A stretch of DNA of 64,000 nt from Longispora fulva. GTDB taxonomy: Bacteria; Actinomycetota; Actinomycetes; Mycobacteriales; Micromonosporaceae. The notes under the pieces were generated by a model. The model ran no database searches, was not told the DNA's origin, and worked only from the letters and a program-made list of their open reading frames with translations. The position numbers and the translations under genes are program-made. This document shows, one piece after another, positions 1 through 64,000 of this stretch. The stretch is taken from positions 1,178,001 through 1,242,000 of the forward strand of contig NZ_JADOUF010000001.1 of NCBI RefSeq assembly GCF_015751905.1, in the 5' to 3' direction. Positions within the stretch are counted from its first letter, which is position 1. Every line of letters starts with the position of its first letter.

Positions 1-114
1 CTCGACGACCTGATGCGTATCCACGGGCACGGTGGTCGGTCGGAGGTCGTGTGGGTGGACCCGCACTCGATCGACCTGGCCGCCGATGTCCGCATCGGCG
101 GATACGTCGACTGA
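1..114 (+). CDS. C-terminal end of an unrecognised protein (partial)
   Basis: An open frame runs from the first base of the window to a TGA at 112-114 and encodes the last 37 residues of a protein, ending VWVDPHSIDLAADVRIGGYVD-like acidic/hydrophobic sequence. Third codon positions are strongly G/C, as expected for coding DNA here. The start lies outside the window, and the fragment has no motif I recognise. The next gene is convergent and begins its stop 27 bases downstream. Confidence 0.55.
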   Translation, partial: LDDLMRIHGHGGRSEVVWVDPHSIDLAADVRIGGYVD

Positions 115-141
115 ACGGCCCGGGCGGGCCTTCGACCCTCC

Positions 142-591
142 TCAGGGCATCCGGCGCGGCTCGCCCAGGTGGGTGTCGTCAGGGCCGACCGCGCTGCCGT
201 CCGGCCGGACGAGCCTGAGCCTCGCCAACGGCTCGCCGGTCGTCCGGTCGATCAGCGGGACGTACTCCTCCCCGGGCGCGACCGCGTGCTCCTCGCCCCA
301 CTGGCGGAGGGCGACGATCACGTCGAACAGCCCGCGGCCCTCGTCGGTGAGGACGTACTCGCGGTAGCTGGTGCCGTCCGACGCCGGCTCGCTGCGCAGG
401 ACGCCCGCGTCGACGAGGGTGCGGAGCCGGGTGCTGAGGATGTTCTTGGCGACGCCGAGGCCGCGGTGGAACTGTCCGAAGCGTCGTACCCCGCAGAACG
501 CGTCCCGGATGATCAGCAGGGACCACTTGTCGCCCAGGAGGTCGACCGTGCGGGCCACGGGGCAACCGGAAAGTGTTGTCGGCATGTCCAT
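142..591 (-). CDS. HxlR family winged-helix transcriptional regulator
   Basis: A 149-residue protein starting MDMPTTLSGCPVARTVDLLG. HxlR family features are visible: a conserved Cys near the N-terminus followed by a winged helix (LLGDKWSLLIIRDAF, then FHRGLGVAKNILSTRLRTLVDAGVL). The ATG at 591 is chosen because GAAAGG lies about 8 bases upstream; the frame extends further but without a better site. HxlR proteins are DNA-binding sensors of redox or electrophile stress, often controlling the gene beside them. It is divergent from the hydrolase at 724, which is the obvious candidate target. The C-terminal tail of about 45 residues beyond the wing is longer than in minimal family members. The effector is unknown. 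Confidence 0.85.
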   Translation of the reverse strand: MDMPTTLSGCPVARTVDLLGDKWSLLIIRDAFCGVRRFGQFHRGLGVAKNILSTRLRTLVDAGVLRSEPASDGTSYREYVLTDEGRGLFDVIVALRQWGEEHAVAPGEEYVPLIDRTTGEPLARLRLVRPDGSAVGPDDTHLGEPRRMP

Positions 592-625
592 GCGATCGCC
601 TTTCTCGACGGTCCACCCAGGCTGG

Positions 626-654
626 TTGCATATCAAAACCAGTCAACCTATGCT
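626..654 (+). promoter_or_regulatory. Predicted promoter of the hydrolase gene in the HxlR intergenic region
   Basis: TTGCAT at 626-631 and TATGCT at 649-654 are separated by 17 bases, a good sigma-70-type spacing. The region is markedly AT-richer than its surroundings. CCAGT occurs twice (around 638 and 675), which could be half-sites for the divergent HxlR regulator. This is a reading by eye, not a tested promoter. Confidence 0.5.
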
Positions 655-723
655 CGTGACGGTTTCAATTTACTACCAGTTTCCCGCGACGGGCGGGCAG
701 CTCGACCTCAGGGAGAACACGCC

Positions 724-1662
724 GTGATCGCCCCGCACGAGACCTTCGGTGGAACCTACCCGTTCCGCCCGCACTTCAGCTCCGCGCCCGGGTTCACGAT
801 GCACTACGTCGACGAGGGCGCCGGGCCCGTCCTCCTGTGCCTGCACGGCGAGCCCACCTGGGGGTACCTGTTCCGCGACCTGGTGCACCGGTTCTCCGCG
901 GGTCACCGGGTGGTCGTACCCGATCACATGGGTTTCGGGAAGAGCGAGACGCCGGCGGACCGGTCCTACCTGGTCCAGGATCACATCGACAATCTTGAGG
1001 CGTTCGTCCTCGACCTCGACCTGCACGACATCACGCTCGTCCTGCACGACTTCGGCGGACCGGTCGGCATGGGGCTCGCCGCCCGGCGTCCGGAGCGGGT
1101 CGCGCGGGTCGTCTCCGTCAACGGCCCGACGCCGTTCGGGCAGCCCGGGCTGGGCGCGGCGTTGGCGGGCAACGCCGACGAGGCTCCGTGGTTCCGGTGG
1201 ATCGCCCGGGCGCACCGGGACGGCAGGCTGGAGAGCGTGCTCGGTGAACTGGGCTACCACATCCTGAGCACGCTCAAGCTCAACGGGTTCGAGAACAACC
1301 AGGTCATCTCCGACACGTGGATCGAGGCGTACGGCGCGGCGTTCCCGACGCCGGCGGAGGCACTGGGCGCGATCGGGTGGGCGAAGGGGCTCGCGACCGG
1401 CGCGCACGTCTTCGAGGAGCCGAGCGGTGCGGCCCGGGCGGCACTGGCCGGGGTTCCGGCGCTGGCCGTCTGGGGGAGCGCCGACCGGACCCTGAACGGC
1501 GGATACTTTCTCCCCCTGTTCCGGGAGGCCTTCCCCGGTGGGACCGTCGCCGAGCTGCCCGGGGTCGGGCACTACGCCTTCGAGGACGCGCCGGAGGCGA
1601 TCGCCGGGCTCCTGGCGGAGTTCCTCGACACCACGAGTTCAGCGGTCACGGTCGCGTCGTAG
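724..1662 (+). CDS. Alpha/beta-fold hydrolase, haloalkane dehalogenase/epoxide hydrolase-like
   Basis: A 312-residue cytoplasmic enzyme. The oxyanion-hole motif is LHGEPTWGYLFR, typical of haloalkane dehalogenases. The nucleophile elbow VLHDFGGPVG has Asp where lipases have Ser, and a C-terminal GVGHYAFED supplies the catalytic His. An Asp nucleophile means hydrolysis through a covalent alkyl-enzyme ester, as in haloalkane dehalogenases and epoxide hydrolases; which substrate cannot be told. The GTG start at 724 is preceded by AGGGAG 10 bases upstream. The gene is divergent from the HxlR regulator, suggesting induction by a reactive compound that the enzyme removes. Its last 24 bases overlap the end of the convergent kinase gene. 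Confidence 0.85.
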   Translation: MIAPHETFGGTYPFRPHFSSAPGFTMHYVDEGAGPVLLCLHGEPTWGYLFRDLVHRFSAGHRVVVPDHMGFGKSETPADRSYLVQDHIDNLEAFVLDLDLHDITLVLHDFGGPVGMGLAARRPERVARVVSVNGPTPFGQPGLGAALAGNADEAPWFRWIARAHRDGRLESVLGELGYHILSTLKLNGFENNQVISDTWIEAYGAAFPTPAEALGAIGWAKGLATGAHVFEEPSGAARAALAGVPALAVWGSADRTLNGGYFLPLFREAFPGGTVAELPGVGHYAFEDAPEAIAGLLAEFLDTTSSAVTVAS

Positions 1663-2283
1663 GACGGCGAACGCGGCGGGCGGTGGCCCCTGGTCGCGTC
1701 GGGTGAGGACGCATCGTGCGATGTCGCTGGCGGGAGCTGTGCCGGTGTCGACGTCGAGGTCGTAATGCCCGTGGGCGTGGACGGTGCGCAGATGCCCCCG
1801 GGCCAGGCCGGCGCGACCGCGGGGTCCACGGGCGCGTTCGCGTTCCTCGAGGACTGGCAGCGGACAGTGCACGCCGACGAAGAGCACGTCCAGGCCGGTC
1901 AGGGCGTCCAGCCAGTCGTCGAGGAGCTCGGGCGCGAGGAGCATCTCGTCGATGACGAGGTTGTTGCCAGCCACGGTCAGCGCCGCGATGGACGCGTGCA
2001 TGGCGCGCAGCATGCGCCGTCCGGTGTCGCCGTAGCGGATGACGGTCAATGGTGCACCGTCGTCGTCGGACTCGTCGTAGTGGAAACCGTCCCGGCTGAG
2101 CGGGCCGGCCCGGCCGCCGCCCCACTTCTCCGGCACCATCGCGAAGAAGGAGTCGATGCCCGCGAGCAGGTAGGGCTGTGGGCTCAGCTCCTGGATCGCG
2201 TGCGCGAGGGTGGTCTTTCCGGCGCTGGAGGTGCCGTTGAGGAAGATGACCCGCCCGCGCTGCCCGCCCATGCCGGCCAGCAT
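1639..2283 (-). CDS. Chloramphenicol phosphotransferase-like P-loop kinase
   Basis: A 214-residue protein. The Walker A motif is FLNGTSSAGKTT, followed by GIDSFFAMVP (the position of the catalytic Asp in chloramphenicol 3-O-phosphotransferase) and a NNLVIDEMLL strand. The substrate could be chloramphenicol itself, but many actinomycete relatives are annotated only by similarity and act on unknown hydroxylated small molecules. The start is uncertain: ATG at 2283 has no clear ribosome binding site, and ATG at 2271 is an alternative. It overlaps the 3' end of the convergent hydrolase gene by 24 bases. Confidence 0.75.
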   Translation of the reverse strand: MLAGMGGQRGRVIFLNGTSSAGKTTLAHAIQELSPQPYLLAGIDSFFAMVPEKWGGGRAGPLSRDGFHYDESDDDGAPLTVIRYGDTGRRMLRAMHASIAALTVAGNNLVIDEMLLAPELLDDWLDALTGLDVLFVGVHCPLPVLEERERARGPRGRAGLARGHLRTVHAHGHYDLDVDTGTAPASDIARCVLTRRDQGPPPAAFAVLRRDRDR

Positions 2284-2326
2284 CCCACGCGCCGACGGCC
2301 CCTGCCGGCCCGGCTTCCCGCACGGA

Positions 2327-2359
2327 GCGGCCCCCGTACCTCCAGGGAACGGGGGCCGC
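2327..2359 (-). terminator. Rho-independent-type hairpin after phoX-like gene
   Basis: Perfect 11-bp inverted repeat GCGGCCCCCGT (2327-2337) and ACGGGGGCCGC (2349-2359) with an 11-base loop, 15 bases beyond the stop of the phosphatase gene. There is no U-tract, as is common in high-GC actinomycetes. Confidence 0.7.
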
Positions 2360-2373
2360 GTCGCGGATGGTGT

Positions 2374-3783
2374 CTAGTACACGTCGGGCGTGCGGTCCAC
2401 CGCGCCCCACGGGCCGAGGATCGCGAACACGTAGCCGGGGGTCTGGATGTTCGCGAACAGGATCCGCGCGTCCCCGCTGAACACCGGGCCGGTGAACTCG
2501 CTGTCGTTGAGCTCGTTGCGGGCCATCGGGTAGGACTTGCCCTGCCGGTTCACGCCGACGAGGTGCGACACGCCCTCGCCGTCCTCGGCGAGGATGACGC
2601 CGCCGTAGGGGGAGACCGTGATGTTGTCCGGGCCGTCGTAGTTGCCGGTGTCCGCCGACGGGTCCGGGTTCACGCCGAAGATGGTCTTCAGGGTGACGGT
2701 CTGGGTGGCCGGGTCGTAGTACCAGACCTGGCCGTCGTGCTCCTTGGTGCTGCCGTCGGACAGCCGGGCGAAGCTGGCGACGAAGTAGACGCCGTTGTCG
2801 GCCCACCACTGGCCCTCGAGCTTGCGGCTGCGGGTGACCTGGTCGTTGGTGAACTGCTTGCGCACGGAGAGGGTCCGGCCGTCGCGGTCGGGCACGTTGA
2901 CCCACTTCACCGAGTACTTGGTGCCCGGCACGGTCGCCTCGCACAGGTCGGCGACGTGGTTCATGCCGTCGTAGCAGCTCATGGCCTCCAGGGTGCCGGC
3001 GGTGTCGCCACCGGGGCTGAGGGCCAGGTCGCGCAGGGCGCCCTTCCGGCCGGTCCAGCCGGCCGGCGGGGTCCAGCGGTAGTACAGGCCGTGCGGGTTG
3101 TTGGCGTCCTCGGTCTCGTAGATCTGGTGGGTGGTCGGGTCGACGGCCACGGCCTCGTGCGCGAACCGGCCGAGGAACTTCAGCGGCACGGGGTTCTTGT
3201 TGGCGTCGTTGTCGATCGGGTCGACCTCGAAGACGTAGCCGTGGTCCTTCTGGTACTTGGCGTTGGCCTTCTGCTCGGTCTCCTCACAGGTCAGCCACGT
3301 CTTCCACGGCGTGATGCCGCCGGCGCAGTTCTGCAGGGTGCCGGCGAGGCTGACGTACTCGCGGACCCGCACGCCACACCTGTCGGTGTCGATGTTCGTG
3401 GTGCCGCCCGGCGCGCCCGGGTCGTAGGTGAAGCCCGGCAGGGCCGGCACCGGGAACGGCTGGCCGCTCATCTCGTGGTTGTTGACGAGGACGAAGCCCT
3501 CGGAGCTGCGGAACCAGCCGGTGCCGTCGGGACACCCGGGCGTCGGCTGACCGCTCACCAGGGTGGTGACACCGGTCTGGGCGACGATCTCGTACGTGAA
3601 GCCGGGCGGGAGGGCGAGCAGGCCCTTCGGGTCGGCGACGAGCGCGCCGTAGGTGCCGTCCGGGCGCCAGGCCTGGGCGGCGACGGGGCCGGCGATGGCC
3701 TCGATGCTACCGGCGACGACGATGCCGAGGCCGCCGACCGCGCTGGTGCGCAGCAGGGTACGACGAGACAGTGGTGACGTCAC
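2374..3783 (-). CDS. Tat-exported PhoX family phosphatase (DUF839)
   Basis: A 469-residue exported protein. The N-terminus carries a twin-arginine signal (SRRTLLRTSAVGGLGIVVAG, then an AQA-type cleavage region). The body shows PhoX/DUF839 features: LPPGFTYEIVAQTG, FVLVNNHEMSG, the CEETEQ segment, EDANNPHGLYYRW, NYDGPDNITVSPYGGVILAEDG and a C-terminal FANIQTPGYVFAI. PhoX enzymes are Ca2+/Fe-dependent phosphomonoesterases that release phosphate outside the cell. The GTG start at 3783 is chosen because GGAAGG sits 8 bases upstream and the Tat motif follows within 10 residues. It ends in a strong hairpin. Phosphate-starvation control is likely from family knowledge, but I could not identify a clear PhoP box. 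Confidence 0.85.
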   Translation of the reverse strand: MTSPLSRRTLLRTSAVGGLGIVVAGSIEAIAGPVAAQAWRPDGTYGALVADPKGLLALPPGFTYEIVAQTGVTTLVSGQPTPGCPDGTGWFRSSEGFVLVNNHEMSGQPFPVPALPGFTYDPGAPGGTTNIDTDRCGVRVREYVSLAGTLQNCAGGITPWKTWLTCEETEQKANAKYQKDHGYVFEVDPIDNDANKNPVPLKFLGRFAHEAVAVDPTTHQIYETEDANNPHGLYYRWTPPAGWTGRKGALRDLALSPGGDTAGTLEAMSCYDGMNHVADLCEATVPGTKYSVKWVNVPDRDGRTLSVRKQFTNDQVTRSRKLEGQWWADNGVYFVASFARLSDGSTKEHDGQVWYYDPATQTVTLKTIFGVNPDPSADTGNYDGPDNITVSPYGGVILAEDGEGVSHLVGVNRQGKSYPMARNELNDSEFTGPVFSGDARILFANIQTPGYVFAILGPWGAVDRTPDVY

Positions 3784-4168
3784 GGTGGACACCTTCCAGT
3801 GGAAGCCGGGGGTACTAGGAGCACCCAAGTCAGACCGTCCTAATACTCCGGCCGCAGCGGGTGAAGTCCAGGCGAACAGCGGGCAAATCCCTGAAATCCC
3901 GCTGTCCGGGACGGTCCAGAACACCATCGCCCCTGGTCAGACATCCTCCGTCCGCATGGGATCGACCTGCCCGCACGGCTCACATTCAGCGAGAGAGGAA
4001 TTCACGAGGACTCGTCGGGGGACCGTCGTCGCGTCGGCGATCGTCGCGGTCGGCGGGCCCGCGCCTGGCAGAATCAGTGTTCTGTCCGGATGTTTGGCCT
4101 GGTGGGTGCGGCGCGGGTCGCCGTGGCCGCCGGGCCGGAGCCGGAACCAGGCGTCGAGAGGAAACGGC
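3784..4168. other. Intergenic region between phoX-like and VOC genes
   Basis: A 385-base stretch with no gene I can support. It must hold divergent promoters for the two flanking genes. The part nearest the phosphatase is relatively AT-rich. A short dyad ACGAG-GA-CTCGT lies near 4006. No riboswitch-like structure was recognised. Confidence 0.4.
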
Positions 4169-4540
4169 ATGTTCACGGAGACACGGGCGTACAGCGGCTT
4201 CGCGGTCGGCGACGTCGCCCAGGCCAGGGAGTTCTACGCCGACATCCTCGGCCTGAGGGTGACCGAGGACCACGGCATGCTCACCCTGCACCTCGCGACA
4301 GGCGGAGCCGTCGTCGTGTACCCGAAGCCGGGGCACGTGCCGGCGTCGTACACCATCCTCAACTTCCCGGTCGACGACATCGACAAGGCCGTGGACGAGC
4401 TCGTCGCCCGCGGCGTGACAATGGAGCGGTACGAGGGCTTCAGTCAGGACGACAGGGGCGTGATGCGCGGCCACGGCCCGGACATCGCGTGGTTCACGGA
4501 CCCGGCCGGCAACGTGCTGTCGGTGATCGGGACGCGCTGA
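4169..4540 (+). CDS. VOC (glyoxalase/bleomycin-resistance) superfamily protein
   Basis: A 123-residue single-unit VOC protein beginning MFTETRAYSGFAVGDVAQAREFY, with the usual betaalphabetabetabeta pattern. The end is DIAWFTDPAGNVLSVIG, the typical metal-ligand/strand motif. VOC proteins bind metal and act as dioxygenases, isomerases or drug-binding resistance proteins; the specific role is unknown. The ATG at 4169 has GAGAGGAAA about 6 bases upstream. It stands alone between a divergent phosphatase and a convergent TPR gene. Confidence 0.85.
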   Translation: MFTETRAYSGFAVGDVAQAREFYADILGLRVTEDHGMLTLHLATGGAVVVYPKPGHVPASYTILNFPVDDIDKAVDELVARGVTMERYEGFSQDDRGVMRGHGPDIAWFTDPAGNVLSVIGTR

Positions 4541-4661
4541 CCCGGCTGCTCAGCCCGCGCCCGGGGCGCAGGGGTGCTGTCGCAGCTCCACGATCCATGG
4601 ACTGGACGCTACGACGGCTCCCCTGCCCTCTCCTGTCAGCGATACCGGCGGGTGTCGCCGG

Positions 4662-5168
4662 TCAGTTCTCGTCGTCGGGCTCGATCAGCAGGCGCGCGTA
4701 GTTGGCCATCGACCGCTGGTACCGGGGCAGGTGCGGGGCCAGCGCCGCCACGGCCACGGACACCGCCTCGCGCTCGCGCCCGGAGTCGGCCAGGCACAGG
4801 GCCAGGGTGGCGGCGACCGCGTCGTCGAGGTGGTCGGAGCCGAGGGCCCGCTCGGCGGTCAGCAGCTGCACACCGCGCTCCGCGAAGCCCATGTTCCGCA
4901 GCGAGCTGGACATCTGGACCACGGCCCGCCGCCTCCGCTCGCCGGGCAGCCCCGCCTTCAGTGCCTGCTCGTACAGCGGCACCGCCAGGTCGGAGTGGCC
5001 GAACGAGTCCCGGGCGGCGGCCCGCTCGAACAGCGCGAGGCCGCTGTCGGCCGGCAGGTCGGCGACGAGTTCGTCGACCAGGGCGAAGAACTCCTCCTCC
5101 CCGTGCGCGTCGATGCTCGCCCACAGGGCAACGCTCCGCTGCTCCCAGCCGGCGTCGATGTCGTTCAT
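4662..5168 (-). CDS. Tetratricopeptide-repeat protein
   Basis: A 168-residue, largely helical, acidic protein. Segments such as ALFERAAARDSFGHSDLAVPLYEQALKAG and VVQMSSSLRNMGFAERGVQLL match the TPR small/large residue pattern, giving about three helical hairpins. No signal peptide, so probably cytoplasmic and a protein-protein interaction scaffold. GAGGAG lies 8 bases before the ATG. It is divergent from the ArsR-type regulator at 5270, which may control it. The partner is unknown. Confidence 0.7.
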   Translation of the reverse strand: MNDIDAGWEQRSVALWASIDAHGEEEFFALVDELVADLPADSGLALFERAAARDSFGHSDLAVPLYEQALKAGLPGERRRRAVVQMSSSLRNMGFAERGVQLLTAERALGSDHLDDAVAATLALCLADSGREREAVSVAVAALAPHLPRYQRSMANYARLLIEPDDEN

Positions 5169-5193
5169 GGTGTGCTCCTCACAGGCGGTGATC

Positions 5194-5223
5194 TTGGAGG
5201 CAATCCTGCGGGACTGCTAGGCT
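5194..5223 (+). promoter_or_regulatory. Predicted promoter of the ArsR-type regulator
   Basis: TTGGAG at 5194-5199 and TAGGCT at 5218-5223, with an 18-base spacer, in the 101-base divergent region. It would give a short 5' untranslated region before the GTG at 5270. Moderate match only. Confidence 0.35.
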
Positions 5224-5269
5224 CGGCGCCAGTGATTTGGCCCTGACCGAATCAGATGAGGGAGGGCTG

Positions 5270-6256
5270 GTGGCCGTCACCCTGCGATTCGGGCCCGCCG
5301 ACCTGCTGCGCTGCCGGTTCGCGGTCTCCCCGGCGTTCGAGACCGTGTCCGCGATCCGGCTGACCTCCCGCGAGGAGAACCCCGGCCACCACCGGGGCTG
5401 GTTGGAAGCGCTCCGCCCCCGGCTCGGCGCGCTGGACCTGCGCCCGGTCGCCCTGCTGCAACCCCGGCGCGGGTACGCCCCGGACTTCCTCGCCCCGCCG
5501 CCGACCGGACCGCAGGCCCAGTTCGACGAGGACCTGGCCCGGATCGCCGCCACCCCGATCGAGCAGGTCCGCGCCGAGATCGCCCTCTCGCTGCGCGACA
5601 CCCCGGGCGCCGCGGACAGCGCGACCGGCCGGTTGCTGCTCGGCGACCCGGCGGAGGTGCTGCGCCTGCTCACCACGCTGATCCGGGACGCCTGGCACGT
5701 GATGGTCGAACCGGTCTGGCCCCGGGTCCGCGCCGTGCTCGACGCCGACGTTGGCTTCCAGTCCCGCCGGCTCGCCGAGGGTGGCCTGGATCGGCTGTTC
5801 GCCGAGCTGCACCCGGCGCTGCGCTGGCACGACAACACCCTGACCCGGGCCCGCGGCGACGACGACCACCGCGACCTGCGCGGCGAGGGCGTCGTCCTGA
5901 TGCCGAGCGTGTTCAAGTGGGACCAGGTGGTGGTCGTCCTGGACCCGCCGTGGCAACCGACCGTGATCTACCCGGCCCGGGGGATCGCCGCGCTCTGGCA
6001 GCCGGCGGGCGGCACCCCGGACGCGGCCCTCGCCCGGCTGATCGGCCGCACCCGGGCGGCCCTGCTGACCGGGCTCACCGAGCCGGCCACCACGACCACG
6101 CTGGCGCACCGGCACGCGCTGTCGCCGGGCACCGTCTCCGAACATCTCACGATCCTGCGCGACGCCGGGTTCGTGGTGGGGGAGCGCCACCGGTACGAGA
6201 TCCGCTACCGCCGCACCGCCCTGGGCACCGCGGCCGCGCGCGGCGCGGCGGGGTAG
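5270..6256 (+). CDS. ArsR-like winged-helix regulator with a long N-terminal domain (DUF5937-type)
   Basis: A 328-residue protein. The first roughly 230 residues form an unassigned domain (start VTLRFGPADLLRCRFAVSP, later VFKWDQVVVVLDPPWQP and VIYPARGIAALWQ). The last 80 residues are a winged helix (TTTLAHRHALSPGTVSEHL, then ILRDAGFVVGERHRYEIRYRRT), as in ArsR-type regulators of this two-part architecture. The GTG at 5270 is preferred because GGAGGG precedes it, although at close spacing; TTG at 5237 is an alternative. It is divergent from the TPR gene. The ligand of the N-terminal domain is unknown. Confidence 0.75.
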   Translation: MAVTLRFGPADLLRCRFAVSPAFETVSAIRLTSREENPGHHRGWLEALRPRLGALDLRPVALLQPRRGYAPDFLAPPPTGPQAQFDEDLARIAATPIEQVRAEIALSLRDTPGAADSATGRLLLGDPAEVLRLLTTLIRDAWHVMVEPVWPRVRAVLDADVGFQSRRLAEGGLDRLFAELHPALRWHDNTLTRARGDDDHRDLRGEGVVLMPSVFKWDQVVVVLDPPWQPTVIYPARGIAALWQPAGGTPDAALARLIGRTRAALLTGLTEPATTTTLAHRHALSPGTVSEHLTILRDAGFVVGERHRYEIRYRRTALGTAAARGAAG

Positions 6257-6413
6257 CCGACGGAAGTATCCGATGCACGACAACTATCCACTATAGACGG
6301 AGGATTGACGCCTGCTCAGTGGCCTTGTGCCCACAACGGCGCGGCTTATCATTCATGTTCGTCGAACCGTCGGGACTCTAGTCTCCGGGGAACACCAACC
6401 CAGGGAGTCCCTC

Positions 6414-9086
6414 GTGTCCCCTTCCCGTGCCAGATTCGTCCTCGGGGTGGCGGCCCTCGCCGCGGCCCTGACCTTCCTCACCCCGGGCGCCGCCCAAGCC
6501 GCCCCGGCCGACGCGGTCGCCTCCACCACCGTCAACGCCGCACGGATCCGCGTCCCCCTGCTGGCCGACCAGAACGGCAGGATCACCTTTCCCGCCACGG
6601 CCGGACAGGACATCCAGGTCATGGTGTCCGGCTCCCAGGTCGACTCGGACGTGGCGGTCTCCGTGCTGCGCCCCGACGGCACCACCTCCGCCTCCACCAC
6701 CGGCTGCGGGCTCATCTGCCGGCTGACGGTGCCGACCCTGACCGCGACGGGTACCCACACCGTCCTCGTCGACCCGCTGGGGACGAAAGCCGGCACGGTC
6801 GACGTGCAGGTGTACGAGACCACGCTGACCGTCCCGGTGACCGTCGGGGGCCCGGCCGCGACCGTCACCACGGCCGACTGGCCGCAGGACGTGCTGTTCA
6901 CGTTCGCCGGGGTCGCCGGCCAGCGGGTGGCGCTGAGCGCCCGCGCCGTGTCCGACCTCGACTGGCGGTCCAGGACCCTGACCGCCCCGGACGGCAGCGT
7001 CCTGATGCACGCCGACTCCTCCTACCACTGCAGTCAGGACTGTCTGACCGGGCCGGTCGTGCTGCCGGCGGACGGGACGTACCTGTTCCGGATCGCGCCC
7101 GGCCACGCGGCGCCGTTCACCTTCCGGGTCGGGCTCGTCGACCCCGACCTGTCGGTGCCGGCCGTCCCCGGGGGCGCCCCGGTCGCGCTGACGTTCACCA
7201 CGCCCGGCCAGAACGGCGTCGTCACGTTCACCGGCACGGTCGGCCAGCGGGTCTCGGCAGTACTGACCGACCCGAGCTCCGGGGCGTTCGAGTTCGGCGT
7301 CGACCTGTACTCGCCGAGCGGCGTGCTTCTCACCAACGGCATGAGCGGGTACGGCGGCGCGTGCCCGACCGCGTGCCTGATCGGCGCCCGCACGCTGCCC
7401 GAGGACGGCGTGTACACGTTCAGGGTCGACCCGTGGCAGTCGAGCACCGGGACCCTGAACATCGCGTTCTACGACGTGCCCGTCGCCGAGACCGCCCTCG
7501 TCGTGGACGGACCCTCGGCCAGCGCCACCGCGAGCGTGCCCGGCCAGGAGCCGACGTTCCGGTTCACCGGCACGGCCGGCGGGCGGCTGATGCTGCGGGT
7601 CGACGCGCACGAGTTCCCGAACACCATGGTCGTGGACGTGTTCGGCCCCGACGGCCGGTACCTGAAAGGCGCGTCCGGCTGCGGCGGGACCTGGCCGTGC
7701 GACATCGAGGACATCGTGCCGGTCCTGTCCGGCGAACACACGGTCGTTCTGCACAACAGACTGCTCAACGGAACCGTGTCCGCCCGGCTCTACGCCAGCC
7801 CGGAACTCGCCCCGGTACCGGTCGCGCTCGACGCGCCCCCGGTGGCGTTGACCGCCACCGCGCCCGGACAACGGCCGGCCCTGACGTTCACCGCCGGGTG
7901 GAAGCAGAAGGTCGGCATCCGGCTGACCGGCGGCACCTACGACCCGACCACCACCAAGGTCCAGGTCCTCGACCCGTCCGGCACGGTCATGGCGACCAAC
8001 GCCGGCTGCGGGACCGGCTGCTACCTGGAGATCGCCGGGAACCGCGCCACCGGCACCTACACGGTCGTCGTCGACCCGGACGGCGTCACCACCGGCACGA
8101 TCACCGCGTCGGTCACCGACGGCCGGGAACTGACCACCGCGACGACCCTCGGCGACCCGGCGGTGCCCCTGACCGTCGCACTGCCCGCCCAGAGCGCCGT
8201 GGCCACGTTCGCCGGCACGGCGGGGCAGAAGGTGTTCGTCCAGTTCACCGGCGGCACCTACGGGCTGGTGTCCAACGCGACGGCCACCGTGCGCAAGCCG
8301 GACGGCGGCACCCTGTCCTCGACCAACTGCGGGACGACGTGCGCGTTCGAGACGTTCACGCTGCCCAGCACCGGCACCTACTCCGTGGTGCACGACCCGA
8401 AGGGCGAGGCGACGGGCACGGTCACGTTCCGCGCGTGGGCCGTGGCCCCGGACCTGGCGTTCGCGGTCACCGCTGACGGGTCGGCCACGGCCGTCACCAC
8501 GACCACGCCCGGCCAGAACGCGACCCTGAGCTTCGCCGGCACCGCCGGGCAGCGGATCGCGGTGCGACTGTCGGGGGGCACGTATCCGTCGGCGGACGCC
8601 ACCGTGGTGCTCCGCCGGCCGGACGGCGGCACCCTCACGCAGAACGTGTCCTGCGGGGTGACCTGCTTCCTGGACACCCGGGCGCTGCCGACCACCGGCA
8701 CGTACACCCTGCTGGTCGACCCTGAGGTCGCCGCGGTCGGCGGCATCACCGCCCAGGTGTACGACGTGCCCGCCGACGCGGCGGTCACCACCACTCCCGG
8801 CGGTGGCCCGAACCCGGTCGCGGTGACCGCCGTCGGCCAGAACGCGGTGGTGTCGTTCACCGCGACCGCCGGGCAGGTCGTGACGGTCGCGGTGACCGGG
8901 GCGACGTTCGGCCCCAGCACCGGGTACGTGCTGCGCCGGCCGGACGGCAGCACGCTGACCTCGAAGACGTCCAGTGGCGCGAACACCACGTTCGCGAGCG
9001 TGACCCTGCCGGCGGCGGGCGTGTACAGCCTCCTGATCGACCCCGCCACGACGGCGACCGGCACCGCGACGGTGACGGTCAGCTGA
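6414..9086 (+). CDS. Large secreted protein built of eight beta-rich repeats
   Basis: An 890-residue secreted protein: Sec signal peptide (RARFVLGVAALAAALTFL, cleavage near AQA-AP), then eight imperfect repeats of about 105-110 residues with no other domain. The repeat core is PGQNAVVSFTGTAGQRV, then a variable segment, LRRPDGGTLTS, a Cys-x3-Cys pair, LPTTGTYTLLVDP and TGTVTAQVYDV. The Cys pair, probably an extracellular disulfide, is present in most repeats but missing from the last. GTG at 6414 follows AGGGAG by 7 bases. The pattern resembles the PPC-like beta domains seen in bacterial exoproteins, but here they are not attached to a catalytic domain. Likely an adhesive or surface-covering protein; that is inference. 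A strong terminator follows. Confidence 0.8.
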   Translation: MSPSRARFVLGVAALAAALTFLTPGAAQAAPADAVASTTVNAARIRVPLLADQNGRITFPATAGQDIQVMVSGSQVDSDVAVSVLRPDGTTSASTTGCGLICRLTVPTLTATGTHTVLVDPLGTKAGTVDVQVYETTLTVPVTVGGPAATVTTADWPQDVLFTFAGVAGQRVALSARAVSDLDWRSRTLTAPDGSVLMHADSSYHCSQDCLTGPVVLPADGTYLFRIAPGHAAPFTFRVGLVDPDLSVPAVPGGAPVALTFTTPGQNGVVTFTGTVGQRVSAVLTDPSSGAFEFGVDLYSPSGVLLTNGMSGYGGACPTACLIGARTLPEDGVYTFRVDPWQSSTGTLNIAFYDVPVAETALVVDGPSASATASVPGQEPTFRFTGTAGGRLMLRVDAHEFPNTMVVDVFGPDGRYLKGASGCGGTWPCDIEDIVPVLSGEHTVVLHNRLLNGTVSARLYASPELAPVPVALDAPPVALTATAPGQRPALTFTAGWKQKVGIRLTGGTYDPTTTKVQVLDPSGTVMATNAGCGTGCYLEIAGNRATGTYTVVVDPDGVTTGTITASVTDGRELTTATTLGDPAVPLTVALPAQSAVATFAGTAGQKVFVQFTGGTYGLVSNATATVRKPDGGTLSSTNCGTTCAFETFTLPSTGTYSVVHDPKGEATGTVTFRAWAVAPDLAFAVTADGSATAVTTTTPGQNATLSFAGTAGQRIAVRLSGGTYPSADATVVLRRPDGGTLTQNVSCGVTCFLDTRALPTTGTYTLLVDPEVAAVGGITAQVYDVPADAAVTTTPGGGPNPVAVTAVGQNAVVSFTATAGQVVTVAVTGATFGPSTGYVLRRPDGSTLTSKTSSGANTTFASVTLPAAGVYSLLIDPATTATGTATVTVS

Positions 9087-9094
9087 GTCCCCGG

Positions 9095-9122
9095 GTGGGC
9101 CGCTCTGAACGGAGCGGCCCAC
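9095..9122 (+). terminator. Strong terminator after the repeat protein gene
   Basis: Perfect 11-bp stem (9095-9105 with 9112-9122), 6-base loop TGAACG, followed by TTTGG. It lies 8 bases beyond the stop codon. Confidence 0.85.
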
Positions 9123-9278
9123 TTTGGTGGCTTTTGTCGCGTGTCGCGGCCTGTCGGGGAACGGTGGCGCATACATTGTCGGCGTGTGATCCGGGGTCGT
9201 TCGTGCGCCCCGACACCGCCGCCGGCAGCGTCAGGCCGCTGCGGAGCGGCACCCGACCCTACGACAACTGGAGGACCG

Positions 9279-10244
9279 TTGACGGACACCACCGCCAGGA
9301 CCCGCCCGCTGGTGGCCCGGATCCGCTGGGCGGCGGTCGCGCTGCTGACCGTGGCCGGCACGACGACGCTGGCACCGCCGGCCGGAGCCCACCCGTCGAC
9401 CGCGCCGCGGCCCACGACGATCGTGCTGCCGGGCGCGACCTCCGCCGAGGGCATCGCCCACGGCCGGGGCTCCACCTTCTTCGCCGGGGATCTGTTCGCC
9501 GGGGACATCTACCGCGGCGACATCCGGCGCGGCAAGGCCGAGCTGTTCATCGACGCCCCGGCCGGACGCCAGGCCACGGGCATGGCGGTCGAGTGCCAGC
9601 ACAACCTGCTGTTCGTCGCCGGCGGGTTCACCGGCCAGGCCTACGTGTACGACGCCGACACCGGGACGACCGTCGCCAGCTACCAGTTCGGCACGGCAGG
9701 CTCCTCCATCGTCAACGACGTGGCCCTCACCCGGGACGGCGCCTGGTTCACCGACTCCCTCCAGCCCAGGCTCTACTTCGTGCCGCTCGACGCGTACGGG
9801 CGTCCCGGCACGTCCAGCGTGCTGGAACTCAGCGGCCCGGCCGCGGACACCAGCGGACAGTTCAACCTCAACGGCATCCGCGCCACCCACGACGGGCGGA
9901 CCCTGATCGTGTCGCACAGCGGCAAGGGGGAGCTGTACACGATCGACCCCGCCACCGGTGCCAGCGCCACCATCGCCGGGGTCAGCGTGCCCAACGTCGA
10001 CGGGATCGAGCTCGACGGACACCGGCTGTGGGCGGTGCAGAACTTCTCCAACCAGGTCAGCAGGGTCCGGCTGAGCGGCGACCTGACCAGCGGCGTGGTC
10101 GAGAAGACGATCACCAGCCCGCTGTTCGAGGTCCCGACGGCCGCCGCCCGGTTCGGTGGCACGCTCGCGGTGGTCAACGCCAAGTTCGACACGGGGGTGC
10201 CGCCGACGGCGACCCAGTACGAGATCGTGCTCGTCGACGCGTGA
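9279..10244 (+). CDS. Secreted SMP-30/NHL-like beta-propeller protein
   Basis: A 321-residue protein with a Sec signal (VARIRWAAVALLTVAGTTTLA, cleavage near GAHP). The rest has propeller-like strand repeats: SAEGIAHGRGSTFFAGDLFAG, NDVALTRDGAWFTDS, LNGIRATHDGRTLIVSHSG and NVDGIELDGHRLWAVQNFSNQ. These match the SMP-30/gluconolactonase-like lactonase fold, a secreted version common in actinomycetes. Substrate is unknown. The TTG at 9279 is chosen because GGAGG lies 4-5 bases upstream and the signal peptide follows directly; upstream frame lacks a site. It stands between two terminators as its own unit. Confidence 0.75.
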   Translation: MTDTTARTRPLVARIRWAAVALLTVAGTTTLAPPAGAHPSTAPRPTTIVLPGATSAEGIAHGRGSTFFAGDLFAGDIYRGDIRRGKAELFIDAPAGRQATGMAVECQHNLLFVAGGFTGQAYVYDADTGTTVASYQFGTAGSSIVNDVALTRDGAWFTDSLQPRLYFVPLDAYGRPGTSSVLELSGPAADTSGQFNLNGIRATHDGRTLIVSHSGKGELYTIDPATGASATIAGVSVPNVDGIELDGHRLWAVQNFSNQVSRVRLSGDLTSGVVEKTITSPLFEVPTAAARFGGTLAVVNAKFDTGVPPTATQYEIVLVDA

Positions 10245-10248
10245 GTCG

Positions 10249-10278
10249 CGGGGCGGGTGGTACCGGCCACCCGCCCCG
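10249..10278 (+). terminator. Terminator after the propeller gene
   Basis: Perfect 12-bp stem (10249-10260 with 10267-10278) and 6-base loop TACCGG, 5 bases after the stop codon. Confidence 0.8.
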
Positions 10279-10426
10279 GTGCGCAGTGGTATGGGGTCGG
10301 ATGCGGCATTTCCCACCCAGATCAGGTGCGCCCTCTTAGGATGGAACCAGGCCGGGACCGCCGTCGGCGTCGACTTCGGGCGATCGCGGCGACCGCGACC
10401 GGACGGCGGACGTTCGGGGGAGTCAC

Positions 10427-12586
10427 GTGCGGCTCAGACGATGGATGCGTTCGGCGATGGCGCTGAGTGTGCTCGTCGCACTCGCAGGCCTGGCCGGGAC
10501 GGCCGGAGTGGCGGCGGTGCTCGTCGCCGGTCAGCGCCACGAGGCCGACGACCAGCTGGAGCGGCGGACCGAGTTGATGGCCGAGGCGGTGACGACCGAG
10601 GCCGACCGGTACGTCGACTCCCTGCGCACCGTCGCGGCGGCCACCGCGGCACTGGAGACGGTGACCGCCTCCCGGTTCGGCCAGGTGGCAGCACCCCTGC
10701 GCCGGATGAGCCTGGCCGGAGCCACCTCGGTGGCGTTCCTGGTGCCCGCCGCCGACGGCCAGATCGCCGGTGTGCAGGCCCTGTGGCGGTCCCGTGGGGC
10801 GCCCGACATCACGTTGACGCCGGTCGGTACGGGCCGCGAGCACATCTTCTCCATCTTCAGCGAGCCGCTGGACGGCGGACTGCCGGCGGCCACGGGCACG
10901 GACGTCACCCAGCTGCCCGCCCCGGACCAGGCCTTCACCCAGGCGCGCAGAACCGGGCAGACCACGGTCTCCGACACCTATCTGCTGCTGCGGGACCGCG
11001 ACGTCCCACCGGACCGGCGGCAACTGTCGTTCATCCTCACCGCCCCGGTCTACGAGCCGCCCGACGCCGCGGGGCGCCAGGAGTTCCGCGGCTGGGTCCT
11101 GATGGGCATCCGGGGGCAGGACTTCATCGGGGCGACCCTGCGCCGCATCTCGCAGAACCTGCTCGACGTGACCCTGAGCGCGCAGGGTGCCGACGGCGCG
11201 CGGGTCGCGGTGGCGACGCTGCGCGCCACGGTGTCCGGCGAACGCGACCTGCACCGCGACGTCGACGTCACCATGGCCCAACGGCAGTGGCACCTGTCCA
11301 TCGAGGCGCCCAGCGAACGCCTGCCCGGGGGCAGCGGCGTCCTACCGACGACGGTCGCCGTCGCCGGCGGGGTGCTCAGCCTGCTCCTGGCCGGCCTCGT
11401 GTACGTGCTGGCCACCGGCCGGCTGCGGGCCCAGAACCAGGTCCGGGCCGCCACGGCGCAGCTCCGGACCGCCGAGACGCAGGCCCGTGACCAGGCGAGC
11501 CTGCTGGAGACGGTCCTCAACAGCATCAACGACGGCGTGGCGGTCGTCGACGCCGACGGCGAGTTCCTCCTGCACAACCCGGCCGCCCGGCGGATCCTGG
11601 GCGTCGAGCTGCACGGCACCGCCCAGCCCGAGTCCTGGCAGGCCCACTACGGCATCTACCGGCCGGACGGCGCGGTGCCGTTCCCGGTCGAGGAACAGCC
11701 CCTGGTCCGGGCGCTGGCCGGCGAGCGCACCGACGGCGTCGAGATGATCATCCGCAACGCGCGGCACCCCAACGGGGTGCGCATCGCCGTCAGCGGCCGC
11801 CCGCTGGGGCCCGGCGCCGGGCGGGCCGGCGCGATGGCCGTCTTCCACGACGTCACGGTCCAGCACGCCAGGGAGGCGGAGCTGACCTCCTTCGCCGGGA
11901 TGGTCGCCCACGACCTGCGCACCCCGTTGACGATGGTCGTCGGCTACACGGAACTGCTCGCCGAGTCCGTGGACGCCGGCAGCGTCGACCCGGTGACCCT
12001 GCGCACGCCGCTGACCCAGATCTCGGCCGGCGCGGAACGGATGGGCCAGCTCATCCACGACCTGCTGGTCTACGCCACGGCCCGCGACGCGTCCCTGCAC
12101 AGCACGGACTTCGACCTGGCCGACGTCGCCTCCGACGTGGTCACCCTCATCACCGCGTCACTGCGGCCGGAGGGCGAGCCGATGCCGAGGGTCACGGTCG
12201 GGGCGCTGCCGACGGTGCGCGCGGACCAGAACATGATCCGCCAGCTGCTCGACAACCTGATCGGCAACGCCATCAAGTACACGCCACCGGGGGAGGCCGC
12301 GAGGATCGACATCTCCGCGTACCCGGACCGGCCGGGCTGGGTGCGGATCGAGGTCGCCGACCACGGCATCGGCGTCCCCGAGGGGCAGCACGAGGCCATC
12401 TTCGCCGGGTTCCACCGCGCGCACGCCGACGGCCCCTACGCCGGTACCGGTCTGGGGTTGGCGATCTGCAAACACATCGTGGACCGGCACGGCGGCACCA
12501 TCGCGGTGGCCGACAATCCGGGCGGCGGCAGCCGGTTCTCGTTCACCCTGGAACTCGGCGACCCGCAGGACCCCGACGGAGAGTGA
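10427..12586 (+). CDS. Membrane sensor histidine kinase with CHASE-like sensor and PAS domain
   Basis: A 719-residue orphan sensor kinase. Membrane helix at about residues 12-34, an extracellular CHASE-like domain to about 300, a second helix around 308-328 (VAVAGGVLSLLLAGLVYVLA), a short coiled coil, a PAS domain near 355-480 and a HisKA dimerisation helix with the phospho-accepting His495 in AHDLRTPLT. The ATPase domain has LLDNLIGNAIKYTPPG, DHGIGVPEG and GTGLGLAICKHIV. GTG at 10427 has GGGGGAG upstream. No receiver-domain partner lies beside it, so its response regulator is elsewhere. Extracellular CHASE domains usually bind small ligands or peptides. It is convergent with the peptide/LuxR unit, ending 51 bases from it. 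Confidence 0.9.
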   Translation: MRLRRWMRSAMALSVLVALAGLAGTAGVAAVLVAGQRHEADDQLERRTELMAEAVTTEADRYVDSLRTVAAATAALETVTASRFGQVAAPLRRMSLAGATSVAFLVPAADGQIAGVQALWRSRGAPDITLTPVGTGREHIFSIFSEPLDGGLPAATGTDVTQLPAPDQAFTQARRTGQTTVSDTYLLLRDRDVPPDRRQLSFILTAPVYEPPDAAGRQEFRGWVLMGIRGQDFIGATLRRISQNLLDVTLSAQGADGARVAVATLRATVSGERDLHRDVDVTMAQRQWHLSIEAPSERLPGGSGVLPTTVAVAGGVLSLLLAGLVYVLATGRLRAQNQVRAATAQLRTAETQARDQASLLETVLNSINDGVAVVDADGEFLLHNPAARRILGVELHGTAQPESWQAHYGIYRPDGAVPFPVEEQPLVRALAGERTDGVEMIIRNARHPNGVRIAVSGRPLGPGAGRAGAMAVFHDVTVQHAREAELTSFAGMVAHDLRTPLTMVVGYTELLAESVDAGSVDPVTLRTPLTQISAGAERMGQLIHDLLVYATARDASLHSTDFDLADVASDVVTLITASLRPEGEPMPRVTVGALPTVRADQNMIRQLLDNLIGNAIKYTPPGEAARIDISAYPDRPGWVRIEVADHGIGVPEGQHEAIFAGFHRAHADGPYAGTGLGLAICKHIVDRHGGTIAVADNPGGGSRFSFTLELGDPQDPDGE

Positions 12587-12637
12587 GATCCGGTCACGCG
12601 GCTTCGTGCCGGCCCTGATGCCAGGTCGGGCGCGAGG

Positions 12638-12778
12638 CTAGTTCGAGGTGCTGGGGATGCAGCCGGCGCACCACTTCCACCAGTCGTCGTCGGTGTCGGA
12701 GACCGTCCCCGCCATCGCGAGTCCCATCATCACGACGGTCATGCAGACGAGGACGATCCGGCGTTTGGTCGAGGTCAT
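12638..12778 (-). CDS. 46-residue secreted peptide precursor, coupled to the LuxR-type gene
   Basis: A small gene with sequence starting MTSTKRRIVLVCMTVVMMGL and ending DTDDDWWKWCAGCIPSTSN. The N-terminus (KRR, then a hydrophobic stretch ending AMAG) looks like a Sec signal peptide. The predicted mature part is a short acidic, Trp-rich peptide with a Cys-Ala-Gly-Cys pair. Its ATG overlaps the TGA of the upstream regulator as ATGA (12775-12778), so translation should be coupled. I do not recognise a family. The arrangement (DNA-binding protein plus tiny exported peptide) suggests a signalling pair, but this is inference. Nothing shows processing or re-import. Confidence 0.7.
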   Translation of the reverse strand: MTSTKRRIVLVCMTVVMMGLAMAGTVSDTDDDWWKWCAGCIPSTSN

Positions 12779-13812
12779 CGGGACTCCTGCGGTGGCGAGG
12801 TGGACGGACGGGAGGGCAGTCGGGCGGCGCGCAGCGTGCCGAGCGCGAGGCCGAGCTGGAAGCGGTTGTCCACCTCGAGCCGGTCCATCAGCCCGCGGAG
12901 GATCTTGGTCACGGTGCGCACGCCGATCTGCAGCTCGCGGGCCGCCGTGTGGTCGGTGTGTCCCTGGACGAGCAGCGCGATCAGGGCCTGTTCCCGCGAC
13001 GTGAGGACTATCTGCGACATCGGGTGCTCCTGCGGGTGGGTGGCCAGCTCCCAGTGCCGTTCGAACTGGGCGAGCAGGGCCTCCACGATCGGGGGCTGGG
13101 AGATCTCAAGGAATCCCCGGTCGAAGTCGTGCGGGACCACGGGGAACAGCGCCACCCTGCGGTCGATGACGAACAACTTGAGGGGTACGTCCAGCGCCTG
13201 GCGCTCCTCCACCCGCAGCTCGCGCAACTCGCGCACCTCGGGGCGCAGGGTGTCGCCGTCGGCGGGCGGCGGGCCGAGCGCGCGGGTGCGCACGCCCCGG
13301 GCCAGCAGCGCGCGGTGGATCGGGATCGCGGCCCGGGCCACCTCGGCGGCGATGGACTGTTCGGTGTTCATCGCCAGGTGTTCGTAGCGTTCGACGGCCA
13401 CGAGGGTGGCGAGCCGGTCGCGGGCGGCCTGTCGGGAGGGCAGGTGCTGGATGCCCGAGCCCAGGACCAGTGCATGGGCGGGCACGAGCTGGCCGACCAG
13501 GTGGTGGTGCCGTTCGGCCTGTTCGGTCCGGTCGACGAGGCGGAGCCTGCCGGTGCGCAGCGCCGCGACGACCTGGTCCGGCGGCCGGGCCAGCCACCGG
13601 CGCTGGTGGTCGGTGCGCACGGCCCCGAAGGTGTGCAGCTCGGCGAGGGCGTCGCGGACCCGGCGGTGCGGGAGGCCCAGGTCCCGGCCGAGCCGGGTGG
13701 CGGTGCGGGGCCCGCAGGTCACGATCGTGCGGTAGACGAGGTCCGCGTCCGGGGACCTGCCCCAGCGGACCAGGGAGGGCACCGGGGCGCCGGGCACGAC
13801 GGCATCGGTCAC
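12775..13812 (-). CDS. Two-HTH regulator: TrmB-like N-terminal and LuxR-type C-terminal helix-turn-helix
   Basis: A 345-residue regulator. Residues about 25-75 form a winged helix like TrmB (YRTIVTCGPRTATRLGRDLG, then RRVRDALAELHTFGAV). The middle is an effector-like domain. The last 65 residues are a LuxR/GerE helix-turn-helix (LTSREQALIALLVQGHTDHT, then VRTVTKILRGLMDRLEVDNR). There is no receiver or autoinducer domain. GTG at 13812 follows GGAGG by 5 bases. It is the first gene of a two-gene unit with the 46-residue peptide and is divergent from a secreted LamG-like protein at 14117, a likely target. Confidence 0.85.
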   Translation of the reverse strand: MTDAVVPGAPVPSLVRWGRSPDADLVYRTIVTCGPRTATRLGRDLGLPHRRVRDALAELHTFGAVRTDHQRRWLARPPDQVVAALRTGRLRLVDRTEQAERHHHLVGQLVPAHALVLGSGIQHLPSRQAARDRLATLVAVERYEHLAMNTEQSIAAEVARAAIPIHRALLARGVRTRALGPPPADGDTLRPEVRELRELRVEERQALDVPLKLFVIDRRVALFPVVPHDFDRGFLEISQPPIVEALLAQFERHWELATHPQEHPMSQIVLTSREQALIALLVQGHTDHTAARELQIGVRTVTKILRGLMDRLEVDNRFQLGLALGTLRAARLPSRPSTSPPQESR

Positions 13813-14116
13813 GTCGACCTCCTCCCGGGCTGGTGCGATCCGTCTGCCGGGATGTGCCGGGCTCGACGACAGGCCCACCATAGCGGATCACGGATGTCGA
13901 TGGCATCGGTCGACTCCACGATGGACGGAACGCGTGATCGCGCACTGCGCTCCGGCGTCGGAAGGAGGACATTCCCAGCGTGTGGCCCCTATGCGGGGTT
14001 CGTGAGGTGGCGTGCGTCATTACGCATCCCATTGACCGACATCGTCATCAGTTCGACGCTGTTGCTCGGGCGGGCCGGACGGGCCGCCCGGGACACACCG
14101 ACGGAAGGGCTGACTG
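13813..14116. other. Divergent intergenic region, LuxR-type gene / LamG-like gene
   Basis: 304 bases without a supported gene. TTGACC at about 14034 lies 80 bases before the secreted-protein ATG and may be a -35 element, but no convincing -10 follows at the correct distance. I see no strong palindrome. Confidence 0.35.
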
Positions 14117-14848
14117 ATGAAGCTTCGGCGATATGCGGCAGGTCTCGTTCTCGTGGTCGCGGGGATCCTCGCGGTGCCCAGTTCGGCGCAGGCGGCGGGC
14201 TCGCCCGCCGGGGGTGCCCAGATGTGGCTGCGCGCGGACGTGGGCGTCCAGGTGAACGCCACGAACGTGACCACCTGGTACGACCAGAGCGGCAACGCGC
14301 GCAACGGCACGATGACCACGCCCAGCCGCCAGCCCACCCTGGTGCAGGGAGCGCTCAACGGCCAGCCCGTGATCCACTTCAACGGGGCGCAGTCGCTCAA
14401 CCTGCTGACGCCGGTGAACCCGTACACGTTCTCGGTGTTCATCGTGGGCCGCAACCAGAAGAGTTCCGGCTTCAGCATGATCCTCGGGCCGAGCGGCAAC
14501 TTCCCGAACAACCAGATCCGCTGGGAGAACAGCAGCCAGGCCCTGTTCGTGGGGACTGCCAACAACTTCCCGGTCGTGACCAGCACGATCGGCAACACCA
14601 TGGTCTTCCACGAGCTGTCGGCCCGCTACGACGGCTCCACGATGTGGGTCTACCGCGACGGCAACCTGGTCTCCGCCCACTCGTTCTCGACGAGCGGCGG
14701 CTGGACCCTGGCGTCGATCGGCTCCTGGTACTCCTCGCAGTTCATGATCGGTGATCTCGCCGAGGTCATCGTCTACCCCACCGCCCTGTCCGACGCGGAT
14801 CGGACCGCGACGGACAGCTACCTGCGCTCGAAGTACGCGCTCCCGTAA
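14117..14848 (+). CDS. Secreted LamG/concanavalin-like lectin-fold protein
   Basis: A 243-residue protein with a Sec signal (MKLRRYAAGLVLVVAGILAV, cleavage after AQA). The mature part is one jelly-roll domain: MWLRADVGV, TTWYDQSGNARNGT, GQPVIHFNG, FSVFIVGRNQ, MWVYRDGNLVSAHSF and the closing IGDLAEVIVYPTALSDADR, all typical of LamG-type concanavalin-like domains that bind glycans. No catalytic site is apparent. ATG at 14117 has GGAAGG 9 bases upstream. It is divergent from the two-HTH regulator. Confidence 0.8.
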   Translation: MKLRRYAAGLVLVVAGILAVPSSAQAAGSPAGGAQMWLRADVGVQVNATNVTTWYDQSGNARNGTMTTPSRQPTLVQGALNGQPVIHFNGAQSLNLLTPVNPYTFSVFIVGRNQKSSGFSMILGPSGNFPNNQIRWENSSQALFVGTANNFPVVTSTIGNTMVFHELSARYDGSTMWVYRDGNLVSAHSFSTSGGWTLASIGSWYSSQFMIGDLAEVIVYPTALSDADRTATDSYLRSKYALP

Positions 14849-14855
14849 CGGAGGC

Positions 14856-14888
14856 CGGCCCGGCCCGGGGTGTCCCCGGGCCGGGCCG
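14856..14888 (+). terminator. Very strong terminator after LamG-like gene
   Basis: Perfect 15-bp stem (14856-14870 with 14874-14888) and a 3-base loop TGT, 7 bases past the stop. Confidence 0.85.
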
Positions 14889-14945
14889 TACGTCGTCGTG
14901 GCCGGGCGGCGGCCGGGGGTGGCCAGGGAGATCCGGCCCGGAGGT

Positions 14946-14981
14946 GGCGCGGGCGGCCCGGAGATCCGGGCCGCCCGCGCC
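14946..14981 (-). terminator. Very strong terminator after the phospholipase gene
   Basis: Perfect inverted repeat 14946-14961 with 14966-14981 around a 4-base loop, 6 bases beyond the stop of the convergent phospholipase gene. Together with the hairpin at 14856 it separates two convergent transcripts. Confidence 0.85.
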
Positions 14982-14987
14982 GTCAGG

Positions 14988-17480
14988 TCACAGGCCCAGG
15001 GGCGTGACCGCCGCGGCCGACGTCCACGGCCCCCGGTTGCCCGCCTCGGTGAGCGCCCGGAACCGCACGTACCGCCCGTTCACCGCCGTGGCGAACGTGA
15101 CCGTCTTCGCGGCGGCCGTGTCCGGGAACGTGCCGGTGGCCGCGACCGTCCACGTGGTCCCGTCGACGCTGGTCGCGATCTCGTACTGGCCGACCCGGCC
15201 GTTGGAGCCGCCGTCCTGCCGCGGGGTGTAGGTCAGCCCGGTCAGCGACTTCGACGCCCCGGCGTCCAGCTGCAGCTCGTGCGGCAGGGGAGCCGTCGCC
15301 GACGACCACTGGGTGTGCCAGATCGTGGCGGGGTTGCCGTCGACGGCGTTGACCGCAGCGCCGTTCTCGCCCACGGTCTCCTGGCTGTCGAAGTAGGTCA
15401 CGGTCACCGGGAGCGGCCCGGGGACCGGGGTCGCCGTGCCGAACGCCGGGTCGGAGGTCGACGGCGCGCCGGTCTCCATGTGGCCGGCGAACCGGCGGAG
15501 GAATCCGTCGGTGGTGTTCGCGGTCGCGGTCAGGTCGTACCAGTTGCTGGCCGGCGCGACGTTCCACGAGTCGGTGACCGTGGCCCCGGCCGCGACGGCG
15601 TAGTTCCACGGCCCGTCGGTGCGGTACCGGTTGGCCTTCACGGTGACCGTGCACGCCTTGGTGCCCGAGTTCTTCATGTCCAGGTAGACCTTGCCCTCGG
15701 TGGGCGCGTAGCGCAGGGTCACCTCCGGGTTGGCGTTGCCGCTGGTGGTGGCCGTGACCCGGTTGCCGGCGAACTGGCGCAGGAACCCGTTCGGGCCGAT
15801 CGCGGTCACGTCGTAGGAGCCGGTCGGGGTGCCGGCCGCGATGTAGTCCGACAGCGTCTTGCCGGCCTCCACCGTGTACCGCCACGGCCCGTCGGTGCGG
15901 AACTGGTTGGCGTACAGGGTGAAGTGCGCCCCGGACGTGCCCGTGTTGGCGAAGTCGATCCAGAACTTGTCGGACGCGACCCGCCCGTTCGCCGCGAGCG
16001 TGTACGGCAGCGCCCGGGCCGGCCGGGTGCCCGACTCCTGTGCCGGCAACGCCTGCGCGGCCGGCACCCCGGGCGCGGGCAGCGTCGAGCACTGGGTGTC
16101 GGCCCCCGACGGGTACCCGGTGGTCGACGGCAGCGACGGCCATGTGGTGTTCGGGTTGGCGAAATCGAACGCGCTGGTCAGGTCACCGGTGACGCTGCGG
16201 CGCCACGCGGAGATGTTCGGCTCGGCCACCCCGAACCGCTTCTCGAGGAACCGGAGCACCGACGTGTGGTCGAACACCTCCGAGCACACCCAGCCGCCCC
16301 GCGACCAGGGCGAGACCAGGATCATCGGCACCCGGAAGCCCAGGCCGATCGGGCTGCCCGAGTTGATCTCGCCCGTGGTGGACACGGTCGACAGCCCGTT
16401 GGACGAGGACGTCGCGGGCACCGGCGGCGGCACGTGGTCGTAGAAGCCGCCGTTCTCGTCGTAGTTGAGGATGAAGACCGTCTTGTCGTACACGGCCGGG
16501 TTCGCCGCGAGCTTGGCCAGCAGCCGCGCGGTCAGGTCCTCGCCGTAGGCCGGCTTGTAGTTGGCGTGTTCGGAAAGGTTGGCCGGGGCGATGATCCAGG
16601 AGACCTGGGGGAGGGTGCCGGCGGCCACGTCGTCGCCGAACGCCTTGACGAAGTCGGCCTGCTTGGCCAGCCCCTTCGTGTACAGCGCGCTGGACGTCGA
16701 GGCGTTCTTGAAGTTCTTGAACCACGCGAAGGCGTTGTCGTCGAAGTTGTCGTTCTCCTGGTACACCTTCCAGCTGACCCCGGCCGCCTCCAGCCGCTCG
16801 GCGTAGGTGGTCCAGGTGAATCCGGCCGCCGGCTCGGTGTTGTCCAGCACGGCGGACTGGCCGACGGACAGCCCGTTGGAGCCGGTGAACAGGTGCAGCC
16901 GGTTCGGGTTGGTCTGGGTGAACGTGGACTGGAAGTTGTGGTCGCAGATCGTGAACGCGTCGGCGAGGGAGTAGTAGAACGGCAGGTCCGCGCGGGTGAA
17001 CGTGCCCATGCCCAGCCCCGGGGTGCGCGCGGTGTTCCACGCGTCGTACTTGCCGTTGTTGTAGATCGCGATGTCGGTGGAGTAGTTCATCGCCGGGGCG
17101 TTCGCGCAGATCGCCGACGTGGTGCCGGTGTTCATCCGGAACGGCAGGATGTACCCGTCGGGGTTGGACGGGTACGGCTGGTGGAACACCGACTTCCCGC
17201 TGGGCAGCCGGATCGCCGTCGGGTCGGCGAAGCCGCGCACGCCGCGCATCGTGCCGTAGTAGTGGTCGAAGGCCCGGTTCTCCTGCATGAAGATGACGAC
17301 GTGCTCGACGTCGGCGATCGTGCCGGTGGCCGCCGCCGCGGCCTCGGCGGGCGCGGCGGTGACCGCGTCGGCGACGCCGATCCCGGGCAGCGCGGTGGCC
17401 GCCGCGACGCCGGCCGCCCCCGCCGTCATGCCGAGGACGCGCCGACGACTGACCGTCGACTGGGGGTTGTGTTCTTCCAC
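14988..17480 (-). CDS. Tat-exported phosphocholine-specific-type phospholipase C with C-terminal carbohydrate-binding-like domain
   Basis: An 830-residue exported enzyme. Tat signal VSRRRVLGMTAGAAGVAAAT; phosphoesterase domain (about 55-440) with VEHVVIFMQENRAFDHYYGT, HNFQSTFTQTNPNRL, ILNYDENGGFYDHVPPP and the metal-site VFDHTSVLRFLEKRF. Two bacterial phospholipase C C-terminal domains follow (each with YANQFRTDGPW- or KANRYRTDGPW-type motif), then an F5/8 type C-like domain (about 690-830; ETVGENGAAVNAVDGNPATI). Family members hydrolyse phosphatidylcholine or sphingomyelin outside the cell. GTG at 17480 follows GGGAGG. The added F5/8-like module probably targets the enzyme to a surface. A strong terminator ends the transcript. 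Confidence 0.9.
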   Translation of the reverse strand: MEEHNPQSTVSRRRVLGMTAGAAGVAAATALPGIGVADAVTAAPAEAAAAATGTIADVEHVVIFMQENRAFDHYYGTMRGVRGFADPTAIRLPSGKSVFHQPYPSNPDGYILPFRMNTGTTSAICANAPAMNYSTDIAIYNNGKYDAWNTARTPGLGMGTFTRADLPFYYSLADAFTICDHNFQSTFTQTNPNRLHLFTGSNGLSVGQSAVLDNTEPAAGFTWTTYAERLEAAGVSWKVYQENDNFDDNAFAWFKNFKNASTSSALYTKGLAKQADFVKAFGDDVAAGTLPQVSWIIAPANLSEHANYKPAYGEDLTARLLAKLAANPAVYDKTVFILNYDENGGFYDHVPPPVPATSSSNGLSTVSTTGEINSGSPIGLGFRVPMILVSPWSRGGWVCSEVFDHTSVLRFLEKRFGVAEPNISAWRRSVTGDLTSAFDFANPNTTWPSLPSTTGYPSGADTQCSTLPAPGVPAAQALPAQESGTRPARALPYTLAANGRVASDKFWIDFANTGTSGAHFTLYANQFRTDGPWRYTVEAGKTLSDYIAAGTPTGSYDVTAIGPNGFLRQFAGNRVTATTSGNANPEVTLRYAPTEGKVYLDMKNSGTKACTVTVKANRYRTDGPWNYAVAAGATVTDSWNVAPASNWYDLTATANTTDGFLRRFAGHMETGAPSTSDPAFGTATPVPGPLPVTVTYFDSQETVGENGAAVNAVDGNPATIWHTQWSSATAPLPHELQLDAGASKSLTGLTYTPRQDGGSNGRVGQYEIATSVDGTTWTVAATGTFPDTAAAKTVTFATAVNGRYVRFRALTEAGNRGPWTSAAAVTPLGL

Positions 17481-17520
17481 GGTTGCCTCCCGGATGTACC
17501 GCTGGCTGGTCGCCCGGAAT

Positions 17521-17632
17521 TAGACAGTCCCCTATGGTTACGTGTCTATAGAAGGCTGATGAACGGCAGAAGCGCGCACATTCGCGCACAAGATCGCGCA
17601 GGATCTGCTATTGGTTCAGACCATTCGCGCAC
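17521..17632 (-). promoter_or_regulatory. Repeat-containing control region upstream of phospholipase C
   Basis: Contains an inverted repeat TAGACA (17521-17526) / TGTCTA (17543-17548), and an exact direct repeat CATTCGCGCAC at 17579-17589 and 17622-17632 (43 bases apart), with further GCGCA copies between. These are candidate operator sites for the phospholipase gene that starts at 17480. No regulator can be assigned. Confidence 0.4.
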
Positions 17633-17777
17633 TCGCGTGCTAGGTGTGTGACCGGAGTCACGGCTCCATCGTGGTCGGTCGGATCGTGCCCCGCCGGATC
17701 CTTTGCCCCGGGTTCGCCCGGTCGGGGTGACGTGAATCCGACCGTCGCGGCACGGAACCTGATGTCACGCTGCACTG

Positions 17778-18389
17778 ATGAGAGTCAAGGCCCTGCCCCT
17801 CGCCGGCCTCGTCGCCGCGCTCGCCCTCGTCGCCGCCTGCACCCCCGACGACCCCGCCGCGACCTCCTCGCCCGGTGCCGCCGCGTCGGCAGGAGCCACG
17901 TCGTCGGCCCAGCCGGCCGGTGGCGCGCCCGCCGCCGGCCGCGACCGGTGCCTCACCGGCACGTGGAAGGTCGACGTCGCCGACCTCGCCCAGCAGACCG
18001 CCGCGAAGGTCGGCCACGGCGCGACCGGCACCGGCACGGGCTCGATCACCCTGGTGTTCGGCCCGGCGATGACCATCACGTACGCCAACGTGATCGCCAT
18101 CAACACCACGCTCAGCGCGGGCCTGTCGATGACGAACACGAACACGTTCACCGGCGCGGCGACGAGCACCGACTGGGTGGCCAGGGACGGCAAGCTCGGC
18201 GGCACCATGCCGACCAACACCGTGACCAGCAAGATCGTCACCACGATCAACGGCCGCGAGAGCCCCACGACCACAACCCCGTTCTCCGGGGTACTGGACA
18301 TGTCCGCCGGGCAGCTCGGCTACACCTGCTCGGGGAGCGCCGCGACGTTCAGCACTCCGATGGTGACGTGGCACCTCACGAAGGCCTGA
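17778..18389 (+). CDS. Lipoprotein of unknown function
   Basis: A 203-residue protein. The signal peptide ends in lipobox LVAAC (Cys21), so it should be lipid-anchored at the outer face of the membrane. A low-complexity Ala/Ser/Gly/Pro linker (about 22-55) leads to a domain starting CLTGTWKVDVADLAQQ and rich in Thr, with repeated beta patterns and VVTWHL-like end strands (MVTWHLTKA). A Cys near the start and one near the end could pair. I do not recognise the domain. It stands between two divergent/convergent genes as a single unit. Confidence 0.7.
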   Translation: MRVKALPLAGLVAALALVAACTPDDPAATSSPGAAASAGATSSAQPAGGAPAAGRDRCLTGTWKVDVADLAQQTAAKVGHGATGTGTGSITLVFGPAMTITYANVIAINTTLSAGLSMTNTNTFTGAATSTDWVARDGKLGGTMPTNTVTSKIVTTINGRESPTTTTPFSGVLDMSAGQLGYTCSGSAATFSTPMVTWHLTKA

Positions 18390-18429
18390 GGACGAGGCCG
18401 GGGCGAAGCGTTCTCGATGTTCAGAGGGC

Positions 18430-19317
18430 TCAGGCGTCCGCCCGGTCCAGCTCCCGTTCCGCCTCGGCCACGGCCAACTCCGCCTCGATCTCCGTGATGG
18501 AGATCCGCAGCGCGGCGAGCCGGTCGGCCAGCAGGGGCGGCCCGGGCGCCGAGACCGGAGCGGGTGCCGGAGCCTGCGCGGGCGGCGCGGGGTCCTCGCT
18601 CTCCGCGAGCTCGATGGTGCGCGCCTCGTCGAGGGAGTTGAGCACCACGCCCAGCAGAATGTTGACCATGAGGAAGCCGGCCAGCAGCACGAAGGACACG
18701 AAGTACAGCACCGTCCACGGGTGAACGGCCATGCCGGCGCGCACCGTGTCGGTCAGGTTGTCGAACACCATCAGGAAGAACAACGTGAGCACGGCGCGGC
18801 CGATCGAGCCGTACTGCTCCGGCAACCGGTCGCCGAACAGCATCCAGCCGAGCATGCCGTACAGGAAAAGCATGATCATGCCCAGCACGAACAGGCTCGC
18901 CGCGCCCGGCAGGCTGCGCCACACCGCCCGGGCCAGGATCCGCATGGTGGGGAAGATCCGGATCACCCGCAGCACCCGGGCGAGCCGGGCCAACCGGAGC
19001 AGGGTCGCGTTCTCCCGGATCCCCGGCGTGAAGGCCAGCAGCACGACGACGAGGTCGAAGACGTTCCACGGGTTGGAGAAGAAGTCCCGCGGCCGGCCGC
19101 CGCAGGCCACGAACCGGATCAGCAACTCGAGCACGAAGAACGTCAGACACGCCGTGTCCAGCACCTCCAGGACCGGGCCGGCGGCGGCGACGGCGGTCTG
19201 GTACGTCTCCACCGCCAGCACGATGGCGTTGAGCACGATGACGGCGGCGCTGACGGTGTGGAACCAGGGGGCCTCGACCGCCTGAGCGCAGACGGCGACG
19301 ATCCGACGGATGAGCAT
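18430..19317 (-). CDS. Voltage-gated-type ion channel (single-domain, six helices) with unusual selectivity filter
   Basis: A 295-residue membrane protein with the NaChBac-like layout: helices S1-S3 to about residue 100; a voltage-sensing S4 with Arg108, 111, 114, 117 and 120 spaced every third residue; S5; pore loop; S6 (about 203-228); and a C-terminal coiled coil (about 262-292) as in tetrameric bacterial sodium channels. The pore helix LTLFFLM aligns with the family, but the filter reads VFDNL (184-188) where sodium channels have TLESW. Selectivity therefore cannot be inferred from the family. GGAAG lies 11 bases before the ATG. Divergent from an AraC regulator. Confidence 0.85.
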   Translation of the reverse strand: MLIRRIVAVCAQAVEAPWFHTVSAAVIVLNAIVLAVETYQTAVAAAGPVLEVLDTACLTFFVLELLIRFVACGGRPRDFFSNPWNVFDLVVVLLAFTPGIRENATLLRLARLARVLRVIRIFPTMRILARAVWRSLPGAASLFVLGMIMLFLYGMLGWMLFGDRLPEQYGSIGRAVLTLFFLMVFDNLTDTVRAGMAVHPWTVLYFVSFVLLAGFLMVNILLGVVLNSLDEARTIELAESEDPAPPAQAPAPAPVSAPGPPLLADRLAALRISITEIEAELAVAEAERELDRADA

Positions 19318-19470
19318 GGCGGAAATCTTCCGATCTTCGGTGTTCGGGCAGAGCTACGGAATACTATGTGATAGTTCGTACCGTTTCACGTTGCCCGCAC
19401 GCGCGTCGCGCCCCGGCCACACGGCACCATGCCGCCCCGGCCGGGCGGCGGGAGGCGGATACTGACCCGC

Positions 19471-20337
19471 ATGCGCCGTGAGCTGCGGGTCGAACGGGGC
19501 GGGTCGGCGGACGCGCGCTGGGAGATGACCGACGGCGCCCCCGGAGCGGGACTGGCCGGCATGGTCCGTACCTACCGCGGCTACGCGGAACGGTCCCCGG
19601 CACCCGTCGCCCGGCGCGAGTTCCCCGAGGCACACGTCCTCCTGGTCGTCGGCTTCGGCGACCCGCTACTGGTGTCGGACGCCGCCGGGGGCCACCGATT
19701 GACCTCGTTCGTGGCCGGCCCCGGTGGGGGTGTCCGGCGTACGGAGCACTCCGGCGTTCAGGACGGCGTGGAGGTGCTGTTGTCGCCCTGGGGTGCATAT
19801 CAGCTGTTGGGCGTGCCGGTGGGGGAGCTCGCCGGCAGGGTGGTCGATCTCGCCGGCGTCCTGGGCCGGGTGGGCGTCGACCTGACCGAACGGCTAGCCG
19901 GAGCCCGAGCCGGAATCCGGGCCTGTGACTGGGAGGGGCGGTTCGCGCTCCTCGACGAGGTGTTCGCCGGTCTGGCCGCGCGCGGCCCCAGCCCCGACCC
20001 GGACCTCGTCCACGCGTACGACCGACTCGCCGGCCGGCACGGCGACCTGGCGATCGGCGAACTCCTCGCGGACACCGGGTGGAGCCGCCGACGGCTCGCT
20101 GACCGGTTCAGGGCCCAGACCGGCCTGACCCCGAAGGCTGCGGCGCGGGTGCTGCGGCTGTCCCGGGCACGGGGCCTGCTCACCGGGTCCGGTGACCGGT
20201 CGCTCGCCTCGGTCGCCGCGGCGTGCGGCTACTACGACCAGGCCCACCTCCACCGGGACTTCCGGGCGCTGGCGGGGTGCACGCCGACGGAGTACCGCGC
20301 GGCCCAGCTGTCCGGCCTGCCGGGCACCGGGGCGTAA
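19471..20337 (+). CDS. AraC family transcriptional regulator
   Basis: A protein of about 288 residues. The C-terminal AraC domain is clear: IGELLADTGWSRRRLADRFRA, then LTPKAAARVLRLSRARGLL, LASVAAACGYYDQAHLHRDF and CTPTEYRA. The N-terminal part (about 170 residues) is the sensor domain seen in the group typified by DUF6597-type AraC regulators. The ATG at 19471 is preferred over the one at 19429 because GGGAGG lies upstream, although at long spacing. An inverted repeat ACTAT-GTG-ATAGT (19363-19375) sits in the divergent region toward the ion channel gene. The next gene, a VOC protein 76 bases downstream, may be its partner. Confidence 0.8.
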   Translation: MRRELRVERGGSADARWEMTDGAPGAGLAGMVRTYRGYAERSPAPVARREFPEAHVLLVVGFGDPLLVSDAAGGHRLTSFVAGPGGGVRRTEHSGVQDGVEVLLSPWGAYQLLGVPVGELAGRVVDLAGVLGRVGVDLTERLAGARAGIRACDWEGRFALLDEVFAGLAARGPSPDPDLVHAYDRLAGRHGDLAIGELLADTGWSRRRLADRFRAQTGLTPKAAARVLRLSRARGLLTGSGDRSLASVAAACGYYDQAHLHRDFRALAGCTPTEYRAAQLSGLPGTGA

Positions 20338-20412
20338 CAAACGTCCAATACGGCCGCCGGACGCGCACCTATCGTCGGCAGGGACAGCGCCACCACCACC
20401 AGGGGAGCGACC

Positions 20413-20757
20413 ATGGGCGGGGAACCAGCCTTCTTCGAGATCGGCGTGCCGGACGCCGGCCGGGCGCGGGACTTCTACGGCCGGCTGCTGCGGTGGACGT
20501 TCCCGCCGCAGGGTGACGGCGGCCAGACGTGGGTCCAGACGCCCACGATCCGCGGCGGGCTGCACGGGGACGACCAGGAGCGCCGGATCGACGTGTTCTT
20601 CGCGGTCGCCGACATCGAGGCGGCCGTGGCCACGGTCCGCGAACTCGGCGGCGAGGCGGACGACCCGCGCCCGGAGGAGCCGGGCTTCGGCCGGTTCGCC
20701 TTCTGCCGGGACGACCAGGGCGTGCGCTTCGGACTGCGACAGCGACCCGCGTCCTGA
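20413..20757 (+). CDS. VOC superfamily protein
   Basis: A 114-residue single-unit VOC protein: AFFEIGVPDAGRARDFYGRLLRW at the start, IDVFFAVADIEAAVATVREL in the middle and FAFCRDDQGVRFGL at the end. AGGGGAG precedes the ATG by 5 bases. Same direction as the AraC regulator 76 bases upstream, so possibly co-transcribed. Function beyond the fold is unknown. Confidence 0.8.
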   Translation: MGGEPAFFEIGVPDAGRARDFYGRLLRWTFPPQGDGGQTWVQTPTIRGGLHGDDQERRIDVFFAVADIEAAVATVRELGGEADDPRPEEPGFGRFAFCRDDQGVRFGLRQRPAS

Positions 20758-20863
20758 CCCGTCGCCGAGCGCCCGGCCCCTCGCCGCCCAGGCGCCTCCT
20801 CGGCGGCCTCCGTGAGTCTCACGGGGCCAGCGGTGGCCGGCAAGGCATCAACCCTTCGTATAG

Positions 20864-20892
20864 TTGACACTGACTAGTCAGGTCTGAATAAT
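20864..20892 (+). promoter_or_regulatory. Near-consensus leaderless promoter with palindromic operator in the spacer
   Basis: TTGACA at 20864-20869, 17-base spacer, AATAAT at 20887-20892. The ATG of the FAD monooxygenase begins 7 bases after the -10, at the expected transcription start, so the mRNA should be leaderless. A perfect 12-bp palindrome CTGACTAGTCAG (20870-20881) fills the spacer, where a bound repressor would block polymerase. A second dyad CCGTGAG-T-CTCACGG lies at 20810-20824. Confidence 0.75.
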
Positions 20893-20898
20893 GGGGTC

Positions 20899-22116
20899 AT
20901 GACACGGACAGCAATCGTGATCGGCGGCGGCATCGCCGGACCGGTCACGGCCATGGCGCTCCAGAAGGCCGGCATCACGGCGACCGTCCACGAGGCGTAC
21001 GAGAACGCGGCCGACGGGGTCGGCGGCGCGCTGAGCATCGCCACCAACGGCCTGCACGCCCTGGGTGTGCTCGACGCCGGCGACGTCGTGCCGGCCGTCG
21101 GCACCCCGATGCGGGCCATGGTCGTGCGTAGCTGGACGGGCAAGACGCTCGCCCGGTTCGGCGGCGGTCCCGGCGAACCGCCGATCGGCCAACTGGTCTG
21201 GCGGCCCGAGCTGTACCGGGCGCTGCACGACGAGGCCGCCCGCCGCGGGATCCGCACCGAGTTCGGCCGGCGGCTCGTCGCCGCGGAGCACGCCGGCGAC
21301 GGGGTCACGGCGCACTTCGCCGACGGCGGCAGCGCGACCGCCGACGTCCTGGTCGGAGCGGACGGCCTGCGGTCCACGGTCCGTTCGCTGATCGATCCGG
21401 ACGCGCCCGGGCCCCGGTACACGGGACTGATCAGCTTCGGCGCGAAGGTCGCCGACACCGGGCTCGCCTCCACCCGCGGCGCGATGCACATGGTGTTCGG
21501 CAGAAGAGCCTTCTTCGGGTACCAGGTGGACGACGACGGCAGCGGCGGCTGGTTCGTCAACCTGCCCCGCACGGTGCCGATGACGCTGGCCGAGTGCCGG
21601 GCGGTCCCGGTCGGGGAGTGGCTGCGGGTGCTGGGCGCGGCGTTCGCCGACGACCGGACCCCGGCTGCGGACCTGATCGGCCGCACCGACCCGGCGGAGC
21701 TGCTGGTCGTCGGCCCGATGGAGGACATCCCGACCGTGCCGAGGTGGAGCCGTGGCCGGATGGTGCTGGTCGGCGACGCCGCGCACCCCACCTCGCCCAG
21801 CTCCGGCCAGGGCGCGTCCCTGGCGATCGAGAGCGCCGTGCAACTCGCCCGGTGCCTGCGCGACCTGCCGCCGGACCGCGCGTTCGCCGCCTACGAGGCG
21901 CTGCGCCGGGCCCGGGTCGAGCGGATCATCGCGATGGCGGCCCGGACCAACGCAGACAAGGCCGCCGGCCCGGTCGCCCGGGTGGTCCGGGATCTCCTGA
22001 TGCCGACGATGATGCGGCTGATGGCCAGGCCGGAGAGGTTGGCCTGGCAGTTCGGCTACGAGATCGACTGGGACGCCCCGGTGCCGGCACCCGGCGAGGT
22101 CCGGGCCCGCCCGTAG
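20899..22116 (+). CDS. FAD-dependent monooxygenase (PHBH/TetX-like)
   Basis: A 405-residue flavoprotein. The Rossmann motif IVIGGGIAGPVTAMALQKAG at the N-terminus, the DG motif VLVGADGLRSTVRS near residue 153, and the GD motif LVGDAAHPTSPSSGQGASLA near 290 place it in the class A aromatic hydroxylase group, which inserts one oxygen from O2 using NAD(P)H. Substrate may be an aromatic compound or an antibiotic, as in TetX. The promoter is near consensus and leaderless with an operator, suggesting tight induction by a repressor encoded elsewhere. Confidence 0.88.
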   Translation: MTRTAIVIGGGIAGPVTAMALQKAGITATVHEAYENAADGVGGALSIATNGLHALGVLDAGDVVPAVGTPMRAMVVRSWTGKTLARFGGGPGEPPIGQLVWRPELYRALHDEAARRGIRTEFGRRLVAAEHAGDGVTAHFADGGSATADVLVGADGLRSTVRSLIDPDAPGPRYTGLISFGAKVADTGLASTRGAMHMVFGRRAFFGYQVDDDGSGGWFVNLPRTVPMTLAECRAVPVGEWLRVLGAAFADDRTPAADLIGRTDPAELLVVGPMEDIPTVPRWSRGRMVLVGDAAHPTSPSSGQGASLAIESAVQLARCLRDLPPDRAFAAYEALRRARVERIIAMAARTNADKAAGPVARVVRDLLMPTMMRLMARPERLAWQFGYEIDWDAPVPAPGEVRARP

Positions 22117-22148
22117 GGGCAGCCGCGCCCGGGGCGGCGTCCGCTTCC

Positions 22149-22208
22149 GGCCGCGCCGGGCCAGGCCGCACCGAGCCGTGCTGCGCCGCACCTGGCCGCG
22201 CCGGGCCA
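22149..22208. repeat. GC-rich direct repeat between genes
   Basis: GGCCGCGCCGGGCCA occurs exactly at 22149-22163 and 22194-22208, with degenerate copies between (GCCGCACC-type units). This is the convergent gap between the FAD monooxygenase and the PPOX gene. It is low-complexity DNA that could fold and act as a terminator. Confidence 0.6.
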
Positions 22209-22247
22209 CGCCAGGCGGGCCGGGCAGCGCCGCACCGTGCCGGGTGG

Positions 22248-23126
22248 TCAGACCGGGGGATTGAAGCGGTGGAACTCGGGGGCCGACCAGCGCAGCGCGC
22301 TGCCCCCGGGCACCTCCACCACCCGCCGGACCCGGAAGTCGACCACCGCCCGCGCGTGCGGCTCCTCCGGCTCCTCCGCCACGGTGGCCGTGCCGGAGAG
22401 GTGCAGGAGCGACCCCGTGTCCCAGTCGGGGAACAACAACCCGGCCGAGGAGTGCACCACCAGGTTGCCGAGGGTCATGAACATGCCGTTGCCGACGTAC
22501 TCCGGCCAGCGCAGATGCCCCGCGTCGAGCACCTGGACGAATCTCGGGAGGCCGCCGCGGTGCGAGGCGTCGGCGTGGCCGTACCCGTCGGAGGTGGCGA
22601 TGAAGAAGGTGTCGGCGCGCGCGACGGCGGCGCTCTGTGAATCGGTCAGTTCGGTGCCCTCGAGGGCGACCCCCGGGGAGGCGGCCACCGGGTGCGGTTC
22701 GCGGCGCTGGATGTACTTCGGACAGTTCGCGACGACCTGGTCGACGGCGATCCGCAGGCCTCGGCCGATCGGCGTGGACCGGCCGTTGACCCGCATCCGA
22801 CGCCGGGTGCCGGGCTCCAGGACGATCGTCCCGACGCCGGCCGGCCGGCCCAGCGCCCCGGCGAGGGGGTCGTCGGGACCGGGGAGGCCGGCGACCCGCA
22901 GGGTCCGCTCGTCAGGGGCGTCCAGGAACCCGGGTCGGCCGGTGAGCATGGTGCTCCACAGCAGGCCGTCGGCGTCCGCGGCGCCCAGGACGATCAGTGG
23001 CTGCGCGCGCAGGAAGTCGCGGGCGACGTCGGGAATCGTGGTCCCGAAGCTGGGCGGGTTCGGTTCCCGTCCGGCCCGGGCGGCCATCCGGGCCTGCACC
23101 ACCCGTTCTCCGTGGTGGTAGCTCAC
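22248..23126 (-). CDS. Pyridoxamine 5'-phosphate oxidase-family (PPOX-like) flavin-binding protein
   Basis: A 292-residue protein with two split-barrel-like segments: FLRAQPLIVLGAADADGLLW, the TIVLEPGTRRRMRVNGR strand pair, CPKYIQRREPHP, then ADTFFIATSDGYGHADASH and NGMFMTLGNLVVHSSAGLLF. These are hallmarks of FMN-binding pyridoxamine-phosphate-oxidase-like proteins that reduce or bind small molecules. GAAGGAG lies 6 bases before the ATG. It follows the VOC gene at 23182 on the same strand, but a hairpin separates them. Confidence 0.8.
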   Translation of the reverse strand: MSYHHGERVVQARMAARAGREPNPPSFGTTIPDVARDFLRAQPLIVLGAADADGLLWSTMLTGRPGFLDAPDERTLRVAGLPGPDDPLAGALGRPAGVGTIVLEPGTRRRMRVNGRSTPIGRGLRIAVDQVVANCPKYIQRREPHPVAASPGVALEGTELTDSQSAAVARADTFFIATSDGYGHADASHRGGLPRFVQVLDAGHLRWPEYVGNGMFMTLGNLVVHSSAGLLFPDWDTGSLLHLSGTATVAEEPEEPHARAVVDFRVRRVVEVPGGSALRWSAPEFHRFNPPV

Positions 23127-23144
23127 CGGTGCTCCTTCGATGGG

Positions 23145-23174
23145 GGCCCGTCCCGCCCCGTAGCGGGACGGGCC
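23145..23174 (-). terminator. Terminator between VOC and PPOX genes
   Basis: Perfect 12-bp stem (23145-23156 with 23163-23174), 6-base loop, 8 bases after the stop of the VOC gene. Confidence 0.75.
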
Positions 23175-23181
23175 GGGGCGG

Positions 23182-23619
23182 CTAGAAGAAGCCGCAGGTC
23201 GGGGCCGCGCCGGTCGGTGCGGCGTGCGGGGTGGGGGCGCTCGGTGCGTACACCTCCAGGCGGATGCCGTCCGGATCGGCGAAGAACACGCCGCCGGACT
23301 GGGATCCCTCCGCGTGCGGCACGACCCCGTCGTGGTGCAGGGTCGCGTCGAGCTCGCGCAGCCGCGCCTCGACGGCCAGCACCTCCTCGACCGACCCGAC
23401 CTGGAACGACAGGTGGTGCAGGCCGGGATGGCCCGGGCCGAACTGGCCTTCGCTCTGCTGCCAGAGGGTGACTGCGGTCGTGCCCTCTGGGCCGAGGAAC
23501 GCCCAGCGCTGGAGGGGGTCCGCGCTCTCCGCGTGCACCTGGAACCCGAAGACCCGCTGGTAGAAGTCCTTGGACCGGTCGAGATCCGTGACGTTGAGCC
23601 CCACGTGCCCTGTCTTCAT
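23182..23619 (-). CDS. VOC superfamily protein (glyoxalase I-like), divergent from CGNR regulator
   Basis: A 145-residue protein: MKTGHVGLNVTDLDRSKDFY, FLGPEGTTAVTLWQQ, GLHHLSFQVGSVEEV and GGVFFADPDGIRLEVYAP. These include the His and Glu positions that bind metal in glyoxalase I and fosfomycin-resistance proteins. The ATG at 23619 is chosen because AGAAGG lies 8 bases upstream. A bidirectional control region with a repeated TAATGGT motif links it to the CGNR regulator, so it is very likely that regulator's target. Confidence 0.85.
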   Translation of the reverse strand: MKTGHVGLNVTDLDRSKDFYQRVFGFQVHAESADPLQRWAFLGPEGTTAVTLWQQSEGQFGPGHPGLHHLSFQVGSVEEVLAVEARLRELDATLHHDGVVPHAEGSQSGGVFFADPDGIRLEVYAPSAPTPHAAPTGAAPTCGFF

Positions 23620-23629
23620 GCCCACCACC

Positions 23630-23707
23630 TTCTAATGGTTACTGAAGCCGTTACCATTAGAACCCTGCCACAGATTTCTCACGCTCACAAGGGGGCACTA
23701 CCATTAG
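23630..23707. promoter_or_regulatory. Shared operator region of the VOC and CGNR genes
   Basis: Imperfect inverted repeat TTCTAATGGTTAC (23630-23642) / GTTACCATTAGAA (23650-23662), 12 of 13 positions matching. A third copy CTACCATTAG lies at 23698-23707, five bases before the CGNR start codon. The third copy contains TACCAT, a possible -10 (23699-23704), with TTCTCA at 23676-23681 as a -35 at 17-base spacing. That would give a leaderless CGNR message blocked by its own protein. Confidence 0.65.
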
Positions 23708-23711
23708 TCGG

Positions 23712-24236
23712 ATGGAGAGCGAGCCGTTGGCCGTCGAGTACGCCAACACGCTGTACGCCGTCCGGGGCGACCTCCGCGAAGGCCTGGACACCGCAGCCGC
23801 GCTGACCGCCTGGCTCCGGGAGCACGCCGTGGCCGACCTCGACGCGGCCGACCTCGCCCCGTTCGTGGCCCTCCGCGACGCGGTGCGCGACCTCGCCCGG
23901 GCCGTCGTCACCGACCAGCCGGCCCCACGAGAGGCGCTGGAGACGCTCAACGCCTCCGCGGCCCGCGCGCCGCGGTGGCCGACGCTGCACGCCGACGGGC
24001 AGGTGGTCGAGCGGACCGCCGCCGCGCCGGACCAGGCGGCACTCGCGACCCTCGCCCGCGCCGCCGTCGACCTGTTCGCCGGCCCGGACCGGGCGCTGCT
24101 GCGCGCGTGCGGCGGGCCGGGCTGCGTGCTGTTCTTCGTGAAGCGGCCGCCACGCCGGGAGTGGTGCTCGGCGAGCTGCGGCAACCGGGCCAGGGTCGGC
24201 CGGTACTACCGCAGGCACCACGCCGCGGAGGACTAG
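23712..24236 (+). CDS. CGNR zinc-finger (ABATE domain) transcriptional regulator
   Basis: A 174-residue protein. The N-terminal ABATE-type domain (MESEPLAVEYANTLYAVRGD onward) has the usual helical pattern. The C-terminal zinc ribbon reads CGGPGC, then WCSASCGNRARVGRYYRRH, with four Cys ligands and the CGNR signature. Family members are thought to be stress-responsive DNA-binding regulators. It is divergent from a VOC gene across a region with three copies of the same motif. It ends four bases from the convergent corA-like gene. Confidence 0.88.
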   Translation: MESEPLAVEYANTLYAVRGDLREGLDTAAALTAWLREHAVADLDAADLAPFVALRDAVRDLARAVVTDQPAPREALETLNASAARAPRWPTLHADGQVVERTAAAPDQAALATLARAAVDLFAGPDRALLRACGGPGCVLFFVKRPPRREWCSASCGNRARVGRYYRRHHAAED

Positions 24237-24240
24237 ACCG

Positions 24241-25251
24241 CTAGATCCACCGGTTGCGCTTGAATCCCCGGTACAACGCCGTGGACAGCGTCAGCATCAC
24301 CGTCAGCATGATCGGATAGCCGAACCGCCACCGCAGCTCCGGCATGTACACGAAGTTCTGCCCGTAGATCCCCACGATCAGCGTGTTGACCGACAGGATC
24401 GCGACCCACGCCGTGATCTTGCGCATGTCGGCGTTCTCCCGGCTCTGGATCTGCGCCATGTTCGCGGCCAGCGTCCCGGTCAGCAGCTCGGCGAACCCGT
24501 CGGCGCGGTCGGCGACCCGCAGCAGGTTGTCCTCGACGTCGCGGAAGTACTCCCTGGTCCGGCCGTCGACCGCCGCCAGCTCCCCGCGCACGATCCGGCC
24601 CAGCGGCTCGACGAGCGGGCGCACGGCGCGCCGGAACTCCAGCACCTCGCGCTTGAGTTTGTACAGCCGCTCCGTGGTGTTGTCGGCCCGGGACCGCGCG
24701 GAGTCGAACACCATGAACTCCGCCTCGTCGATGTCGATGCTGATCCCCTGGCCGGAGAGGTTGTACTCGTCGACGATGTGGTCGGCGACCGCGTACAGCA
24801 CCGCGCCGGGGCCCGAGCGCAGCAACTCCGGGTCGGACTCCAGGCGCCGGCGGACGTCGGTGAGCGGGCTGGCCAGGCCGTGCCGGACGGTGACCACGAA
24901 CTTGCGCCCGAGGAAGCACATCACCTCCCCGACCTCGATCACCTCGGTCGGGTCGACGTAGCGGACCGTCTTGAACACGGTGAACGCGATGTCGCCGTAG
25001 ATCTCGAGCTTCGCGCGCTGGTGGGCGTTGACCGCGTCCTCCACGGCGAGCGGGTGCAGCCCGAACTCGGCGGCCACGGCGGCGAGCTGGTCGGTGGTCG
25101 GCTCGTACAGCCCGATCCACACGAAGCCGTCGGTGACGTCCTGGGCGCTCTCCAGTGCCAGGTCCAGGGGGATCCTGCCGCCCACGCGGACACCGTCGCG
25201 GTACAGCGCGCAGTCGACGATCCCCGCGGGCACGTCCTTGTCGTGACTCAT
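24241..25251 (-). CDS. CorA-family divalent cation transporter with GQN in place of GMN
   Basis: A 336-residue protein with the CorA layout: an alpha/beta cytoplasmic domain, long helices (RLYKLKREVLEFRRAVRPL, then FRDVEDNLLRVADRADGFAE), and two C-terminal membrane helices, with MPEL in the loop and a basic tail KRNRW. The signature at the end of helix 1 reads YGQN (residues 296-299) rather than YGMN; I checked this on the DNA (CAG codon at 24358-24360). GMN is nearly invariant in Mg2+-transporting members and forms the ion entrance, so transport specificity here is uncertain. ATG at 25251; no strong ribosome binding site. Confidence 0.88.
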   Translation of the reverse strand: MSHDKDVPAGIVDCALYRDGVRVGGRIPLDLALESAQDVTDGFVWIGLYEPTTDQLAAVAAEFGLHPLAVEDAVNAHQRAKLEIYGDIAFTVFKTVRYVDPTEVIEVGEVMCFLGRKFVVTVRHGLASPLTDVRRRLESDPELLRSGPGAVLYAVADHIVDEYNLSGQGISIDIDEAEFMVFDSARSRADNTTERLYKLKREVLEFRRAVRPLVEPLGRIVRGELAAVDGRTREYFRDVEDNLLRVADRADGFAELLTGTLAANMAQIQSRENADMRKITAWVAILSVNTLIVGIYGQNFVYMPELRWRFGYPIMLTVMLTLSTALYRGFKRNRWI

Positions 25252-25328
25252 GCTCACATCCCGGTCGGTACGACTAGCCTGGACGGCGGACGGCGGTACC
25301 CGCACCACCATACGTAGGGGATCACGCG

Positions 25329-25460
25329 ATGAGCAGAGTCCGGGCGTTCGCGCGCCGACACGCTGTGGTGTTGGGCATCGTGGTCGTGGCCGCCTGGATC
25401 GTGGCCATCACGTGGATGATCATGGCGAACCCGGTCCCGGGCGGCGGCAGCCCGGTCTGA
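25329..25460 (+). CDS. 43-residue single-pass membrane protein
   Basis: A tiny gene encoding a basic N-terminus (MSRVRAFARRHA), one hydrophobic helix (about residues 13-33, VVLGIVVVAAWIVAITWMIM) and a short tail NPVPGGGSPV. AGGGGA lies 7 bases upstream of the ATG. It sits between the divergent corA-like gene and the permease at 25543, transcribed with the permease. No family recognised; small proteins of this type often modulate a neighbouring transporter, but that is only inference. Confidence 0.6.
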   Translation: MSRVRAFARRHAVVLGIVVVAAWIVAITWMIMANPVPGGGSPV

Positions 25461-25542
25461 GGACGTGGCGTGGCGGACAGTCGCGTAGAAATCGCGTCAA
25501 GAACTCTGGTGCTACCGGGTCGCGGGGGCACATCGTGGCGGT

Positions 25543-27417
25543 ATGCAGACCGCCGCCGCACAGACCCTCGAACCCCACGAACCCGGGCCCCACCCCTCTG
25601 GTGGGGCAGCCCCGGAAGACCGCGGTGCCGGGGACCGGCACCGCCTCACCGTCCTCGGCGGCCTGTCCGCCCTGTCGCTGGACGCCATGGCCTCCGTCGC
25701 CTACGGACCCGAGGCCGTCGTCCTGGTCCTCGCAACGGCAGGCGGGGCCGGACTCGGCTTCACCCTCCCGGTCACGGCGGCCATCGCCGCGCTGCTGGGC
25801 GTGCTCGTCTTCTCCTACCGGCAGGTCATCGCGGCGTTCCCCGACGGCGGGGGAGCCTACGCCGTCGCCAAGGCCCGGCTCGGCCGGCGGACCAGCCTGG
25901 TCGCCGCCGCCTCGCTCGTCATCGACTACGTGCTCAACGTCGCGGTGTCCGTGGCCGCCGGCGTGGCCGCGCTGACGGCGGCGTTCCCGGCCCTGCTGCC
26001 GTACACGGTGGAACTGTGCCTGGTGGTGCTGGCCCTGATCACGGGCGTCAACCTGCGCGGCGTCGCGCACAGCGCCCGGGCGTTCATGCTGCCCACGGCC
26101 GTGTTCGTCGGCTCCGTCGTCCTCGTCATCGTCGTCGGCCTGTTCCGCGACGCGCCCGCGGCCCCGCCGCTGGAGCAGGCCGGCACCCTGCGGACCGTCG
26201 GCGTCCTGCTCCTGCTGCGCGCGTTCGCCAGCGGCTGCGCGGCCCTGACCGGGGTGGAGGCGATCGCCAACGCCGTGCCCTCGTTCAAGGCGCCCCGGAT
26301 CCGGCGCGCCCAGCACACCGAGCTGGCCCTCGGCGGCATCCTCGGGGTGCTGCTGATCGGCCTGGCCGTCCTGATCACGAAGTTCGACATCCGGCCGGTC
26401 GACGGCACCACGGTGCTGGCCCAGGTCACCAACGCCGCCCTCGGCCACGGGGTCGGCTTCTACGCCGTGCAGGTGTCCACCACGGTCCTGCTGGCGCTGG
26501 CCGCCAACACCTCCTTCGGCGGCCTGCCGGTCCTCGCCCGGCTGCTGGCAGCCGACCACTTCCTGCCGCACGTGTTCGCCCTGCGCGCCGACCGCCAGGT
26601 GTACCGCTACGGCGTCGTCGTCCTGGCCGTCGTGTCCGCCGTGATCCTGGTGCTCGCCGGTGGCGACATGAACACCCTGGTGCCGCTGTTCGCGATCGGC
26701 GTGTTCGTCGGGTTCACCGTCGCGCAGACGGGCATGGTCCGGCACTGGCTGGCCCACCGGGTACCCGGATGGCGGTGGAAGGTCGCCGTCAACGCCGTCG
26801 GCGCGGCCCTGACCGCCGTGGCCACGGTCGTGACCCTGGGGGCGAAGTTCGCCGACGGCGGCTGGATCATCGCGGTGGCCCTGCCGCTGCTGGTGGTCGG
26901 CTTCCTGCGCGTGCACGCCGCCTACGCCCGGATGGGCCGCCGCCTCGGCCTGGGCGTCATCCCCGCGCCGCCGCGCGGCGGCACGTCCCTGGTCGTGGTC
27001 CCGGTGCACAGCGTGTCCGCGCTGAGCAAGGAGGCGTTGTGCGCCGCGATGTCCCTGGGCGACGAGGTGGTCGCCGTGCGGGTCGTGTACCCGGACGAGC
27101 CCGCCGACATGGTTCGGTTCCGCGCGGAGTGGGAGGCCTGGCACCCGGACGTCACCCTCGCCCTCGTCGACGCCCCGCACCGCGACCTCGGCCGGCCGCT
27201 GGTCGACTTCCTCCGCGCCCAGCGGTCGGGTCGGCGGGTGTTCGTGCTCGTGGCCGAGATCGAGCCGGAGCACCTGTGGGAGCGGGTGCTGCGCAACCAG
27301 CGCGGCGCGGTGATCGACCGGGCGGTGCGCCGCGACACCGACGCGATCGTGTGCCGGATGCGCTACCGGCTGGCGCCCCCGGAGCCGGCGAAGGCGGTCC
27401 CGCTCCAGAGAACGTAG
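25543..27417 (+). CDS. APC-superfamily permease, KimA-like, with C-terminal cytoplasmic domain
   Basis: A 624-residue transporter. After a 35-residue polar N-terminus come 12 hydrophobic segments, starting LTVLGGLSALSLDAMASVAYGPEA, with FSYRQVIAAFPDGGGAYAVAK typical of the APC/KUP-like fold. The last 150 residues form a soluble alpha/beta domain (GGTSLVVVPVHSVSALSKEA onward) like the universal-stress-like tail of the potassium importer KimA (YdaO), about 607 residues in Bacillus. Potassium is a reasonable substrate guess; an amino acid is possible. The gap upstream (82 bases) is too short for a ydaO riboswitch. Confidence 0.8.
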   Translation: MQTAAAQTLEPHEPGPHPSGGAAPEDRGAGDRHRLTVLGGLSALSLDAMASVAYGPEAVVLVLATAGGAGLGFTLPVTAAIAALLGVLVFSYRQVIAAFPDGGGAYAVAKARLGRRTSLVAAASLVIDYVLNVAVSVAAGVAALTAAFPALLPYTVELCLVVLALITGVNLRGVAHSARAFMLPTAVFVGSVVLVIVVGLFRDAPAAPPLEQAGTLRTVGVLLLLRAFASGCAALTGVEAIANAVPSFKAPRIRRAQHTELALGGILGVLLIGLAVLITKFDIRPVDGTTVLAQVTNAALGHGVGFYAVQVSTTVLLALAANTSFGGLPVLARLLAADHFLPHVFALRADRQVYRYGVVVLAVVSAVILVLAGGDMNTLVPLFAIGVFVGFTVAQTGMVRHWLAHRVPGWRWKVAVNAVGAALTAVATVVTLGAKFADGGWIIAVALPLLVVGFLRVHAAYARMGRRLGLGVIPAPPRGGTSLVVVPVHSVSALSKEALCAAMSLGDEVVAVRVVYPDEPADMVRFRAEWEAWHPDVTLALVDAPHRDLGRPLVDFLRAQRSGRRVFVLVAEIEPEHLWERVLRNQRGAVIDRAVRRDTDAIVCRMRYRLAPPEPAKAVPLQRT

Positions 27418-27421
27418 AGAA

Positions 27422-27449
27422 ACCGTCCAGAACCCGTACTGTGGACGGT
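27422..27449 (+). terminator. Possible terminator after the permease gene
   Basis: Perfect 8-bp inverted repeat ACCGTCCA (27422-27429) / TGGACGGT (27442-27449) with a 12-base loop, 4 bases past the stop. It could equally be an operator for the next gene, 47 bases further on. Confidence 0.5.
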
Positions 27450-27496
27450 CCTAGTCTCCTCGCGCACGTCACCCCGACGCGCGTGAGAGGACAGCC

Positions 27497-30079
27497 ATGG
27501 CACGAGGAAGAACCGTGGGGCGCTGGTGTGTCGCCGCCCTGGCACTGGTCGCGGGACTGCTCCCGACGGCGGGGGTCGCGTACGCCGCGACCCCCAGGAC
27601 CGCCCCGACGAGCGGGGTGAACGCCATCGGCGTGCTCGCCGACTCCGACCCCAACCAGCACGGCTGCTCGGCCGGGATCGTCGACAGCCCCCGGGGCAAC
27701 GTGATCGTCACCGCCGCGCACTGCGTGTACGGCAAGTCGGCGCTGGTGTTCGCGCCCGGCTACCACGACGGGCAGGCCCCGTTCGGCGTGTGGAAGGTGG
27801 TGAGCGCGTTCGTCTGGGACGGTTGGAAAACCAACCAGGACATCAACGGGGCCGGTTCACCCTATGACTACGCCTTCCTGGTGGTCGAGTCGCACAGCGG
27901 CAAGAGCGTGCAGCAGACCGCCGGGGCGTCGCTGCGGTTGACGCCCGACACGGGCCTGCCGGAGGACATCTCGATCTTCGGGTACGCCTCGGCCGGCAAC
28001 GCCAACTACCAGAACAAGCCGTACCGGTGCGACAGCTCCGCCGACCTCGACGGCCAGTTCTGGATCACCACCCAGTGCCTGGGCATCCCGGGCGGTTTCA
28101 GCGGTGGCCCCTGGGTCCGCCGGGGCACCAACGACCTCGTCGGCGTGATCGGCGGCCGGGGCCAGAACCTGCCCGACACCGACGCCCGCAACTACAGCGT
28201 CCGGTTCGACAGCCGGGTCCGCGCCCTGTACGACCGGGCCGTCAACGCGCCCATCCCGCCGAGCACCGGCAACAGCGGCAACCTCGGCTACCCGCTGGGC
28301 GACGGCGCGCTGTGGAAGCACGCCGACCTGATCGCCAACGGGTACTTCACCGGCGGCTCGCCCTTCGGCTCCCGGCACATGGACATGATCGTGAAGTGGA
28401 GCGACGGGGAGGTCACCCTCTACCAGGGCAGCGGGAGCTCCGACCCGGCGTACCCGTTCGTCGGCGAGACCCAGCTGGCGGCGCCCGGCGGCCTGTGGAC
28501 GCACGCGGTGACGATCGCCGCCGGCAACTTCGGCGCGGCTGGCGACGGCCTGATCGTCCGGTGGAGCGACGGCGAACTGACCCGCTACACCACGGTGGAC
28601 CAGGGCGGGTTCCACGACGAGGTGCAGCTGGCCGCGCCGAACGACACGTGGACCCACGCGAAGCTGATCACGGTCGGCGAGTACAACGGCTACGGCCGCG
28701 ACGACGACCTGCTCGTGGTGTGGACCGACGGCGAGGTGTCGCTGTACTCCAACGTCACCGCCCTGGGCATCGGCGAGGAACACCAACTGGCCGCCCCGAA
28801 CGCCACCTGGACGCACGCGGTGGCCCTCACCTCGGTGCACGCCGCCGGCTACGACCTCGCCGACCTGATGGTCCGCTGGACCGACGGCGAACTGACCATG
28901 TACGGCGGGGTGAACACCGGCGGCCTCGGCCAGGAGATCCAGGTCCAGGCGCCCAACTCGCTGTGGCAGCACGCCACGGTCATCGCCGGCGGCGCGTTCA
29001 CCGCCAACGCACTGCCCAACGACTTCGTCGTCCGGTGGAGCGACGGCGAACTGACCCTCTACCAGGGCGTCAACTCCGCGGGCCTGCACAGCGAGACCCA
29101 GTGGGTCAACCCGAACGGCTCGGCGTTCCAGATGAACACGCCGCCCACCCCGGCAGCCCCGGCCCCGCAGACGGCGTGGGACACGTCCACCCCGCCGTCC
29201 GACACCGCCGACGTGCTCTGTGCCGACGGGGGCACGGCGTCGCGGATGGAGTACAAGGTCTGCCTGTTCCCGAGCGGCGGCACCATGCGCGCCCGCGGCT
29301 TCGTCTACTCGCCCGGCCGGCACACCCACTCCGTCACCGTCACCCTCACCTCCCAGCTGGGCGGCAACAAGACGGTCAGCTGCGGGGAGTTCATCAACAC
29401 CGGCGGCTACATGTCCTGCAACACCGGGGACGTCACCCGGGCCATGGGGCCGGTCAAGGTCACGGCGGACTTCGTCCTCGACGGGGCCGCGGTGCCGACC
29501 CTGCAGCTCAACGACCTGCAGGTGATCGGCAAGAAGCAGGAGTCCGACGCCAACTACTGCGGCCCGGCGAGCATCCAGACCGCCCTGGCCACGATGCGCT
29601 ACACCCCGCCCAGCCAGGCGGTCCTGGCCGGTCAGGCCGGTACCGGCGGCTGGGGCACCCTGCCGTGGGACATGGCCAGCACGATCAACCGGAACATGAC
29701 CTCCCCGCCGGCCGGCTTCACCCAGTACGCCTGGGCCGGCTACGACGAGCAGGGCGTCGGCCTGATGAAGGGCATGGAACACGTCCAGCAGCGGATCGCG
29801 GCCGGCCAGCCCGCCGTGCTTCTGATCAAGGCGGGGCTGCGGCCCTGGGCGCCGTCGTCGGACGGGGCGACCCGGCACTACATCGTCCTGTACGCCGCCG
29901 CGTCCAACCACACGCCCGGCGAGCCGACCGAGTGGTCGACCACCTCGTTCATGGCATGGGACCCGGCGATCGACCCGGCGACGTCCAGCCCGTTCCACAA
30001 GATCACGGTGCCGCAGCTGGTGGCGGCCTCGCAGATGGCCGGCACCCCCGACCAGGTCACGGTGATCAGCGCGCAGTGA
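27497..30079 (+). CDS. Secreted protein with N-terminal trypsin-like serine protease, five WSDGELTLY repeats and C-terminal C39-like cysteine protease domain
   Basis: An 860-residue exported protein. Sec signal to about residue 30. Residues 40-250 are a chymotrypsin-fold protease with intact triad: His75 (VTAAHC), Asp124 (YDYAFL) and Ser202 (GGFSGGPW). Residues about 270-535 hold five repeats of about 53 residues, each with WTHA and VRWSDGELTLY, like propeller blades of lectin-type proteins. After a linker and a beta domain, residues about 675-860 form a papain-like C39 domain with Cys688 (NYCGPAS), His794 (RHYIVLY) and Asp822 (WDPA). GAGAGGA precedes the ATG. Fusion of two protease classes is unusual; the repeats probably bind a surface. 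A 16-bp terminator follows. Confidence 0.85.
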   Translation: MARGRTVGRWCVAALALVAGLLPTAGVAYAATPRTAPTSGVNAIGVLADSDPNQHGCSAGIVDSPRGNVIVTAAHCVYGKSALVFAPGYHDGQAPFGVWKVVSAFVWDGWKTNQDINGAGSPYDYAFLVVESHSGKSVQQTAGASLRLTPDTGLPEDISIFGYASAGNANYQNKPYRCDSSADLDGQFWITTQCLGIPGGFSGGPWVRRGTNDLVGVIGGRGQNLPDTDARNYSVRFDSRVRALYDRAVNAPIPPSTGNSGNLGYPLGDGALWKHADLIANGYFTGGSPFGSRHMDMIVKWSDGEVTLYQGSGSSDPAYPFVGETQLAAPGGLWTHAVTIAAGNFGAAGDGLIVRWSDGELTRYTTVDQGGFHDEVQLAAPNDTWTHAKLITVGEYNGYGRDDDLLVVWTDGEVSLYSNVTALGIGEEHQLAAPNATWTHAVALTSVHAAGYDLADLMVRWTDGELTMYGGVNTGGLGQEIQVQAPNSLWQHATVIAGGAFTANALPNDFVVRWSDGELTLYQGVNSAGLHSETQWVNPNGSAFQMNTPPTPAAPAPQTAWDTSTPPSDTADVLCADGGTASRMEYKVCLFPSGGTMRARGFVYSPGRHTHSVTVTLTSQLGGNKTVSCGEFINTGGYMSCNTGDVTRAMGPVKVTADFVLDGAAVPTLQLNDLQVIGKKQESDANYCGPASIQTALATMRYTPPSQAVLAGQAGTGGWGTLPWDMASTINRNMTSPPAGFTQYAWAGYDEQGVGLMKGMEHVQQRIAAGQPAVLLIKAGLRPWAPSSDGATRHYIVLYAAASNHTPGEPTEWSTTSFMAWDPAIDPATSSPFHKITVPQLVAASQMAGTPDQVTVISAQ

Positions 30080-30090
30080 CCCTGGTGCGG

Positions 30091-30128
30091 TGACGGGTGG
30101 GGCGCCGGGCCGGGCGCCCCACCCGTCA
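30091..30128 (+). terminator. Very strong terminator after the two-protease gene
   Basis: Perfect 16-bp stem (30091-30106 with 30113-30128), loop GGGCCG, 11 bases beyond the stop. Its 3' arm is also the start of the tandem repeat below. Confidence 0.85.
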
Positions 30129-30202
30129 GCGTGCGGCGACCGCGCGCGCCTCCCGTCAGCGTGCGGCGACCGCGCGCGCCTCCCGTCAGCGTGCGGCGAC
30201 CG
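30122..30202. repeat. 30-bp tandem repeat, 2.7 copies
   Basis: A unit starting CCCGTCAGCGTGCGGCGACC repeats with exact 30-base period at 30122, 30152 and 30182; the last copy diverges after its first 20 bases. The first bases of the first unit form the 3' arm of the terminator at 30091-30128. Bases 30203-30350 after it hold nothing I recognise. Confidence 0.9.
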
Positions 30203-30350
30203 GCCGCGGGCCCTTCCCACCCAGGGCCTGTGTTTGTCGGTTCACCCCTGAACCCTCTTTCCGAATACGGCGACACCTCACCCGGCATCCGTCGGTCGTT
30301 CGCGGCCGGCCGGCACGGGCGTCAGCCACATGTGGCCCAGGAGGGCACTG

Positions 30351-31850
30351 TCAGGCCGACGCGTAGCCCAGTAGGGCGGCGAGTGCCGGGGCGAGCCGGT
30401 CAGGGGTGTCGCCGGCGCGCCAGCCCACGAACCCGTCCGGTCGGACCAGCAGCGCGCCCCGTGCCGGGATCTGCGGCAGGTCGACGGCGTGCGCGGCGAC
30501 CCCGGCCCGGTCGGCGGCGTCGAGCCACGCGTCGTCGGCGGTCAGGACCGTGAACCGGGACCCGACCAGGTCGAGCGTGGACACCCCGTCGGCGATCCAC
30601 GCGTGCGGGACGCGCGAGCCGGGCGCGCCGTCCAGGTCGAGTGCGACGTCCTCGGTGGAGGGCAGCGCCGGCCGCGGGTCGATCACGGCGCCGGACGCGT
30701 ACCGGTATCCGGCGTGCACGACCGGGGCGTTGAGCGCGCCGACCCGGGCTCGGCCGGCGGCCCCGCCGGGACCGCGGTCCCAGTGCAGGGCGGGGTCGGC
30801 CAAGCGGAGGACCGCTTGCTCCAGTGTGACCAGCGCGACGGGTCGGCGCTCGGCGTCGTAGCTGTCCAGCAGCGCCGGTGCCGCCTCCCCGCGCAGGACC
30901 AGGGCGAGCTTCCACGCGAGGTTGTGCGCGTCGGCCACGCCGGTGTTCATCCCGAAGGCGCCCAGCGGGGGTACGGCGTGCGCCGCGTCCCCTACCAGGA
31001 ACACCCGCCCGGCCGTGAACCGGTCGGCGACCAGGCCCCGCATCCGCCAGGGCAGGGCGCTGACGATCTCCAGTTCCAGGTCGTCGACGCCGAGCGCGAT
31101 GCGGATCAGATCGGCCCTGGGCGCGCTGTCCCCGGCGGTGTGCAGGCACCACTCCGTCGCGCCGTCGACCGTGACCAGCATGCCAGTCGCGTCCGGGTGC
31201 GTCAGGGTGCACGTGGCGAAGCTGTGGCCGCCGAGCAGCGCCGTGAGATCGGCGCGGAACAGGGTGTTGGTCATCGGCTCGCCGAGCTCGCCGGGGCCGG
31301 AGGCTCCGATCCCGAGCGCGGCCCGCACCCCGCTGCGGGCCCCGTCGGCGGCCACCAGGTAGTCGGCCCGCACCGTCCGGCCGTCGGAGAGGACGGCGGT
31401 CACCCCGTCGGCGTCCTGCTCGAAGGAGGCCAGCCCCACGCCGTACTCCACGCGTGCGCCCCGGTCGCGGGCGGCGGGGAGTAGGACGGCGTCGAGGCGG
31501 CTCTGCGGGCACGTACCCCTCAGGGTCACGGGGGTGTAGGTCATGTCGGCGGTGAGCCGGGCGCGGGTCGGGCCCGGCGGCCGGCCCGGCAGATCCGCCT
31601 CGGCCAGGGTCCGGGCGGTGACCTTGCCGAGGTTGCTGCCGGCCATGTCGACGGCCACCGCGTCGACGGCGCCGTCCAGGCCGACCTCGCGGAACAGCTC
31701 CATGGTGCGGAAGCCGACCCCCGTGGCCCTGGGGTGCACCTGGGGTCCGGACGCGCACTCCACGAGGTGGACGTCGACCCCGTGGTGGGAGAGGAACACC
31801 GCTGCGCTCAGACCGACCGTGCCGCCGCCGACTACCAGAACCGTGCTCAT
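30351..31850 (-). CDS. FAD-dependent aromatic/polyketide monooxygenase
   Basis: A 499-residue class A flavin hydroxylase. Motifs: LVVGGGTVGLSAAVFLSHHG for FAD; YLVAADGARSGVRAALGI (DG motif, about residue 155-172); VFLVGDAAHAVPPLGAFGMN (GD motif, about 280); and a C-terminal thioredoxin-like tail ending in VRPDGFVGWRAG. The long form with this tail is common in polyketide hydroxylases and rifampicin-type monooxygenases. GAGGGGGAAA precedes the ATG at 31850. It is divergent from a TetR regulator with two operators in between, so it is probably induced by its substrate. Confidence 0.88.
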   Translation of the reverse strand: MSTVLVVGGGTVGLSAAVFLSHHGVDVHLVECASGPQVHPRATGVGFRTMELFREVGLDGAVDAVAVDMAGSNLGKVTARTLAEADLPGRPPGPTRARLTADMTYTPVTLRGTCPQSRLDAVLLPAARDRGARVEYGVGLASFEQDADGVTAVLSDGRTVRADYLVAADGARSGVRAALGIGASGPGELGEPMTNTLFRADLTALLGGHSFATCTLTHPDATGMLVTVDGATEWCLHTAGDSAPRADLIRIALGVDDLELEIVSALPWRMRGLVADRFTAGRVFLVGDAAHAVPPLGAFGMNTGVADAHNLAWKLALVLRGEAAPALLDSYDAERRPVALVTLEQAVLRLADPALHWDRGPGGAAGRARVGALNAPVVHAGYRYASGAVIDPRPALPSTEDVALDLDGAPGSRVPHAWIADGVSTLDLVGSRFTVLTADDAWLDAADRAGVAAHAVDLPQIPARGALLVRPDGFVGWRAGDTPDRLAPALAALLGYASA

Positions 31851-31868
31851 GGTTTCCCCCTCAAATGT

Positions 31869-31916
31869 GGGAACACTGTTCCCGCGTTTGGGAACACTGT
31901 ACCCGCACATTACGAT
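31869..31916. promoter_or_regulatory. Twin TetR operators and leaderless promoter
   Basis: Operator 1, GGGAACA-C-TGTTCCC (31869-31883), is a perfect 15-bp palindrome. Operator 2, GGGAACA-C-TGTACCC (31890-31904), has one mismatch and lies exactly 21 bases (two helical turns) away. TTGGGA (31888-31893), 17 bases, TACGAT (31911-31916) form a promoter for the TetR gene that would start transcription at its ATG 31924. Operator 2 overlaps the -35. Confidence 0.8.
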
Positions 31917-31923
31917 GGGCGCC

Positions 31924-32646
31924 ATGGCCGAAGAGGGAACAGTCGTGTGGAACCGCGAACGGCGCGCGCCCCGCCGGCAGTCGCTCGACGTCGACCGGAT
32001 CGTGGCCGCCTCCGTGGCTCTCGCCGACGCCGAGGGCCTCGACGCCTTGTCGATGCGCCGGGTCGCCGCTGACCTGGGCACGGGCACCACCTCGCTGTAC
32101 CGGCACGTCGCAGGCCGCGACGAACTCGTCGACCTGATGACCGACGCCGTCCAGGGCGAGGCGCCCCCGGTGGCCCTCACCGGGGACTGGCGTTCCGACC
32201 TGCGTGCCGTCGCGCACCGCCAGCGGGCCGCGCTGCTGTGCCACCCCTGGCTCGGCCCGGTCATGGCCACCCGCCCGGCCCTCGGCCCGAACTCCCTGCG
32301 CCAGATGGACACGGCACTCGGCGCCGCCGGGGCGCTGACCGACGACATCACACTCGCCTCCGACGTCATGGCGGTCGTCGTCGACTACGTGGTCGGCGCC
32401 GTGTCCCGCGAACTCGCCGAACTCCAGGCCCGGCGGCGCACCGGCATCACCGAGCAGGAGTGGCGGGCCAGCGTCGGCCCGTACATCCGGCAGGTGGTCG
32501 CCAGCGGTGAGTACCCGAGGTTCGCGCGCCGGGTGGTCGAGGCCGCCGACCACACGGCGGAGGAGCTGTTCGCCTTCGGCCTGTCCTGCGTCCTGGACGG
32601 CATCGCCGCCCGCGTCGCTAGCTCCCCTCCGACAGCAGGCCCGTGA
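31924..32646 (+). CDS. TetR family repressor (TetR/AcrR with TetR_C-like ligand domain)
   Basis: A 240-residue regulator. N-terminal HTH: IVAASVALADAEGLDALSMR then VAADLGTGTTSLYRHVAGRD; C-terminal helical ligand-binding domain. The ATG at 31924 is chosen as it matches the expected transcription start of a leaderless promoter; ATG at 31915 in the same frame is possible. It is divergent from the flavin monooxygenase and should repress both through the two palindromes. Its last 29 bases overlap the end of the convergent AlaRS-like gene. Confidence 0.88.
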   Translation: MAEEGTVVWNRERRAPRRQSLDVDRIVAASVALADAEGLDALSMRRVAADLGTGTTSLYRHVAGRDELVDLMTDAVQGEAPPVALTGDWRSDLRAVAHRQRAALLCHPWLGPVMATRPALGPNSLRQMDTALGAAGALTDDITLASDVMAVVVDYVVGAVSRELAELQARRRTGITEQEWRASVGPYIRQVVASGEYPRFARRVVEAADHTAEELFAFGLSCVLDGIAARVASSPPTAGP

Positions 32647-33790
32647 CCAGCTCGCGGGGCAGGCCGTGGGTGTCGTGCAGGTAGCGGTAGTCCTCCTCGC
32701 GCAGCGGCCCGCGTGAGCGCCGCCGGTCCACGATCGGCCGGCCCCGGCGGACCAGGTTCCGGAACCGGCGCTCCTCGTCCCCGAACACCCCGTGCACCTG
32801 CTCCACCCCGATGTCCTGCCCGAAGTGGTCGAGGGTGTGCTCGAGCAGCTCGCCGGGCAGGTCGGACAGCGTCCGTGACCCGTCGTGCCGCCACAGCCGG
32901 GTGAGGACCCGGCGGACGAGCCGGCGGAGCACGTACCCGGGGCCGGTGTTGGAGGGGCGGACCCCGTCGCCGAGGACGACGATCCCGGAGCGCAGGTGGT
33001 CGCAGACGATCCGCAGCGACTCCCCGTCGAGGTCCCACAGCCCCGGGACGTGCCGCAGCCACGGCTCGAACCCGTCGGTGCCGTACACGGAGGAGTGGCC
33101 GCCGAGCACGGTCACCATCCGTTCCAGGCCCATGCCCGTGTCGACGTTGCGCTGCTCGAGGGGTTCGAGGCTGCCGTCGGAGTGCCGGCGGTAGCGCATC
33201 ATCACGTGGTTCCACACCTCCACCCAGCGCGGATCGCCGGTCGGGGTGCCGCTCGGCTCGCCGTCGCCGGTCCACACGAAGATCTCCGAGTCGGGCCCGC
33301 ACGGCCCCGTCGGCCCGTTGGACCACCAGTTGTCCTCGCGGGTCAGCTCCACGGGCAGGCCCAGCCCGGTCCACGTGTCGAGGGACTCCAGGTCCGGCCC
33401 GACCCGCTCGTCGCCGCCGAACACGGTGACGTGCAGCCGGCCGGGATCGACGCCGAAGCCGTCGACGAGCAGGTCGTGGCCCCAGCGCAGGCTCGTCGGG
33501 CCGTCGTAGTCGCCGAGGGACCAGGAGCCGAGCATCTCGAAGACCGTCAGGTGGGTGTCGTCGCCGACCTCGTCCAGGTCGGTGGTGCGCAGGCACCGTT
33601 GCAGGTTGACGAGCCGTCGGCCGCCGGGATGCCGGCGACCCTCCAGGTACGGCGTCAGCGGATGCATCCCCGACGTCGTGAACAGCACCGGGTCGCCCGG
33701 TGGCGGGAGCAGGGAGCTGCCGGTGAGGCGGTGGTGGCCGCGCTCACGGTAGTACGTGATGAAGGTGTCGATGGTTGTCCGGGTGTCCAT
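32618..33790 (-). CDS. Truncated alanyl-tRNA synthetase paralogue: catalytic and tRNA-acceptor domain only
   Basis: A 390-residue protein; normal AlaRS is about 875. Class II core is present: LFTTSGMHPLTPYL, QRCLRTTDLDEVGDDTHLTV, FEMLGSWSLGDY, SNGPTGPCGPDSEIF, VEVWNHVMMRY, VDTGMGLERMVTVL, then tRNA-recognition helices SLRIVCDHLRSGIVVLGDGV and GPGYVLRRLVRRVL. It ends cleanly before the editing and C-Ala domains, at a natural domain boundary rather than a random break. Canonical PCGPCSEI reads PCGPDSEI. It may charge a small RNA or carrier with Ala, or resist an AlaRS inhibitor; these are inferences. GAAAGG 9 bases upstream is sequestered in a hairpin. Converges with and overlaps the TetR gene by 29 bases. 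Confidence 0.85.
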   Translation of the reverse strand: MDTRTTIDTFITYYRERGHHRLTGSSLLPPPGDPVLFTTSGMHPLTPYLEGRRHPGGRRLVNLQRCLRTTDLDEVGDDTHLTVFEMLGSWSLGDYDGPTSLRWGHDLLVDGFGVDPGRLHVTVFGGDERVGPDLESLDTWTGLGLPVELTREDNWWSNGPTGPCGPDSEIFVWTGDGEPSGTPTGDPRWVEVWNHVMMRYRRHSDGSLEPLEQRNVDTGMGLERMVTVLGGHSSVYGTDGFEPWLRHVPGLWDLDGESLRIVCDHLRSGIVVLGDGVRPSNTGPGYVLRRLVRRVLTRLWRHDGSRTLSDLPGELLEHTLDHFGQDIGVEQVHGVFGDEERRFRNLVRRGRPIVDRRRSRGPLREEDYRYLHDTHGLPRELVTGLLSEGS

Positions 33791-33798
33791 GGCGGTGG

Positions 33799-33824
33799 CC
33801 TTTCGGGGCATGGCGACCGAAAGG
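33799..33824 (-). promoter_or_regulatory. Hairpin sequestering the ribosome binding site of the AlaRS-like gene
   Basis: On the mRNA, CCTTTCGG (33817-33824) pairs perfectly with CCGAAAGG (33799-33806) across a 10-base loop. The 3' arm is the GAAAGG ribosome binding site for ATG 33790. An 8-bp stem of this kind would limit translation unless opened, for example by a ribosome on the leader upstream. Confidence 0.5.
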
Positions 33825-33895
33825 GACCGGCCAGGCGGCCGTGAACAGGTCAGGGGCACACCGGCGAACCGCTTCCGGTCGCCGGGTGGGATGGG

Positions 33896-33955
33896 TCAGG
33901 CAGCGACGACCGAGGAGCTGATAGCTCGCGCGGCTGCGGTGACTGAACTCTTCAT
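33896..33955 (-). CDS. Possible 19-residue Ala/Ser-rich leader peptide
   Basis: A short frame MKSSVTAAARAISSSVVAA, stop TGA at 33896-33898, lies 105 bases upstream of the AlaRS-like start. Six of 19 residues are Ala (with four codons GCA, GCC, GCG, GCT) and five are Ser. Its own ribosome binding site is weak (GGGGG directly abutting the ATG). Such a leader could sense Ala-tRNA supply, but in GC-rich DNA Ala-rich frames arise often, so this is tentative. Confidence 0.35.
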   Translation of the reverse strand: MKSSVTAAARAISSSVVAA

Positions 33956-34134
33956 CCCCCGACTCTACCCAGCCGCCGGCCCGGCGGCCGAGTGATTTCC
34001 GTTCCGCCGGGAGGCCGCCCTCAGCAGGGCCGACCGGGGGCGTCGGGGATTCGCACCGCGCGATGCGCCTGCCGCGGAACGGAATCTGCGCGTGTGTCGT
34101 CTCAGGACGGACGACACGCGGAGGAGGCCCGGCG

Positions 34135-34776
34135 ATGCGGCGACGGACAGTGGTGACGGGGGCCTGCGCGGCCCTGACGGTCGGGGGACTCGTCCTCGCC
34201 GGCCTGTGGTGGGCCCGACCGGACCCGAGGATCGAGTATCCCGCCGACGCCGCGGACCGCCCGCCCGCCGTCGTGGTCGTCGACACCACGGCGCTGGCCA
34301 TGCCGGCCTGCCCGTCCACCGGCCCCGCCGCGGCGCCCGCCGCCCCCGGCCGCCCCGGCGTCGACAAGCTCGTGGAGTGGGGCGCCGCGCGCCTCGTCCG
34401 CTGCGCCTACGCCCCGGGGGAGCAGGTCCTGGACCGGATCGACCTGGTCGACGACCCGGCGGAGGTCACCGCGGCCGTCCGGGTGCTGCGCCGGATGATC
34501 ACGGCGGAGCAGTTCGCCGGGTACTTCGACCAGGACACCATGGTGCACAACCTCGCGGCGTTCCCAACATTTCGGTACCTGTTCCAATTTCCCGACGGTC
34601 ACGTGACCGAGGTGGACGAGCGCGACGGGTACCACCGCGACGGGCTGCTCCGGCTGCGCTGGTCGGTCCGGGGCAGCTCGGTGGAGCCGCTGGCCGTGCC
34701 GGGCCGGCGCGGCTGCGGACCCCGCCAGGCCCGGCCGTGCGGGGTGAGCGGCACGTCGGCGACCCTGCCCGACTGA
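34135..34776 (+). CDS. Membrane-anchored or secreted protein of unknown function
   Basis: A 213-residue protein with an N-terminal hydrophobic segment (VVTGACAALTVGGLVLAGLWW, about 6-26) following MRRR, so it is a signal anchor or signal peptide. The remainder has a Pro/Ala linker, then an alpha/beta-looking domain (VDKLVEWGAARLVRCAYAPG, DDPAEVTAAVRVLRRMIT, FRYLFQFPDGHVTEVDE) and a basic C-terminus with two Cys near the end. No recognised family. GGAGGAG lies 8 bases before the ATG, a strong site. Alone between divergent and convergent neighbours. Confidence 0.7.
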   Translation: MRRRTVVTGACAALTVGGLVLAGLWWARPDPRIEYPADAADRPPAVVVVDTTALAMPACPSTGPAAAPAAPGRPGVDKLVEWGAARLVRCAYAPGEQVLDRIDLVDDPAEVTAAVRVLRRMITAEQFAGYFDQDTMVHNLAAFPTFRYLFQFPDGHVTEVDERDGYHRDGLLRLRWSVRGSSVEPLAVPGRRGCGPRQARPCGVSGTSATLPD

Positions 34777-34794
34777 CGCCGCCGGGGCCCGCTG

Positions 34795-34878
34795 GGGCTG
34801 CCCGGGCCGCGAGGGCTGTCCGGGCCGAGTCTGTGGGCTGCCCGCGCCGCGCCCGAGGCTGCCCGCGCCGCGCCGCAC
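34795..34878. repeat. Imperfect GC-rich tandem repeat, four units of about 21 bases
   Basis: Units start GGGCTGCCCGGGCCGCGA, GGGCTGTCCGGGCCGAG, GGGCTGCCCGCGCCGCGC and GGCTGCCCGCGCCGCGCC. The last two share 18 identical bases (34836-34853 and 34857-34874). It lies in the 200-base convergent gap after 34776 and holds no gene. Confidence 0.7.
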
Positions 34879-34981
34879 CGGCAGGGCCGGGGTGCCGGCA
34901 CGACGACGGCCGGGAGTCGTCGCCGCTCAGGCCGAGGGTGCGACAACTTCCCGGCAGGCGTCGCCGCCCGGACCGGAGGGG

Positions 34982-35323
34982 TCAGTCCAGGACGTACAGG
35001 GTCCAGCGGGTCGGGGACGTGCCGCGCAGCTCGTACTCCGAGCCGGGGCGCAGGGTCACCCGGCCGTGGGGGGCGAGGGGGAGCGCGCCGACGGGCAGCC
35101 CGGCGCGGCGCAGCCGGTACGCCCGGCCCGGCGTGAACCACGAGCCACCGGTCACGGCCCAGTCCACCCCGTCGTGGGCGATCCGGTAGGTGTCGCCGGG
35201 GGTCATCCAGTACACGAATGCCCCGCCACCATCCAGACGCAGACAACTGATCCGGAACCGATCGGCGGCGCTCAACGTGGCGAGCGTGCCGAGGGCGGTG
35301 GCGGTGAGTTGGCCGAGGGACAT
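34982..35323 (-). CDS. Small hypothetical protein, all-beta
   Basis: A 113-residue protein. After an N-terminal helix (MSLGQLTATALGTLATLSAA), short strands alternate with turns: FVYWMTPGDTYRIAHDGVDW, GGSWFTPGRAYRLRRAGLP, GRVTLRPGSEYELRG and TRWTLYVLD. No family recognised; no signal peptide of normal length. AGGAGG lies 6 bases before the ATG, a very strong site. It is divergent from a LysR regulator at 35408, which probably controls it. Confidence 0.6.
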   Translation of the reverse strand: MSLGQLTATALGTLATLSAADRFRISCLRLDGGGAFVYWMTPGDTYRIAHDGVDWAVTGGSWFTPGRAYRLRRAGLPVGALPLAPHGRVTLRPGSEYELRGTSPTRWTLYVLD

Positions 35324-35382
35324 GGTGAGCCTCCTATGTAATGACTAGGTCAGGGTGCCACTTCCCCTACGTTCTGTGATAT

Positions 35383-35398
35383 CCCGATCGGGTATAAC
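35383..35398 (+). promoter_or_regulatory. LysR-gene promoter with adjoining palindrome
   Basis: CCCGATCGGG (35383-35392), a perfect 10-bp palindrome, directly abuts TATAAC (35393-35398), a good -10. The LysR ATG is at 35408, so the transcript would have a 5' leader of only a few bases or none. No convincing -35. The palindrome could be the autoregulation site. Confidence 0.5.
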
Positions 35399-35407
35399 GT
35401 TGATCTT

Positions 35408-36385
35408 ATGGAGCTGGATCTTCGGCACCTTCGGGTGTTGTGCCAGGTCGCGGAGTCGGGAAGCGTCTCGCGGGCCGCTGTCGCGCTGGGGGTTTCCCAG
35501 CCCGCGCTCACCGCCAAACTGGGCCGGATCGAAACGGCCCTGGGGGGCAGACTCTTCGAGCGCGGGCCACAGGGTGTGGAACCCACAGCACTCGGGCATT
35601 TCGTGCTGAGGCGGGCGCGGGGCATCCTGTCGGAGATGGGCGAGCTGGTCGCCGGCGGCCGGACGGAGAACGTCGGCGCGCTGCGGTTCGGGGCCCTGCG
35701 CAGTAGCTTCATCGGCGCCCTCCTGGGCCGGCTCCAGCAAGACCTCCCCGCCCGCGACGTCAGCACCCGGGTCGACTCCTCCGGGGTCGTCGTCGCCCAA
35801 CTGCTCGCCAACGACCTGGTCGACGTCGTGGTGATCGGCGCGCACAAGAGCCACCTGCCGCCGTGCCCGCCCGGCGTCGTCGAGCGGGTGATCGTCGACC
35901 CCGAGCCGCTGTACGTGGTCCTGGCCGCCGAGCACCGGATGGCCTGCCTCGACATGATCGACCTGGCCGACCTCGCCAAGGACTGGTGGATCGGGCCGCC
36001 CGGCGGGGACGACGGCAGCCTGGCGGTGTTCCGCGAGGCGTGCGAGAGGGCAGGGTTCACCCCCCGGCTGCGGTACACGAACCTGGAGGCCACCGACGCC
36101 GAGCAGCTGGTGGCCACGGGGCAGGGCGCGATGATGTGCGTGCCGACGTACCCGGGGCGGCGCGAGGTGGTGGTGCTGCCCCTCGCCGGCCAGCCGATCC
36201 TGGGGCACCGGGTGCTCCGCTGGCGGCCGGAGGCGGTGTCGGCCGCCGAGGTGGACGTGATCCACCAGGCGACGATCGACGTGTACGTCGACGCGGTCCG
36301 CCGCAACACGGCCACGCTCCCGTGGTGGGACCGGCATCCGGAGACCCACCCGGTGCTGTGGGCCCCGGTCCCGGCCGGCGTGTGA
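35408..36385 (+). CDS. LysR family transcriptional regulator
   Basis: A 325-residue regulator. N-terminal HTH: LRHLRVLCQVAESGSVSRAA, LGVSQPALTAKLGRIETALG, LFERGPQGVEPTALG, as in all LysR proteins. Residues 90-310 are the periplasmic-binding-protein-like effector domain. Divergent from the small beta protein at 35323, the usual LysR target layout. The ATG lies 9 bases after the -10. A bidirectional hairpin follows the gene. Confidence 0.9.
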   Translation: MELDLRHLRVLCQVAESGSVSRAAVALGVSQPALTAKLGRIETALGGRLFERGPQGVEPTALGHFVLRRARGILSEMGELVAGGRTENVGALRFGALRSSFIGALLGRLQQDLPARDVSTRVDSSGVVVAQLLANDLVDVVVIGAHKSHLPPCPPGVVERVIVDPEPLYVVLAAEHRMACLDMIDLADLAKDWWIGPPGGDDGSLAVFREACERAGFTPRLRYTNLEATDAEQLVATGQGAMMCVPTYPGRREVVVLPLAGQPILGHRVLRWRPEAVSAAEVDVIHQATIDVYVDAVRRNTATLPWWDRHPETHPVLWAPVPAGV

Positions 36386-36395
36386 CGAACGGGAA

Positions 36396-36425
36396 CGGGG
36401 CGGGCACCCGCAGGTGTCCGCCCCG
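36396..36425. terminator. Bidirectional terminator between LysR and protease genes
   Basis: 13-bp stem (36396-36408 with 36413-36425, including one G-U pair), 4-base loop, in the 52-base gap between two convergent genes. Confidence 0.75.
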
Positions 36426-36437
36426 CCCGGGGTTCGA

Positions 36438-38000
36438 CTAGCTGAGCGTGAGCGCGGCGTCGTCGATGACGAAGGACGTCTGGAGGGAGGAGTCCTCCAC
36501 GCCGGTGAACTTGATGGTCACGGTCTGGCCGGCGAGGGACGACACGTCAAAGGTGCGCAGGACGTATCCGGCGGCGGCGTTGACGTTGCTGTACGTGGCC
36601 AGGGTGGTCGAGCCAGCCTGCACGGTGAGCTTGTCGTAGACGGTGCTACCGGTCTCGCCGGTGTCGATGTGCAGGTAGAAGCTCAGGGTGGCGTGACAGC
36701 CGGCCTGGATGGCCACGGACTGCGACAGGGTGTCGGTGTGGCTGCTGCCGTACCCGTTGAGCCACGCCTTGTAGGAGCCGGCGTGCGCGGGTTCGCTGGT
36801 GCCGTTGTCGATCACGCCGGAGGACGCGGTCCACGACGCGGCACCCGACTCGAAGCCCGGGTTGAGCAGCTTCTGGCCGGTGCACGTGCCGCCGGGCGAG
36901 GTGACCGTCCAGGTGAAGGTCGTGGAGCCGGTCGCGTTGGTGGTGTCCTTCGCGGTGACGGTCACGGTGGCGGTCTGGACCGTGGTCGGCGTGCCGGAGA
37001 TCAGGCCGGTGCTGGCGTTGATCGACAGGCCGGCTGGCAGGCCGGTGGCCGAGTACGTCAGCGTCTGGCCCGGGGCGGAGTCCGACGCGGAGATCTGCAC
37101 GCTCGCGGCCGTGCCGGTGACGGAGGACTGGTTGCCCGGGTTGGTCACCGTGACGGTGTTGCCCGGGGTGCTGGCGCCGGTGAGCAGGCAGCCGGCGACC
37201 GTCAGGTCGAGCATGCGCGAGGAGTTGACGCAGGTGCTGAACCAGTACACCTGCTGGCCGTAGCTCTGGCCCTGGGTCCAGGTCACGTTGCCGGCCGCGT
37301 CGACCTCGCACGGGTTGTTCAGCGTGCAGCGCGCGCCGTCGTCGTTACCGGTGTTGTTGACCCCGACGACGGTCCGGCTGGAGTCCAGGATCGGCGAGCC
37401 GGAGGTGCCGTGCGTGGTGTTGCAGCCGGTGTTGTAGCGGATGGAGTCCTTCCACGTCCAGGCGTCCTCCTTCAGCTGGTACACGAAGCCGTTGATGTTG
37501 CAGGTCCAGGTCTGCTTCCAGTACCCCGACGGGATCGTCATCGCGATCCCGTCGGCCGGGTGGCTGGCGGCGATCGTCATCGGCGAGACGCCGAAGCTGC
37601 TCTGGACCTGGGCGATGGTCTGGTTCAACCGGTACAGCGAGACGTCGGTTCCGGTCATCGTCGCGTAGATCAGCAGGTCGGCCCGGACGGTGCCGAGCGA
37701 GCCGCCCGAGTCGTTGAGCAGCGTGCCCGAGCGGGTGCTGGCCTTGTTCTGCAGGACGACGCCCGCGCCGGGCATTCCGCCCTCGTAGCAGTGCCCGTTC
37801 GTCAGCATCATCGCCCGGTCGGTGCTCGCCGAGGTCGGGAATTTGACCAGGGACGCCGAGCAGTTGTCCAGCGCGATGGTGGCGTTGAGCCCGGTGGCCT
37901 GGATGCTCGGGGCGGCGGCCGTCGCCGGGGCGGCGCTCCCGGCGACCACGGCCGCGGCGAGCAGGACCGCACCGAGACCGGTGACGAGTCGTTTGCGCAT
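36438..38000 (-). CDS. Secreted trypsin-like serine protease with Ig-like and C-terminal carbohydrate-binding-like domains
   Basis: A 520-residue exported enzyme. Sec signal to about residue 29 (cleavage ATA-AAP). Catalytic domain (about 35-275) with His70 (TNGHC), Asp119 (TDVSLY) and Ser200 (HGTSGSP), and several Cys that probably form disulfides. An Ig-like putative domain follows (about 290-370; [20 protein letters not shown]), then a C-terminal beta-jelly-roll (about 380-520) starting [18 protein letters not shown] and ending [11 protein letters not shown], typical of carbohydrate- or cell-wall-binding modules. GGAG lies 5 bases before the ATG. Probably an extracellular protease tethered to polymers. 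Confidence 0.85.
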
Positions 38001-38110
38001 GGAAACTCCATGTGTTGAGGGGTGACAGTGGACCGCCGCCCGTCGTGCAATAGGCAGCCGTCGATGGCACTGTACTAGTTAATGAGCGTTCAGGGTGCTC
38101 GTCTGACACG

Positions 38111-39040
38111 TCACCCGCCGAGCGCGGCGGCGAGTTCGTCGCGACCGTGGACCCCCGTCTTGCGGTATATGGCCTTCAGATGGTCGTGCACCGTGTACAG
38201 CGACAGGTCCAGCCGTCGGGCGATCCCCTTGGCCGGCAACCCGTCGAGCACGTGGCCGAGGACGGCGTTCTCCCTGGCGGTGACGCCGTACCAGGCGACG
38301 ACGGCCGGCAGCAGCACCCGGCCGGACGCCGGCTGGACCGTGACCGCCACCTCGTCCGGCGCGCCGCCGTCGAGGAGCTGGGCGTGCAGCGCCGTCCAGC
38401 CGTGCGCGGCCGGGATCCGGCTGAGCGCGACCCCGGTGCCCCGCCGCGCCGTGTACACGACGTTCCACAGCGTGCCGAACAGGTCCTCGTCGGTCCGCGC
38501 GTCGGGCACCAGCGCCCGCAGTGCCGCCCGGGCGGTGGGGGTCGCCCGCACCGTGTCGTCGGCCCCGACGAACACCACGGCCGGCCCGGGCCCGCCGCGA
38601 CCGGGTGCCAGGGGCCGACCGGCCACGAACCCGCGCAGGGCACGGGCCAGCCCGCCGGCCAGGGCCCCCGCCCGGGTCGCCTCGGCGGCGGAGAACGGCC
38701 GGCCGCCCCAGCCGCGCAGCAGCACCAGCTCGCCCCAGGTCACCCCGCCGTGCCGGGCCGCGATCCGCAGCGCGCCACCGAAGCCCTCAGCGGCCATCAG
38801 GCGGTGCAGGTCCGCGCTGTACCGGGGCGGCACCCCGGCCCCCAATGCCAGCACCGGAGGGGCGACGCCGGGCTCCTCGATCTCCAGCCACTGGCGCGCC
38901 CGGGCGCTGTACGCGCGCTCGTGGGCGACGAAGCAGCCCGCGCCGGTGACGGGGTCGAGCCCGAGGAGCAGGTACCCGTCGTGCGGGATGACCCGGCCCA
39001 CCCGGTCGGACAGCTCCGCCCCCAGCTCCGCGACGCTCAT
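38111..39040 (-). CDS. LuxR-family regulator with GAF-like N-terminal half
   Basis: A 309-residue protein. The C-terminal LuxR HTH is clear: YGVTARENAVLGHVLDGLPA, then GIARRLDLSLYTVHDHLKAI. The first roughly 230 residues (VGRVIPHDGYLLLGLDPVTG at the start) look like a GAF-type sensor domain without a receiver motif. Divergent from the amidase at 39147, which is a plausible target. The ligand is unknown. Confidence 0.82.
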   Translation of the reverse strand: MSVAELGAELSDRVGRVIPHDGYLLLGLDPVTGAGCFVAHERAYSARARQWLEIEEPGVAPPVLALGAGVPPRYSADLHRLMAAEGFGGALRIAARHGGVTWGELVLLRGWGGRPFSAAEATRAGALAGGLARALRGFVAGRPLAPGRGGPGPAVVFVGADDTVRATPTARAALRALVPDARTDEDLFGTLWNVVYTARRGTGVALSRIPAAHGWTALHAQLLDGGAPDEVAVTVQPASGRVLLPAVVAWYGVTARENAVLGHVLDGLPAKGIARRLDLSLYTVHDHLKAIYRKTGVHGRDELAAALGG

Positions 39041-39146
39041 GGGGCCGAGTGTGCCCCCGCGCCACCCCCGAAGTCTCGGGATTTTCGCCCGGACCCGCCG
39101 GACCGAGGATCACCATGGGGAACCGCCCCACGGAGGGAAGGCACCA

Positions 39147-40565
39147 GTGGAACCGCACGAGTACGCCAGCTACGACGCCCTCGGCCTGCGCGACCTGATC
39201 CGGGCCGGCGAGGTGACCGCCGCCGAGGTGGAGGCCGCGGCCCGGGCCGCGCTGGAGACCGTGAACCCGCGGCTCAACGGCCTGGCCCTGCCGCTGTTCG
39301 ATCCGGCCCTGGCCCACGCCGTGGACGGGCCGCTGGCCGGGGTGCCGTTCCTGGTCAAGGACGGCGGCCCGATGGCGGAGGGCGTGCCGTTCTTCGTCGG
39401 CAGCAGGGCGGTGCCCGGCCCGCGCGCGCACCACGACACGGACCTGATGGCCCGGTTCCGCGCGGCGGGGCTGGTCACCCTGGGGCTGACCACGGTCCCG
39501 GAGCTGCTGCTCAGCTTCGCCACCGAGTCCGCGCGGTACGGCGTCACCCGCAACCCGTGGGACCCCGCGCGCGGCGCCGGCGGCTCCAGCGGCGGAGCGG
39601 CGGCGCTCGTGGCCGCCGGGGCGGTGCCGCTCGCGCACGGCAACGACGGCGCGGGCTCGCTGCGGGTACCGGCCTCGTGCTGCGGGCTCGTCGGGCTCAA
39701 ACCCAGCCGGGGCCGGGTGCCGTGCGGGCCGGACGCGGGGGAGACGCTGTTCGGGATGTCGGCCGAGTTCGGACTGACCCGGACCGTCCGCGACGCCGCG
39801 GCCCTGCTCGACGCGGTTGCCGGCCCTGCCGTCGGCGACCGGTACGCCCTGCCGACCCCGGCCGTCCCGTACGCCGAGGACCTGCGGGCGGACCCGGGGA
39901 CGCTGCGGGTCGCGGTGACCACGACAGCCTGGTCCGGGGTGGCCGTCGATCCCGAGGTGGCCGCCGTCGCCGAGCGGGTCGGCCGGGTGCTGGAGGGGAT
40001 GGGACACGTCGTGACCGGTGCCGGCCCCGCCGTGGACTGGGAGGCCGTGATGGCCGCCCACGCCCTGGAAGGCCTCGGCTCCGGAGCGATGATGCTGCTG
40101 GCCCCGAGGCGGCCGGATCCGGCCATGATGGAGGCCGTGTCCCGGCGGGTCCTGGCCGACGCGGCCGCGGCGACCGCGCTGGACGTGATGACGGGCCTGG
40201 ACGCCCAGAACCGGGTGACCCGCGCGGTCGGCATGTTCTTCGCCGGCCAGGACGTCCTCGTCACGCCGACCCTGGGTCAGCCGCCGGCCCCGCACGGCAC
40301 GCTGCGCTACGACGAGCCCGCCCACACGGTGCGAAGCTGGCTCGACGCGGTGTTCGCGTACGGCCCGTTCACCGGGCTGTTCAACATCACCGGCCAGCCG
40401 GCGATCAGCCTGCCGCTCGGGGAGAGCTCCGGCGGACTGCCGATCGGGGTGCAGCTCGTCGCCGGGCCCGGCCGCGAGGACGTCCTGTTCCGGCTCGCGG
40501 CCCGACTGGAGGAGGCACTGCCGTGGCGCGACCGGGTGCCGGCCGTCCACGTGGGACGGCGCTGA
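39147..40565 (+). CDS. Amidase signature family enzyme
   Basis: A 472-residue amidase. The Ser-cisSer-Lys triad can be read: Lys71 (PFLVKDGG), Ser147 (GAGGSSGGAAALV) and nucleophile Ser171 (GNDGAGSLRVPASCCGLVGL). The family hydrolyses amide bonds of small carboxamides, acylated amines or peptides; the substrate is not evident. The GTG at 39147 follows GGAGGGAAGG. It is divergent from a LuxR regulator and followed by a strong terminator. Confidence 0.88.
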   Translation: MEPHEYASYDALGLRDLIRAGEVTAAEVEAAARAALETVNPRLNGLALPLFDPALAHAVDGPLAGVPFLVKDGGPMAEGVPFFVGSRAVPGPRAHHDTDLMARFRAAGLVTLGLTTVPELLLSFATESARYGVTRNPWDPARGAGGSSGGAAALVAAGAVPLAHGNDGAGSLRVPASCCGLVGLKPSRGRVPCGPDAGETLFGMSAEFGLTRTVRDAAALLDAVAGPAVGDRYALPTPAVPYAEDLRADPGTLRVAVTTTAWSGVAVDPEVAAVAERVGRVLEGMGHVVTGAGPAVDWEAVMAAHALEGLGSGAMMLLAPRRPDPAMMEAVSRRVLADAAAATALDVMTGLDAQNRVTRAVGMFFAGQDVLVTPTLGQPPAPHGTLRYDEPAHTVRSWLDAVFAYGPFTGLFNITGQPAISLPLGESSGGLPIGVQLVAGPGREDVLFRLAARLEEALPWRDRVPAVHVGRR

Positions 40566-40570
40566 CCGCG

Positions 40571-40607
40571 CCGAAGCCCGTCGCGGTGTCCCCGCGACGG
40601 GCTTCGG
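40571..40607 (+). terminator. Strong terminator after the amidase gene
   Basis: Perfect 16-bp stem (40571-40586 with 40592-40607), 5-base loop TGTCC, 5 bases past the stop. Confidence 0.85.
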
Positions 40608-40613
40608 AGGGTA

Positions 40614-40781
40614 CTAGAAGCGGAATCCGCTGGTCAGTGCCTTGTCGTGCGCGCGTTGGAACCGGGCCTCGGCGCGCTGGGCCTGGGTGCTGACCGCGTC
40701 CGAGCAGCCCTCGCAGAACCGGACCCCGGCGGCGACGGTGGCGGTACGGGCGGCGGACAGGCGGTGGAGAAGCGTGAACAT
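40614..40781 (-). CDS. 55-residue small protein with a single CxxC motif
   Basis: A small gene encoding a basic amphipathic N-terminus (MFTLLHRLSAARTATVAAGV), FCEGCSDAVSTQAQ and a basic helix RAEARFQRAHDKALTSGFRF. The CEGC pair could bind metal or form a disulfide; there is no signal peptide of normal form. AAGGGG is 7 bases before the ATG. A perfect 14-bp palindrome lies 51 bases upstream, next to TTGACG on the same strand (40850-40855), so it seems a regulated unit. I do not recognise a family. Short CxxC proteins are common and poorly known in actinomycetes. Confidence 0.6.
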   Translation of the reverse strand: MFTLLHRLSAARTATVAAGVRFCEGCSDAVSTQAQRAEARFQRAHDKALTSGFRF

Positions 40782-40831
40782 GTGCAAACCCCTTGTTTCG
40801 ACGTACCTCTAACCTCTGGTGTTGAGACTTC

Positions 40832-40845
40832 TCTCTAATTAGAGA
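40832..40845. promoter_or_regulatory. Perfect 14-bp AT-rich palindrome in an intergenic region
   Basis: TCTCTAATTAGAGA, a perfect dyad, stands out strongly in a GC-rich genome. It lies in the 227-base gap between the small CxxC gene (start 40781) and the M23 peptidase (start 41009). A TTGACG -35-like element at 40850-40855 on the minus strand directly adjoins it. Candidate operator for a MarR- or TetR-type repressor. Confidence 0.6.
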
Positions 40846-41008
40846 TCCGTCAAGGTATACGTGGCTGCCGTCACAGCACCGGGGCGGGCCGCCGGTCGGC
40901 GGGGTGGACGGCGTCTCCCGGCGGGGGCCAGGCGGGGCCGGAGCGGGCGAGACTGCCGGGCGGCGCACGCGGACGTGCGCCGTTCCGCTCATGTCAGGAG
41001 GCGGCGAC

Positions 41009-42361
41009 GTGCGACACCTCGCGCTGCTCGCGACCGCGATGCTCACCGGATGGCTCCCGGCCACCCTCCACCAGTCCGGCACCCCCGAACAGGCCGAACA
41101 CCAGGCCGGTGCCACCGAACAGGCCGAGCGCCGGGCCCCGGGGACCGGTGCCGATCTCGGCGCCGTGGTCGGCGAACACCTTCTCGCCGCCCGGGGCGCA
41201 CGACACGGCACCCCGCTGGTCGAGATCCGGCGCACGACCGGAGACGCCGGTGGCGCGGAGGCCGGTGCCGGCTGGGCGTTCGGGTCGGCGACCCTGCCGG
41301 TACCGGACGGCGTGGACGGCACGCCCGACTCCGCGCTGTTCGTGGCGCACGGCTCCGCTACCCGATGGGAGGTCGGGTTGGAGGGCACCCCGGCCTTCGC
41401 CCGCCTCGCCGGCCGGGCGCCCGCGACGGTGCTGCGCCCCGAGGAACGGGCGGTGTTCGCCGCCGGCTCCCCGGCCGGCCCCGTCGACACCGGCCTCGAA
41501 CTGCCCTGGGCGCGCGGTGACTCCTGGTACATGGGCGGCGGCCCGCACGGTAACGACGGCACCCACCGGCCGTTCAGCTCGGCGGACTTCACCGAGGGCC
41601 CCGGCCTCGACGGTCGGGTACTCGCCGCCGGCCCCGGCCTGGTCTACCGCAGCTGCGAGCGCGACGGCGGCGCACTGGTCAAGGTCGTGCACGACAACGG
41701 GTACACCACCACCTACTACCACATGCGCGACCTGGGCCCGGCGGCCGACGGGGCGCGGGTCGACGCCGGCGCGTACCTCGGGCACACCGGCACCCAGCTG
41801 CCCTGCGGCGGCCAGGCGACCGGGCCGCACGTGCACTTCACCCTGTGGCGGTCGGCGCCCGAGACGGAGCTGCCGCTGGACGGCCGGACGATCGGCGGGT
41901 GGACGTTCCACGAGGGACGAAACCCCTACGACGGGTACGCCGAGCGGCGCGGCCTACGGGTCGATCGGACCGGCGGCACCCTGACGAACCACGGCCCGAC
42001 CCCCGGCACACCTCCCACCACGACGCCGGCCACCCCGCCGGCCACGGTGCCGACGACGCCGCCCACCGTCCCGGGTACCCCGCCCACTGTCCCGGGCACG
42101 CCGCCCGCCGTGCCCGGGGTGCCGGCGGAGTCGGGGCTCGTGCGGGTCACGGCCCCCGGGTTCGCGTGGGTGCCGCTGTACCCGTCGGGATTCGTCATGG
42201 TCGGGCAGGATGTCCGGGTCGTCTGCGCGACCAGGGGCACCGTCGTCGCCGGGGTCCGGGGCCCCACGGACGTCTGGGTCCGGCTCGACGACACCCGGTG
42301 GATCAGCGAGGCGTACCTCGCCGGGACCGCCGTCGACCTCGCCCTGCCGGGGTGCCCGTGA
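41009..42361 (+). CDS. Secreted M23 (LytM-type) metallopeptidase with proline-rich tail
   Basis: A 450-residue exported protein. Signal peptide from the GTG at 41009 (RHLALLATAMLTGWLPATLH). The zinc site of the LytM domain is present: His180 and Asp184 (GGPHGNDGTH) and His274/276 (GPHVHFTL). A Thr/Pro-rich linker of PGTPPTVPGT units follows, then a C-terminal beta domain (about 375-450). M23 enzymes cut peptidoglycan cross-bridges or peptides. The ribosome binding site is AGGAGG 7 bases upstream. The stop overlaps the ATG of the mgtC-like gene (TGATG), so the two are co-translated. Confidence 0.85.
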   Translation: MRHLALLATAMLTGWLPATLHQSGTPEQAEHQAGATEQAERRAPGTGADLGAVVGEHLLAARGARHGTPLVEIRRTTGDAGGAEAGAGWAFGSATLPVPDGVDGTPDSALFVAHGSATRWEVGLEGTPAFARLAGRAPATVLRPEERAVFAAGSPAGPVDTGLELPWARGDSWYMGGGPHGNDGTHRPFSSADFTEGPGLDGRVLAAGPGLVYRSCERDGGALVKVVHDNGYTTTYYHMRDLGPAADGARVDAGAYLGHTGTQLPCGGQATGPHVHFTLWRSAPETELPLDGRTIGGWTFHEGRNPYDGYAERRGLRVDRTGGTLTNHGPTPGTPPTTTPATPPATVPTTPPTVPGTPPTVPGTPPAVPGVPAESGLVRVTAPGFAWVPLYPSGFVMVGQDVRVVCATRGTVVAGVRGPTDVWVRLDDTRWISEAYLAGTAVDLALPGCP

Positions 42362-43050
42362 TGACGCCGGCCACGTTCGCGCTGGGCCTCGGCACCGGCC
42401 TGGCCGCCGGCACCCTGATCGGCGTCGAACGCCAGTGGCGGCAGCGGATGGCGGGGCTGCGCACCCACGCGCTCGTCGCCGCCGGCGCGGCCATGTTCGT
42501 CATGCTCTCCGGCGCGTTCGTCGACTCCTCGCCCAGCCGGGTCGCCGCCCAGGTCGTCTCCGGCGTCGGCTTCCTCGGCGCCGGCGTGATCATGCGCGAC
42601 GGATTCACCGTCACCGGGATCAACACCGCCGCCACCCTGTGGTGCTCGGCGGCCGTCGGCAGCCTGGCCGGCGCCCGCCAGTACGGCTACGCCCTCGCGG
42701 CCGGGGCCGCCGTCGTCGCCGTCAACGTGGTGCTCCGCGCCGCCGCCCGCCGGATCGACCGCGAACCCGGCTCCGGGGACGAGGTCGTCACCTCCTGGCG
42801 GGTGGAGACCACGCTCGGACCACCCGACGACGGTCACGTCCGCGCCCTGCTGCTCGGCGCGCTGAGAGCCGTCGACGGAGCCCGGCTGCAGGCGGTGGAG
42901 ACCGTGCGGACGGCCGGCGAGATACGGATCCGCGCCGACCTGACGGGTACGGCGGAGGCCGCCCCGGCGCTCGACGCGGCCCTCGCGGTCCTCGGCGGCG
43001 AACCGGCCGTGACGGCGGTGTCCTGGCGCCAGCTCGAGACCCGCCCGTAG
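42361..43050 (+). CDS. MgtC/SapB family membrane protein
   Basis: A 229-residue protein. MgtC-type segments: LGLGTGLAAGTLIGVERQWR, GLRTHALVAAGAAMFVMLSG, VVSGVGFLGAGVIMRDGFTV and GINTAATLWCSAAVGSLAGA, then a C-terminal soluble ACT-like domain. Family members act in adaptation to low Mg2+ or in virulence; the Arg/Gly motifs in the membrane part are intact. Its ATG overlaps the stop of the M23 peptidase. The pair peptidase plus MgtC is a less usual arrangement. Confidence 0.88.
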   Translation: MTPATFALGLGTGLAAGTLIGVERQWRQRMAGLRTHALVAAGAAMFVMLSGAFVDSSPSRVAAQVVSGVGFLGAGVIMRDGFTVTGINTAATLWCSAAVGSLAGARQYGYALAAGAAVVAVNVVLRAAARRIDREPGSGDEVVTSWRVETTLGPPDDGHVRALLLGALRAVDGARLQAVETVRTAGEIRIRADLTGTAEAAPALDAALAVLGGEPAVTAVSWRQLETRP

Positions 43051-43169
43051 CCACCGACGCCCCTGTAGCTCGCCGACCCGTACGTGGCCCGCCGACCCGC
43101 ACGGCCGGACGGTCAGGCGATGCCGGGCCCGGTGGTGGTGTGCCGATGTGGCGGGTCGGCGGCGTGCCG

Positions 43170-43589
43170 TCAGAGGACGAGGTTGTCGTCGGAGTCGAAG
43201 ATCCAGCCGTCCTCGTACAGCACCTCGAACAGGTGGCCGTCCAGGTCGGTGAAGTAGCCGCTGTGCCCCCACGCGTTGGCCCCGGCCGGCCGGGTCACCG
43301 TGGCCCCGAGTTCCTCGGTCCTCGCCATGACCCGGTAGACCTCGTCGGCGCTGCGGGCCACGTACGCGAGCGCGAAGCCGGCGAACCCGCCAGCCCCGTG
43401 GTCGACGAGCCGGGCGTCGGCGGCGAACGCCTCCCGGGACTGGAACGCGATCGCGACGCCGCCGAGGTCGAACAGCGCGAACTCGTCCGAGCCGGCAGTG
43501 GCACGCTTCCAGCCGAGCTCCTGGTAGAACGCCACGGACCGCGCCACGTCGGCCACGCCGAGCAGGATCAGGTTGAGTCGCTGGCGCAT
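43170..43589 (-). CDS. VOC superfamily protein, third gene of a two-component operon
   Basis: A 139-residue VOC protein: LNLILLGVADVARSVAFYQE, FALFDLGGVAIAFQSR, FAGFALAYVARSADEVYRVM and GHSGYFTDLDGHLFEVLYED. GGAG precedes the ATG by about 6 bases. Its 5' end overlaps the 3' end of the histidine kinase gene by 22 bases in the same direction, so it is probably the last gene of the response-regulator/kinase operon. Confidence 0.82.
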   Translation of the reverse strand: MRQRLNLILLGVADVARSVAFYQELGWKRATAGSDEFALFDLGGVAIAFQSREAFAADARLVDHGAGGFAGFALAYVARSADEVYRVMARTEELGATVTRPAGANAWGHSGYFTDLDGHLFEVLYEDGWIFDSDDNLVL

Positions 43590-45013
43590 GGGTGGTCTCC
43601 TGCTCGCGGTACCGGGAGCGTCATCCTGCCACGGTCCGCGAGGGGGAGCACCAGGCGGACGGCGTAGCCACCACCGACGGGTCCCGCCGCAAGCCGGCCG
43701 CCGAGCAGGGCCGCCCGCTCCCGCATCCCGAGCAGCCCGTGCCCGCCCCCAGGCAACCTGGGCCCGCCGTCCCCGGGCCGGGGCGGTGGGGTCCCGTTGA
43801 CCACTTCGGTGCGCAGTTCACCGGCCGTGCGGGACACCGAAACCGTGGTCGCGGTTCCCGGTGCGTGTTTGCGGATGTTGGTCAGGGCCTCCTGCACCGT
43901 GCGGTACACGGCGCGTTGCAGTGCCTCGGGCACGGCACCGGTGTCCGGCAGACCCGCGAACACGGCGCCCTCATGTTCGCCGACCAGCGCCGGCAGGTCC
44001 GCGAGTCCGGGGTGCCTCCGCCGGTCGGCCACTTCCAGCTCGGGGAACTCCCGGTCACCGGCCAGTTCGAAGGCGTCCCGGCCAGCGCCCACCACCTCGA
44101 ACCGGGGGACGTTCTCGGGCCGGCTGGTGCCATCCTCGGCTCCATCCTCGGCTCCGGCCTCGGCCCCGGGGGAGGTGGTCGGTGGTCCGGGCGGGCAGGA
44201 GCGGAGGATGCCGACCATGTGCCGCAGCTCCTCGAGAGTGAGTGCGGCGCGTCGGCGGATCTCCTCCGCGGCCTGGCGACCGGCGTCGTCGGCGGCCCCG
44301 ACCCGCCATGCCGCGGCCGTCACCGCGATCAGACTGACCTGGTGCGACACGATGTCGTGCATCTCGCGGGCGAGCCGGGCGCGCTCGGCGGCGAGGACCC
44401 GCTGGGTGGTCCACTCCCGCTCGCGGGCCCGGCGTTCGGCGAGTTCCGCGAGGCGGACGACGAGTTCGGCGCGGGTCCGGACGGCCAGGCCGAGGGCTGC
44501 GGGTGCGCATGCGGTCAGGACGCCGTAGATCACGGACCGGGCCAGTTCGTCGGGGCGCTGGGTGAGCAGGTCGGCGAGCGGCCAGGGCAGGATCGCGCCG
44601 AGGGCGACGACGGCGGTGGCGGCGTACAGCCTCCAGCGCCGGTGTTCGACCGTCGCCACCGCGTACAGGGCGAAGACGGCGGCGAGGACGGCCACGCCGT
44701 CGTAAAGGCCGGGGAGTACCAGGAGGAGGGTGGTGCGGGGCCGGCGACGCCGCAGGAGCAGGGCCGCGGCCGACAGCAGCGAGCAGGCGTAGGACGGGTG
44801 GCCGGCGGGCGGGGCGGTGAGCTGCACGTCGGCGGCCGCGACCGCGACCAGCGCCACGTCGCCCAGCCTCCGCCGGATCACGGCCCGGACCGGGTCGGAG
44901 AACCGGCGCTGCCGGACCCGTCGGGCCGGATCCGCCCACGGGCGGGGGGCCGGGCCCGACGCGGGCCGGGGCGACCAGCGAGGGGTCGGGTCCGGCGATC
45001 GGCGACGGATCAC
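43568..45013 (-). CDS. NarL-type sensor histidine kinase (HisKA_3)
   Basis: About 481 residues. Hydrophobic segments lie in the first 170 residues (LVAVAAADVQL, LLLVLPGLYDGVAVLAAVFA, IYGVLTACAPAALGLAV). Dimerisation/phosphoacceptor region: ARLAREMHDIVSHQVSLIAV, with the phosphorylated His in MHDIVSH. The ATPase domain has VQEALTNIRKHAPG and GGHGLLGMRERAALLGG. The start is uncertain: GTG at 45013 is a plausible choice because it avoids overlap with the regulator gene; GTG around 44881 is another. It forms an operon with the response regulator upstream. Confidence 0.82.
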   Translation of the reverse strand: MIRRRSPDPTPRWSPRPASGPAPRPWADPARRVRQRRFSDPVRAVIRRRLGDVALVAVAAADVQLTAPPAGHPSYACSLLSAAALLLRRRRPRTTLLLVLPGLYDGVAVLAAVFALYAVATVEHRRWRLYAATAVVALGAILPWPLADLLTQRPDELARSVIYGVLTACAPAALGLAVRTRAELVVRLAELAERRAREREWTTQRVLAAERARLAREMHDIVSHQVSLIAVTAAAWRVGAADDAGRQAAEEIRRRAALTLEELRHMVGILRSCPPGPPTTSPGAEAGAEDGAEDGTSRPENVPRFEVVGAGRDAFELAGDREFPELEVADRRRHPGLADLPALVGEHEGAVFAGLPDTGAVPEALQRAVYRTVQEALTNIRKHAPGTATTVSVSRTAGELRTEVVNGTPPPRPGDGGPRLPGGGHGLLGMRERAALLGGRLAAGPVGGGYAVRLVLPLADRGRMTLPVPRAGDHPCASDST

Positions 45014-45089
45014 GGCCGGTGCCGCACGTCGCGGGTCGGAGCCGGTCGGCGGCCGGGCCTGGCCCGGGTCATGTCGGGCGCTCGGCGGG

Positions 45090-45740
45090 TCACGCCCCGC
45101 CGTGTTCGACGAGCCCCGCCCGGTGTGCGATGCCGGCGGCCTGCACACGGTTGACCGCGCGGAGCTTCACCAGCAGGGCGCTGACGTGGTCCTTGACGGT
45201 GCCGGACGCGAGGTACAGCCGGTCGGCGATCTCCGCGTTGGACAGCCCGGTGGCGAGCAGCGCCAGCACGTCGAGCTCCCGGCCGGACAGCTCCGCGACC
45301 CGGGCCCGCGCGGTCGGGCACGGCCCTGACCGCAGATACCCGTCGACGACCAGTGTCGCGACCTGCGGGGACAGCACCGTGCCCCCGGCGGCCAGCGCCC
45401 GCACGGCGGCGATCAGCTCGGCGGGCTCGGTGTCCTTGAGCAGGAAGCCGGACGCCCCGGACCGCAGCGCCTCGTGCACGTGGGCGTCCATGTCGAACGT
45501 CGTCAGCATCGCCACCGCCAGCGGACAGCTCAGGGCGCGCAGCCGGCGGAGCACGGTCAGTCCGTCCACGTCGGGCATCCGGATGTCCACCAGGGCCACC
45601 CGGGGCCGGTGCCGCCGGGTCGTCTCCACGGCTTCGGCGCCCGTCGCGGTCAGCACCTCGAAGTCGCCGGCCGACAAGAGGATCGCGCCGAGGCCCGAAC
45701 GCACCAAAGCCTCGTCGTCGACCACAAGCACTCGCACCAC
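45090..45740 (-). CDS. NarL/FixJ family response regulator
   Basis: A 216-residue regulator. Receiver domain with Asp8/9 (VLVVDDEALVRSGL), phospho-acceptor Asp52 (VALVDIRMPDVDGL), Thr and Lys in VAMLTTFD and FLLKDTEPAEL. C-terminal LuxR HTH: ELSGRELDVLALLATGLSNA, IADRLYLASGTVKDHVSALL. GTG at 45740 follows GAGGGGG. It is the first gene of the operon with the histidine kinase and a VOC protein; a perfect palindrome at 45812 may be its autoregulation site. Confidence 0.9.
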   Translation of the reverse strand: MVRVLVVDDEALVRSGLGAILLSAGDFEVLTATGAEAVETTRRHRPRVALVDIRMPDVDGLTVLRRLRALSCPLAVAMLTTFDMDAHVHEALRSGASGFLLKDTEPAELIAAVRALAAGGTVLSPQVATLVVDGYLRSGPCPTARARVAELSGRELDVLALLATGLSNAEIADRLYLASGTVKDHVSALLVKLRAVNRVQAAGIAHRAGLVEHGGA

Positions 45741-45811
45741 GTGTACCCCCTCAAGACACCCGATCATGCCGAGTCAAGGGGGCCGGGGGCCAGGGTCCGT
45801 CATACACAAGA

Positions 45812-45826
45812 GGTGTGAATCACACC
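45812..45826 (-). promoter_or_regulatory. Perfect 15-bp palindrome upstream of the two-component operon
   Basis: GGTGTGA-A-TCACACC (45812-45826), 72 bases before the response regulator start, in a 320-base gap. No -10/-35 pair is obvious. It is a natural candidate for the response regulator binding site. The rest of the gap (45827-46063) has nothing I can support. Confidence 0.55.
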
Positions 45827-46063
45827 GAACCGGCGGGGCGGCCCCCGCCGCCCAGGGGAAGACACCCATCATTGTGTACACCGGGTAGCCGCGCGGCCAC
45901 AGATGTCAGGGGAGGCATGAGTGGGTCGCCGCGACGCCTCCCGTCGGCCCCACGGCACCCGGGCGCGGGCCGTGGACCGGAGGCTGACGCCGGTGCCTCG
46001 GAGGGGGGACGACCGGAGGAACCCGGGTCGGGCCCCTCCGTAGTCAGATGACGGGTTTGATCT

Positions 46064-46393
46064 CTAGTCGACGACGAACAGGCGTGCGCCGGTCGTCGTG
46101 CTCGACCGGTGCGCCTCGGTGTCGTCTCCCACCTGGTAGCTGCTGCCGGCCTCCAGCGTGACGGTGTCGCCGTTGGCGAGTTCCGTGGTCAGGGTGCCCT
46201 CCAGGACGAGCAGGACGTGGCCTTTGTCGCACCAGTGGTCGGCGAGATAGCCGGGGCTGTAGTCGACCATCCGCACCCGCAGGTCGCCGAACCGCCGGGT
46301 CCGCCAGGTCGCGGTGCCGGTCGTGCCCGGGTGGTCGGTGGCGGGCACGAGGGCCCAGTCGGTCGTGCCGAACGGCACCGAGTCGATCTTCAT
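46064..46393 (-). CDS. DHCW-motif cupin protein
   Basis: A 109-residue single cupin: VDYSPGYLADHWCDKGHVLLVLEGTLTTELANGD, with the ADHWCDKGHVL segment of the DHCW-type cupins, which carries the metal-site His residues (strings kept short here: ADHWCDKGHVL). The remaining part is DTVTLEAGSSYQVGDD. Function unknown. Divergent from pth2 with only 25 bases between start codons, so a shared promoter region; the ribosome binding site is weak. Confidence 0.8.
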   Translation of the reverse strand: MKIDSVPFGTTDWALVPATDHPGTTGTATWRTRRFGDLRVRMVDYSPGYLADHWCDKGHVLLVLEGTLTTELANGDTVTLEAGSSYQVGDDTEAHRSSTTTGARLFVVD

Positions 46394-46418
46394 GGGGTCA
46401 CCGTAGCGCGGGGGTAGA

Positions 46419-46775
46419 GTGCCGGTCGTGGCTCACAAACTCGTCGTCGTCGTGCGCACCGACCTCGCCATGGGCAAGGGCAAGATCGCCGCCCAGGCCG
46501 CGCACGCCGCGGTCGGCGCGGTGCTGCGCAATCTCGGCACCCCGGTCCTCGTGGACTGGCTGCGCGACGGCCAGCCGAAGGTCGTGCTGCGGGTGAGCGG
46601 CGAGGACCAGTTGGGCGAGGTGTGCGCCGCGGCCGAGGCGGCCGGCCTGCCGGTCGAGGTGATCCACGACGCCGGACGGACCCAGGTGGATCCCGGCACG
46701 GCCACGTGCTGCGCCATCGGCCCGGCGCTGATCGCCGACATCGACGCGGTCGCCGGCACCCTGTCGCTGCTCTGA
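46419..46775 (+). CDS. pth2: Peptidyl-tRNA hydrolase, Pth2 family
   Basis: A 118-residue protein (or 115 from GTG 46428). The start reads VVVVRTDLAMGKGKIAAQAA, with VKTD-like and GKxAAQ motifs, and the end TQVDPGTATCCAIGPALIAD with the PxS/T-TxLAIGP motif of the Pth2 fold. It hydrolyses peptidyl-tRNA that drops off ribosomes. Pth2 is best known from archaea and eukaryotes; a bacterial copy beside the normal Pth1 is found in several actinomycetes. GGGGGT lies 4 bases before GTG 46419. Confidence 0.85.
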   Translation: MPVVAHKLVVVVRTDLAMGKGKIAAQAAHAAVGAVLRNLGTPVLVDWLRDGQPKVVLRVSGEDQLGEVCAAAEAAGLPVEVIHDAGRTQVDPGTATCCAIGPALIADIDAVAGTLSLL

Positions 46776-47157
46776 CCGCACGCGGCCCCGGGGCCGCCGT
46801 GCCGGAGGGCCGTGCCGACCGTGCCGGAGGGCGGCCGGAGGACCGTGCCGGACCGCCCGGGCGTTCCGGCCGTGGGGGCCCTCCCGGGTGCGCCAGGCGG
46901 CGCGGCTGGCCCGGTGCGCGCCCACCCGGACTCGGCCGTCCTGGTTCCCAGGCCTCGCGGCGACGGCCTTCCGATCCCCTCGCGTTGTGACACCCCGGGC
47001 CCGGTCGGCCTGCCGCGCTCCCGCACGCGTCCACACAGGTTGGTCGGTTGTCCGACCAGTCGGACATCGCTGGTCACGCTCGGTGCCGGCCGGCGCGGAA
47101 ACGTCGAGAGCGTCGCGACTCTCCGGAGTGGAGGGGCGTCAATGTGTTTCATCAATC
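46776..47157. other. GC-rich intergenic region
   Basis: 382 bases without a supported gene. It holds a 16-bp perfect palindrome GCGGCCCC/GGGGCCGC (46782-46797) with no loop just after pth2, possibly a terminator, and imperfect repeats of CCGTGCCGGAGGGC (about 46798-46850). The rest is unremarkable. Confidence 0.4.
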
Positions 47158-47208
47158 TTTACTCAGGTTACAAGCGCTGTTATACATGCCCTCGTGACGC
47201 ACGTCACG
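47158..47208 (+). promoter_or_regulatory. Promoter of the thermolysin-type protease with palindrome at the start site
   Basis: TTTACT (47158-47163), 17 bases, TATACA (47181-47186). At the predicted start site lies CGTGACG-CA-CGTCACG (47193-47208), a perfect 16-bp dyad. A protein bound there would block transcription initiation or early elongation. The surrounding 60 bases are markedly AT-rich. Confidence 0.65.
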
Positions 47209-47234
47209 AACCCCTCAGTGAATGGGAGGCTCCG

Positions 47235-49199
47235 GTGAACAGATCTGTCGCCGCGGTGGGAACCGTGGTCTTGATCGCCGGAATGGCAACAGGGGTCGCA
47301 TCGCTCGCGAACGCGACGCCCTCGGTACCCAGTCAGAGCACGGCCATCGCGCAGGCCAACGCCGCCCTCGCGGCGCACCGGGACGCGATCCGTGGCGCCG
47401 ACGGCGACGCGTACGCCGTCAACCGCACGGTCGTCGACAGCAACACGGGCGCGACCCACACCCGCTACACCCGCACCTACAAGGGTCTCGACGTGCTCGG
47501 CGGCGACTTCGTCGTGCACAACGCGCCCGGCGGGAGCTTCTCCTCCGCCACGGTCGGGCTGACCGCCCCGCTGCGGATCAGCACCACCGCGGGCATCACG
47601 GCGGAGGCGGCCACCAGCGCCGCGGCCACGGTGTTCCAGGGCACCCTCGCCAAGGCCGGGGCCCCGACCCTGGTCGTGGACGCCACCGCCGAGGGCGCGG
47701 CCGTCCTCGCGTACGAGGTCACGCTGTCGGGCGTCAAGGCCGACCAGACCCCGAGCGAGCTGCACGTGATCGTCGACGCGAACAGCGGCGCGGTCCGGGG
47801 CTCCAGCGACGAGGTCAAGCAGGTCACCGGCACGGGCAAGAGCCTGTACTCGGGCACCGTCTCCATCGACACGACCCCCTCGTACTCGATGGTCGACCCG
47901 GTCCGGGGCAACGGCACCACCTGTGACCTGAACAACGGCACCAGCACGTGTACGACGTTCACCGACGCCGACAACACGTGGGGCAGCGGCACCACCGCCG
48001 ACCGCGCGTCGGCCGGCGTGGACGCCCACTACGGCGCCGCGAAGACGTTCGACTACTTCAAGAACGTGCACGGCCGCAACGGCATCTTCGGCAACGGCAC
48101 GGGCGTCAAGAGCCGGGTGCACTACGGCAACAACTACGTGAACGCGTTCTGGGACGGCGCCCAGATGACGTACGGCGACGGCAACGGCAAGCCCCTCGTC
48201 GCCATCGACGTCGCCGGCCACGAGATGGGCCACGGCATCACGGAGAACATCATCCCGGGCGGCCTGACCTACTCGGGCGAGTCCGGCGGCCTCAACGAGT
48301 CGGCGTCAGACATCTGGGGCAACATGGTGGAGTTCTACGCCGCCAGCGCCGCGGACCCGGGTGACTACAACGTCGGCGAGAAGATCGACATCAACGGCAA
48401 CGGCACCCCGCTGCGCTACATGTACGACCCGAAGAAGGACGGCGCGTCCAAGAACTGCTGGTACAACGGTGTCGGCAACGTGGACGTGCACTACTCCTCG
48501 GGCGTCGGCAACCTCGCCTACTTCTTCCTGGCCGAGGGCAGCGGCAACACCGCCTACGGCACCGCCCCGCTGTGCGCGGGCGGCACCACGGTCACCGGTG
48601 TCGGCCGGGCCAAGGCCGAGAAGATCTGGTACCGGGCCATGGATGTCTACTTCACCAGCTCCACGAAGTACGTCGCCACCGGCACCAACGACGCGCGTGC
48701 CGCGACCCTGTCGGCGGCCACCGACCTGTACGGCCTGTGCTCCGCGGAGTACAAGACCGTCCAGGACGCGTGGAAGGGTGTCGCCGTGACCGGCGAGGAC
48801 GCCCCGTGCGGCGGTACCCCGACCGCGTCGCCGACCGTCAGCCCGACCGCCGGCACCTGCGGCGCCGTCACCAACGGCACCGACGTCGCGATCCCGGACA
48901 ACACCACGGTGTCCAGCAGCGTCGTGATCGCCGGCTGCGCCGGCAACGCCTCGGCCACCTCCCAGGTGGAGGTGCACATCGTGCACACCTACATCGGTGA
49001 CCTGGTCGTCTCCCTGATCGCGCCCGACGGCTCCGCCTACGTCCTGCACAACCGGGCCGGCGGCAGCACGGACAACATCAACCAGACCTACACGGTCAAC
49101 CTGTCGACCGAGGCCCGCAACGGCACCTGGAAACTCCAGGTCCAGGACGCGGCCGCGCTCGACACCGGCAAGATCGACACCTGGACGCTGACGCTCTAG
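47235..49199 (+). CDS. Secreted thermolysin-type (M4) metalloprotease with C-terminal P domain
   Basis: A 654-residue pre-pro-enzyme. Signal peptide (VAAVGTVVLIAGMATGVAS); propeptide with FTP and PepSY-like parts (about 35-205; HTRYTRTYKGLDVLGGDF, then LHVIVDANSGAVRG); mature M4 domain with zinc-binding His329 and His333 in HEMGH and the third ligand in GGLNESASDIWGN; substrate motif NAFWDG; then a Pro/Thr linker and a P/homoB (proprotein convertase-like) domain (about 545-654; YIGDLVVSLIAPDG, GTWKLQVQDAA). GTG 47235 follows GGGAGG. It is secreted and self-processed. Confidence 0.92.
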   Translation: MNRSVAAVGTVVLIAGMATGVASLANATPSVPSQSTAIAQANAALAAHRDAIRGADGDAYAVNRTVVDSNTGATHTRYTRTYKGLDVLGGDFVVHNAPGGSFSSATVGLTAPLRISTTAGITAEAATSAAATVFQGTLAKAGAPTLVVDATAEGAAVLAYEVTLSGVKADQTPSELHVIVDANSGAVRGSSDEVKQVTGTGKSLYSGTVSIDTTPSYSMVDPVRGNGTTCDLNNGTSTCTTFTDADNTWGSGTTADRASAGVDAHYGAAKTFDYFKNVHGRNGIFGNGTGVKSRVHYGNNYVNAFWDGAQMTYGDGNGKPLVAIDVAGHEMGHGITENIIPGGLTYSGESGGLNESASDIWGNMVEFYAASAADPGDYNVGEKIDINGNGTPLRYMYDPKKDGASKNCWYNGVGNVDVHYSSGVGNLAYFFLAEGSGNTAYGTAPLCAGGTTVTGVGRAKAEKIWYRAMDVYFTSSTKYVATGTNDARAATLSAATDLYGLCSAEYKTVQDAWKGVAVTGEDAPCGGTPTASPTVSPTAGTCGAVTNGTDVAIPDNTTVSSSVVIAGCAGNASATSQVEVHIVHTYIGDLVVSLIAPDGSAYVLHNRAGGSTDNINQTYTVNLSTEARNGTWKLQVQDAAALDTGKIDTWTLTL

Positions 49200-49237
49200 G
49201 TACGCGGACGAGGGGCCGGTCGCCAGTCACCCGGGGC

Positions 49238-49346
49238 GGCCGGCCCTTCCGTGCGCTCAGGACCGGCCGCGCCGCGTGTCCACAGCCGGGGTCGGGCGGT
49301 TCCGGCCCGGATGGTGGGCCGGCCCTTCCGTGTGCGCTCAGGGCCG
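49238..49346. repeat. Duplicated 16-base plus segment between genes
   Basis: GGCCGGCCCTTCCGTG occurs at 49238-49253 and again at 49317-49332, each followed by CGCTCAGG-CCGG, with a two-base TG insert in the second. The second copy includes the 3' end and stop of the CoA-binding gene (49338). This seems to be a duplicated end-of-gene fragment. Confidence 0.65.
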
Positions 49347-49733
49347 GGGCCCGTGCGCCCGCCACTCGATGGCCGGGCAGCGGTCCATCACCACGGCGAG
49401 ACCGGCGGCCCTGGCCCGGGCGGCGGCGGCCTCGTCGATGACGCCCAGCTGCAGCCACACGGCCTTCGCCCCGATCGCGATCGCCTCGTCCACGTGCGCC
49501 CCGGCGTCGCTGGAGCGGCGGAAGATGTCGACGACGTCCACCGGCACCGGGATGTCGGCGAGGGTCGGGTAGCCGACCTCGCCGTGCACGGTCGCGCCCG
49601 TCGGGTTGACCGGGATCACCTGGCGGCCGTGGTTCATCAGGAAGCGGGCGACGCCGTGGGCCGGCCGGTGCGGGTGGTCGGTCAGGCCGACCACCGCCCA
49701 TGTCTTCAGCGCGAGAATCTCGGCGATGTCCAT
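49338..49733 (-). CDS. CoA-binding domain protein
   Basis: A 131-residue Rossmann-type protein of the CoA_binding_2 group: MDIAEILALKTWAVVGLTDH, the HGVARFLMNHGRQVIPVNPT turn, VDVVDIFRRSSDAGAHVDEA and AVWLQLGVIDEAAAARARAA. Small stand-alone proteins of this fold bind CoA or related nucleotides; the role is unknown. Divergent gene neighbours are the metalloprotease and DUF3040 protein. Confidence 0.85.
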   Translation of the reverse strand: MDIAEILALKTWAVVGLTDHPHRPAHGVARFLMNHGRQVIPVNPTGATVHGEVGYPTLADIPVPVDVVDIFRRSSDAGAHVDEAIAIGAKAVWLQLGVIDEAAAARARAAGLAVVMDRCPAIEWRAHGPRP

Positions 49734-49839
49734 CGACCCATTGTGCCCCCGCGCGGGCCGGTGCCCGCCAGGCGTCGGCCCGGTGCCCCGTCGCCCCAGT
49801 GCCCCTGCGTCCCCGGAGGCCCGGGCGGCGTGCCCGGGG

Positions 49840-50088
49840 TCAGACCGGCCACATCACCGCGACGGCGGCGCACACGATCGCCAGCCCCAGCGCGACCAGC
49901 AGCGCCCCCTGCGCGCCGAGGACGACGGCGACCACGGGCAGCGTGGCCCACAACAGCAGGAACCCGAGAACCGTGCGGCGCGCCCGCACGCCGGGCGGCC
50001 CGAGCCGGCGGGCGAGCACGGGATCGGACCGCTCCAGATCCCGACCGATCTCCCGTAGCCGCCGTTTCTCCTCCCCGGTGAGTCCCAC
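49840..50088 (-). CDS. DUF3040 family small membrane protein
   Basis: An 82-residue protein. The basic N-terminus GLTGEEKRRLREIGRDLERS precedes two hydrophobic helices (about 40-58 and 60-80), as in the actinomycete DUF3040 family, of unknown function. The start is the GTG at 50088. Downstream of it the window returns to plus-strand genes. Confidence 0.75.
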   Translation of the reverse strand: MGLTGEEKRRLREIGRDLERSDPVLARRLGPPGVRARRTVLGFLLLWATLPVVAVVLGAQGALLVALGLAIVCAAVAVMWPV

Positions 50089-50208
50089 GCTTCGATCAAA
50101 CCCCTTTTCCGGGTACGCCGGCCACTCCGCCCCCGTCGACCGCGCCCCACCGGACCTCGTCCGCGCGCCTGACAGGGGATGTCAGGGGACCCCGGGCATG
50201 CTGGTGCC

Positions 50209-50529
50209 ATGAGCATTCTCGAGATCCGCGTGTACCAGCTGCACCCGGGCGTCCGCCCCGCCTTCGACCAGCTCTTCGCCGACCGGATCCGCCCGCTGTC
50301 CGAGGAGTACGGGATCGACGTCGTGCGGGCCGGGCCCTCGCTGGGCGACGACGACTCGTACACCCTGATCCGCTCCTTCGCCTCCCTGGAGGCGCGGACC
50401 AAGCAGAAGGACGCCTTCTACGGCGGGCCCGAGTGGCTCGGCGCCCTGGAGGACCGGGTGATGGCGATGATCGTGTCGTTCCAGACGGCCGTGGTCGAGG
50501 TGGACTCCGCCGACGACCTGCGCGCCTGA
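50209..50529 (+). CDS. NIPSNAP family protein
   Basis: A 106-residue ferredoxin-like alpha/beta protein: ILEIRVYQLHPGVRPAFDQL, SYTLIRSFASLEARTKQKDA and FYGGPEWLGALEDRVMAMIV. NIPSNAP proteins are small dimeric barrels of unclear function, sometimes in catabolic operons. The ribosome binding site is weak; the ATG at 50209 gives the normal family length. Confidence 0.8.
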   Translation: MSILEIRVYQLHPGVRPAFDQLFADRIRPLSEEYGIDVVRAGPSLGDDDSYTLIRSFASLEARTKQKDAFYGGPEWLGALEDRVMAMIVSFQTAVVEVDSADDLRA

Positions 50530-50606
50530 CCGCCGGCAGCCCGGGGCCGGCGGGGCCCTGACCTGGGGGTGGTTGAGCGCTCCGCGTCACCTTTGGCCCC
50601 GGTGTC

Positions 50607-50612
50607 TATATT
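50607..50612 (+). promoter_or_regulatory. -10 element of a leaderless promoter
   Basis: TATATT at 50607-50612 lies 6 bases before the ATG at 50619, the distance expected for a leaderless transcript. The -35 (GCGTCA at 17-base spacing) is weak. The gene has no ribosome binding site, which supports the leaderless reading. Confidence 0.55.
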
Positions 50613-50618
50613 GGCGCC

Positions 50619-52577
50619 ATGCTGACCCTCCCCCTCCTCAGCGCCCCGGACTGGGCTGCCTCCAGCCAGGGCATCGCCGCGGCGGTGTCCACGGTCATCG
50701 CACTGGCCTCGCTCGTCCGGCTCCTGTTGCAGCGCAGGGAGGCACGGCTGCTCCGCGAGGAGGGCCGCCGGCTGCGGGACGAGAGCCGCACGTCCGCCCG
50801 GCAGCGGGAGGAGGAGCGTGCCCGGACGGCCCGCGAGCAGCTCCAGGCCCAGCAGTCCTTCGAGCTGCGGCTCGAGGAGGAGCGGGCGACGGCCGCGCGG
50901 GAGCTGCTCGCGGCCCAGCAGGCGTTCCAGCTCGACATCGAACAGGCCCGCCAGCAGCGCGCCGAGGCCCAGGAGGCCGCCCGGCTGGACCGCGAGCGCG
51001 CCGACCGGATCACCCGCGAGGCCGAGGCCCGGCGGGCCAAGCGGCTGGAGCGCGCCCGCCTGGTCGCCGCGAGCTGGGGCAACGACGTGCCCAGCCGCGG
51101 CGACGTGACCGACGAGTTCGGCGCGCTGATCCACAACGGCACCGACAGCGTGGTCCGCTACGCGCACGTCACGGTCGAGCACCGCGGGGCCCCGCGCTGG
51201 GTCGCCAAGCAGGGCTGGGGGGTGCTCAGCCCGGGCTCGTCCACGAAGTGGGCCGCCCGGAAGGTCTACCGGGTCGCCCACGGTGACCTGCCCGTCGACG
51301 AGCCTGGACCGGAGATATGGGAGCGGCCGTCGGCCTACGATGTCGAGGTGACGTTCGTCGACAACGAGGGCTTCTGGCTCAACGGCCGCACCGGGGTCCG
51401 CGAGCTGCCGTCGAACCTGGTGCTGTGGTCGGAGGCCACCCGGGCGGCGGCGCTGCGCCGGCACATCGAGGACGGCTTCAGCCCCGACTACGGTGTCCGG
51501 GTCAGCTACGTGGAGTTCGCGACGATCGAGGACCTGCAGGTCGGCTTCGACGCGCTGGGCGCCGACCCGGACGCGTCGCCGCGGGAGCGGGTTCCCGACG
51601 TCCTCGTCGGTCCGCACGACTGGCTCGGCCGGGTGGTGCACCAGGAGGGCGTGCAGCGGGTCTGGCTCACCGAGTCGCAGCGGCAGAGCTTCCACCCGAA
51701 GGCCCTGGCGGCCCTCACCCGGCAGGGCCGGCTGATGGGCATCCCCTACGCGTTCGACAGCGTCGCGCTGATCCGCAACCGGCAGCTCACCGGGCACGGG
51801 CCCGGGCCGGCCACGATGGCGGAGCTGTTCGGCGACGGGGAGGCACTGGTCGCGTCGGGCGTCGCGGAGTACCCGTTGGCGCTGCAGGTCGGCGACTCCG
51901 GCGATCCCTATCACCTGTGGCCGCTGTTCTCCAGCGTCGGAGGCACGTTCTTCGGGCTGCGCGCGGACGGCCGGTTCGACCCGCCGGAGACCTGGCGGCC
52001 CGGTTTCCGGCGCGCGTTCGAGGAGATCGCGGCGCTCGGGGCCGGTGGGCGCGGGGTGCTGCGCCCGGAGGTCGGCCGGCCCGAGGCGCTGGCGATGTTC
52101 CTGGCGGGCCGCGCGCCGTACCTGGTGTGCTCCTCGCGGGCACTGACCTCGATCATCGCCGCCGAGATGGACGTCGACGTCGCCCCGGTGCCGCCTCTGG
52201 GCGATCTGCCGGCCGTGCCGATGGTGTCGGTCTACGGGTTCTTCATCCACGCCCACGGCGAGAACCGGCGGATCGCCGAGGACCTGGTCACGCACTACCT
52301 GGCCAGGACGGACACCGGCGAGCGGCTGGTGGAGATCCAGCCCCGGCCGCCGGTGCAGCTCGACGCGATCCGGCGGGTGGCAGCCAACGACGAGCTGGTG
52401 GCGCCGTACATCACGCAGTGCGAGAACGGGCTGGTGATGCCGGCGTACCCGCGGATGCGCGAACTGTGGGACGTCCTCGGCCGGGCCCAGCGCGCCGTGA
52501 TCGGCGGCGCGGACCCGGCGCCGGTGGCCGAACGGGCCGCCGACGAGGGTTGGGAACTCCTCCGCGACGTGCGCTGA
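50619..52577 (+). CDS. Membrane-anchored coiled coil fused to a maltose-type solute-binding fold
   Basis: A 652-residue protein of unusual layout. A short N-terminus and one hydrophobic segment (about 18-37, GIAAAVSTVIALASLVRLLL) are followed by a long charged coiled coil (about 38-150, many Glu/Arg/Gln heptads such as RREEARLLREEGRRLRD-type sequence), a beta-rich domain (about 150-270) and a C-terminal domain (about 275-652) that matches MalE-type binding proteins: NLVLWSEATRAAAL, DVLVGPHDWLGRVV, IPYAFDSVALIRN and YHLWPLFSSVGGTFF. Basic residues right after the helix predict that the C-terminal part faces the cytoplasm. No ABC permease or ATPase is nearby. A binding-protein-like intracellular sensor is suggested; this is inference. 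Confidence 0.75.
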   Translation: MLTLPLLSAPDWAASSQGIAAAVSTVIALASLVRLLLQRREARLLREEGRRLRDESRTSARQREEERARTAREQLQAQQSFELRLEEERATAARELLAAQQAFQLDIEQARQQRAEAQEAARLDRERADRITREAEARRAKRLERARLVAASWGNDVPSRGDVTDEFGALIHNGTDSVVRYAHVTVEHRGAPRWVAKQGWGVLSPGSSTKWAARKVYRVAHGDLPVDEPGPEIWERPSAYDVEVTFVDNEGFWLNGRTGVRELPSNLVLWSEATRAAALRRHIEDGFSPDYGVRVSYVEFATIEDLQVGFDALGADPDASPRERVPDVLVGPHDWLGRVVHQEGVQRVWLTESQRQSFHPKALAALTRQGRLMGIPYAFDSVALIRNRQLTGHGPGPATMAELFGDGEALVASGVAEYPLALQVGDSGDPYHLWPLFSSVGGTFFGLRADGRFDPPETWRPGFRRAFEEIAALGAGGRGVLRPEVGRPEALAMFLAGRAPYLVCSSRALTSIIAAEMDVDVAPVPPLGDLPAVPMVSVYGFFIHAHGENRRIAEDLVTHYLARTDTGERLVEIQPRPPVQLDAIRRVAANDELVAPYITQCENGLVMPAYPRMRELWDVLGRAQRAVIGGADPAPVAERAADEGWELLRDVR

Positions 52578-52580
52578 GAG

Positions 52581-52607
52581 GGGCCGCCACCGACCGGGTG
52601 GCGGCCC
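52581..52607 (+). terminator. Terminator after the binding-protein-like gene
   Basis: Perfect 11-bp stem (52581-52591 with 52597-52607), loop GACCG, followed by TTT; 4 bases past the stop. Confidence 0.85.
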
Positions 52608-52627
52608 TTTCCCGGTGTGGCCCGTGT

Positions 52628-52987
52628 CTAGTGCGGCTTGGCGTACTCGGCGATCTCGCCGAAGTCGAGGAACACGCACTTCTTGTCGCCGAGCACCTCA
52701 GCGTCGTGTCCCGGCGGGATCGCGACCACGCTGCCGGGGCCGATGTCGAAGTCGCTGCCGTCGTCCATGTGGATCCGCATCCGACCCTCCAGGACGTAGC
52801 CGAGGTGCGACGCCTGACAGGACTCGGTCCCGGCGATCGGTTTGACGTCCTGCGACCACCGCCACCCGGGTTCGAACTCCCCGCACTGCACCATGCGGTC
52901 GCCCATCTTGAGGAGGTCCGCGTGTCCGTGTCCCGCGAACGGCCGCACCTCGTCGGGTTTGGTGAAACTCTTCACCATCATCTTCAT
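52628..52987 (-). CDS. Cupin-domain protein
   Basis: A 119-residue single cupin: WRWSQDVKPIAGTESCQASH, LGYVLEGRMRIHMDDGSDFD and IGPGSVVAIPPGHDAEVLGD. The His residues of the two cupin motifs are largely present. Small metal-binding cupins act in sensing or dioxygenation; no substrate can be assigned. ATG at 52987 is chosen for the nearby GTGAGG and GAGAGG purine-rich sites; GTG 52996 is an alternative. Confidence 0.8.
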   Translation of the reverse strand: MKMMVKSFTKPDEVRPFAGHGHADLLKMGDRMVQCGEFEPGWRWSQDVKPIAGTESCQASHLGYVLEGRMRIHMDDGSDFDIGPGSVVAIPPGHDAEVLGDKKCVFLDFGEIAEYAKPH

Positions 52988-53208
52988 GGCCCTCACCTCT
53001 CTACCCTCTCCCTGAGCGTAGGCAGGCTCCCGCCCCGGGGTCGGCGCTTTGCGCAGCCCGGAGTGTGGACACTCGACGCAGTCGGGCGGCGACGTCGCTC
53101 TCCCGGCACGGACGGTCCAGGAAGGGGACCCGCCGGTTCCCCCGGTGGGACCCGGTGGCCGGCCGTAGGATTCGGGACGGACCGGTCGTCACGCGGACGG
53201 GGGAAGCC

Positions 53209-53898
53209 ATGTCTTTCGTGCAGATCGTCACGTTCAGCACCGATCGGGTGGATGAGTTCCGCCGGATCGAGGCCGAGTGGTGGGCGGCCACCGAGGGCCG
53301 CAGGACCCTGCTGCGCGACGAGCTGTACGCCGACCGCGACGCACCGGGCCGCTACGTCGCGATCACCGAGTTCGCCTCCTACGAGTCGGCGATGGTCAAC
53401 TCGGCGCTGCCGGAGACGGACGAGGCTGCCCGGCGGTGGGCGGAGCTGGCCACCGGGCCGGTGACGTTCACCAACCTCGACCGGGTCGAGGGCCATCACC
53501 GGCCGACGCTGGCCGACCTGACGTTCATGCACGAACTGTTCGACGTGACGGGCCTCGTGGACCAGCTCGTCGCGTTCCTGGAGACCAGCACGCCCCGGAC
53601 CGGACTGTTCACCGGGGACGTCGTGCTCGACCTGACGCTGCCGCACGCGCGGCACCGGATCGCCGGCGTCCGGGAGGTCACCGACCTGCTGGCCGCGGAC
53701 GCGCCGGCCGGCCGACGCATGGAGGAGCGGCACTGGACGCCGACGCCCGACGGGTTCGTGCTGCAGTGGGCCTGGCGGACCGCCGACGCGCCGGGCCGGC
53801 CGGGCCACCCCGCGCGCGGCGTGCTGCTCGCCGACGTCCGCGACGGCGAGATCGGCCGGCTGACCGTGCACGGCTCCGCCGGCTGGGACGCCGTTTGA
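53209..53898 (+). CDS. Two-domain protein: antibiotic-monooxygenase-like (dimeric barrel) plus SnoaL-like
   Basis: A 229-residue protein. The first 100 residues fit a dimeric alpha-beta barrel of the antibiotic biosynthesis monooxygenase type (FVQIVTFSTDRVDEFRRIEA, RYVAITEFASYESAMVNSAL). The second half fits a SnoaL/NTF2-like cone (FMHELFDVTGLVDQLVAFLE, GVREVTDLLAADAPAGRRME, FVLQWAWRTADAPGR). The combination is uncommon. GGGGGAAG precedes the ATG. Its stop overlaps the -35 of the MerR promoter downstream. Confidence 0.7.
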   Translation: MSFVQIVTFSTDRVDEFRRIEAEWWAATEGRRTLLRDELYADRDAPGRYVAITEFASYESAMVNSALPETDEAARRWAELATGPVTFTNLDRVEGHHRPTLADLTFMHELFDVTGLVDQLVAFLETSTPRTGLFTGDVVLDLTLPHARHRIAGVREVTDLLAADAPAGRRMEERHWTPTPDGFVLQWAWRTADAPGRPGHPARGVLLADVRDGEIGRLTVHGSAGWDAV

Positions 53899-53925
53899 CC
53901 CTCCCACGGTGGGAGGGTGCACGCT
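53895..53925 (+). promoter_or_regulatory. MerR-type promoter with 19-base spacer and long dyad, overlapping the previous stop codon
   Basis: TTGACC (53895-53900) and CACGCT (53920-53925) are separated by 19 bases, the over-long spacing typical of MerR-controlled promoters. Within the spacer lies a perfect dyad, ACCCTCCCAC (53898-53907), a central G, and GTGGGAGGGT (53909-53918). TTGACC overlaps the TGA stop of the upstream gene (53896-53898). The GTG at 53933 is 7 bases after the -10, so the message is leaderless. Confidence 0.75.
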
Positions 53926-53932
53926 GGATCTC

Positions 53933-54694
53933 GTGACCGACGACCTGGTACCCATCGGAGCGTTCGCCCGGCTCTGCCGGCTGAGCGTGAAGCAGCTCCG
54001 GCACTACGACGGCCTCGGCCTGCTCACCCCGGCCCGGGTCGACCGGGACACCGGATACCGCTACTACCGCCCGGACCAGGCCCGCGACGCGCTCGTGATC
54101 GGCCTGCTCCGTTCGCTGGACGTGCCGCTCGCCGTGATCGGTCAGGTGCTGTCGGGGGCGGCCACCGAGGCGCTGGGCCGGGTCCGCGACGACCTGGAGT
54201 CCGAGCTGGCCCGGCGGCGGCGCGGTCTGGCCACCCTGGAACGCGTCCTCGCCCACGGACTGCCGACCCCGGTGGTGTCCGTGGTGACGGAGCCGGCCCA
54301 CAGGGTGCTCCTCGCCCGCGACGTCGCCGACGGCCCCGACGACATCGGCCGGGTGACGTCGTCCTGCGTGGCCCGGCTGCTGCCCGGCCTCGACGGCGAG
54401 CCCCGGCTGATCGGCCTGTTCCCGCTCGACGTCGCCGACCAGATCCCGGTCGCTGTGGCCGCCGTGCGCGCCGACGGGGACGACCTGCTGCCCGGCGGCA
54501 CGTTCGCGTCCGCGACGCACGTCGGCCCGTACGACCAGATCACGCTCACCGCGCACGCCCTGCTGTCCTGGTGCGCCGCGCACGGCCACCCGCCGACCGG
54601 CCCGATCCGGGAGGTGTACGTCTCCGATCCGGCGACCACCCCGCCCGACCGGCTGGTCACCCATCTCATGATCCCGTTGGAGGAATCGTCATGA
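53933..54694 (+). CDS. MerR family regulator with GyrI-like effector domain
   Basis: A 253-residue regulator. The N-terminal MerR HTH: PIGAFARLCRLSVKQLRHYD, then GLLTPARVDRDTGYRYYRPD, with dimerisation helix RRRRGLATLERVL. The second half (about 115-253) is a GyrI/BmrR-like effector domain (VTEPAHRVLLARDV, THVGPYDQITLTAHALLSW, REVYVSDPATTPPDRLVTHL). The GTG start 53933 lies 7 bases after a MerR-type promoter, and the gene overlaps the GyrI-like gene by 4 bases (ATGA). The pair resembles multidrug-responsive MerR systems. Confidence 0.88.
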   Translation: MTDDLVPIGAFARLCRLSVKQLRHYDGLGLLTPARVDRDTGYRYYRPDQARDALVIGLLRSLDVPLAVIGQVLSGAATEALGRVRDDLESELARRRRGLATLERVLAHGLPTPVVSVVTEPAHRVLLARDVADGPDDIGRVTSSCVARLLPGLDGEPRLIGLFPLDVADQIPVAVAAVRADGDDLLPGGTFASATHVGPYDQITLTAHALLSWCAAHGHPPTGPIREVYVSDPATTPPDRLVTHLMIPLEESS

Positions 54695-55272
54695 CGTCCG
54701 CCGTCGCCAAGCTCGACCTGGCCCGGGCCGACCGCGACTACTACACCGCCACGGCGGCACCCGAGCTGCGCGAGTTCGGGACCCGCCACTACGCGGCCGT
54801 CGACGGCCGGGGCGCGCCGGAGGGCCCCGAGTACGTCGCGGCCCTGGAAGTCCTGTACCCGGCGGCGTACGGCGCGAAGAAGCGCGCCAAGGCGCAGGGC
54901 CGCGACTTCGTCGTGGCCAAACTGGAGGGACTGTGGTGGGTGGAGTCCGACCTGCCGCCCCTGGAGGTACCGCGCGAGGAGTGGCACTGGACGCTCCTGA
55001 TCCGGCTGCCGGACTTCGTCACCCCGGACATGGTCATCGGGGGTGCCCGGTTCGCGCGGCTCACCGAGGGGACCGTGGTGCAGGTGATGCACACCGGGCC
55101 GTACGCGAACGAGCCGGAGACCCTGGCCAGGATGGACGCGTTCATGACGGCGCGGGGGCTCGCGCACGCGGGGCGGCACCACGAGATCTACCTGTCGGAC
55201 CCGCGCCGCACGGCCCCGGAGGCGATGCGCACGATCCTGCGCCAGCCGGTCCTGGCGGCGGCCCGGGGCTGA
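54691..55272 (+). CDS. Stand-alone GyrI-like small-molecule binding protein
   Basis: A 193-residue protein of the GyrI-like group: TRHYAAVDGRGAPEGPEYVA, ALEVLYPAAYGAKKRAKAQG, PREEWHWTLLIRLPDFVTPD, GTVVQVMHTGPYANEPETLA and HEIYLSDPRRTAPEAMRTIL. Relatives bind or hydrolyse drug-like compounds. GGAGG precedes its ATG, which overlaps the MerR stop (ATGA, 54691-54694), so it is co-translated with the regulator. The MerR protein's effector domain belongs to the same fold. Confidence 0.85.
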   Translation: MTSAVAKLDLARADRDYYTATAAPELREFGTRHYAAVDGRGAPEGPEYVAALEVLYPAAYGAKKRAKAQGRDFVVAKLEGLWWVESDLPPLEVPREEWHWTLLIRLPDFVTPDMVIGGARFARLTEGTVVQVMHTGPYANEPETLARMDAFMTARGLAHAGRHHEIYLSDPRRTAPEAMRTILRQPVLAAARG

Positions 55273-55288
55273 CCCGGACGGCCCGGCC

Positions 55289-56038
55289 TCACGTCGGGCT
55301 GATCACCGAGAACTCCGCGTCCTGCGGATCCAGCAGCACCGCGACCCGCCCCACGCCCGGCACGTCCGCCGGCTCCCGCACGATCTGGCCGCCCGCGCGG
55401 ACGCACGCCGCGGCCGTGGCGTCCGGGTCGGTGACCGCGAAGTACACCGACCAGCGCGGCGGGCCCGTGACCTGCTGCAACCCGGCGACATGCCGGTCGG
55501 CCACGGTGAACACCCGGTAGTCTGACCGGCCGATCATCGGCGGCACGGTGATCCCGAACGCCTCGGCGTAGAACGGGGCCGCCGCCTCGGCGTCGGGGGT
55601 GTCGAGCTCGTTCCACGTCCACGCGCCGGGTTCGTTGACGACCTGCGCGCCGAAGAAGTCGTGCGCCTGCCACACGCCGAACACCGCGCCGGTGGGATCG
55701 GCGGCCAGCAGGATCCGGCCGACGGGCGGCACGTCCATCGGCGGCATCAGCACCTGGCCGCCGGACGTGCCGATCCGGCCGGCCACGTCGTCGGCCGCGT
55801 CGGCGGCGAGGTAGGTGGCCCAGAACGTCGGCGGCTGCTGGGGCATGGTGACGCCGATCCCGGCGACCGGGCGGCCGTCGAGGAGCATCATCGTGTACCC
55901 GCCGAACTCGGCCGGTCCGGGTTCGCCCGTCCAGCCGAACACCGCCTTGTAGAACCCGATGGCACCCCGCTGATCGGCGGGGGCCATCAGCTCGACCCAG
56001 CAGGGCGTTCCCTGCGCGTACGGCGCGTCGACCTTCAC
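55289..56038 (-). CDS. Two-domain VOC protein
   Basis: A 249-residue protein with two VOC units (about 8-120 and 130-249): GTPCWVELMAPADQRGAIGF, GRILLAADPTGAVFGVWQAH, then WTWNELDTPDAEAAAPFYAE and GRVAVLLDPQDAEFSVISP. Tandem VOC proteins of this type are common in actinomycetes, some in bleomycin-type resistance or extradiol chemistry. The start is the GTG at 56038. It ends close to the GyrI-like gene (17 bases, convergent). Confidence 0.85.
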   Translation of the reverse strand: MKVDAPYAQGTPCWVELMAPADQRGAIGFYKAVFGWTGEPGPAEFGGYTMMLLDGRPVAGIGVTMPQQPPTFWATYLAADAADDVAGRIGTSGGQVLMPPMDVPPVGRILLAADPTGAVFGVWQAHDFFGAQVVNEPGAWTWNELDTPDAEAAAPFYAEAFGITVPPMIGRSDYRVFTVADRHVAGLQQVTGPPRWSVYFAVTDPDATAAACVRAGGQIVREPADVPGVGRVAVLLDPQDAEFSVISPT

Positions 56039-56056
56039 CGCACCATTGTGCCGACC

Positions 56057-59000
56057 TCAGGACGCCGAAGGGCCGATTCCGGGGTACTCACTCAGCGCCG
56101 CGGCCTCCGGGGTCGCCCCCGCCCCGGCCAGGATCGCGTACGCCTCCCGCCAGCACTCCGCCGCCGCCTCCGCCCCGTCGGCGCCCGCCCGGGCGTGTCC
56201 GAGGACGACCAGCGCCCGGGCGTGCCCGAGCCGGTAACCCGCCGCCCGGTGCGCCTCGGCGGCCCGTCCGGCGTGCCCGACGGCCTCGGCGTGCCGGCCC
56301 AGGCGGACGAGGGCCGCGGCGAGCGCGACCCCGGCCCGGGCGGCCAGCTCGCCGCCCTCCTCGCCGGTGACCAGCACCAGGGCCCGGCGGGCGTCCTCGC
56401 GGGCCTGCTCGGCGTGGCCCCGGGCCAGGTGCACGGAGCTCTGCCCGACGAGCGCCGCGCCCTCGGCCGGCCGGTGGCCGTTCTGCCGTGCGAGGCGCAA
56501 CGCGGTGGCGTACCCGTCGGCGGCCTCGTCGAGCCGGCGGCACCGCAGCGCGACTGCGGCGACGGTGTTGTGCACGTACGCGGCGATGCCCTGCTGCGGG
56601 ACGTGCGGGGTGAGTTCCAGGGCGGCCCGCGCGTACTCCGTCGCCCGGTCGGTGTCGCCCAGGTCCAGGTAGGCCATTGCCGCGCTGTCCAGCACCGCCC
56701 ACTCGGCCGTCCGGTCGCCGATCTCGCGGGCCAGGTCGAGGGCCGCCGTGAGGTGCTCCACGGCGGCGGACAGCCGGCCGAGCGCGTGGCAGGTCATGCC
56801 GAGCCGGTTGCGGGCGTGCGCCACCCCGGGGCGCAGCCCGGCCCGGTGGAACAGGTCGACGGCGCGGCGCTGGTACTCGACGGCGAGCTCCGGCCGGCCG
56901 AGTTCCATGTGGGCCAGGCCCAGCTCGGTGAGGCTCGCGGCCTGGCCCGACAGCCGGCCGACCGACTCGTGCAGGGCCAGTGCCCGCTGGTACAGGTCGA
57001 TCGCCGCCGGCCAGGCGCCCCGCAGCGCGTGGCTGGCCCCGAGGCTGGTCAGCGCCGTGGCGGCCAGGTCCGGCCAGTCGGCCTTGTCGGCCAGCTCCAC
57101 GGCGGCGGAGAGGTGGTGCTCGGACTCGTCGCGCCGGCCGACGCAGCTGTGCGCCGCGGCGAGGCTCAGGTGCGCCGAGGCCTGGGCCCGCAGGTCGCCG
57201 GTGCTGTTCGCGGCGGCCAGGCCGGCGTCGGCGACCGTGAACCAGTCCAGCGGGTGCGGCCGGGTGGAGAACCAGCCGCGCAGGGCGTCGGCCAGCAGGG
57301 CCGCGTCGGCGTGCGCGCCCCGGTCGGCGGCGTCGGTGACCATCGCGACCAGGTTGGCCAGCTCGGCCTCCAACCAGGCGCCGGCCTCCTCCCGGTCGGC
57401 GGGCGCGGACCCCGGCGGCCAGGCCGGGACGCCCGCGGCGGGCTCGTAGGGCAGTCGGACCTTGTTCGGGTACAGCAACCGGGCCGCCGCGTCCGCCGTG
57501 CCCAGGTAGTGCCGGGTGAGCCGGTCCAGGGCGGCGGCCCGCTCGGCGGGGGAGTCCTCGCCCTCGGCGCGCTCCACGGCGTACAGCCGCAACAGGTCAT
57601 GGCACCCGAAACGCTCCCCGCCGACGCTCATCAGATGCGCCGCCGCGAGCTGGTCGAGCAACCGGCCGGCCTCCCCGACCCCGACCCCCGCGACAGCGGC
57701 GGCCGAGGCGACGCTGATGTCGGTACCCGGGGCCAGGCCGATCAGCCGGAACAGCCGCCGGGCGTCCGGCCCGAGCCGCGCGTACGACAGGTCGAACGTC
57801 GCCCGTGCCGCGGCCTGTCCGTCCCCGCTGATCTCCAGCGCGTCGAGCCGGCCGCCGGACAGCTCGGCGACGTACCCGGCCAGGGTCCGTTCCGGGTGGT
57901 CGGCGAGCACGGCGGCGGCGACCCGCAGCGCGAGCGGCAGCGCCCCGCACAGCCGGACCAGCGCGTCGGTCTCGGCCGGCTCGGCGGCGAGCCGGTCCGC
58001 GCCGAGCACCCGGGCGAGCAGGGCGCGTGCCTCTGCGGGGGTGAGCGCGCCGAGGGTCAGCCGGTGCGCGCCGTCCACGGCGACCAGCCCCGACAGCCGG
58101 TCCCGGCTCGTGACCAGGGTCAGGCCGTCCGCTCCGCCCGGCAGCAGGGGGCGGACCTGTTCGGCGCTGGCGGCGTTGTCGAGGAGGACGAGGACCCGGC
58201 GGCCGGCCAGCAGCGACCGGTACAGGCTGGCGGCCTCGTCCAGGTCGGTCGGCACCCGCTCGGCGGGCACCCCGAGCGCGCGGAGGAAGCCTGCCAGGGC
58301 CTCGGCGGGCCGGAGCGGGCGGGCCGGGGGCGGGGCGTGGCCGCGCAGGTCGACGTGGAGCTGGCCGTCGGGGAAACGGTCGGCGGCGCGCTGGGCCCAG
58401 TACACGGAAAGGGTGGTTTTGCCGACCCCGCCGCCGCCGACGATGGCGGCGACCGTGACATCGCGGGGGAGCGCGTCGAGGGTGGCCAGGTGCTCGTCGC
58501 GGCCCGTGAACGCCGAGGCGGACGCGGGCAACTGCCGGGGCCGGGGCGCGCCCGGGGGTGCCGGCACGTCCAGGTCGGGGTCGGTGGCCAGGATACGGGC
58601 GTGCAGCCTGCGTAGGTCGGCCCCCGGCTCGACCCCGAACTCCGCGGTGATCAGCCGGTAGAACTCCCGGTAGGCGGCCAGGGCCTCGGTCTGGCGGCCC
58701 GAGCGGTACAGGGCGAGCATCAGCAGGTTCCACAGCCGTTCGCGCTGCGGGTGCCGGCGGGTGAGGATCCGCAGCTCGGCGGCCGCCTCGTCGTGCCGGC
58801 CGAGGCCTAGCTGGGCGGCCATCGCGTCCTCGGCGGCGACCTGGCGCAGGTCGGCCCACCGACCGGCCTCCGGCCAGGCCAGGTCCGGCAGGTCCTCCAG
58901 GACGTCGCCGCGCCACAGGTCCAGCGCGGCGGTCAGGTGCGCGGCGGCCTCGGCGTGCCCGCCCCGGTCGAGGGCCTCGCGGCCCCGGGCGTGCAGGGCC

Positions 59001-59302
59001 GTGAACGTGTGCGTGTCGAGCTCGGCGTCGTCGACCCGCAGCAGGTAGCCGCCGTTGCGGTGCGGCAGCCGGTCGCGGCCGAGGAGCCGGCGCAGGTCGG
59101 ACACGTAGGACTGTAGGTTGGCCGTCGCGGAGTCGGGCGGGTCACCGGCCCACAGCTCGTCCACGAGCCGCGCGGCCGACACCGGCTGGTTGGGCCGGGT
59201 GAGCAGGATCGCGAGGAGGAGGCGTTGCCGGCGGCGCGCCGGTCGGCGCACCGTGCCGTCGTCCGCCCGGATCTCCAGCGGACCCAGGATGCGAAACTCC
59301 AC
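56057..59302 (-). CDS. AfsR/SARP family regulator: OmpR-like DNA-binding, BTAD, NB-ARC ATPase and TPR array
   Basis: A 1081-residue regulator. The OmpR-like winged helix (about 1-95; FRILGPLEIRADDGTVRRPA, LVDELWAGDPPDSATANLQS), BTAD (about 100-250; HTFTALHARGREALDRGGHA), then NB-ARC with Walker A VGGGGVGKTTLSVYWAQRAA, Walker B VLVLLDNAA and VTSRDRLSGL, a winged domain (LPLALRVAAAVLADHPERTL), and an array of TPR repeats (about 660-1060). Start is the GTG at 59302 with AGGGG upstream. AfsR proteins integrate signals to activate secondary metabolism or development. It lies in the same orientation as, but separated from, a shorter relative at 60693. Confidence 0.9.
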   Translation of the reverse strand: MEFRILGPLEIRADDGTVRRPARRRQRLLLAILLTRPNQPVSAARLVDELWAGDPPDSATANLQSYVSDLRRLLGRDRLPHRNGGYLLRVDDAELDTHTFTALHARGREALDRGGHAEAAAHLTAALDLWRGDVLEDLPDLAWPEAGRWADLRQVAAEDAMAAQLGLGRHDEAAAELRILTRRHPQRERLWNLLMLALYRSGRQTEALAAYREFYRLITAEFGVEPGADLRRLHARILATDPDLDVPAPPGAPRPRQLPASASAFTGRDEHLATLDALPRDVTVAAIVGGGGVGKTTLSVYWAQRAADRFPDGQLHVDLRGHAPPPARPLRPAEALAGFLRALGVPAERVPTDLDEAASLYRSLLAGRRVLVLLDNAASAEQVRPLLPGGADGLTLVTSRDRLSGLVAVDGAHRLTLGALTPAEARALLARVLGADRLAAEPAETDALVRLCGALPLALRVAAAVLADHPERTLAGYVAELSGGRLDALEISGDGQAAARATFDLSYARLGPDARRLFRLIGLAPGTDISVASAAAVAGVGVGEAGRLLDQLAAAHLMSVGGERFGCHDLLRLYAVERAEGEDSPAERAAALDRLTRHYLGTADAAARLLYPNKVRLPYEPAAGVPAWPPGSAPADREEAGAWLEAELANLVAMVTDAADRGAHADAALLADALRGWFSTRPHPLDWFTVADAGLAAANSTGDLRAQASAHLSLAAAHSCVGRRDESEHHLSAAVELADKADWPDLAATALTSLGASHALRGAWPAAIDLYQRALALHESVGRLSGQAASLTELGLAHMELGRPELAVEYQRRAVDLFHRAGLRPGVAHARNRLGMTCHALGRLSAAVEHLTAALDLAREIGDRTAEWAVLDSAAMAYLDLGDTDRATEYARAALELTPHVPQQGIAAYVHNTVAAVALRCRRLDEAADGYATALRLARQNGHRPAEGAALVGQSSVHLARGHAEQAREDARRALVLVTGEEGGELAARAGVALAAALVRLGRHAEAVGHAGRAAEAHRAAGYRLGHARALVVLGHARAGADGAEAAAECWREAYAILAGAGATPEAAALSEYPGIGPSAS

Positions 59303-59405
59303 CGGGATCCCCTCGTCTCGCCCAAGCCCACACAATACGCACAGTGACCGGAATCTGAAAAGGGACCGTCGCCGGGCGGGGGCGCCCGGCGACGGCACGG
59401 CGGAC

Positions 59406-59735
59406 CTAGCAGTACGGGAGCGTCTCCCAGCCGATGGCCCTGATCAGGTTCCCGCTCACCCAGCCCTCGACGCCCGTGGTGGTGTCGGTGATCCGCACCC
59501 AGTAGCCACCGGTGGTGCTGGGTCGGCAGTGCGCGCGCACGGCGTGGGCGGCGTAGCACAGCCCGAGGACGGCGCCGGTCTCGGGCGCGAGGCGGATCCG
59601 GGTGCCGTCGACGCAGGTGGCGGTGATGGACTGGATGGTCGGCTCGGCGGGTTCCGCGCCGGCCGGTGAGGCCAGGGCGACCGCGGACGACACGATCATG
59701 AGAGCCGTGAGTGTACTGGCGAGGTGACGTTGCAT
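59406..59735 (-). CDS. Small secreted SH3-like domain protein
   Basis: A 109-residue protein with Sec signal (STLTALMIVSSAVALASPAG) and a Cys-containing SH3-like beta domain: TATCVDGTRIRLAPETGAVL, LCYAAHAVRAHC, YWVRITDTTTGVEGWVSGNL. Six Cys probably form disulfides. SH3-like modules of this type bind cell wall; the function is unknown. AAAGGA precedes the ATG by about 8 bases. Confidence 0.75.
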   Translation of the reverse strand: MQRHLASTLTALMIVSSAVALASPAGAEPAEPTIQSITATCVDGTRIRLAPETGAVLGLCYAAHAVRAHCRPSTTGGYWVRITDTTTGVEGWVSGNLIRAIGWETLPYC

Positions 59736-59838
59736 GGGTCCGTCCTTTCGTCAGGTCCTGCGAGACCGCGCTCGGTCTCCTGACGCCACCCTGACATTTT
59801 GTGTGATCCCGGTCTTGGAAAACCCGCCTTCCGTGCGG

Positions 59839-60537
59839 TCAGCGGTACTCCGGGTTCGGGAAGTCGAACCGGGCCCCGGCGTCCCAGGCCGAGCGCTGGT
59901 TGCCGTGTGCGGGGAAGCCTCCGGCGTCCTTGAGCATCCGCGCCAGGTGCAGCAGGTTCCACGTCATGAACGTCGTGTTCCGGTTCGTGAAGTCGTTCTG
60001 CGGGCCGCCGGAGCCGGGGTCCAGATAGGACGGTCCGGGGCCGGCCTCGCCGATCCAGCCCGCGTCGGCCTGCGGGGGGACGCTGTAGCCCAGGTGCTGC
60101 AGGCTGTAGAGCACGTTCATCGCGCAGTGCTTGACCCCGTCCTCGTTGCCGGTGATCAGGCAGCCGCCGACCCGGCCGTAGTAGGCGTACTGGCCGGCGT
60201 CGTTGAGGAGGCTGGAGCACGCGTACAGCCGCTCGATCACCCGCTTGGTCACGGAACTGTTGTCGCCCAGCCAGATCGGGCCGGCGATCACGAGGATGTC
60301 GGCGGCCATCACCCGCTCGTACAGCGCCGGCCACTCGTCGGTCGCCCAGCCGTGCTCGGTCATGTCGGGCCAGACGCCGGTGGCGATGTCGTGATCCACG
60401 GCCCGGATCTCGGACACGGCCACGCCCTGGGCCTCCATGATCGAGCGGCTGATCGCGACCAGTCCGCCGGTGTGGCTCAGCTCGGGGGAACGCTTGAGCG
60501 TGCAGTTGATGAACAGGGCACTCAGGTCGTCATACAT
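59839..60537 (-). CDS. Flavodoxin-like NADPH-dependent FMN reductase
   Basis: A 232-residue flavin reductase of the flavodoxin fold: SALFINCTLKRSPELSHTGG (phosphate-binding loop), AADILVIAGPIWLGDNSSVT, GGCLITGNEDGVKHCAMNVL and GHGNQ-like C-terminal part (GFPAHGNQRSAWDAGARFDF). It reduces FMN or quinone-type compounds with NAD(P)H. ATG at 60537 is chosen for AGGA 8 bases upstream; ATG 60546 is possible. Confidence 0.8.
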   Translation of the reverse strand: MYDDLSALFINCTLKRSPELSHTGGLVAISRSIMEAQGVAVSEIRAVDHDIATGVWPDMTEHGWATDEWPALYERVMAADILVIAGPIWLGDNSSVTKRVIERLYACSSLLNDAGQYAYYGRVGGCLITGNEDGVKHCAMNVLYSLQHLGYSVPPQADAGWIGEAGPGPSYLDPGSGGPQNDFTNRNTTFMTWNLLHLARMLKDAGGFPAHGNQRSAWDAGARFDFPNPEYR

Positions 60538-60692
60538 GCCCCCCATCCTGGGGCACGCCGGACCCCGCGCGGGCCGGTTCCGGGCGGTCCGTCACCGTCC
60601 GGTAAGAACCCGGAAGATCACAATCCTTTTCCGGTTACGGTGGCGACCGACCCGGCGCGCGGCGGTCCGACGGGCGGGGAAGAGACCCGACG

Positions 60693-62003
60693 CTATGTCC
60701 CGGTGAGAGAGACGGCCACGGCGCCGTCCAGGGTCGCCAGCCGCCGTCGGCTCGTGACCAGGACCAACGACCCCGGGGTCCCCGGCACCAGTGGCCTGAC
60801 CTGGGCCGCGTCGGCCGCGTCGTCGAGCACCACCAGCACCCGCTGTCCGGCCAGCTCGGTCCGCCACAGCGCGGCCCGTTCGTCGACGTCGGCGGGGATC
60901 CGGTGCCCGGGCACCCCGACGGACCGCAACAGCGCGTGGAGTGCCGCGCCAGCGTGGAGCGCCGCGCCCGGGTCCGTCACCGGGGCGCTGCCGCGCAGGT
61001 CGCAGAAGATCTGGCCGTCGGGGAACCGGTCGGCCAGGGCGTGCGCGGCCCGTACGGCGAGGGCGGTCTTGCCCACCCCGGCCGGCCCGTCGATCGCCGC
61101 GATCACCACCGCCGAGGACGTGCGGTCGGCGAGCGCCACCAGCCGCGCGACCTCCGCGGCCCGCCCGGGGAGGTCGGGGACGTTGTGCGGCAACATGCGC
61201 GGCGGGCCGTCTCCGGCCGGGTCGGTGGCCGCCGGCGTCAGATCGGGATCGTCGCGCAGGAGCCGGGCCCGCAGTTCCGCGAGGGCCGGGCCGGGGTCCA
61301 GGCCGAGTTCGTCGGCGAGGAGGCGGCGGGCGCGGTCGTACCGGGCCAGGGCCTCCGCGCGCCGGCCGGACCGGTGCAGCGCCACGAGCAGCAGCGCCAG
61401 GGGCCGCTCCCGCAGCGGGTACTCCTCGGCGAGCGCCACCAGCGGCCCGAGCGCCTCCCGGTGCCGGCCGGCCAGCAGTTCCCGGTCGAGACGCTCCTCG
61501 AGGACGCCGATCCGTTCGTCGACCCAGCCGGAACGCAGCCGCTCCACGGGGCCGGTGTCCGGCAGGCCGGCCAGCGGCTCGCCCCGCCACAGGTCCAGCG
61601 CGGCGCGGAGCGGGGCCGTCCCGGAGCCGGCCGCCAGTGCGCGGAACGCGTGCAGGTCCACGGCCCCGGGTTCCAGGTCCAGCACGTACCCCCCTGGGCG
61701 GTGGGTGACGGCGAGCCCGGCGGGCCGCAGCACCACCCGGAGCCGGGACACGTAGGACTGGACGAGGCCGGCAGCGCGGTCCGGCGGCTGGCCGTCCCAG
61801 AGGGCCGCGACGAGCCGCTCGACGGGCACGGCCCGGCCGGCGTCGACGGCCAGCAGGGCGAGCACCACCCGCTGCATCGGCGGCCCCAACCGCAGCGACG
61901 CGCCGGCGTGCCACACCTCCACCGGTCCCAGCAGCCCGATCCTGATCCGACTCAGCTCTTCCCCCACCGGCGAAACGTACTGGCCGGCCCGAGCCGTGGC
62001 CAT
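60693..62003 (-). CDS. SARP/AfsR-type regulator, shortened: lacks winged, ARC-end and TPR parts
   Basis: A 436-residue protein. OmpR-like DNA-binding domain (about 20-105; RIGLLGPVEVWHAGASLRLG, LVAALWDGQPPDRAAGLVQS), BTAD (about 110-265), then an NB-ARC core with Walker A IDGPAGVGKTALAVRAAHAL, Walker B VLVVLDDAADAAQV and VTSRRRLATL, ending soon after at VSLTGT and TAG. The 1081-residue relative continues 600 residues beyond this point. Whether this is a natural short form or a decay product cannot be told from one sequence. AAGG lies 5 bases before the ATG. Confidence 0.8.
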   Translation of the reverse strand: MATARAGQYVSPVGEELSRIRIGLLGPVEVWHAGASLRLGPPMQRVVLALLAVDAGRAVPVERLVAALWDGQPPDRAAGLVQSYVSRLRVVLRPAGLAVTHRPGGYVLDLEPGAVDLHAFRALAAGSGTAPLRAALDLWRGEPLAGLPDTGPVERLRSGWVDERIGVLEERLDRELLAGRHREALGPLVALAEEYPLRERPLALLLVALHRSGRRAEALARYDRARRLLADELGLDPGPALAELRARLLRDDPDLTPAATDPAGDGPPRMLPHNVPDLPGRAAEVARLVALADRTSSAVVIAAIDGPAGVGKTALAVRAAHALADRFPDGQIFCDLRGSAPVTDPGAALHAGAALHALLRSVGVPGHRIPADVDERAALWRTELAGQRVLVVLDDAADAAQVRPLVPGTPGSLVLVTSRRRLATLDGAVAVSLTGT

Positions 62004-62200
62004 TGAGCCTTGTCACCGGCGCGACGGTTGACAGCGGGCGTACAGCGTGCGTGCAGCGAGTTGATCTAGGTTTTCCCGTGGTGGTGCCAGGGCTGGGCCA
62101 TCCGTGCGCCGCTGGTCACCCCGTCGACTGGCGGCGCGGCGGGTCCGCCGGTCAGGCGGCGGACCCGGTGCCCCATTCACTGGTCGGGCCACCACATGAG

Positions 62201-62839
62201 TCAGGTCAGCACCTGGTCCAGGTGGGCGGCGTAGGCCTGGCCCAGGTCGGTCAGGCGGGACTCGCCCAGCGCGAGGGGAACGCCGTAGAACCCGGCGAGA
62301 AGTGCGGTCACGGCCGCGTCCACCGGCACCGCGAGCTCCCCGTGCGCCGCGGCCACCGCCAGGTGCCGGGCGAACAGCTCGGCCTGCGGCGTGATCTCGA
62401 CGTCGAGGGCCGCCGGGGTGCCGAACACCAGCAGCCGCTCGGCCGCCCCGACGTCCAGCACCGCGCACACGCCGCCGCCACGGGCGACCTCCGCGGTGAT
62501 CTCGAACCACATCCGGGGCCCGGCGAGCACGGACGCCGCCGTGGCGTCGAAGAACCGGCGCAGGAACGCCGCGCCGTCGGGGGCCGACGCCGACGCGAGC
62601 ACCGTCTCGATCCGCCACAGGCAGATGTGGTACGCCAGCAGCTCCGTCTTCGACCCGAAGTGCGCGAAGAACGTGGGCTCGGAGATCTCCACTGCGGCGG
62701 CCAGCTCCCGCACCGTGATGTCCGTGAACGGGGTCCGCTCGATCCGCTCCCGCAACGCCGTCCACAGCCCGACCCGGGTCCGGGCGCGCTTGCGTTCCCG
62801 CAATGGCAGAGCCGCCAACGCCGCCGGTTCGGCGGTCAC
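62201..62839 (-). CDS. TetR family transcriptional regulator
   Basis: A 212-residue regulator. N-terminal HTH: VGLWTALRERIERTPFTDIT, VRELAAAVEISEPTFFAHFG, then a helical ligand domain. The GTG start overlaps the TGA stop of the DJ-1 family gene (GTGA, 62836-62839), so it is co-translated as the second gene of the operon driven by the leaderless promoter at 63508. It probably represses its own operon in response to a reactive compound. Confidence 0.85.
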   Translation of the reverse strand: MTAEPAALAALPLRERKRARTRVGLWTALRERIERTPFTDITVRELAAAVEISEPTFFAHFGSKTELLAYHICLWRIETVLASASAPDGAAFLRRFFDATAASVLAGPRMWFEITAEVARGGGVCAVLDVGAAERLLVFGTPAALDVEITPQAELFARHLAVAAAHGELAVPVDAAVTALLAGFYGVPLALGESRLTDLGQAYAAHLDQVLT

Positions 62840-63501
62840 CGGACCCCGGCCAGCACCTCGACCAGCGCGGCGGCCGTGGCGGCCGACGACTGCGGGTTCT
62901 GCCCGGTGACCAGGCGGCCGTCGCGCCGGACGTGCTCGGTGAACGGCGCGCCCACCTCGACGTCGGCGCCCAGGTCCGCGAGCCTGCGCTGCAACCAGAA
63001 GGGGATCACGGCGTCGGCGCCGACCATGCTCTCCTCCGCGTCGCTGAACCCGGTGACCCGTCGGTCGCGCACCAGCGGGGTGCCGTCTCCGGCGGTCGCG
63101 CCGAGCAGGCCGGCGACCCCGTGGCACACGGCGCCGACCGCGCCGGTGGCGTGCACGGCCGTGACGATCCGGGCCAGGTGGGGGTCCTGCGGGAAGTCCC
63201 ACATCGTGCCGTGTCCGCCGACCAGGAACACCCCGGCGTAGCGGGCCGGGTCGACGGTGTCCAGGGCGGCGGTGGTCGCGAGCAGCTCGTCGAGGTCGGG
63301 CACGGCGGCCGTGTCGTACGTGGCGCTGCCCGGGTCGAGCGGCGGCCGGCCGCCCAGCACGGAGGCGAGCTCGACGTCGTGGCCGGCCGTGCGGAACGCG
63401 TGCAGGGGGGCGACGAGTTCCTCGAGCCAGAACCCGGTCGGCATGCCGCTGTCGCCGAGGGCGTCGTGGGAGGTGAGAACCATCAGGATGCGCTGTGTCA
63501 T
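62836..63501 (-). CDS. DJ-1/PfpI family protein (class I glutamine amidotransferase-like)
   Basis: A 221-residue protein: RILMVLTSHDALGDSGMPTG, GVFLVGGHGTMWDFPQ, nucleophile elbow VGAVCHGVAGLL with the reactive Cys in CHG, and GQNPQSSAATAAALVEVLAG. This matches the group of DJ-1-like proteins with glyoxalase III-like or deglycase-like activity suggested in the literature. The ATG at 63501 is at the predicted transcription start. It is the first gene of an operon with the TetR regulator, which fits a detoxification unit for reactive carbonyls. Confidence 0.85.
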   Translation of the reverse strand: MTQRILMVLTSHDALGDSGMPTGFWLEELVAPLHAFRTAGHDVELASVLGGRPPLDPGSATYDTAAVPDLDELLATTAALDTVDPARYAGVFLVGGHGTMWDFPQDPHLARIVTAVHATGAVGAVCHGVAGLLGATAGDGTPLVRDRRVTGFSDAEESMVGADAVIPFWLQRRLADLGADVEVGAPFTEHVRRDGRLVTGQNPQSSAATAAALVEVLAGVR

Positions 63502-63507
63502 GCCCCG

Positions 63508-63536
63508 AGCGTACACAAAAATTTTAGTAGACTCAA
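63508..63536 (-). promoter_or_regulatory. Leaderless promoter of the DJ-1/TetR operon
   Basis: On the minus strand, TTGAGT (63531-63536), 17-base spacer, TACGCT (63508-63513). The ATG is at 63501, 6 bases after the -10. The spacer is a very AT-rich stretch (CTACTAAAATTTTTGTG), which is unusual here and may contain the TetR operator. Confidence 0.7.
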
Positions 63537-63568
63537 ATTTCTTGGCTGACCCTCTTGTCGTCTGGTGC

Positions 63569-64000
63569 TCAGGAGGACGACCGGACGCGGGCGTGCAGGT
63601 GCATGTCGTGCCGGCCGTCGGCGTGGACGGCGGCGCTGCGTTGGGTGCCCTCCAGCACGTAGCCGGCCTTGGTCGCGACCCGGCAGGACGCCTCGTTGCG
63701 GGTCGAGTGGTCCAGCGCCAGGCGGTGGAAACCGATCCGGTCCATCGCCCAGGTGCTCACGGCGGTGAGCGCCCGGGTGGCCACACCGGCGCCGCGGGCG
63801 GCCGGGACCACCCAGTACGCGCAGCCGGCGTTGCCGTCGTCGAGGTTGATGCCGCGCATGGCGAGCCGGCCGAGCACCTCCCCGCCGTCGCGGGTCACGG
63901 CCCAGTGCGCGGCCTTCTCCAGCGCCCAGTCGCGGCGGTAGCCGTCGAACCACTCGCGGACGTGGTCCTCGGTCGCCGGATGGTGGGTGTGCCAGCGCTG
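63569..64000 (-). CDS. GNAT family acetyltransferase (partial, start outside window)
   Basis: The last 143 residues of a RimJ/RimL-like N-acetyltransferase. The acetyl-CoA-binding motif is GCAYWVVPAARGAGVATRAL, followed by FHRLALDHSTRNEASCRVAT and KAGYVLEGTQRSAAVHADGR, the typical end of the fold. The frame is open at the window edge (position 64000). Its substrate, protein N-terminus or small amine, is unknown. It is in the same direction as the DJ-1/TetR operon and ends 68 bases before it. Confidence 0.8.
   Translation of the reverse strand, partial: QRWHTHHPATEDHVREWFDGYRRDWALEKAAHWAVTRDGGEVLGRLAMRGINLDDGNAGCAYWVVPAARGAGVATRALTAVSTWAMDRIGFHRLALDHSTRNEASCRVATKAGYVLEGTQRSAAVHADGRHDMHLHARVRSSS

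What the first reader, a model, noticed from the sequence alone, without database searches (positions are those of the whole stretch)
12638..13812. LuxR-type two-HTH regulator translationally coupled to a tiny exported Trp/Cys peptide
A 345-residue regulator with TrmB-like and LuxR-type HTH domains overlaps by ATGA with a 46-residue gene whose product has a signal-peptide-like start and the tail DTDDDWWKWCAGCIPSTSN. No standard autoinducer domain or receiver is present. The layout resembles a peptide signalling pair (regulator plus pheromone precursor), which I cannot match to a described system. A secreted LamG-like gene is divergent and an orphan CHASE sensor kinase is convergent, either of which could take part.
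Basis: partly seen in the sequence, partly recalled or inferred. Interest (0 to 1): 0.8.

Follow-up and report, generated by a model that had tools for sequence, protein, structure and literature searches.

The report
Gene switch with exported cysteine-tailed peptide
A DNA-binding switch and a tiny, probably exported peptide ending in a two-cysteine tail, made from overlapping genes, form a conserved pair in one family of soil bacteria, plausibly an undescribed signalling system.

Summary
The pair is real and belongs to a family. A 345-aa regulator (TrmB-like winged helix and probable TrmB-like central domain, plus LuxR-type HTH; window 12775-13812, minus) overlaps by ATGA a 46-aa exported peptide (12638-12778, minus). 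Homologous regulators occur in 74 of 354 genomes of the same family, Micromonosporaceae. Of 128 distinct regulators examined, 118 have beside them a gene for a protein, nearly always signal-peptide-like, with a C-terminal C-x2-C tail. One automatic rule gives 106 of 116 against 0 of 14 more distant relatives. WWKW is not conserved; CxxC is. The partner is tiny or carries a domain of about 130 aa; the tree needs at least 9 switches between these forms, with the tail kept.

I found a conserved palindromic operator, TTGC[AG]-N6-[TC]GCAA, upstream of most pairs and of several unlinked partner genes. One recognition-helix residue tracks its fifth base. The window copy, an imperfect match, is at 14012-14027. 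The neighbouring LamG and kinase genes are not conserved.

Best reading: an autoregulated receptor/exported-peptide pair analogous to, but not a member of, RRNPP systems. Sensing of the tail is inferred, not shown. Nine literature searches surfaced no description. An autoregulated exported effector remains a serious rival.

The parts
12775..13812 (-). Regulator, 345 aa, GTG start: TrmB-like winged HTH, probable TrmB-like central domain, LuxR/GerE HTH
13597..13737 (-). N-terminal TrmB-type winged HTH (residues 26-72)
   Evidence: Pfam PF01978
13039..13581 (-). Central, probably TrmB-like (sensor) domain, about residues 78-258; approximate limits
   Evidence: family profile aligns at positions 19-256 to TrmBL2 structures 5box/5bpd, E 3e-4; limits are my estimate
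12853..13008 (-). LuxR/GerE HTH (residues 269-320)
   Evidence: Pfam PF00196
12907..12909 (-). Codon of T302, recognition-helix residue that covaries with operator base 5 (Ala in TTGCA class, not Ala in TTGCG class)
12638..12778 (-). 46-aa exported peptide, ATGA overlap with the regulator stop
12710..12778 (-). Signal-peptide-like segment, residues 1-23, ending A-M-A
   Evidence: read from sequence and a crude hydropathy rule; no SignalP available
12653..12673 (-). Tail core W-C-A-G-C-I-P (CxxC at 12659-12670)
   Evidence: orthologue L033 ends WPHCAGCIP; CxxC conserved across the family
14012..14027 (.). Operator candidate GTGCGTCATTACGCAT; exact inverted repeat TGCG-N6-CGCA at 14013-14026
14117..14848 (+). 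Divergent secreted LamG-like gene, operator 89 bp upstream; not conserved beside the orthologue, may or may not be co-regulated

Best explanation
The two genes are an autoregulated receptor/exported-ligand module. (1) The regulator, presumably as a dimer, binds the palindrome TTGC[AG]N6[TC]GCAA through its LuxR-type HTH and controls its own operon. This is supported by comparison but not tested at the bench. (2) Translational coupling (ATGA) makes the partner with the regulator; the partner is exported by a signal peptide. This is read from sequence. (3) The indispensable part of the partner is its C-terminal CxxC tail, since the ~130-aa domain is repeatedly absent while the tail stays. This is supported by the tree. 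(4) Outside the cell the CxxC probably forms a small disulphide ring, and the tail or a peptide cut from it is the cognate signal. It is sensed, after re-uptake, by the regulator's TrmB-like central domain, giving density- or redox-dependent autoinduction. This step is inferred. In the window the signal would be a short peptide around WKWCAGCIPSTSN.
For: Partner beside the regulator in 118 of 128 distinct family regulators, in either gene order (order changed twice); by one automatic rule 106 of 116 against 0 of 14 distant relatives. Of the 10 without an adjacent intact partner, 5 are in genomes with an unlinked partner gene and 1 has a frame-broken one. Of 109 tails, 69 end exactly one residue after CxxC; the residue after CxxC is V, L, W or F in 84 of 109. 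Six Cys are the only invariant residues besides Met1 in 25 long partners. Short and domain forms need 12 changes on the tree, 9 without three doubtful short calls; relatives keep the tail across the switch, e.g. L106 (68 aa..GNCGTCF) against L016 (..GNCGTCF) and L121 (..GGNCGTCF), both long. In short forms at 65-80% regulator identity (28 comparisons) variable tail positions are 51% identical and the preceding 20 aa 26%. Operator with at most 1 mismatch in 82 of 116 upstream stretches against 18 of 580 shuffled, and upstream of 8 of 13 unlinked partner genes. Recognition-helix residue: Ala in 24 of 24 TTGCA and 0 of 56 TTGCG regulators. pN/pS 0.48 over six close short pairs.
Against: No output regulon: the strict operator TTGCGNNATNNCGCAA has 12 sites in 10 genomes, 9 of them at pairs or unlinked partners, and the window's site type has one other copy in its genome. 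Most partners (77 of 109) carry a domain that a plain pheromone would not need. No other gene family recurs widely within 4 kb of 80 loci, so no dedicated exporter, protease or importer is evident. In domain forms at 65-80% regulator identity the tail (53%) is hardly better kept than the 20 aa before it (47%), and in the six close short pairs the tail stretch shows no stronger selection than the rest (19 non-synonymous, 10 synonymous). Tails differ within every genome with two or more pairs (0 of 65 identical), but only 1.4 identical would be expected anyway. No regulator residue covaries convincingly with the tail once relatedness is allowed for. The operator/helix link rests on two changes on the tree. 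TrmB proteins are known for sugar or DNA binding, not peptides (recalled). The window operator has two mismatches to the consensus.
Confidence: 0.45

Rival explanations
1. Autoregulated exported effector: the partner is the output, an envelope or secreted protein whose CxxC tail crosslinks, anchors or binds a metal or thiol, and the regulator senses something else (a sugar or metabolite, as TrmB proteins do). The pair is then a one-component switch with its single target.
For: Very narrow set of strict operator sites; 77 of 109 partners have a domain, Cys-rich in the 25 aligned; six are tandem duplicates of domain plus tail; TrmB-like sensor domain.
Against: The tree needs at least 9 switches between domain and tail-only forms, the latter leaving only a short stretch after the signal peptide; one dedicated regulator per effector; the tail sits at the very C-terminus in 69 of 109.
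Confidence: 0.37
2. Secretion-coupled feedback: the unexported precursor, held in the cytoplasm with reduced cysteines, binds and switches the regulator; export relieves this. No re-uptake is needed.
For: Overlapping start and stop codons in 72 of 96 downstream partners would make the two proteins together; no importer evident nearby; narrow autoregulation.
Against: In five genomes a regulator with no partner beside it coexists with an unlinked partner gene, so strict coupling is not essential; the signal peptide and linker are poorly conserved.
Confidence: 0.13
3. The 46-aa frame is a chance ORF behind an ordinary regulator.
For: Short, with a composition that could arise by chance in GC-rich DNA.
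Against: Partner present at 118 of 128, conserved tail in the orthologue, purifying selection in close short pairs, background of 4 such ORFs in 366 kb.
Confidence: 0.02

Closest known systems
RRNPP pairs (Rap-Phr, PlcR-PapR, NprR-NprX, Rgg-SHP, PrgX-PrgQ)
   Same: Adjacent, often overlapping regulator and exported small-protein genes; receptor 250-500 aa; short partner 10-100 aa with a signal peptide; the likely active part is at the C-terminus.
   Different: No TPR domain found in the regulator; LuxR HTH and TrmB HTH; 77 of 109 partners are 129-370 aa with a domain; tail defined by CxxC; found here in Actinomycetota.
TrmB / TrmBL2 transcription regulators
   Same: N-terminal winged HTH; positions 19-256 of the family profile align weakly to TrmBL2.
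   Different: An added C-terminal LuxR HTH and an exported partner gene. That TrmB proteins bind sugars is recalled, and was not tested for this regulator.
LuxR/NarL-type HTH regulators
   Same: C-terminal GerE HTH and a palindromic operator whose base 5 tracks a recognition-helix residue.
   Different: No receiver and no autoinducer-binding domain hit.
Agr-type cyclic peptides (features recalled)
   Same: Possible small ring near the C-terminus of an exported peptide (inference).
   Different: No processing enzyme or sensor kinase family recurs widely beside the pairs.

Membership tests
RRNPP quorum-sensing systems (criteria read in passages of PMC10075063) | Propeptide of 10-100 aa | tested here: met
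   Window partner 46 aa; but only 32 of 109 partners in the family are in this range
RRNPP quorum-sensing systems (criteria read in passages of PMC10075063) | Propeptide secreted by Sec and matured | tested here: inconclusive
   Signal-peptide-like start by a crude rule; SignalP and maturation not testable
RRNPP quorum-sensing systems (criteria read in passages of PMC10075063) | Receptor of 250-500 aa | tested here: met
   345 aa
RRNPP quorum-sensing systems (criteria read in passages of PMC10075063) | Receptor has tetratricopeptide repeats | tested here: not met
   Pfam and NCBIfam give TrmB and HTH hits, no TPR; profile matches TrmBL2 and LuxR-type structures
RRNPP quorum-sensing systems (criteria read in passages of PMC10075063) | Receptor and propeptide genes adjacent | tested here: met
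   ATGA overlap; 118 of 128 in the family
TrmB-family regulators | TrmB-type N-terminal HTH | tested here: met
   PF01978 above its cut-off
TrmB-family regulators | TrmB-type central domain | tested here: inconclusive
   Weak match to TrmBL2 over positions 19-256, E 3e-4; AlphaFold model too poor to compare (pLDDT 54.5)
TrmB-family regulators | Sugar as effector | not testable with these tools
   No ligand data
LuxR autoinducer (AHL) receptors | Autoinducer-binding domain | tested here: not met
   No such Pfam hit
LuxR/NarL response regulators | Receiver domain | tested here: not met
   No such Pfam hit
New family defined here (regulator + CxxC-tailed exported partner) | High A2-profile score; adjacent exported CxxC-tailed gene; operator | tested here: met
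   437 bits, against at most 215 for the non-family relatives scored; partner; operator with 2 mismatches but exact palindromic core. The window regulator is itself a row of the profile.

The most novel reading that the evidence does not exclude
A new class of peptide communication in actinomycetes: one-component TrmB/LuxR receptors each paired with an exported carrier whose CxxC-hydrophobic C-terminus, oxidised outside the cell, is the signal, so the circuit reads cell density and extracellular redox state together. The large carriers and the tiny peptides are alternative vehicles for the same short tail, and one genome (G320) can hold six pairs with different tails.
Probability: 0.35. Interest if true: 0.88.

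Novelty: new variant of a known kind. Interest (0 to 1): 0.7.

Why it matters
Peptide-based cell-cell signalling is well described in Firmicutes but poorly known in actinomycetes, which make many antibiotics (recalled). Here is a compact, testable two-gene module, its regulator found in 74 of 354 genomes of one family, with a predicted operator, a predicted active tail and natural variants with and without the carrier domain. If the tail is the signal, it offers a short synthetic handle on gene control in Actinoplanes, Micromonospora and relatives. If the partner is an effector, it is still an apparently undescribed exported protein family with a dedicated switch.

Tried and rejected
Rejected: a part for the LamG gene or CHASE kinase, because neither is beside the orthologous pair in L150 (regulator 69% identical); co-regulation of LamG in this genome alone is not excluded, since the operator lies between them. 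Rejected: a conserved WW-x-W motif. Rejected, less firmly: a RiPP with a modifying enzyme, because no further gene family recurred widely within 4 kb (ORFs of 90 aa or more, top 25 clusters seen, clusters not run through Pfam). Rejected: a known family for the partner, because Pfam gave nothing for ten long partners and NCBIfam nothing better than E 0.43 for seven long and three short ones; the window peptide had no Pfam hit and one NCBIfam hit at E 0.095 far below its cut-off; PADLOC gave nothing for four partners tried. Rejected: an annotated RNA element, none at gathering score in 10000-17500.

Led nowhere: AlphaFold models of regulator (pLDDT 54.5, 3 sequences) and long partner (50.3, 2 sequences) were too poor for fold search, so none was run. 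The within-genome tail test gave no excess of difference. The regulator-tail covariation scan gave two uncorrected sign-test values of 0.03, positions 130 and 138, both in the central domain; this is not significant over many columns and eight traits. Promoter and terminator scans found nothing. Class-wide samples of 394 genomes gave, besides the window's own genome, one weak regulator without a pair (E up to 1e-60) and no partner domain (E up to 1e-5).

Literature: nine searches aimed at this pair or its kind gave no description of it; a tenth was about NarL. I saw listings and abstract openings only, apart from passages of PMC10075063.

Full report
WHAT IS THERE. On the minus strand a 345-aa regulator (12775-13812) overlaps by ATGA a 46-aa reading frame (12638-12778). 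Pfam finds TrmB and GerE/LuxR HTH domains above their cut-offs and no receiver or autoinducer domain. A profile of 38 relatives also aligns over positions 19-256 to the TrmBL2 structures (E 3e-4), so the centre is probably TrmB-like as well. The window lies in an 8.68-Mb single-contig genome. Two 'same family' genomes match, by contig and coordinate, loci of Paractinoplanes durhamensis and Micromonospora chaiyaphumensis, so the family is Micromonosporaceae.

A FAMILY OF PAIRS. The same genome holds three closer paralogues (38-41% identical). Each is followed by an overlapping or abutting gene for an exported protein of 177-187 aa ending in ..DPGCVYCWTEPSND..DPGCGNCWGGPDAPPVGGGKG or ..GPTCGFCWPVSG, the same C-x2-C tail as in the window peptide. 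A regulator profile found 74 of 354 family genomes (19 of 44 genera) with matches at E up to 1e-60, 129 hits by my sum of that table. I fetched all of them. One near-copy (L035, which has a partner) and three truncated second views of one regulator fell out in removing duplicates, leaving 128: 116 in a first set and the 12 weakest fetched later.

COUNTS. In the first set the CxxC-tailed gene is downstream of 96 regulators, upstream of 12 and convergent to 1; 7 of 116 have none beside them. Of these, L057, L134, L140, the two regulators of L120 and the nine of the reversed-order clade were assigned by reading, and one automatic hit (L128) was dropped as spurious. Of 96 downstream partners found by rule (a set that has L120 and lacks L057), 93 pass the crude signal-peptide rule; L023, L080 and L107 do not, and 72 overlap the regulator's stop. 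Of the 12 weakest, 9 have a partner. In total 118 of 128. Of the 10 others, 5 (L071, L089, L102, L128, L149) are in genomes that hold an unlinked partner gene; that these belong together is inferred from like tails in sister regulators. L201 has a partner whose frame is broken between signal peptide and tail; L203 (226 bits, no operator) looks like a non-family regulator; for L078, L130 and L200 none was found. As a like-for-like control, one automatic rule applied to both sides and both strands within 1.4 kb gives 106 of 116 family regulators and 0 of 14 more distant TrmB/LuxR relatives (a looser downstream rule had flagged one of the 14, an Arg-rich frame). More than 1.8 kb from the regulators such ORFs number 4 in 366,233 bp, one of them a true member.

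THE PARTNER. Of 109 adjacent partners in the first set, 32 are short and 77 have a domain; 6 of the 77, of 350-370 aa, carry two copies of domain plus tail. In 69 of 109 the chain ends exactly one residue after CxxC; the residue after CxxC is V 33, L 24, W 16, F 11, P 8 and others or none 17. In 25 long partners the invariant residues are Met1 and six Cys: four in the domain and the tail pair. No Pfam or NCBIfam family fits the ones tried. On a quick maximum-likelihood tree of 116 regulators, short and domain forms need 12 changes, at least 10 forced by well-supported branches; without three doubtful short calls (L073, L080, L118), 9 changes, 9 forced. Because the long domain is homologous, repeated loss is the simpler reading, though exchange between pairs is not excluded. 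Close relatives keep the tail across the switch: L106 (68 aa) ends GNCGTCF, and L016 and L121 (long) end GNCGTCF and GGNCGTCF. The window peptide and its orthologue L033 (regulator 69% identical) share the tail W-x2-CAGCIP and little else. In short forms at 65-80% regulator identity, variable tail positions are 51% identical against 26% in the preceding 20 residues; in domain forms the contrast is slight, 53% against 47%. Six close short pairs have pN/pS 0.48 overall; the tail stretch alone shows 19 non-synonymous and 10 synonymous changes, no stronger constraint, but 20 of these 29 are in one pair with a long extension after CxxC.

THE OPERATOR. Upstream regions contain TTGC-N8-GCAA in 54 of 107 sequences, against 0.6 expected. 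TTGCRN6YGCAA with at most one mismatch occurs in 82 of 116 against 18 of 580 shuffled stretches, mostly 110-160 nt upstream of the regulator's conserved part; for the nine reversed-order regulators the stretch searched was 800 nt rather than 400, and 6 of the 82 are theirs. In those six it lies before the partner gene. Of 13 partner genes not beside a full family regulator, 8 have it within 600 nt upstream, 7 of them perfect; 2 of the other 5 sit by truncated regulators. The window copy, GTGCGTCATTACGCAT at 14012-14027, has two mismatches to the consensus, a level shuffled stretches often reach (195 of 580 at two or fewer), but TGCGNNATNNCGCA occurs at only two places in the genome, one of them here; the pattern read backwards occurs at four. 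The orthologue has GTGCGGGATCGCGCAC. The fifth operator base splits with one LuxR recognition-helix residue: Ala in 24 of 24 TTGCA and 0 of 56 TTGCG regulators, the strongest of the columns tested (80 of 116 had a classifiable site). This residue follows the conserved T-V of the helix; that its NarL counterpart touches bases is recalled. The operator class changes only twice on the tree, so relatedness-corrected support is 2 of 2 and no more.

HOW FAR THE CONTROL REACHES. In ten genomes TTGCGNNATNNCGCAA occurs 12 times; 9 sites precede pairs or unlinked partners and 3 lie elsewhere; the backward control has 1. Three of the ten have no site; one of these (G078) was not among the 74 with a regulator. 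Weaker or diverged sites would be missed. Neighbour clustering of 80 loci shows only the regulator (76 loci) and long partner (31 loci) as widely recurrent, plus lineage-specific neighbours such as a probable SARP-type regulator in 9 loci. Class-wide samples of 394 genomes found no other holder of the pair; a looser relative could be missed.

MECHANISM. Autoregulation through the operator and export of the partner are supported by comparison. That the tail is the functional part is supported by repeated domain loss. [quoted passage not shown] The regulator fails the TPR criterion, so it is not a member; it may still work alike. Against signalling stand the lack of a visible output regulon, the many large partners, no excess of tail difference within genomes (0 of 65 identical, 1.4 expected), the slight tail contrast in domain forms and no clear regulator-tail covariation. 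An autoregulated exported effector is almost as likely.

NOVELTY. Nine literature searches did not show this pair, but most subscription papers are not in the library.

Noticed in passing
L059, L064, L076, L077, L082, L092, L094, L096, L097, L105, L116, L123, just upstream of the regulator; after or overlapping the end of the partner in L017 and L196: A small ORF with only the LuxR/GerE HTH sits in or beside the operon; in seven of these loci a good operator lies upstream of it, about 390 nt before the regulator.
   Followed up: partly
L165, L166, L167, L169, L170, L171, L176, L177: Partner genes with no regulator beside them still carry the operator upstream, suggesting control in trans.
   Followed up: partly
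L201, just after the regulator: A short partner gene whose reading frame is broken between signal peptide and FCGTCV tail, near a GGCACC repeat; pseudogene, error or phase variation cannot be told apart.
   Followed up: no
L082, L093, L098, L104, L131, L137: Partners of 350-370 aa are tandem duplicates of domain plus tail; in five (all but L082) the first tail is C-x3-C rather than C-x2-C.
   Followed up: no
L012 (own genome 2961650-2961763, minus): A 38-residue stretch 68% identical to the C-terminal LuxR part of the window regulator, probably a remnant.
   Followed up: no
L075, L084, L127, L135, upstream and on the opposite strand; also L108, L111: A recurrent family of exported proteins beside several pairs.
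   Followed up: no
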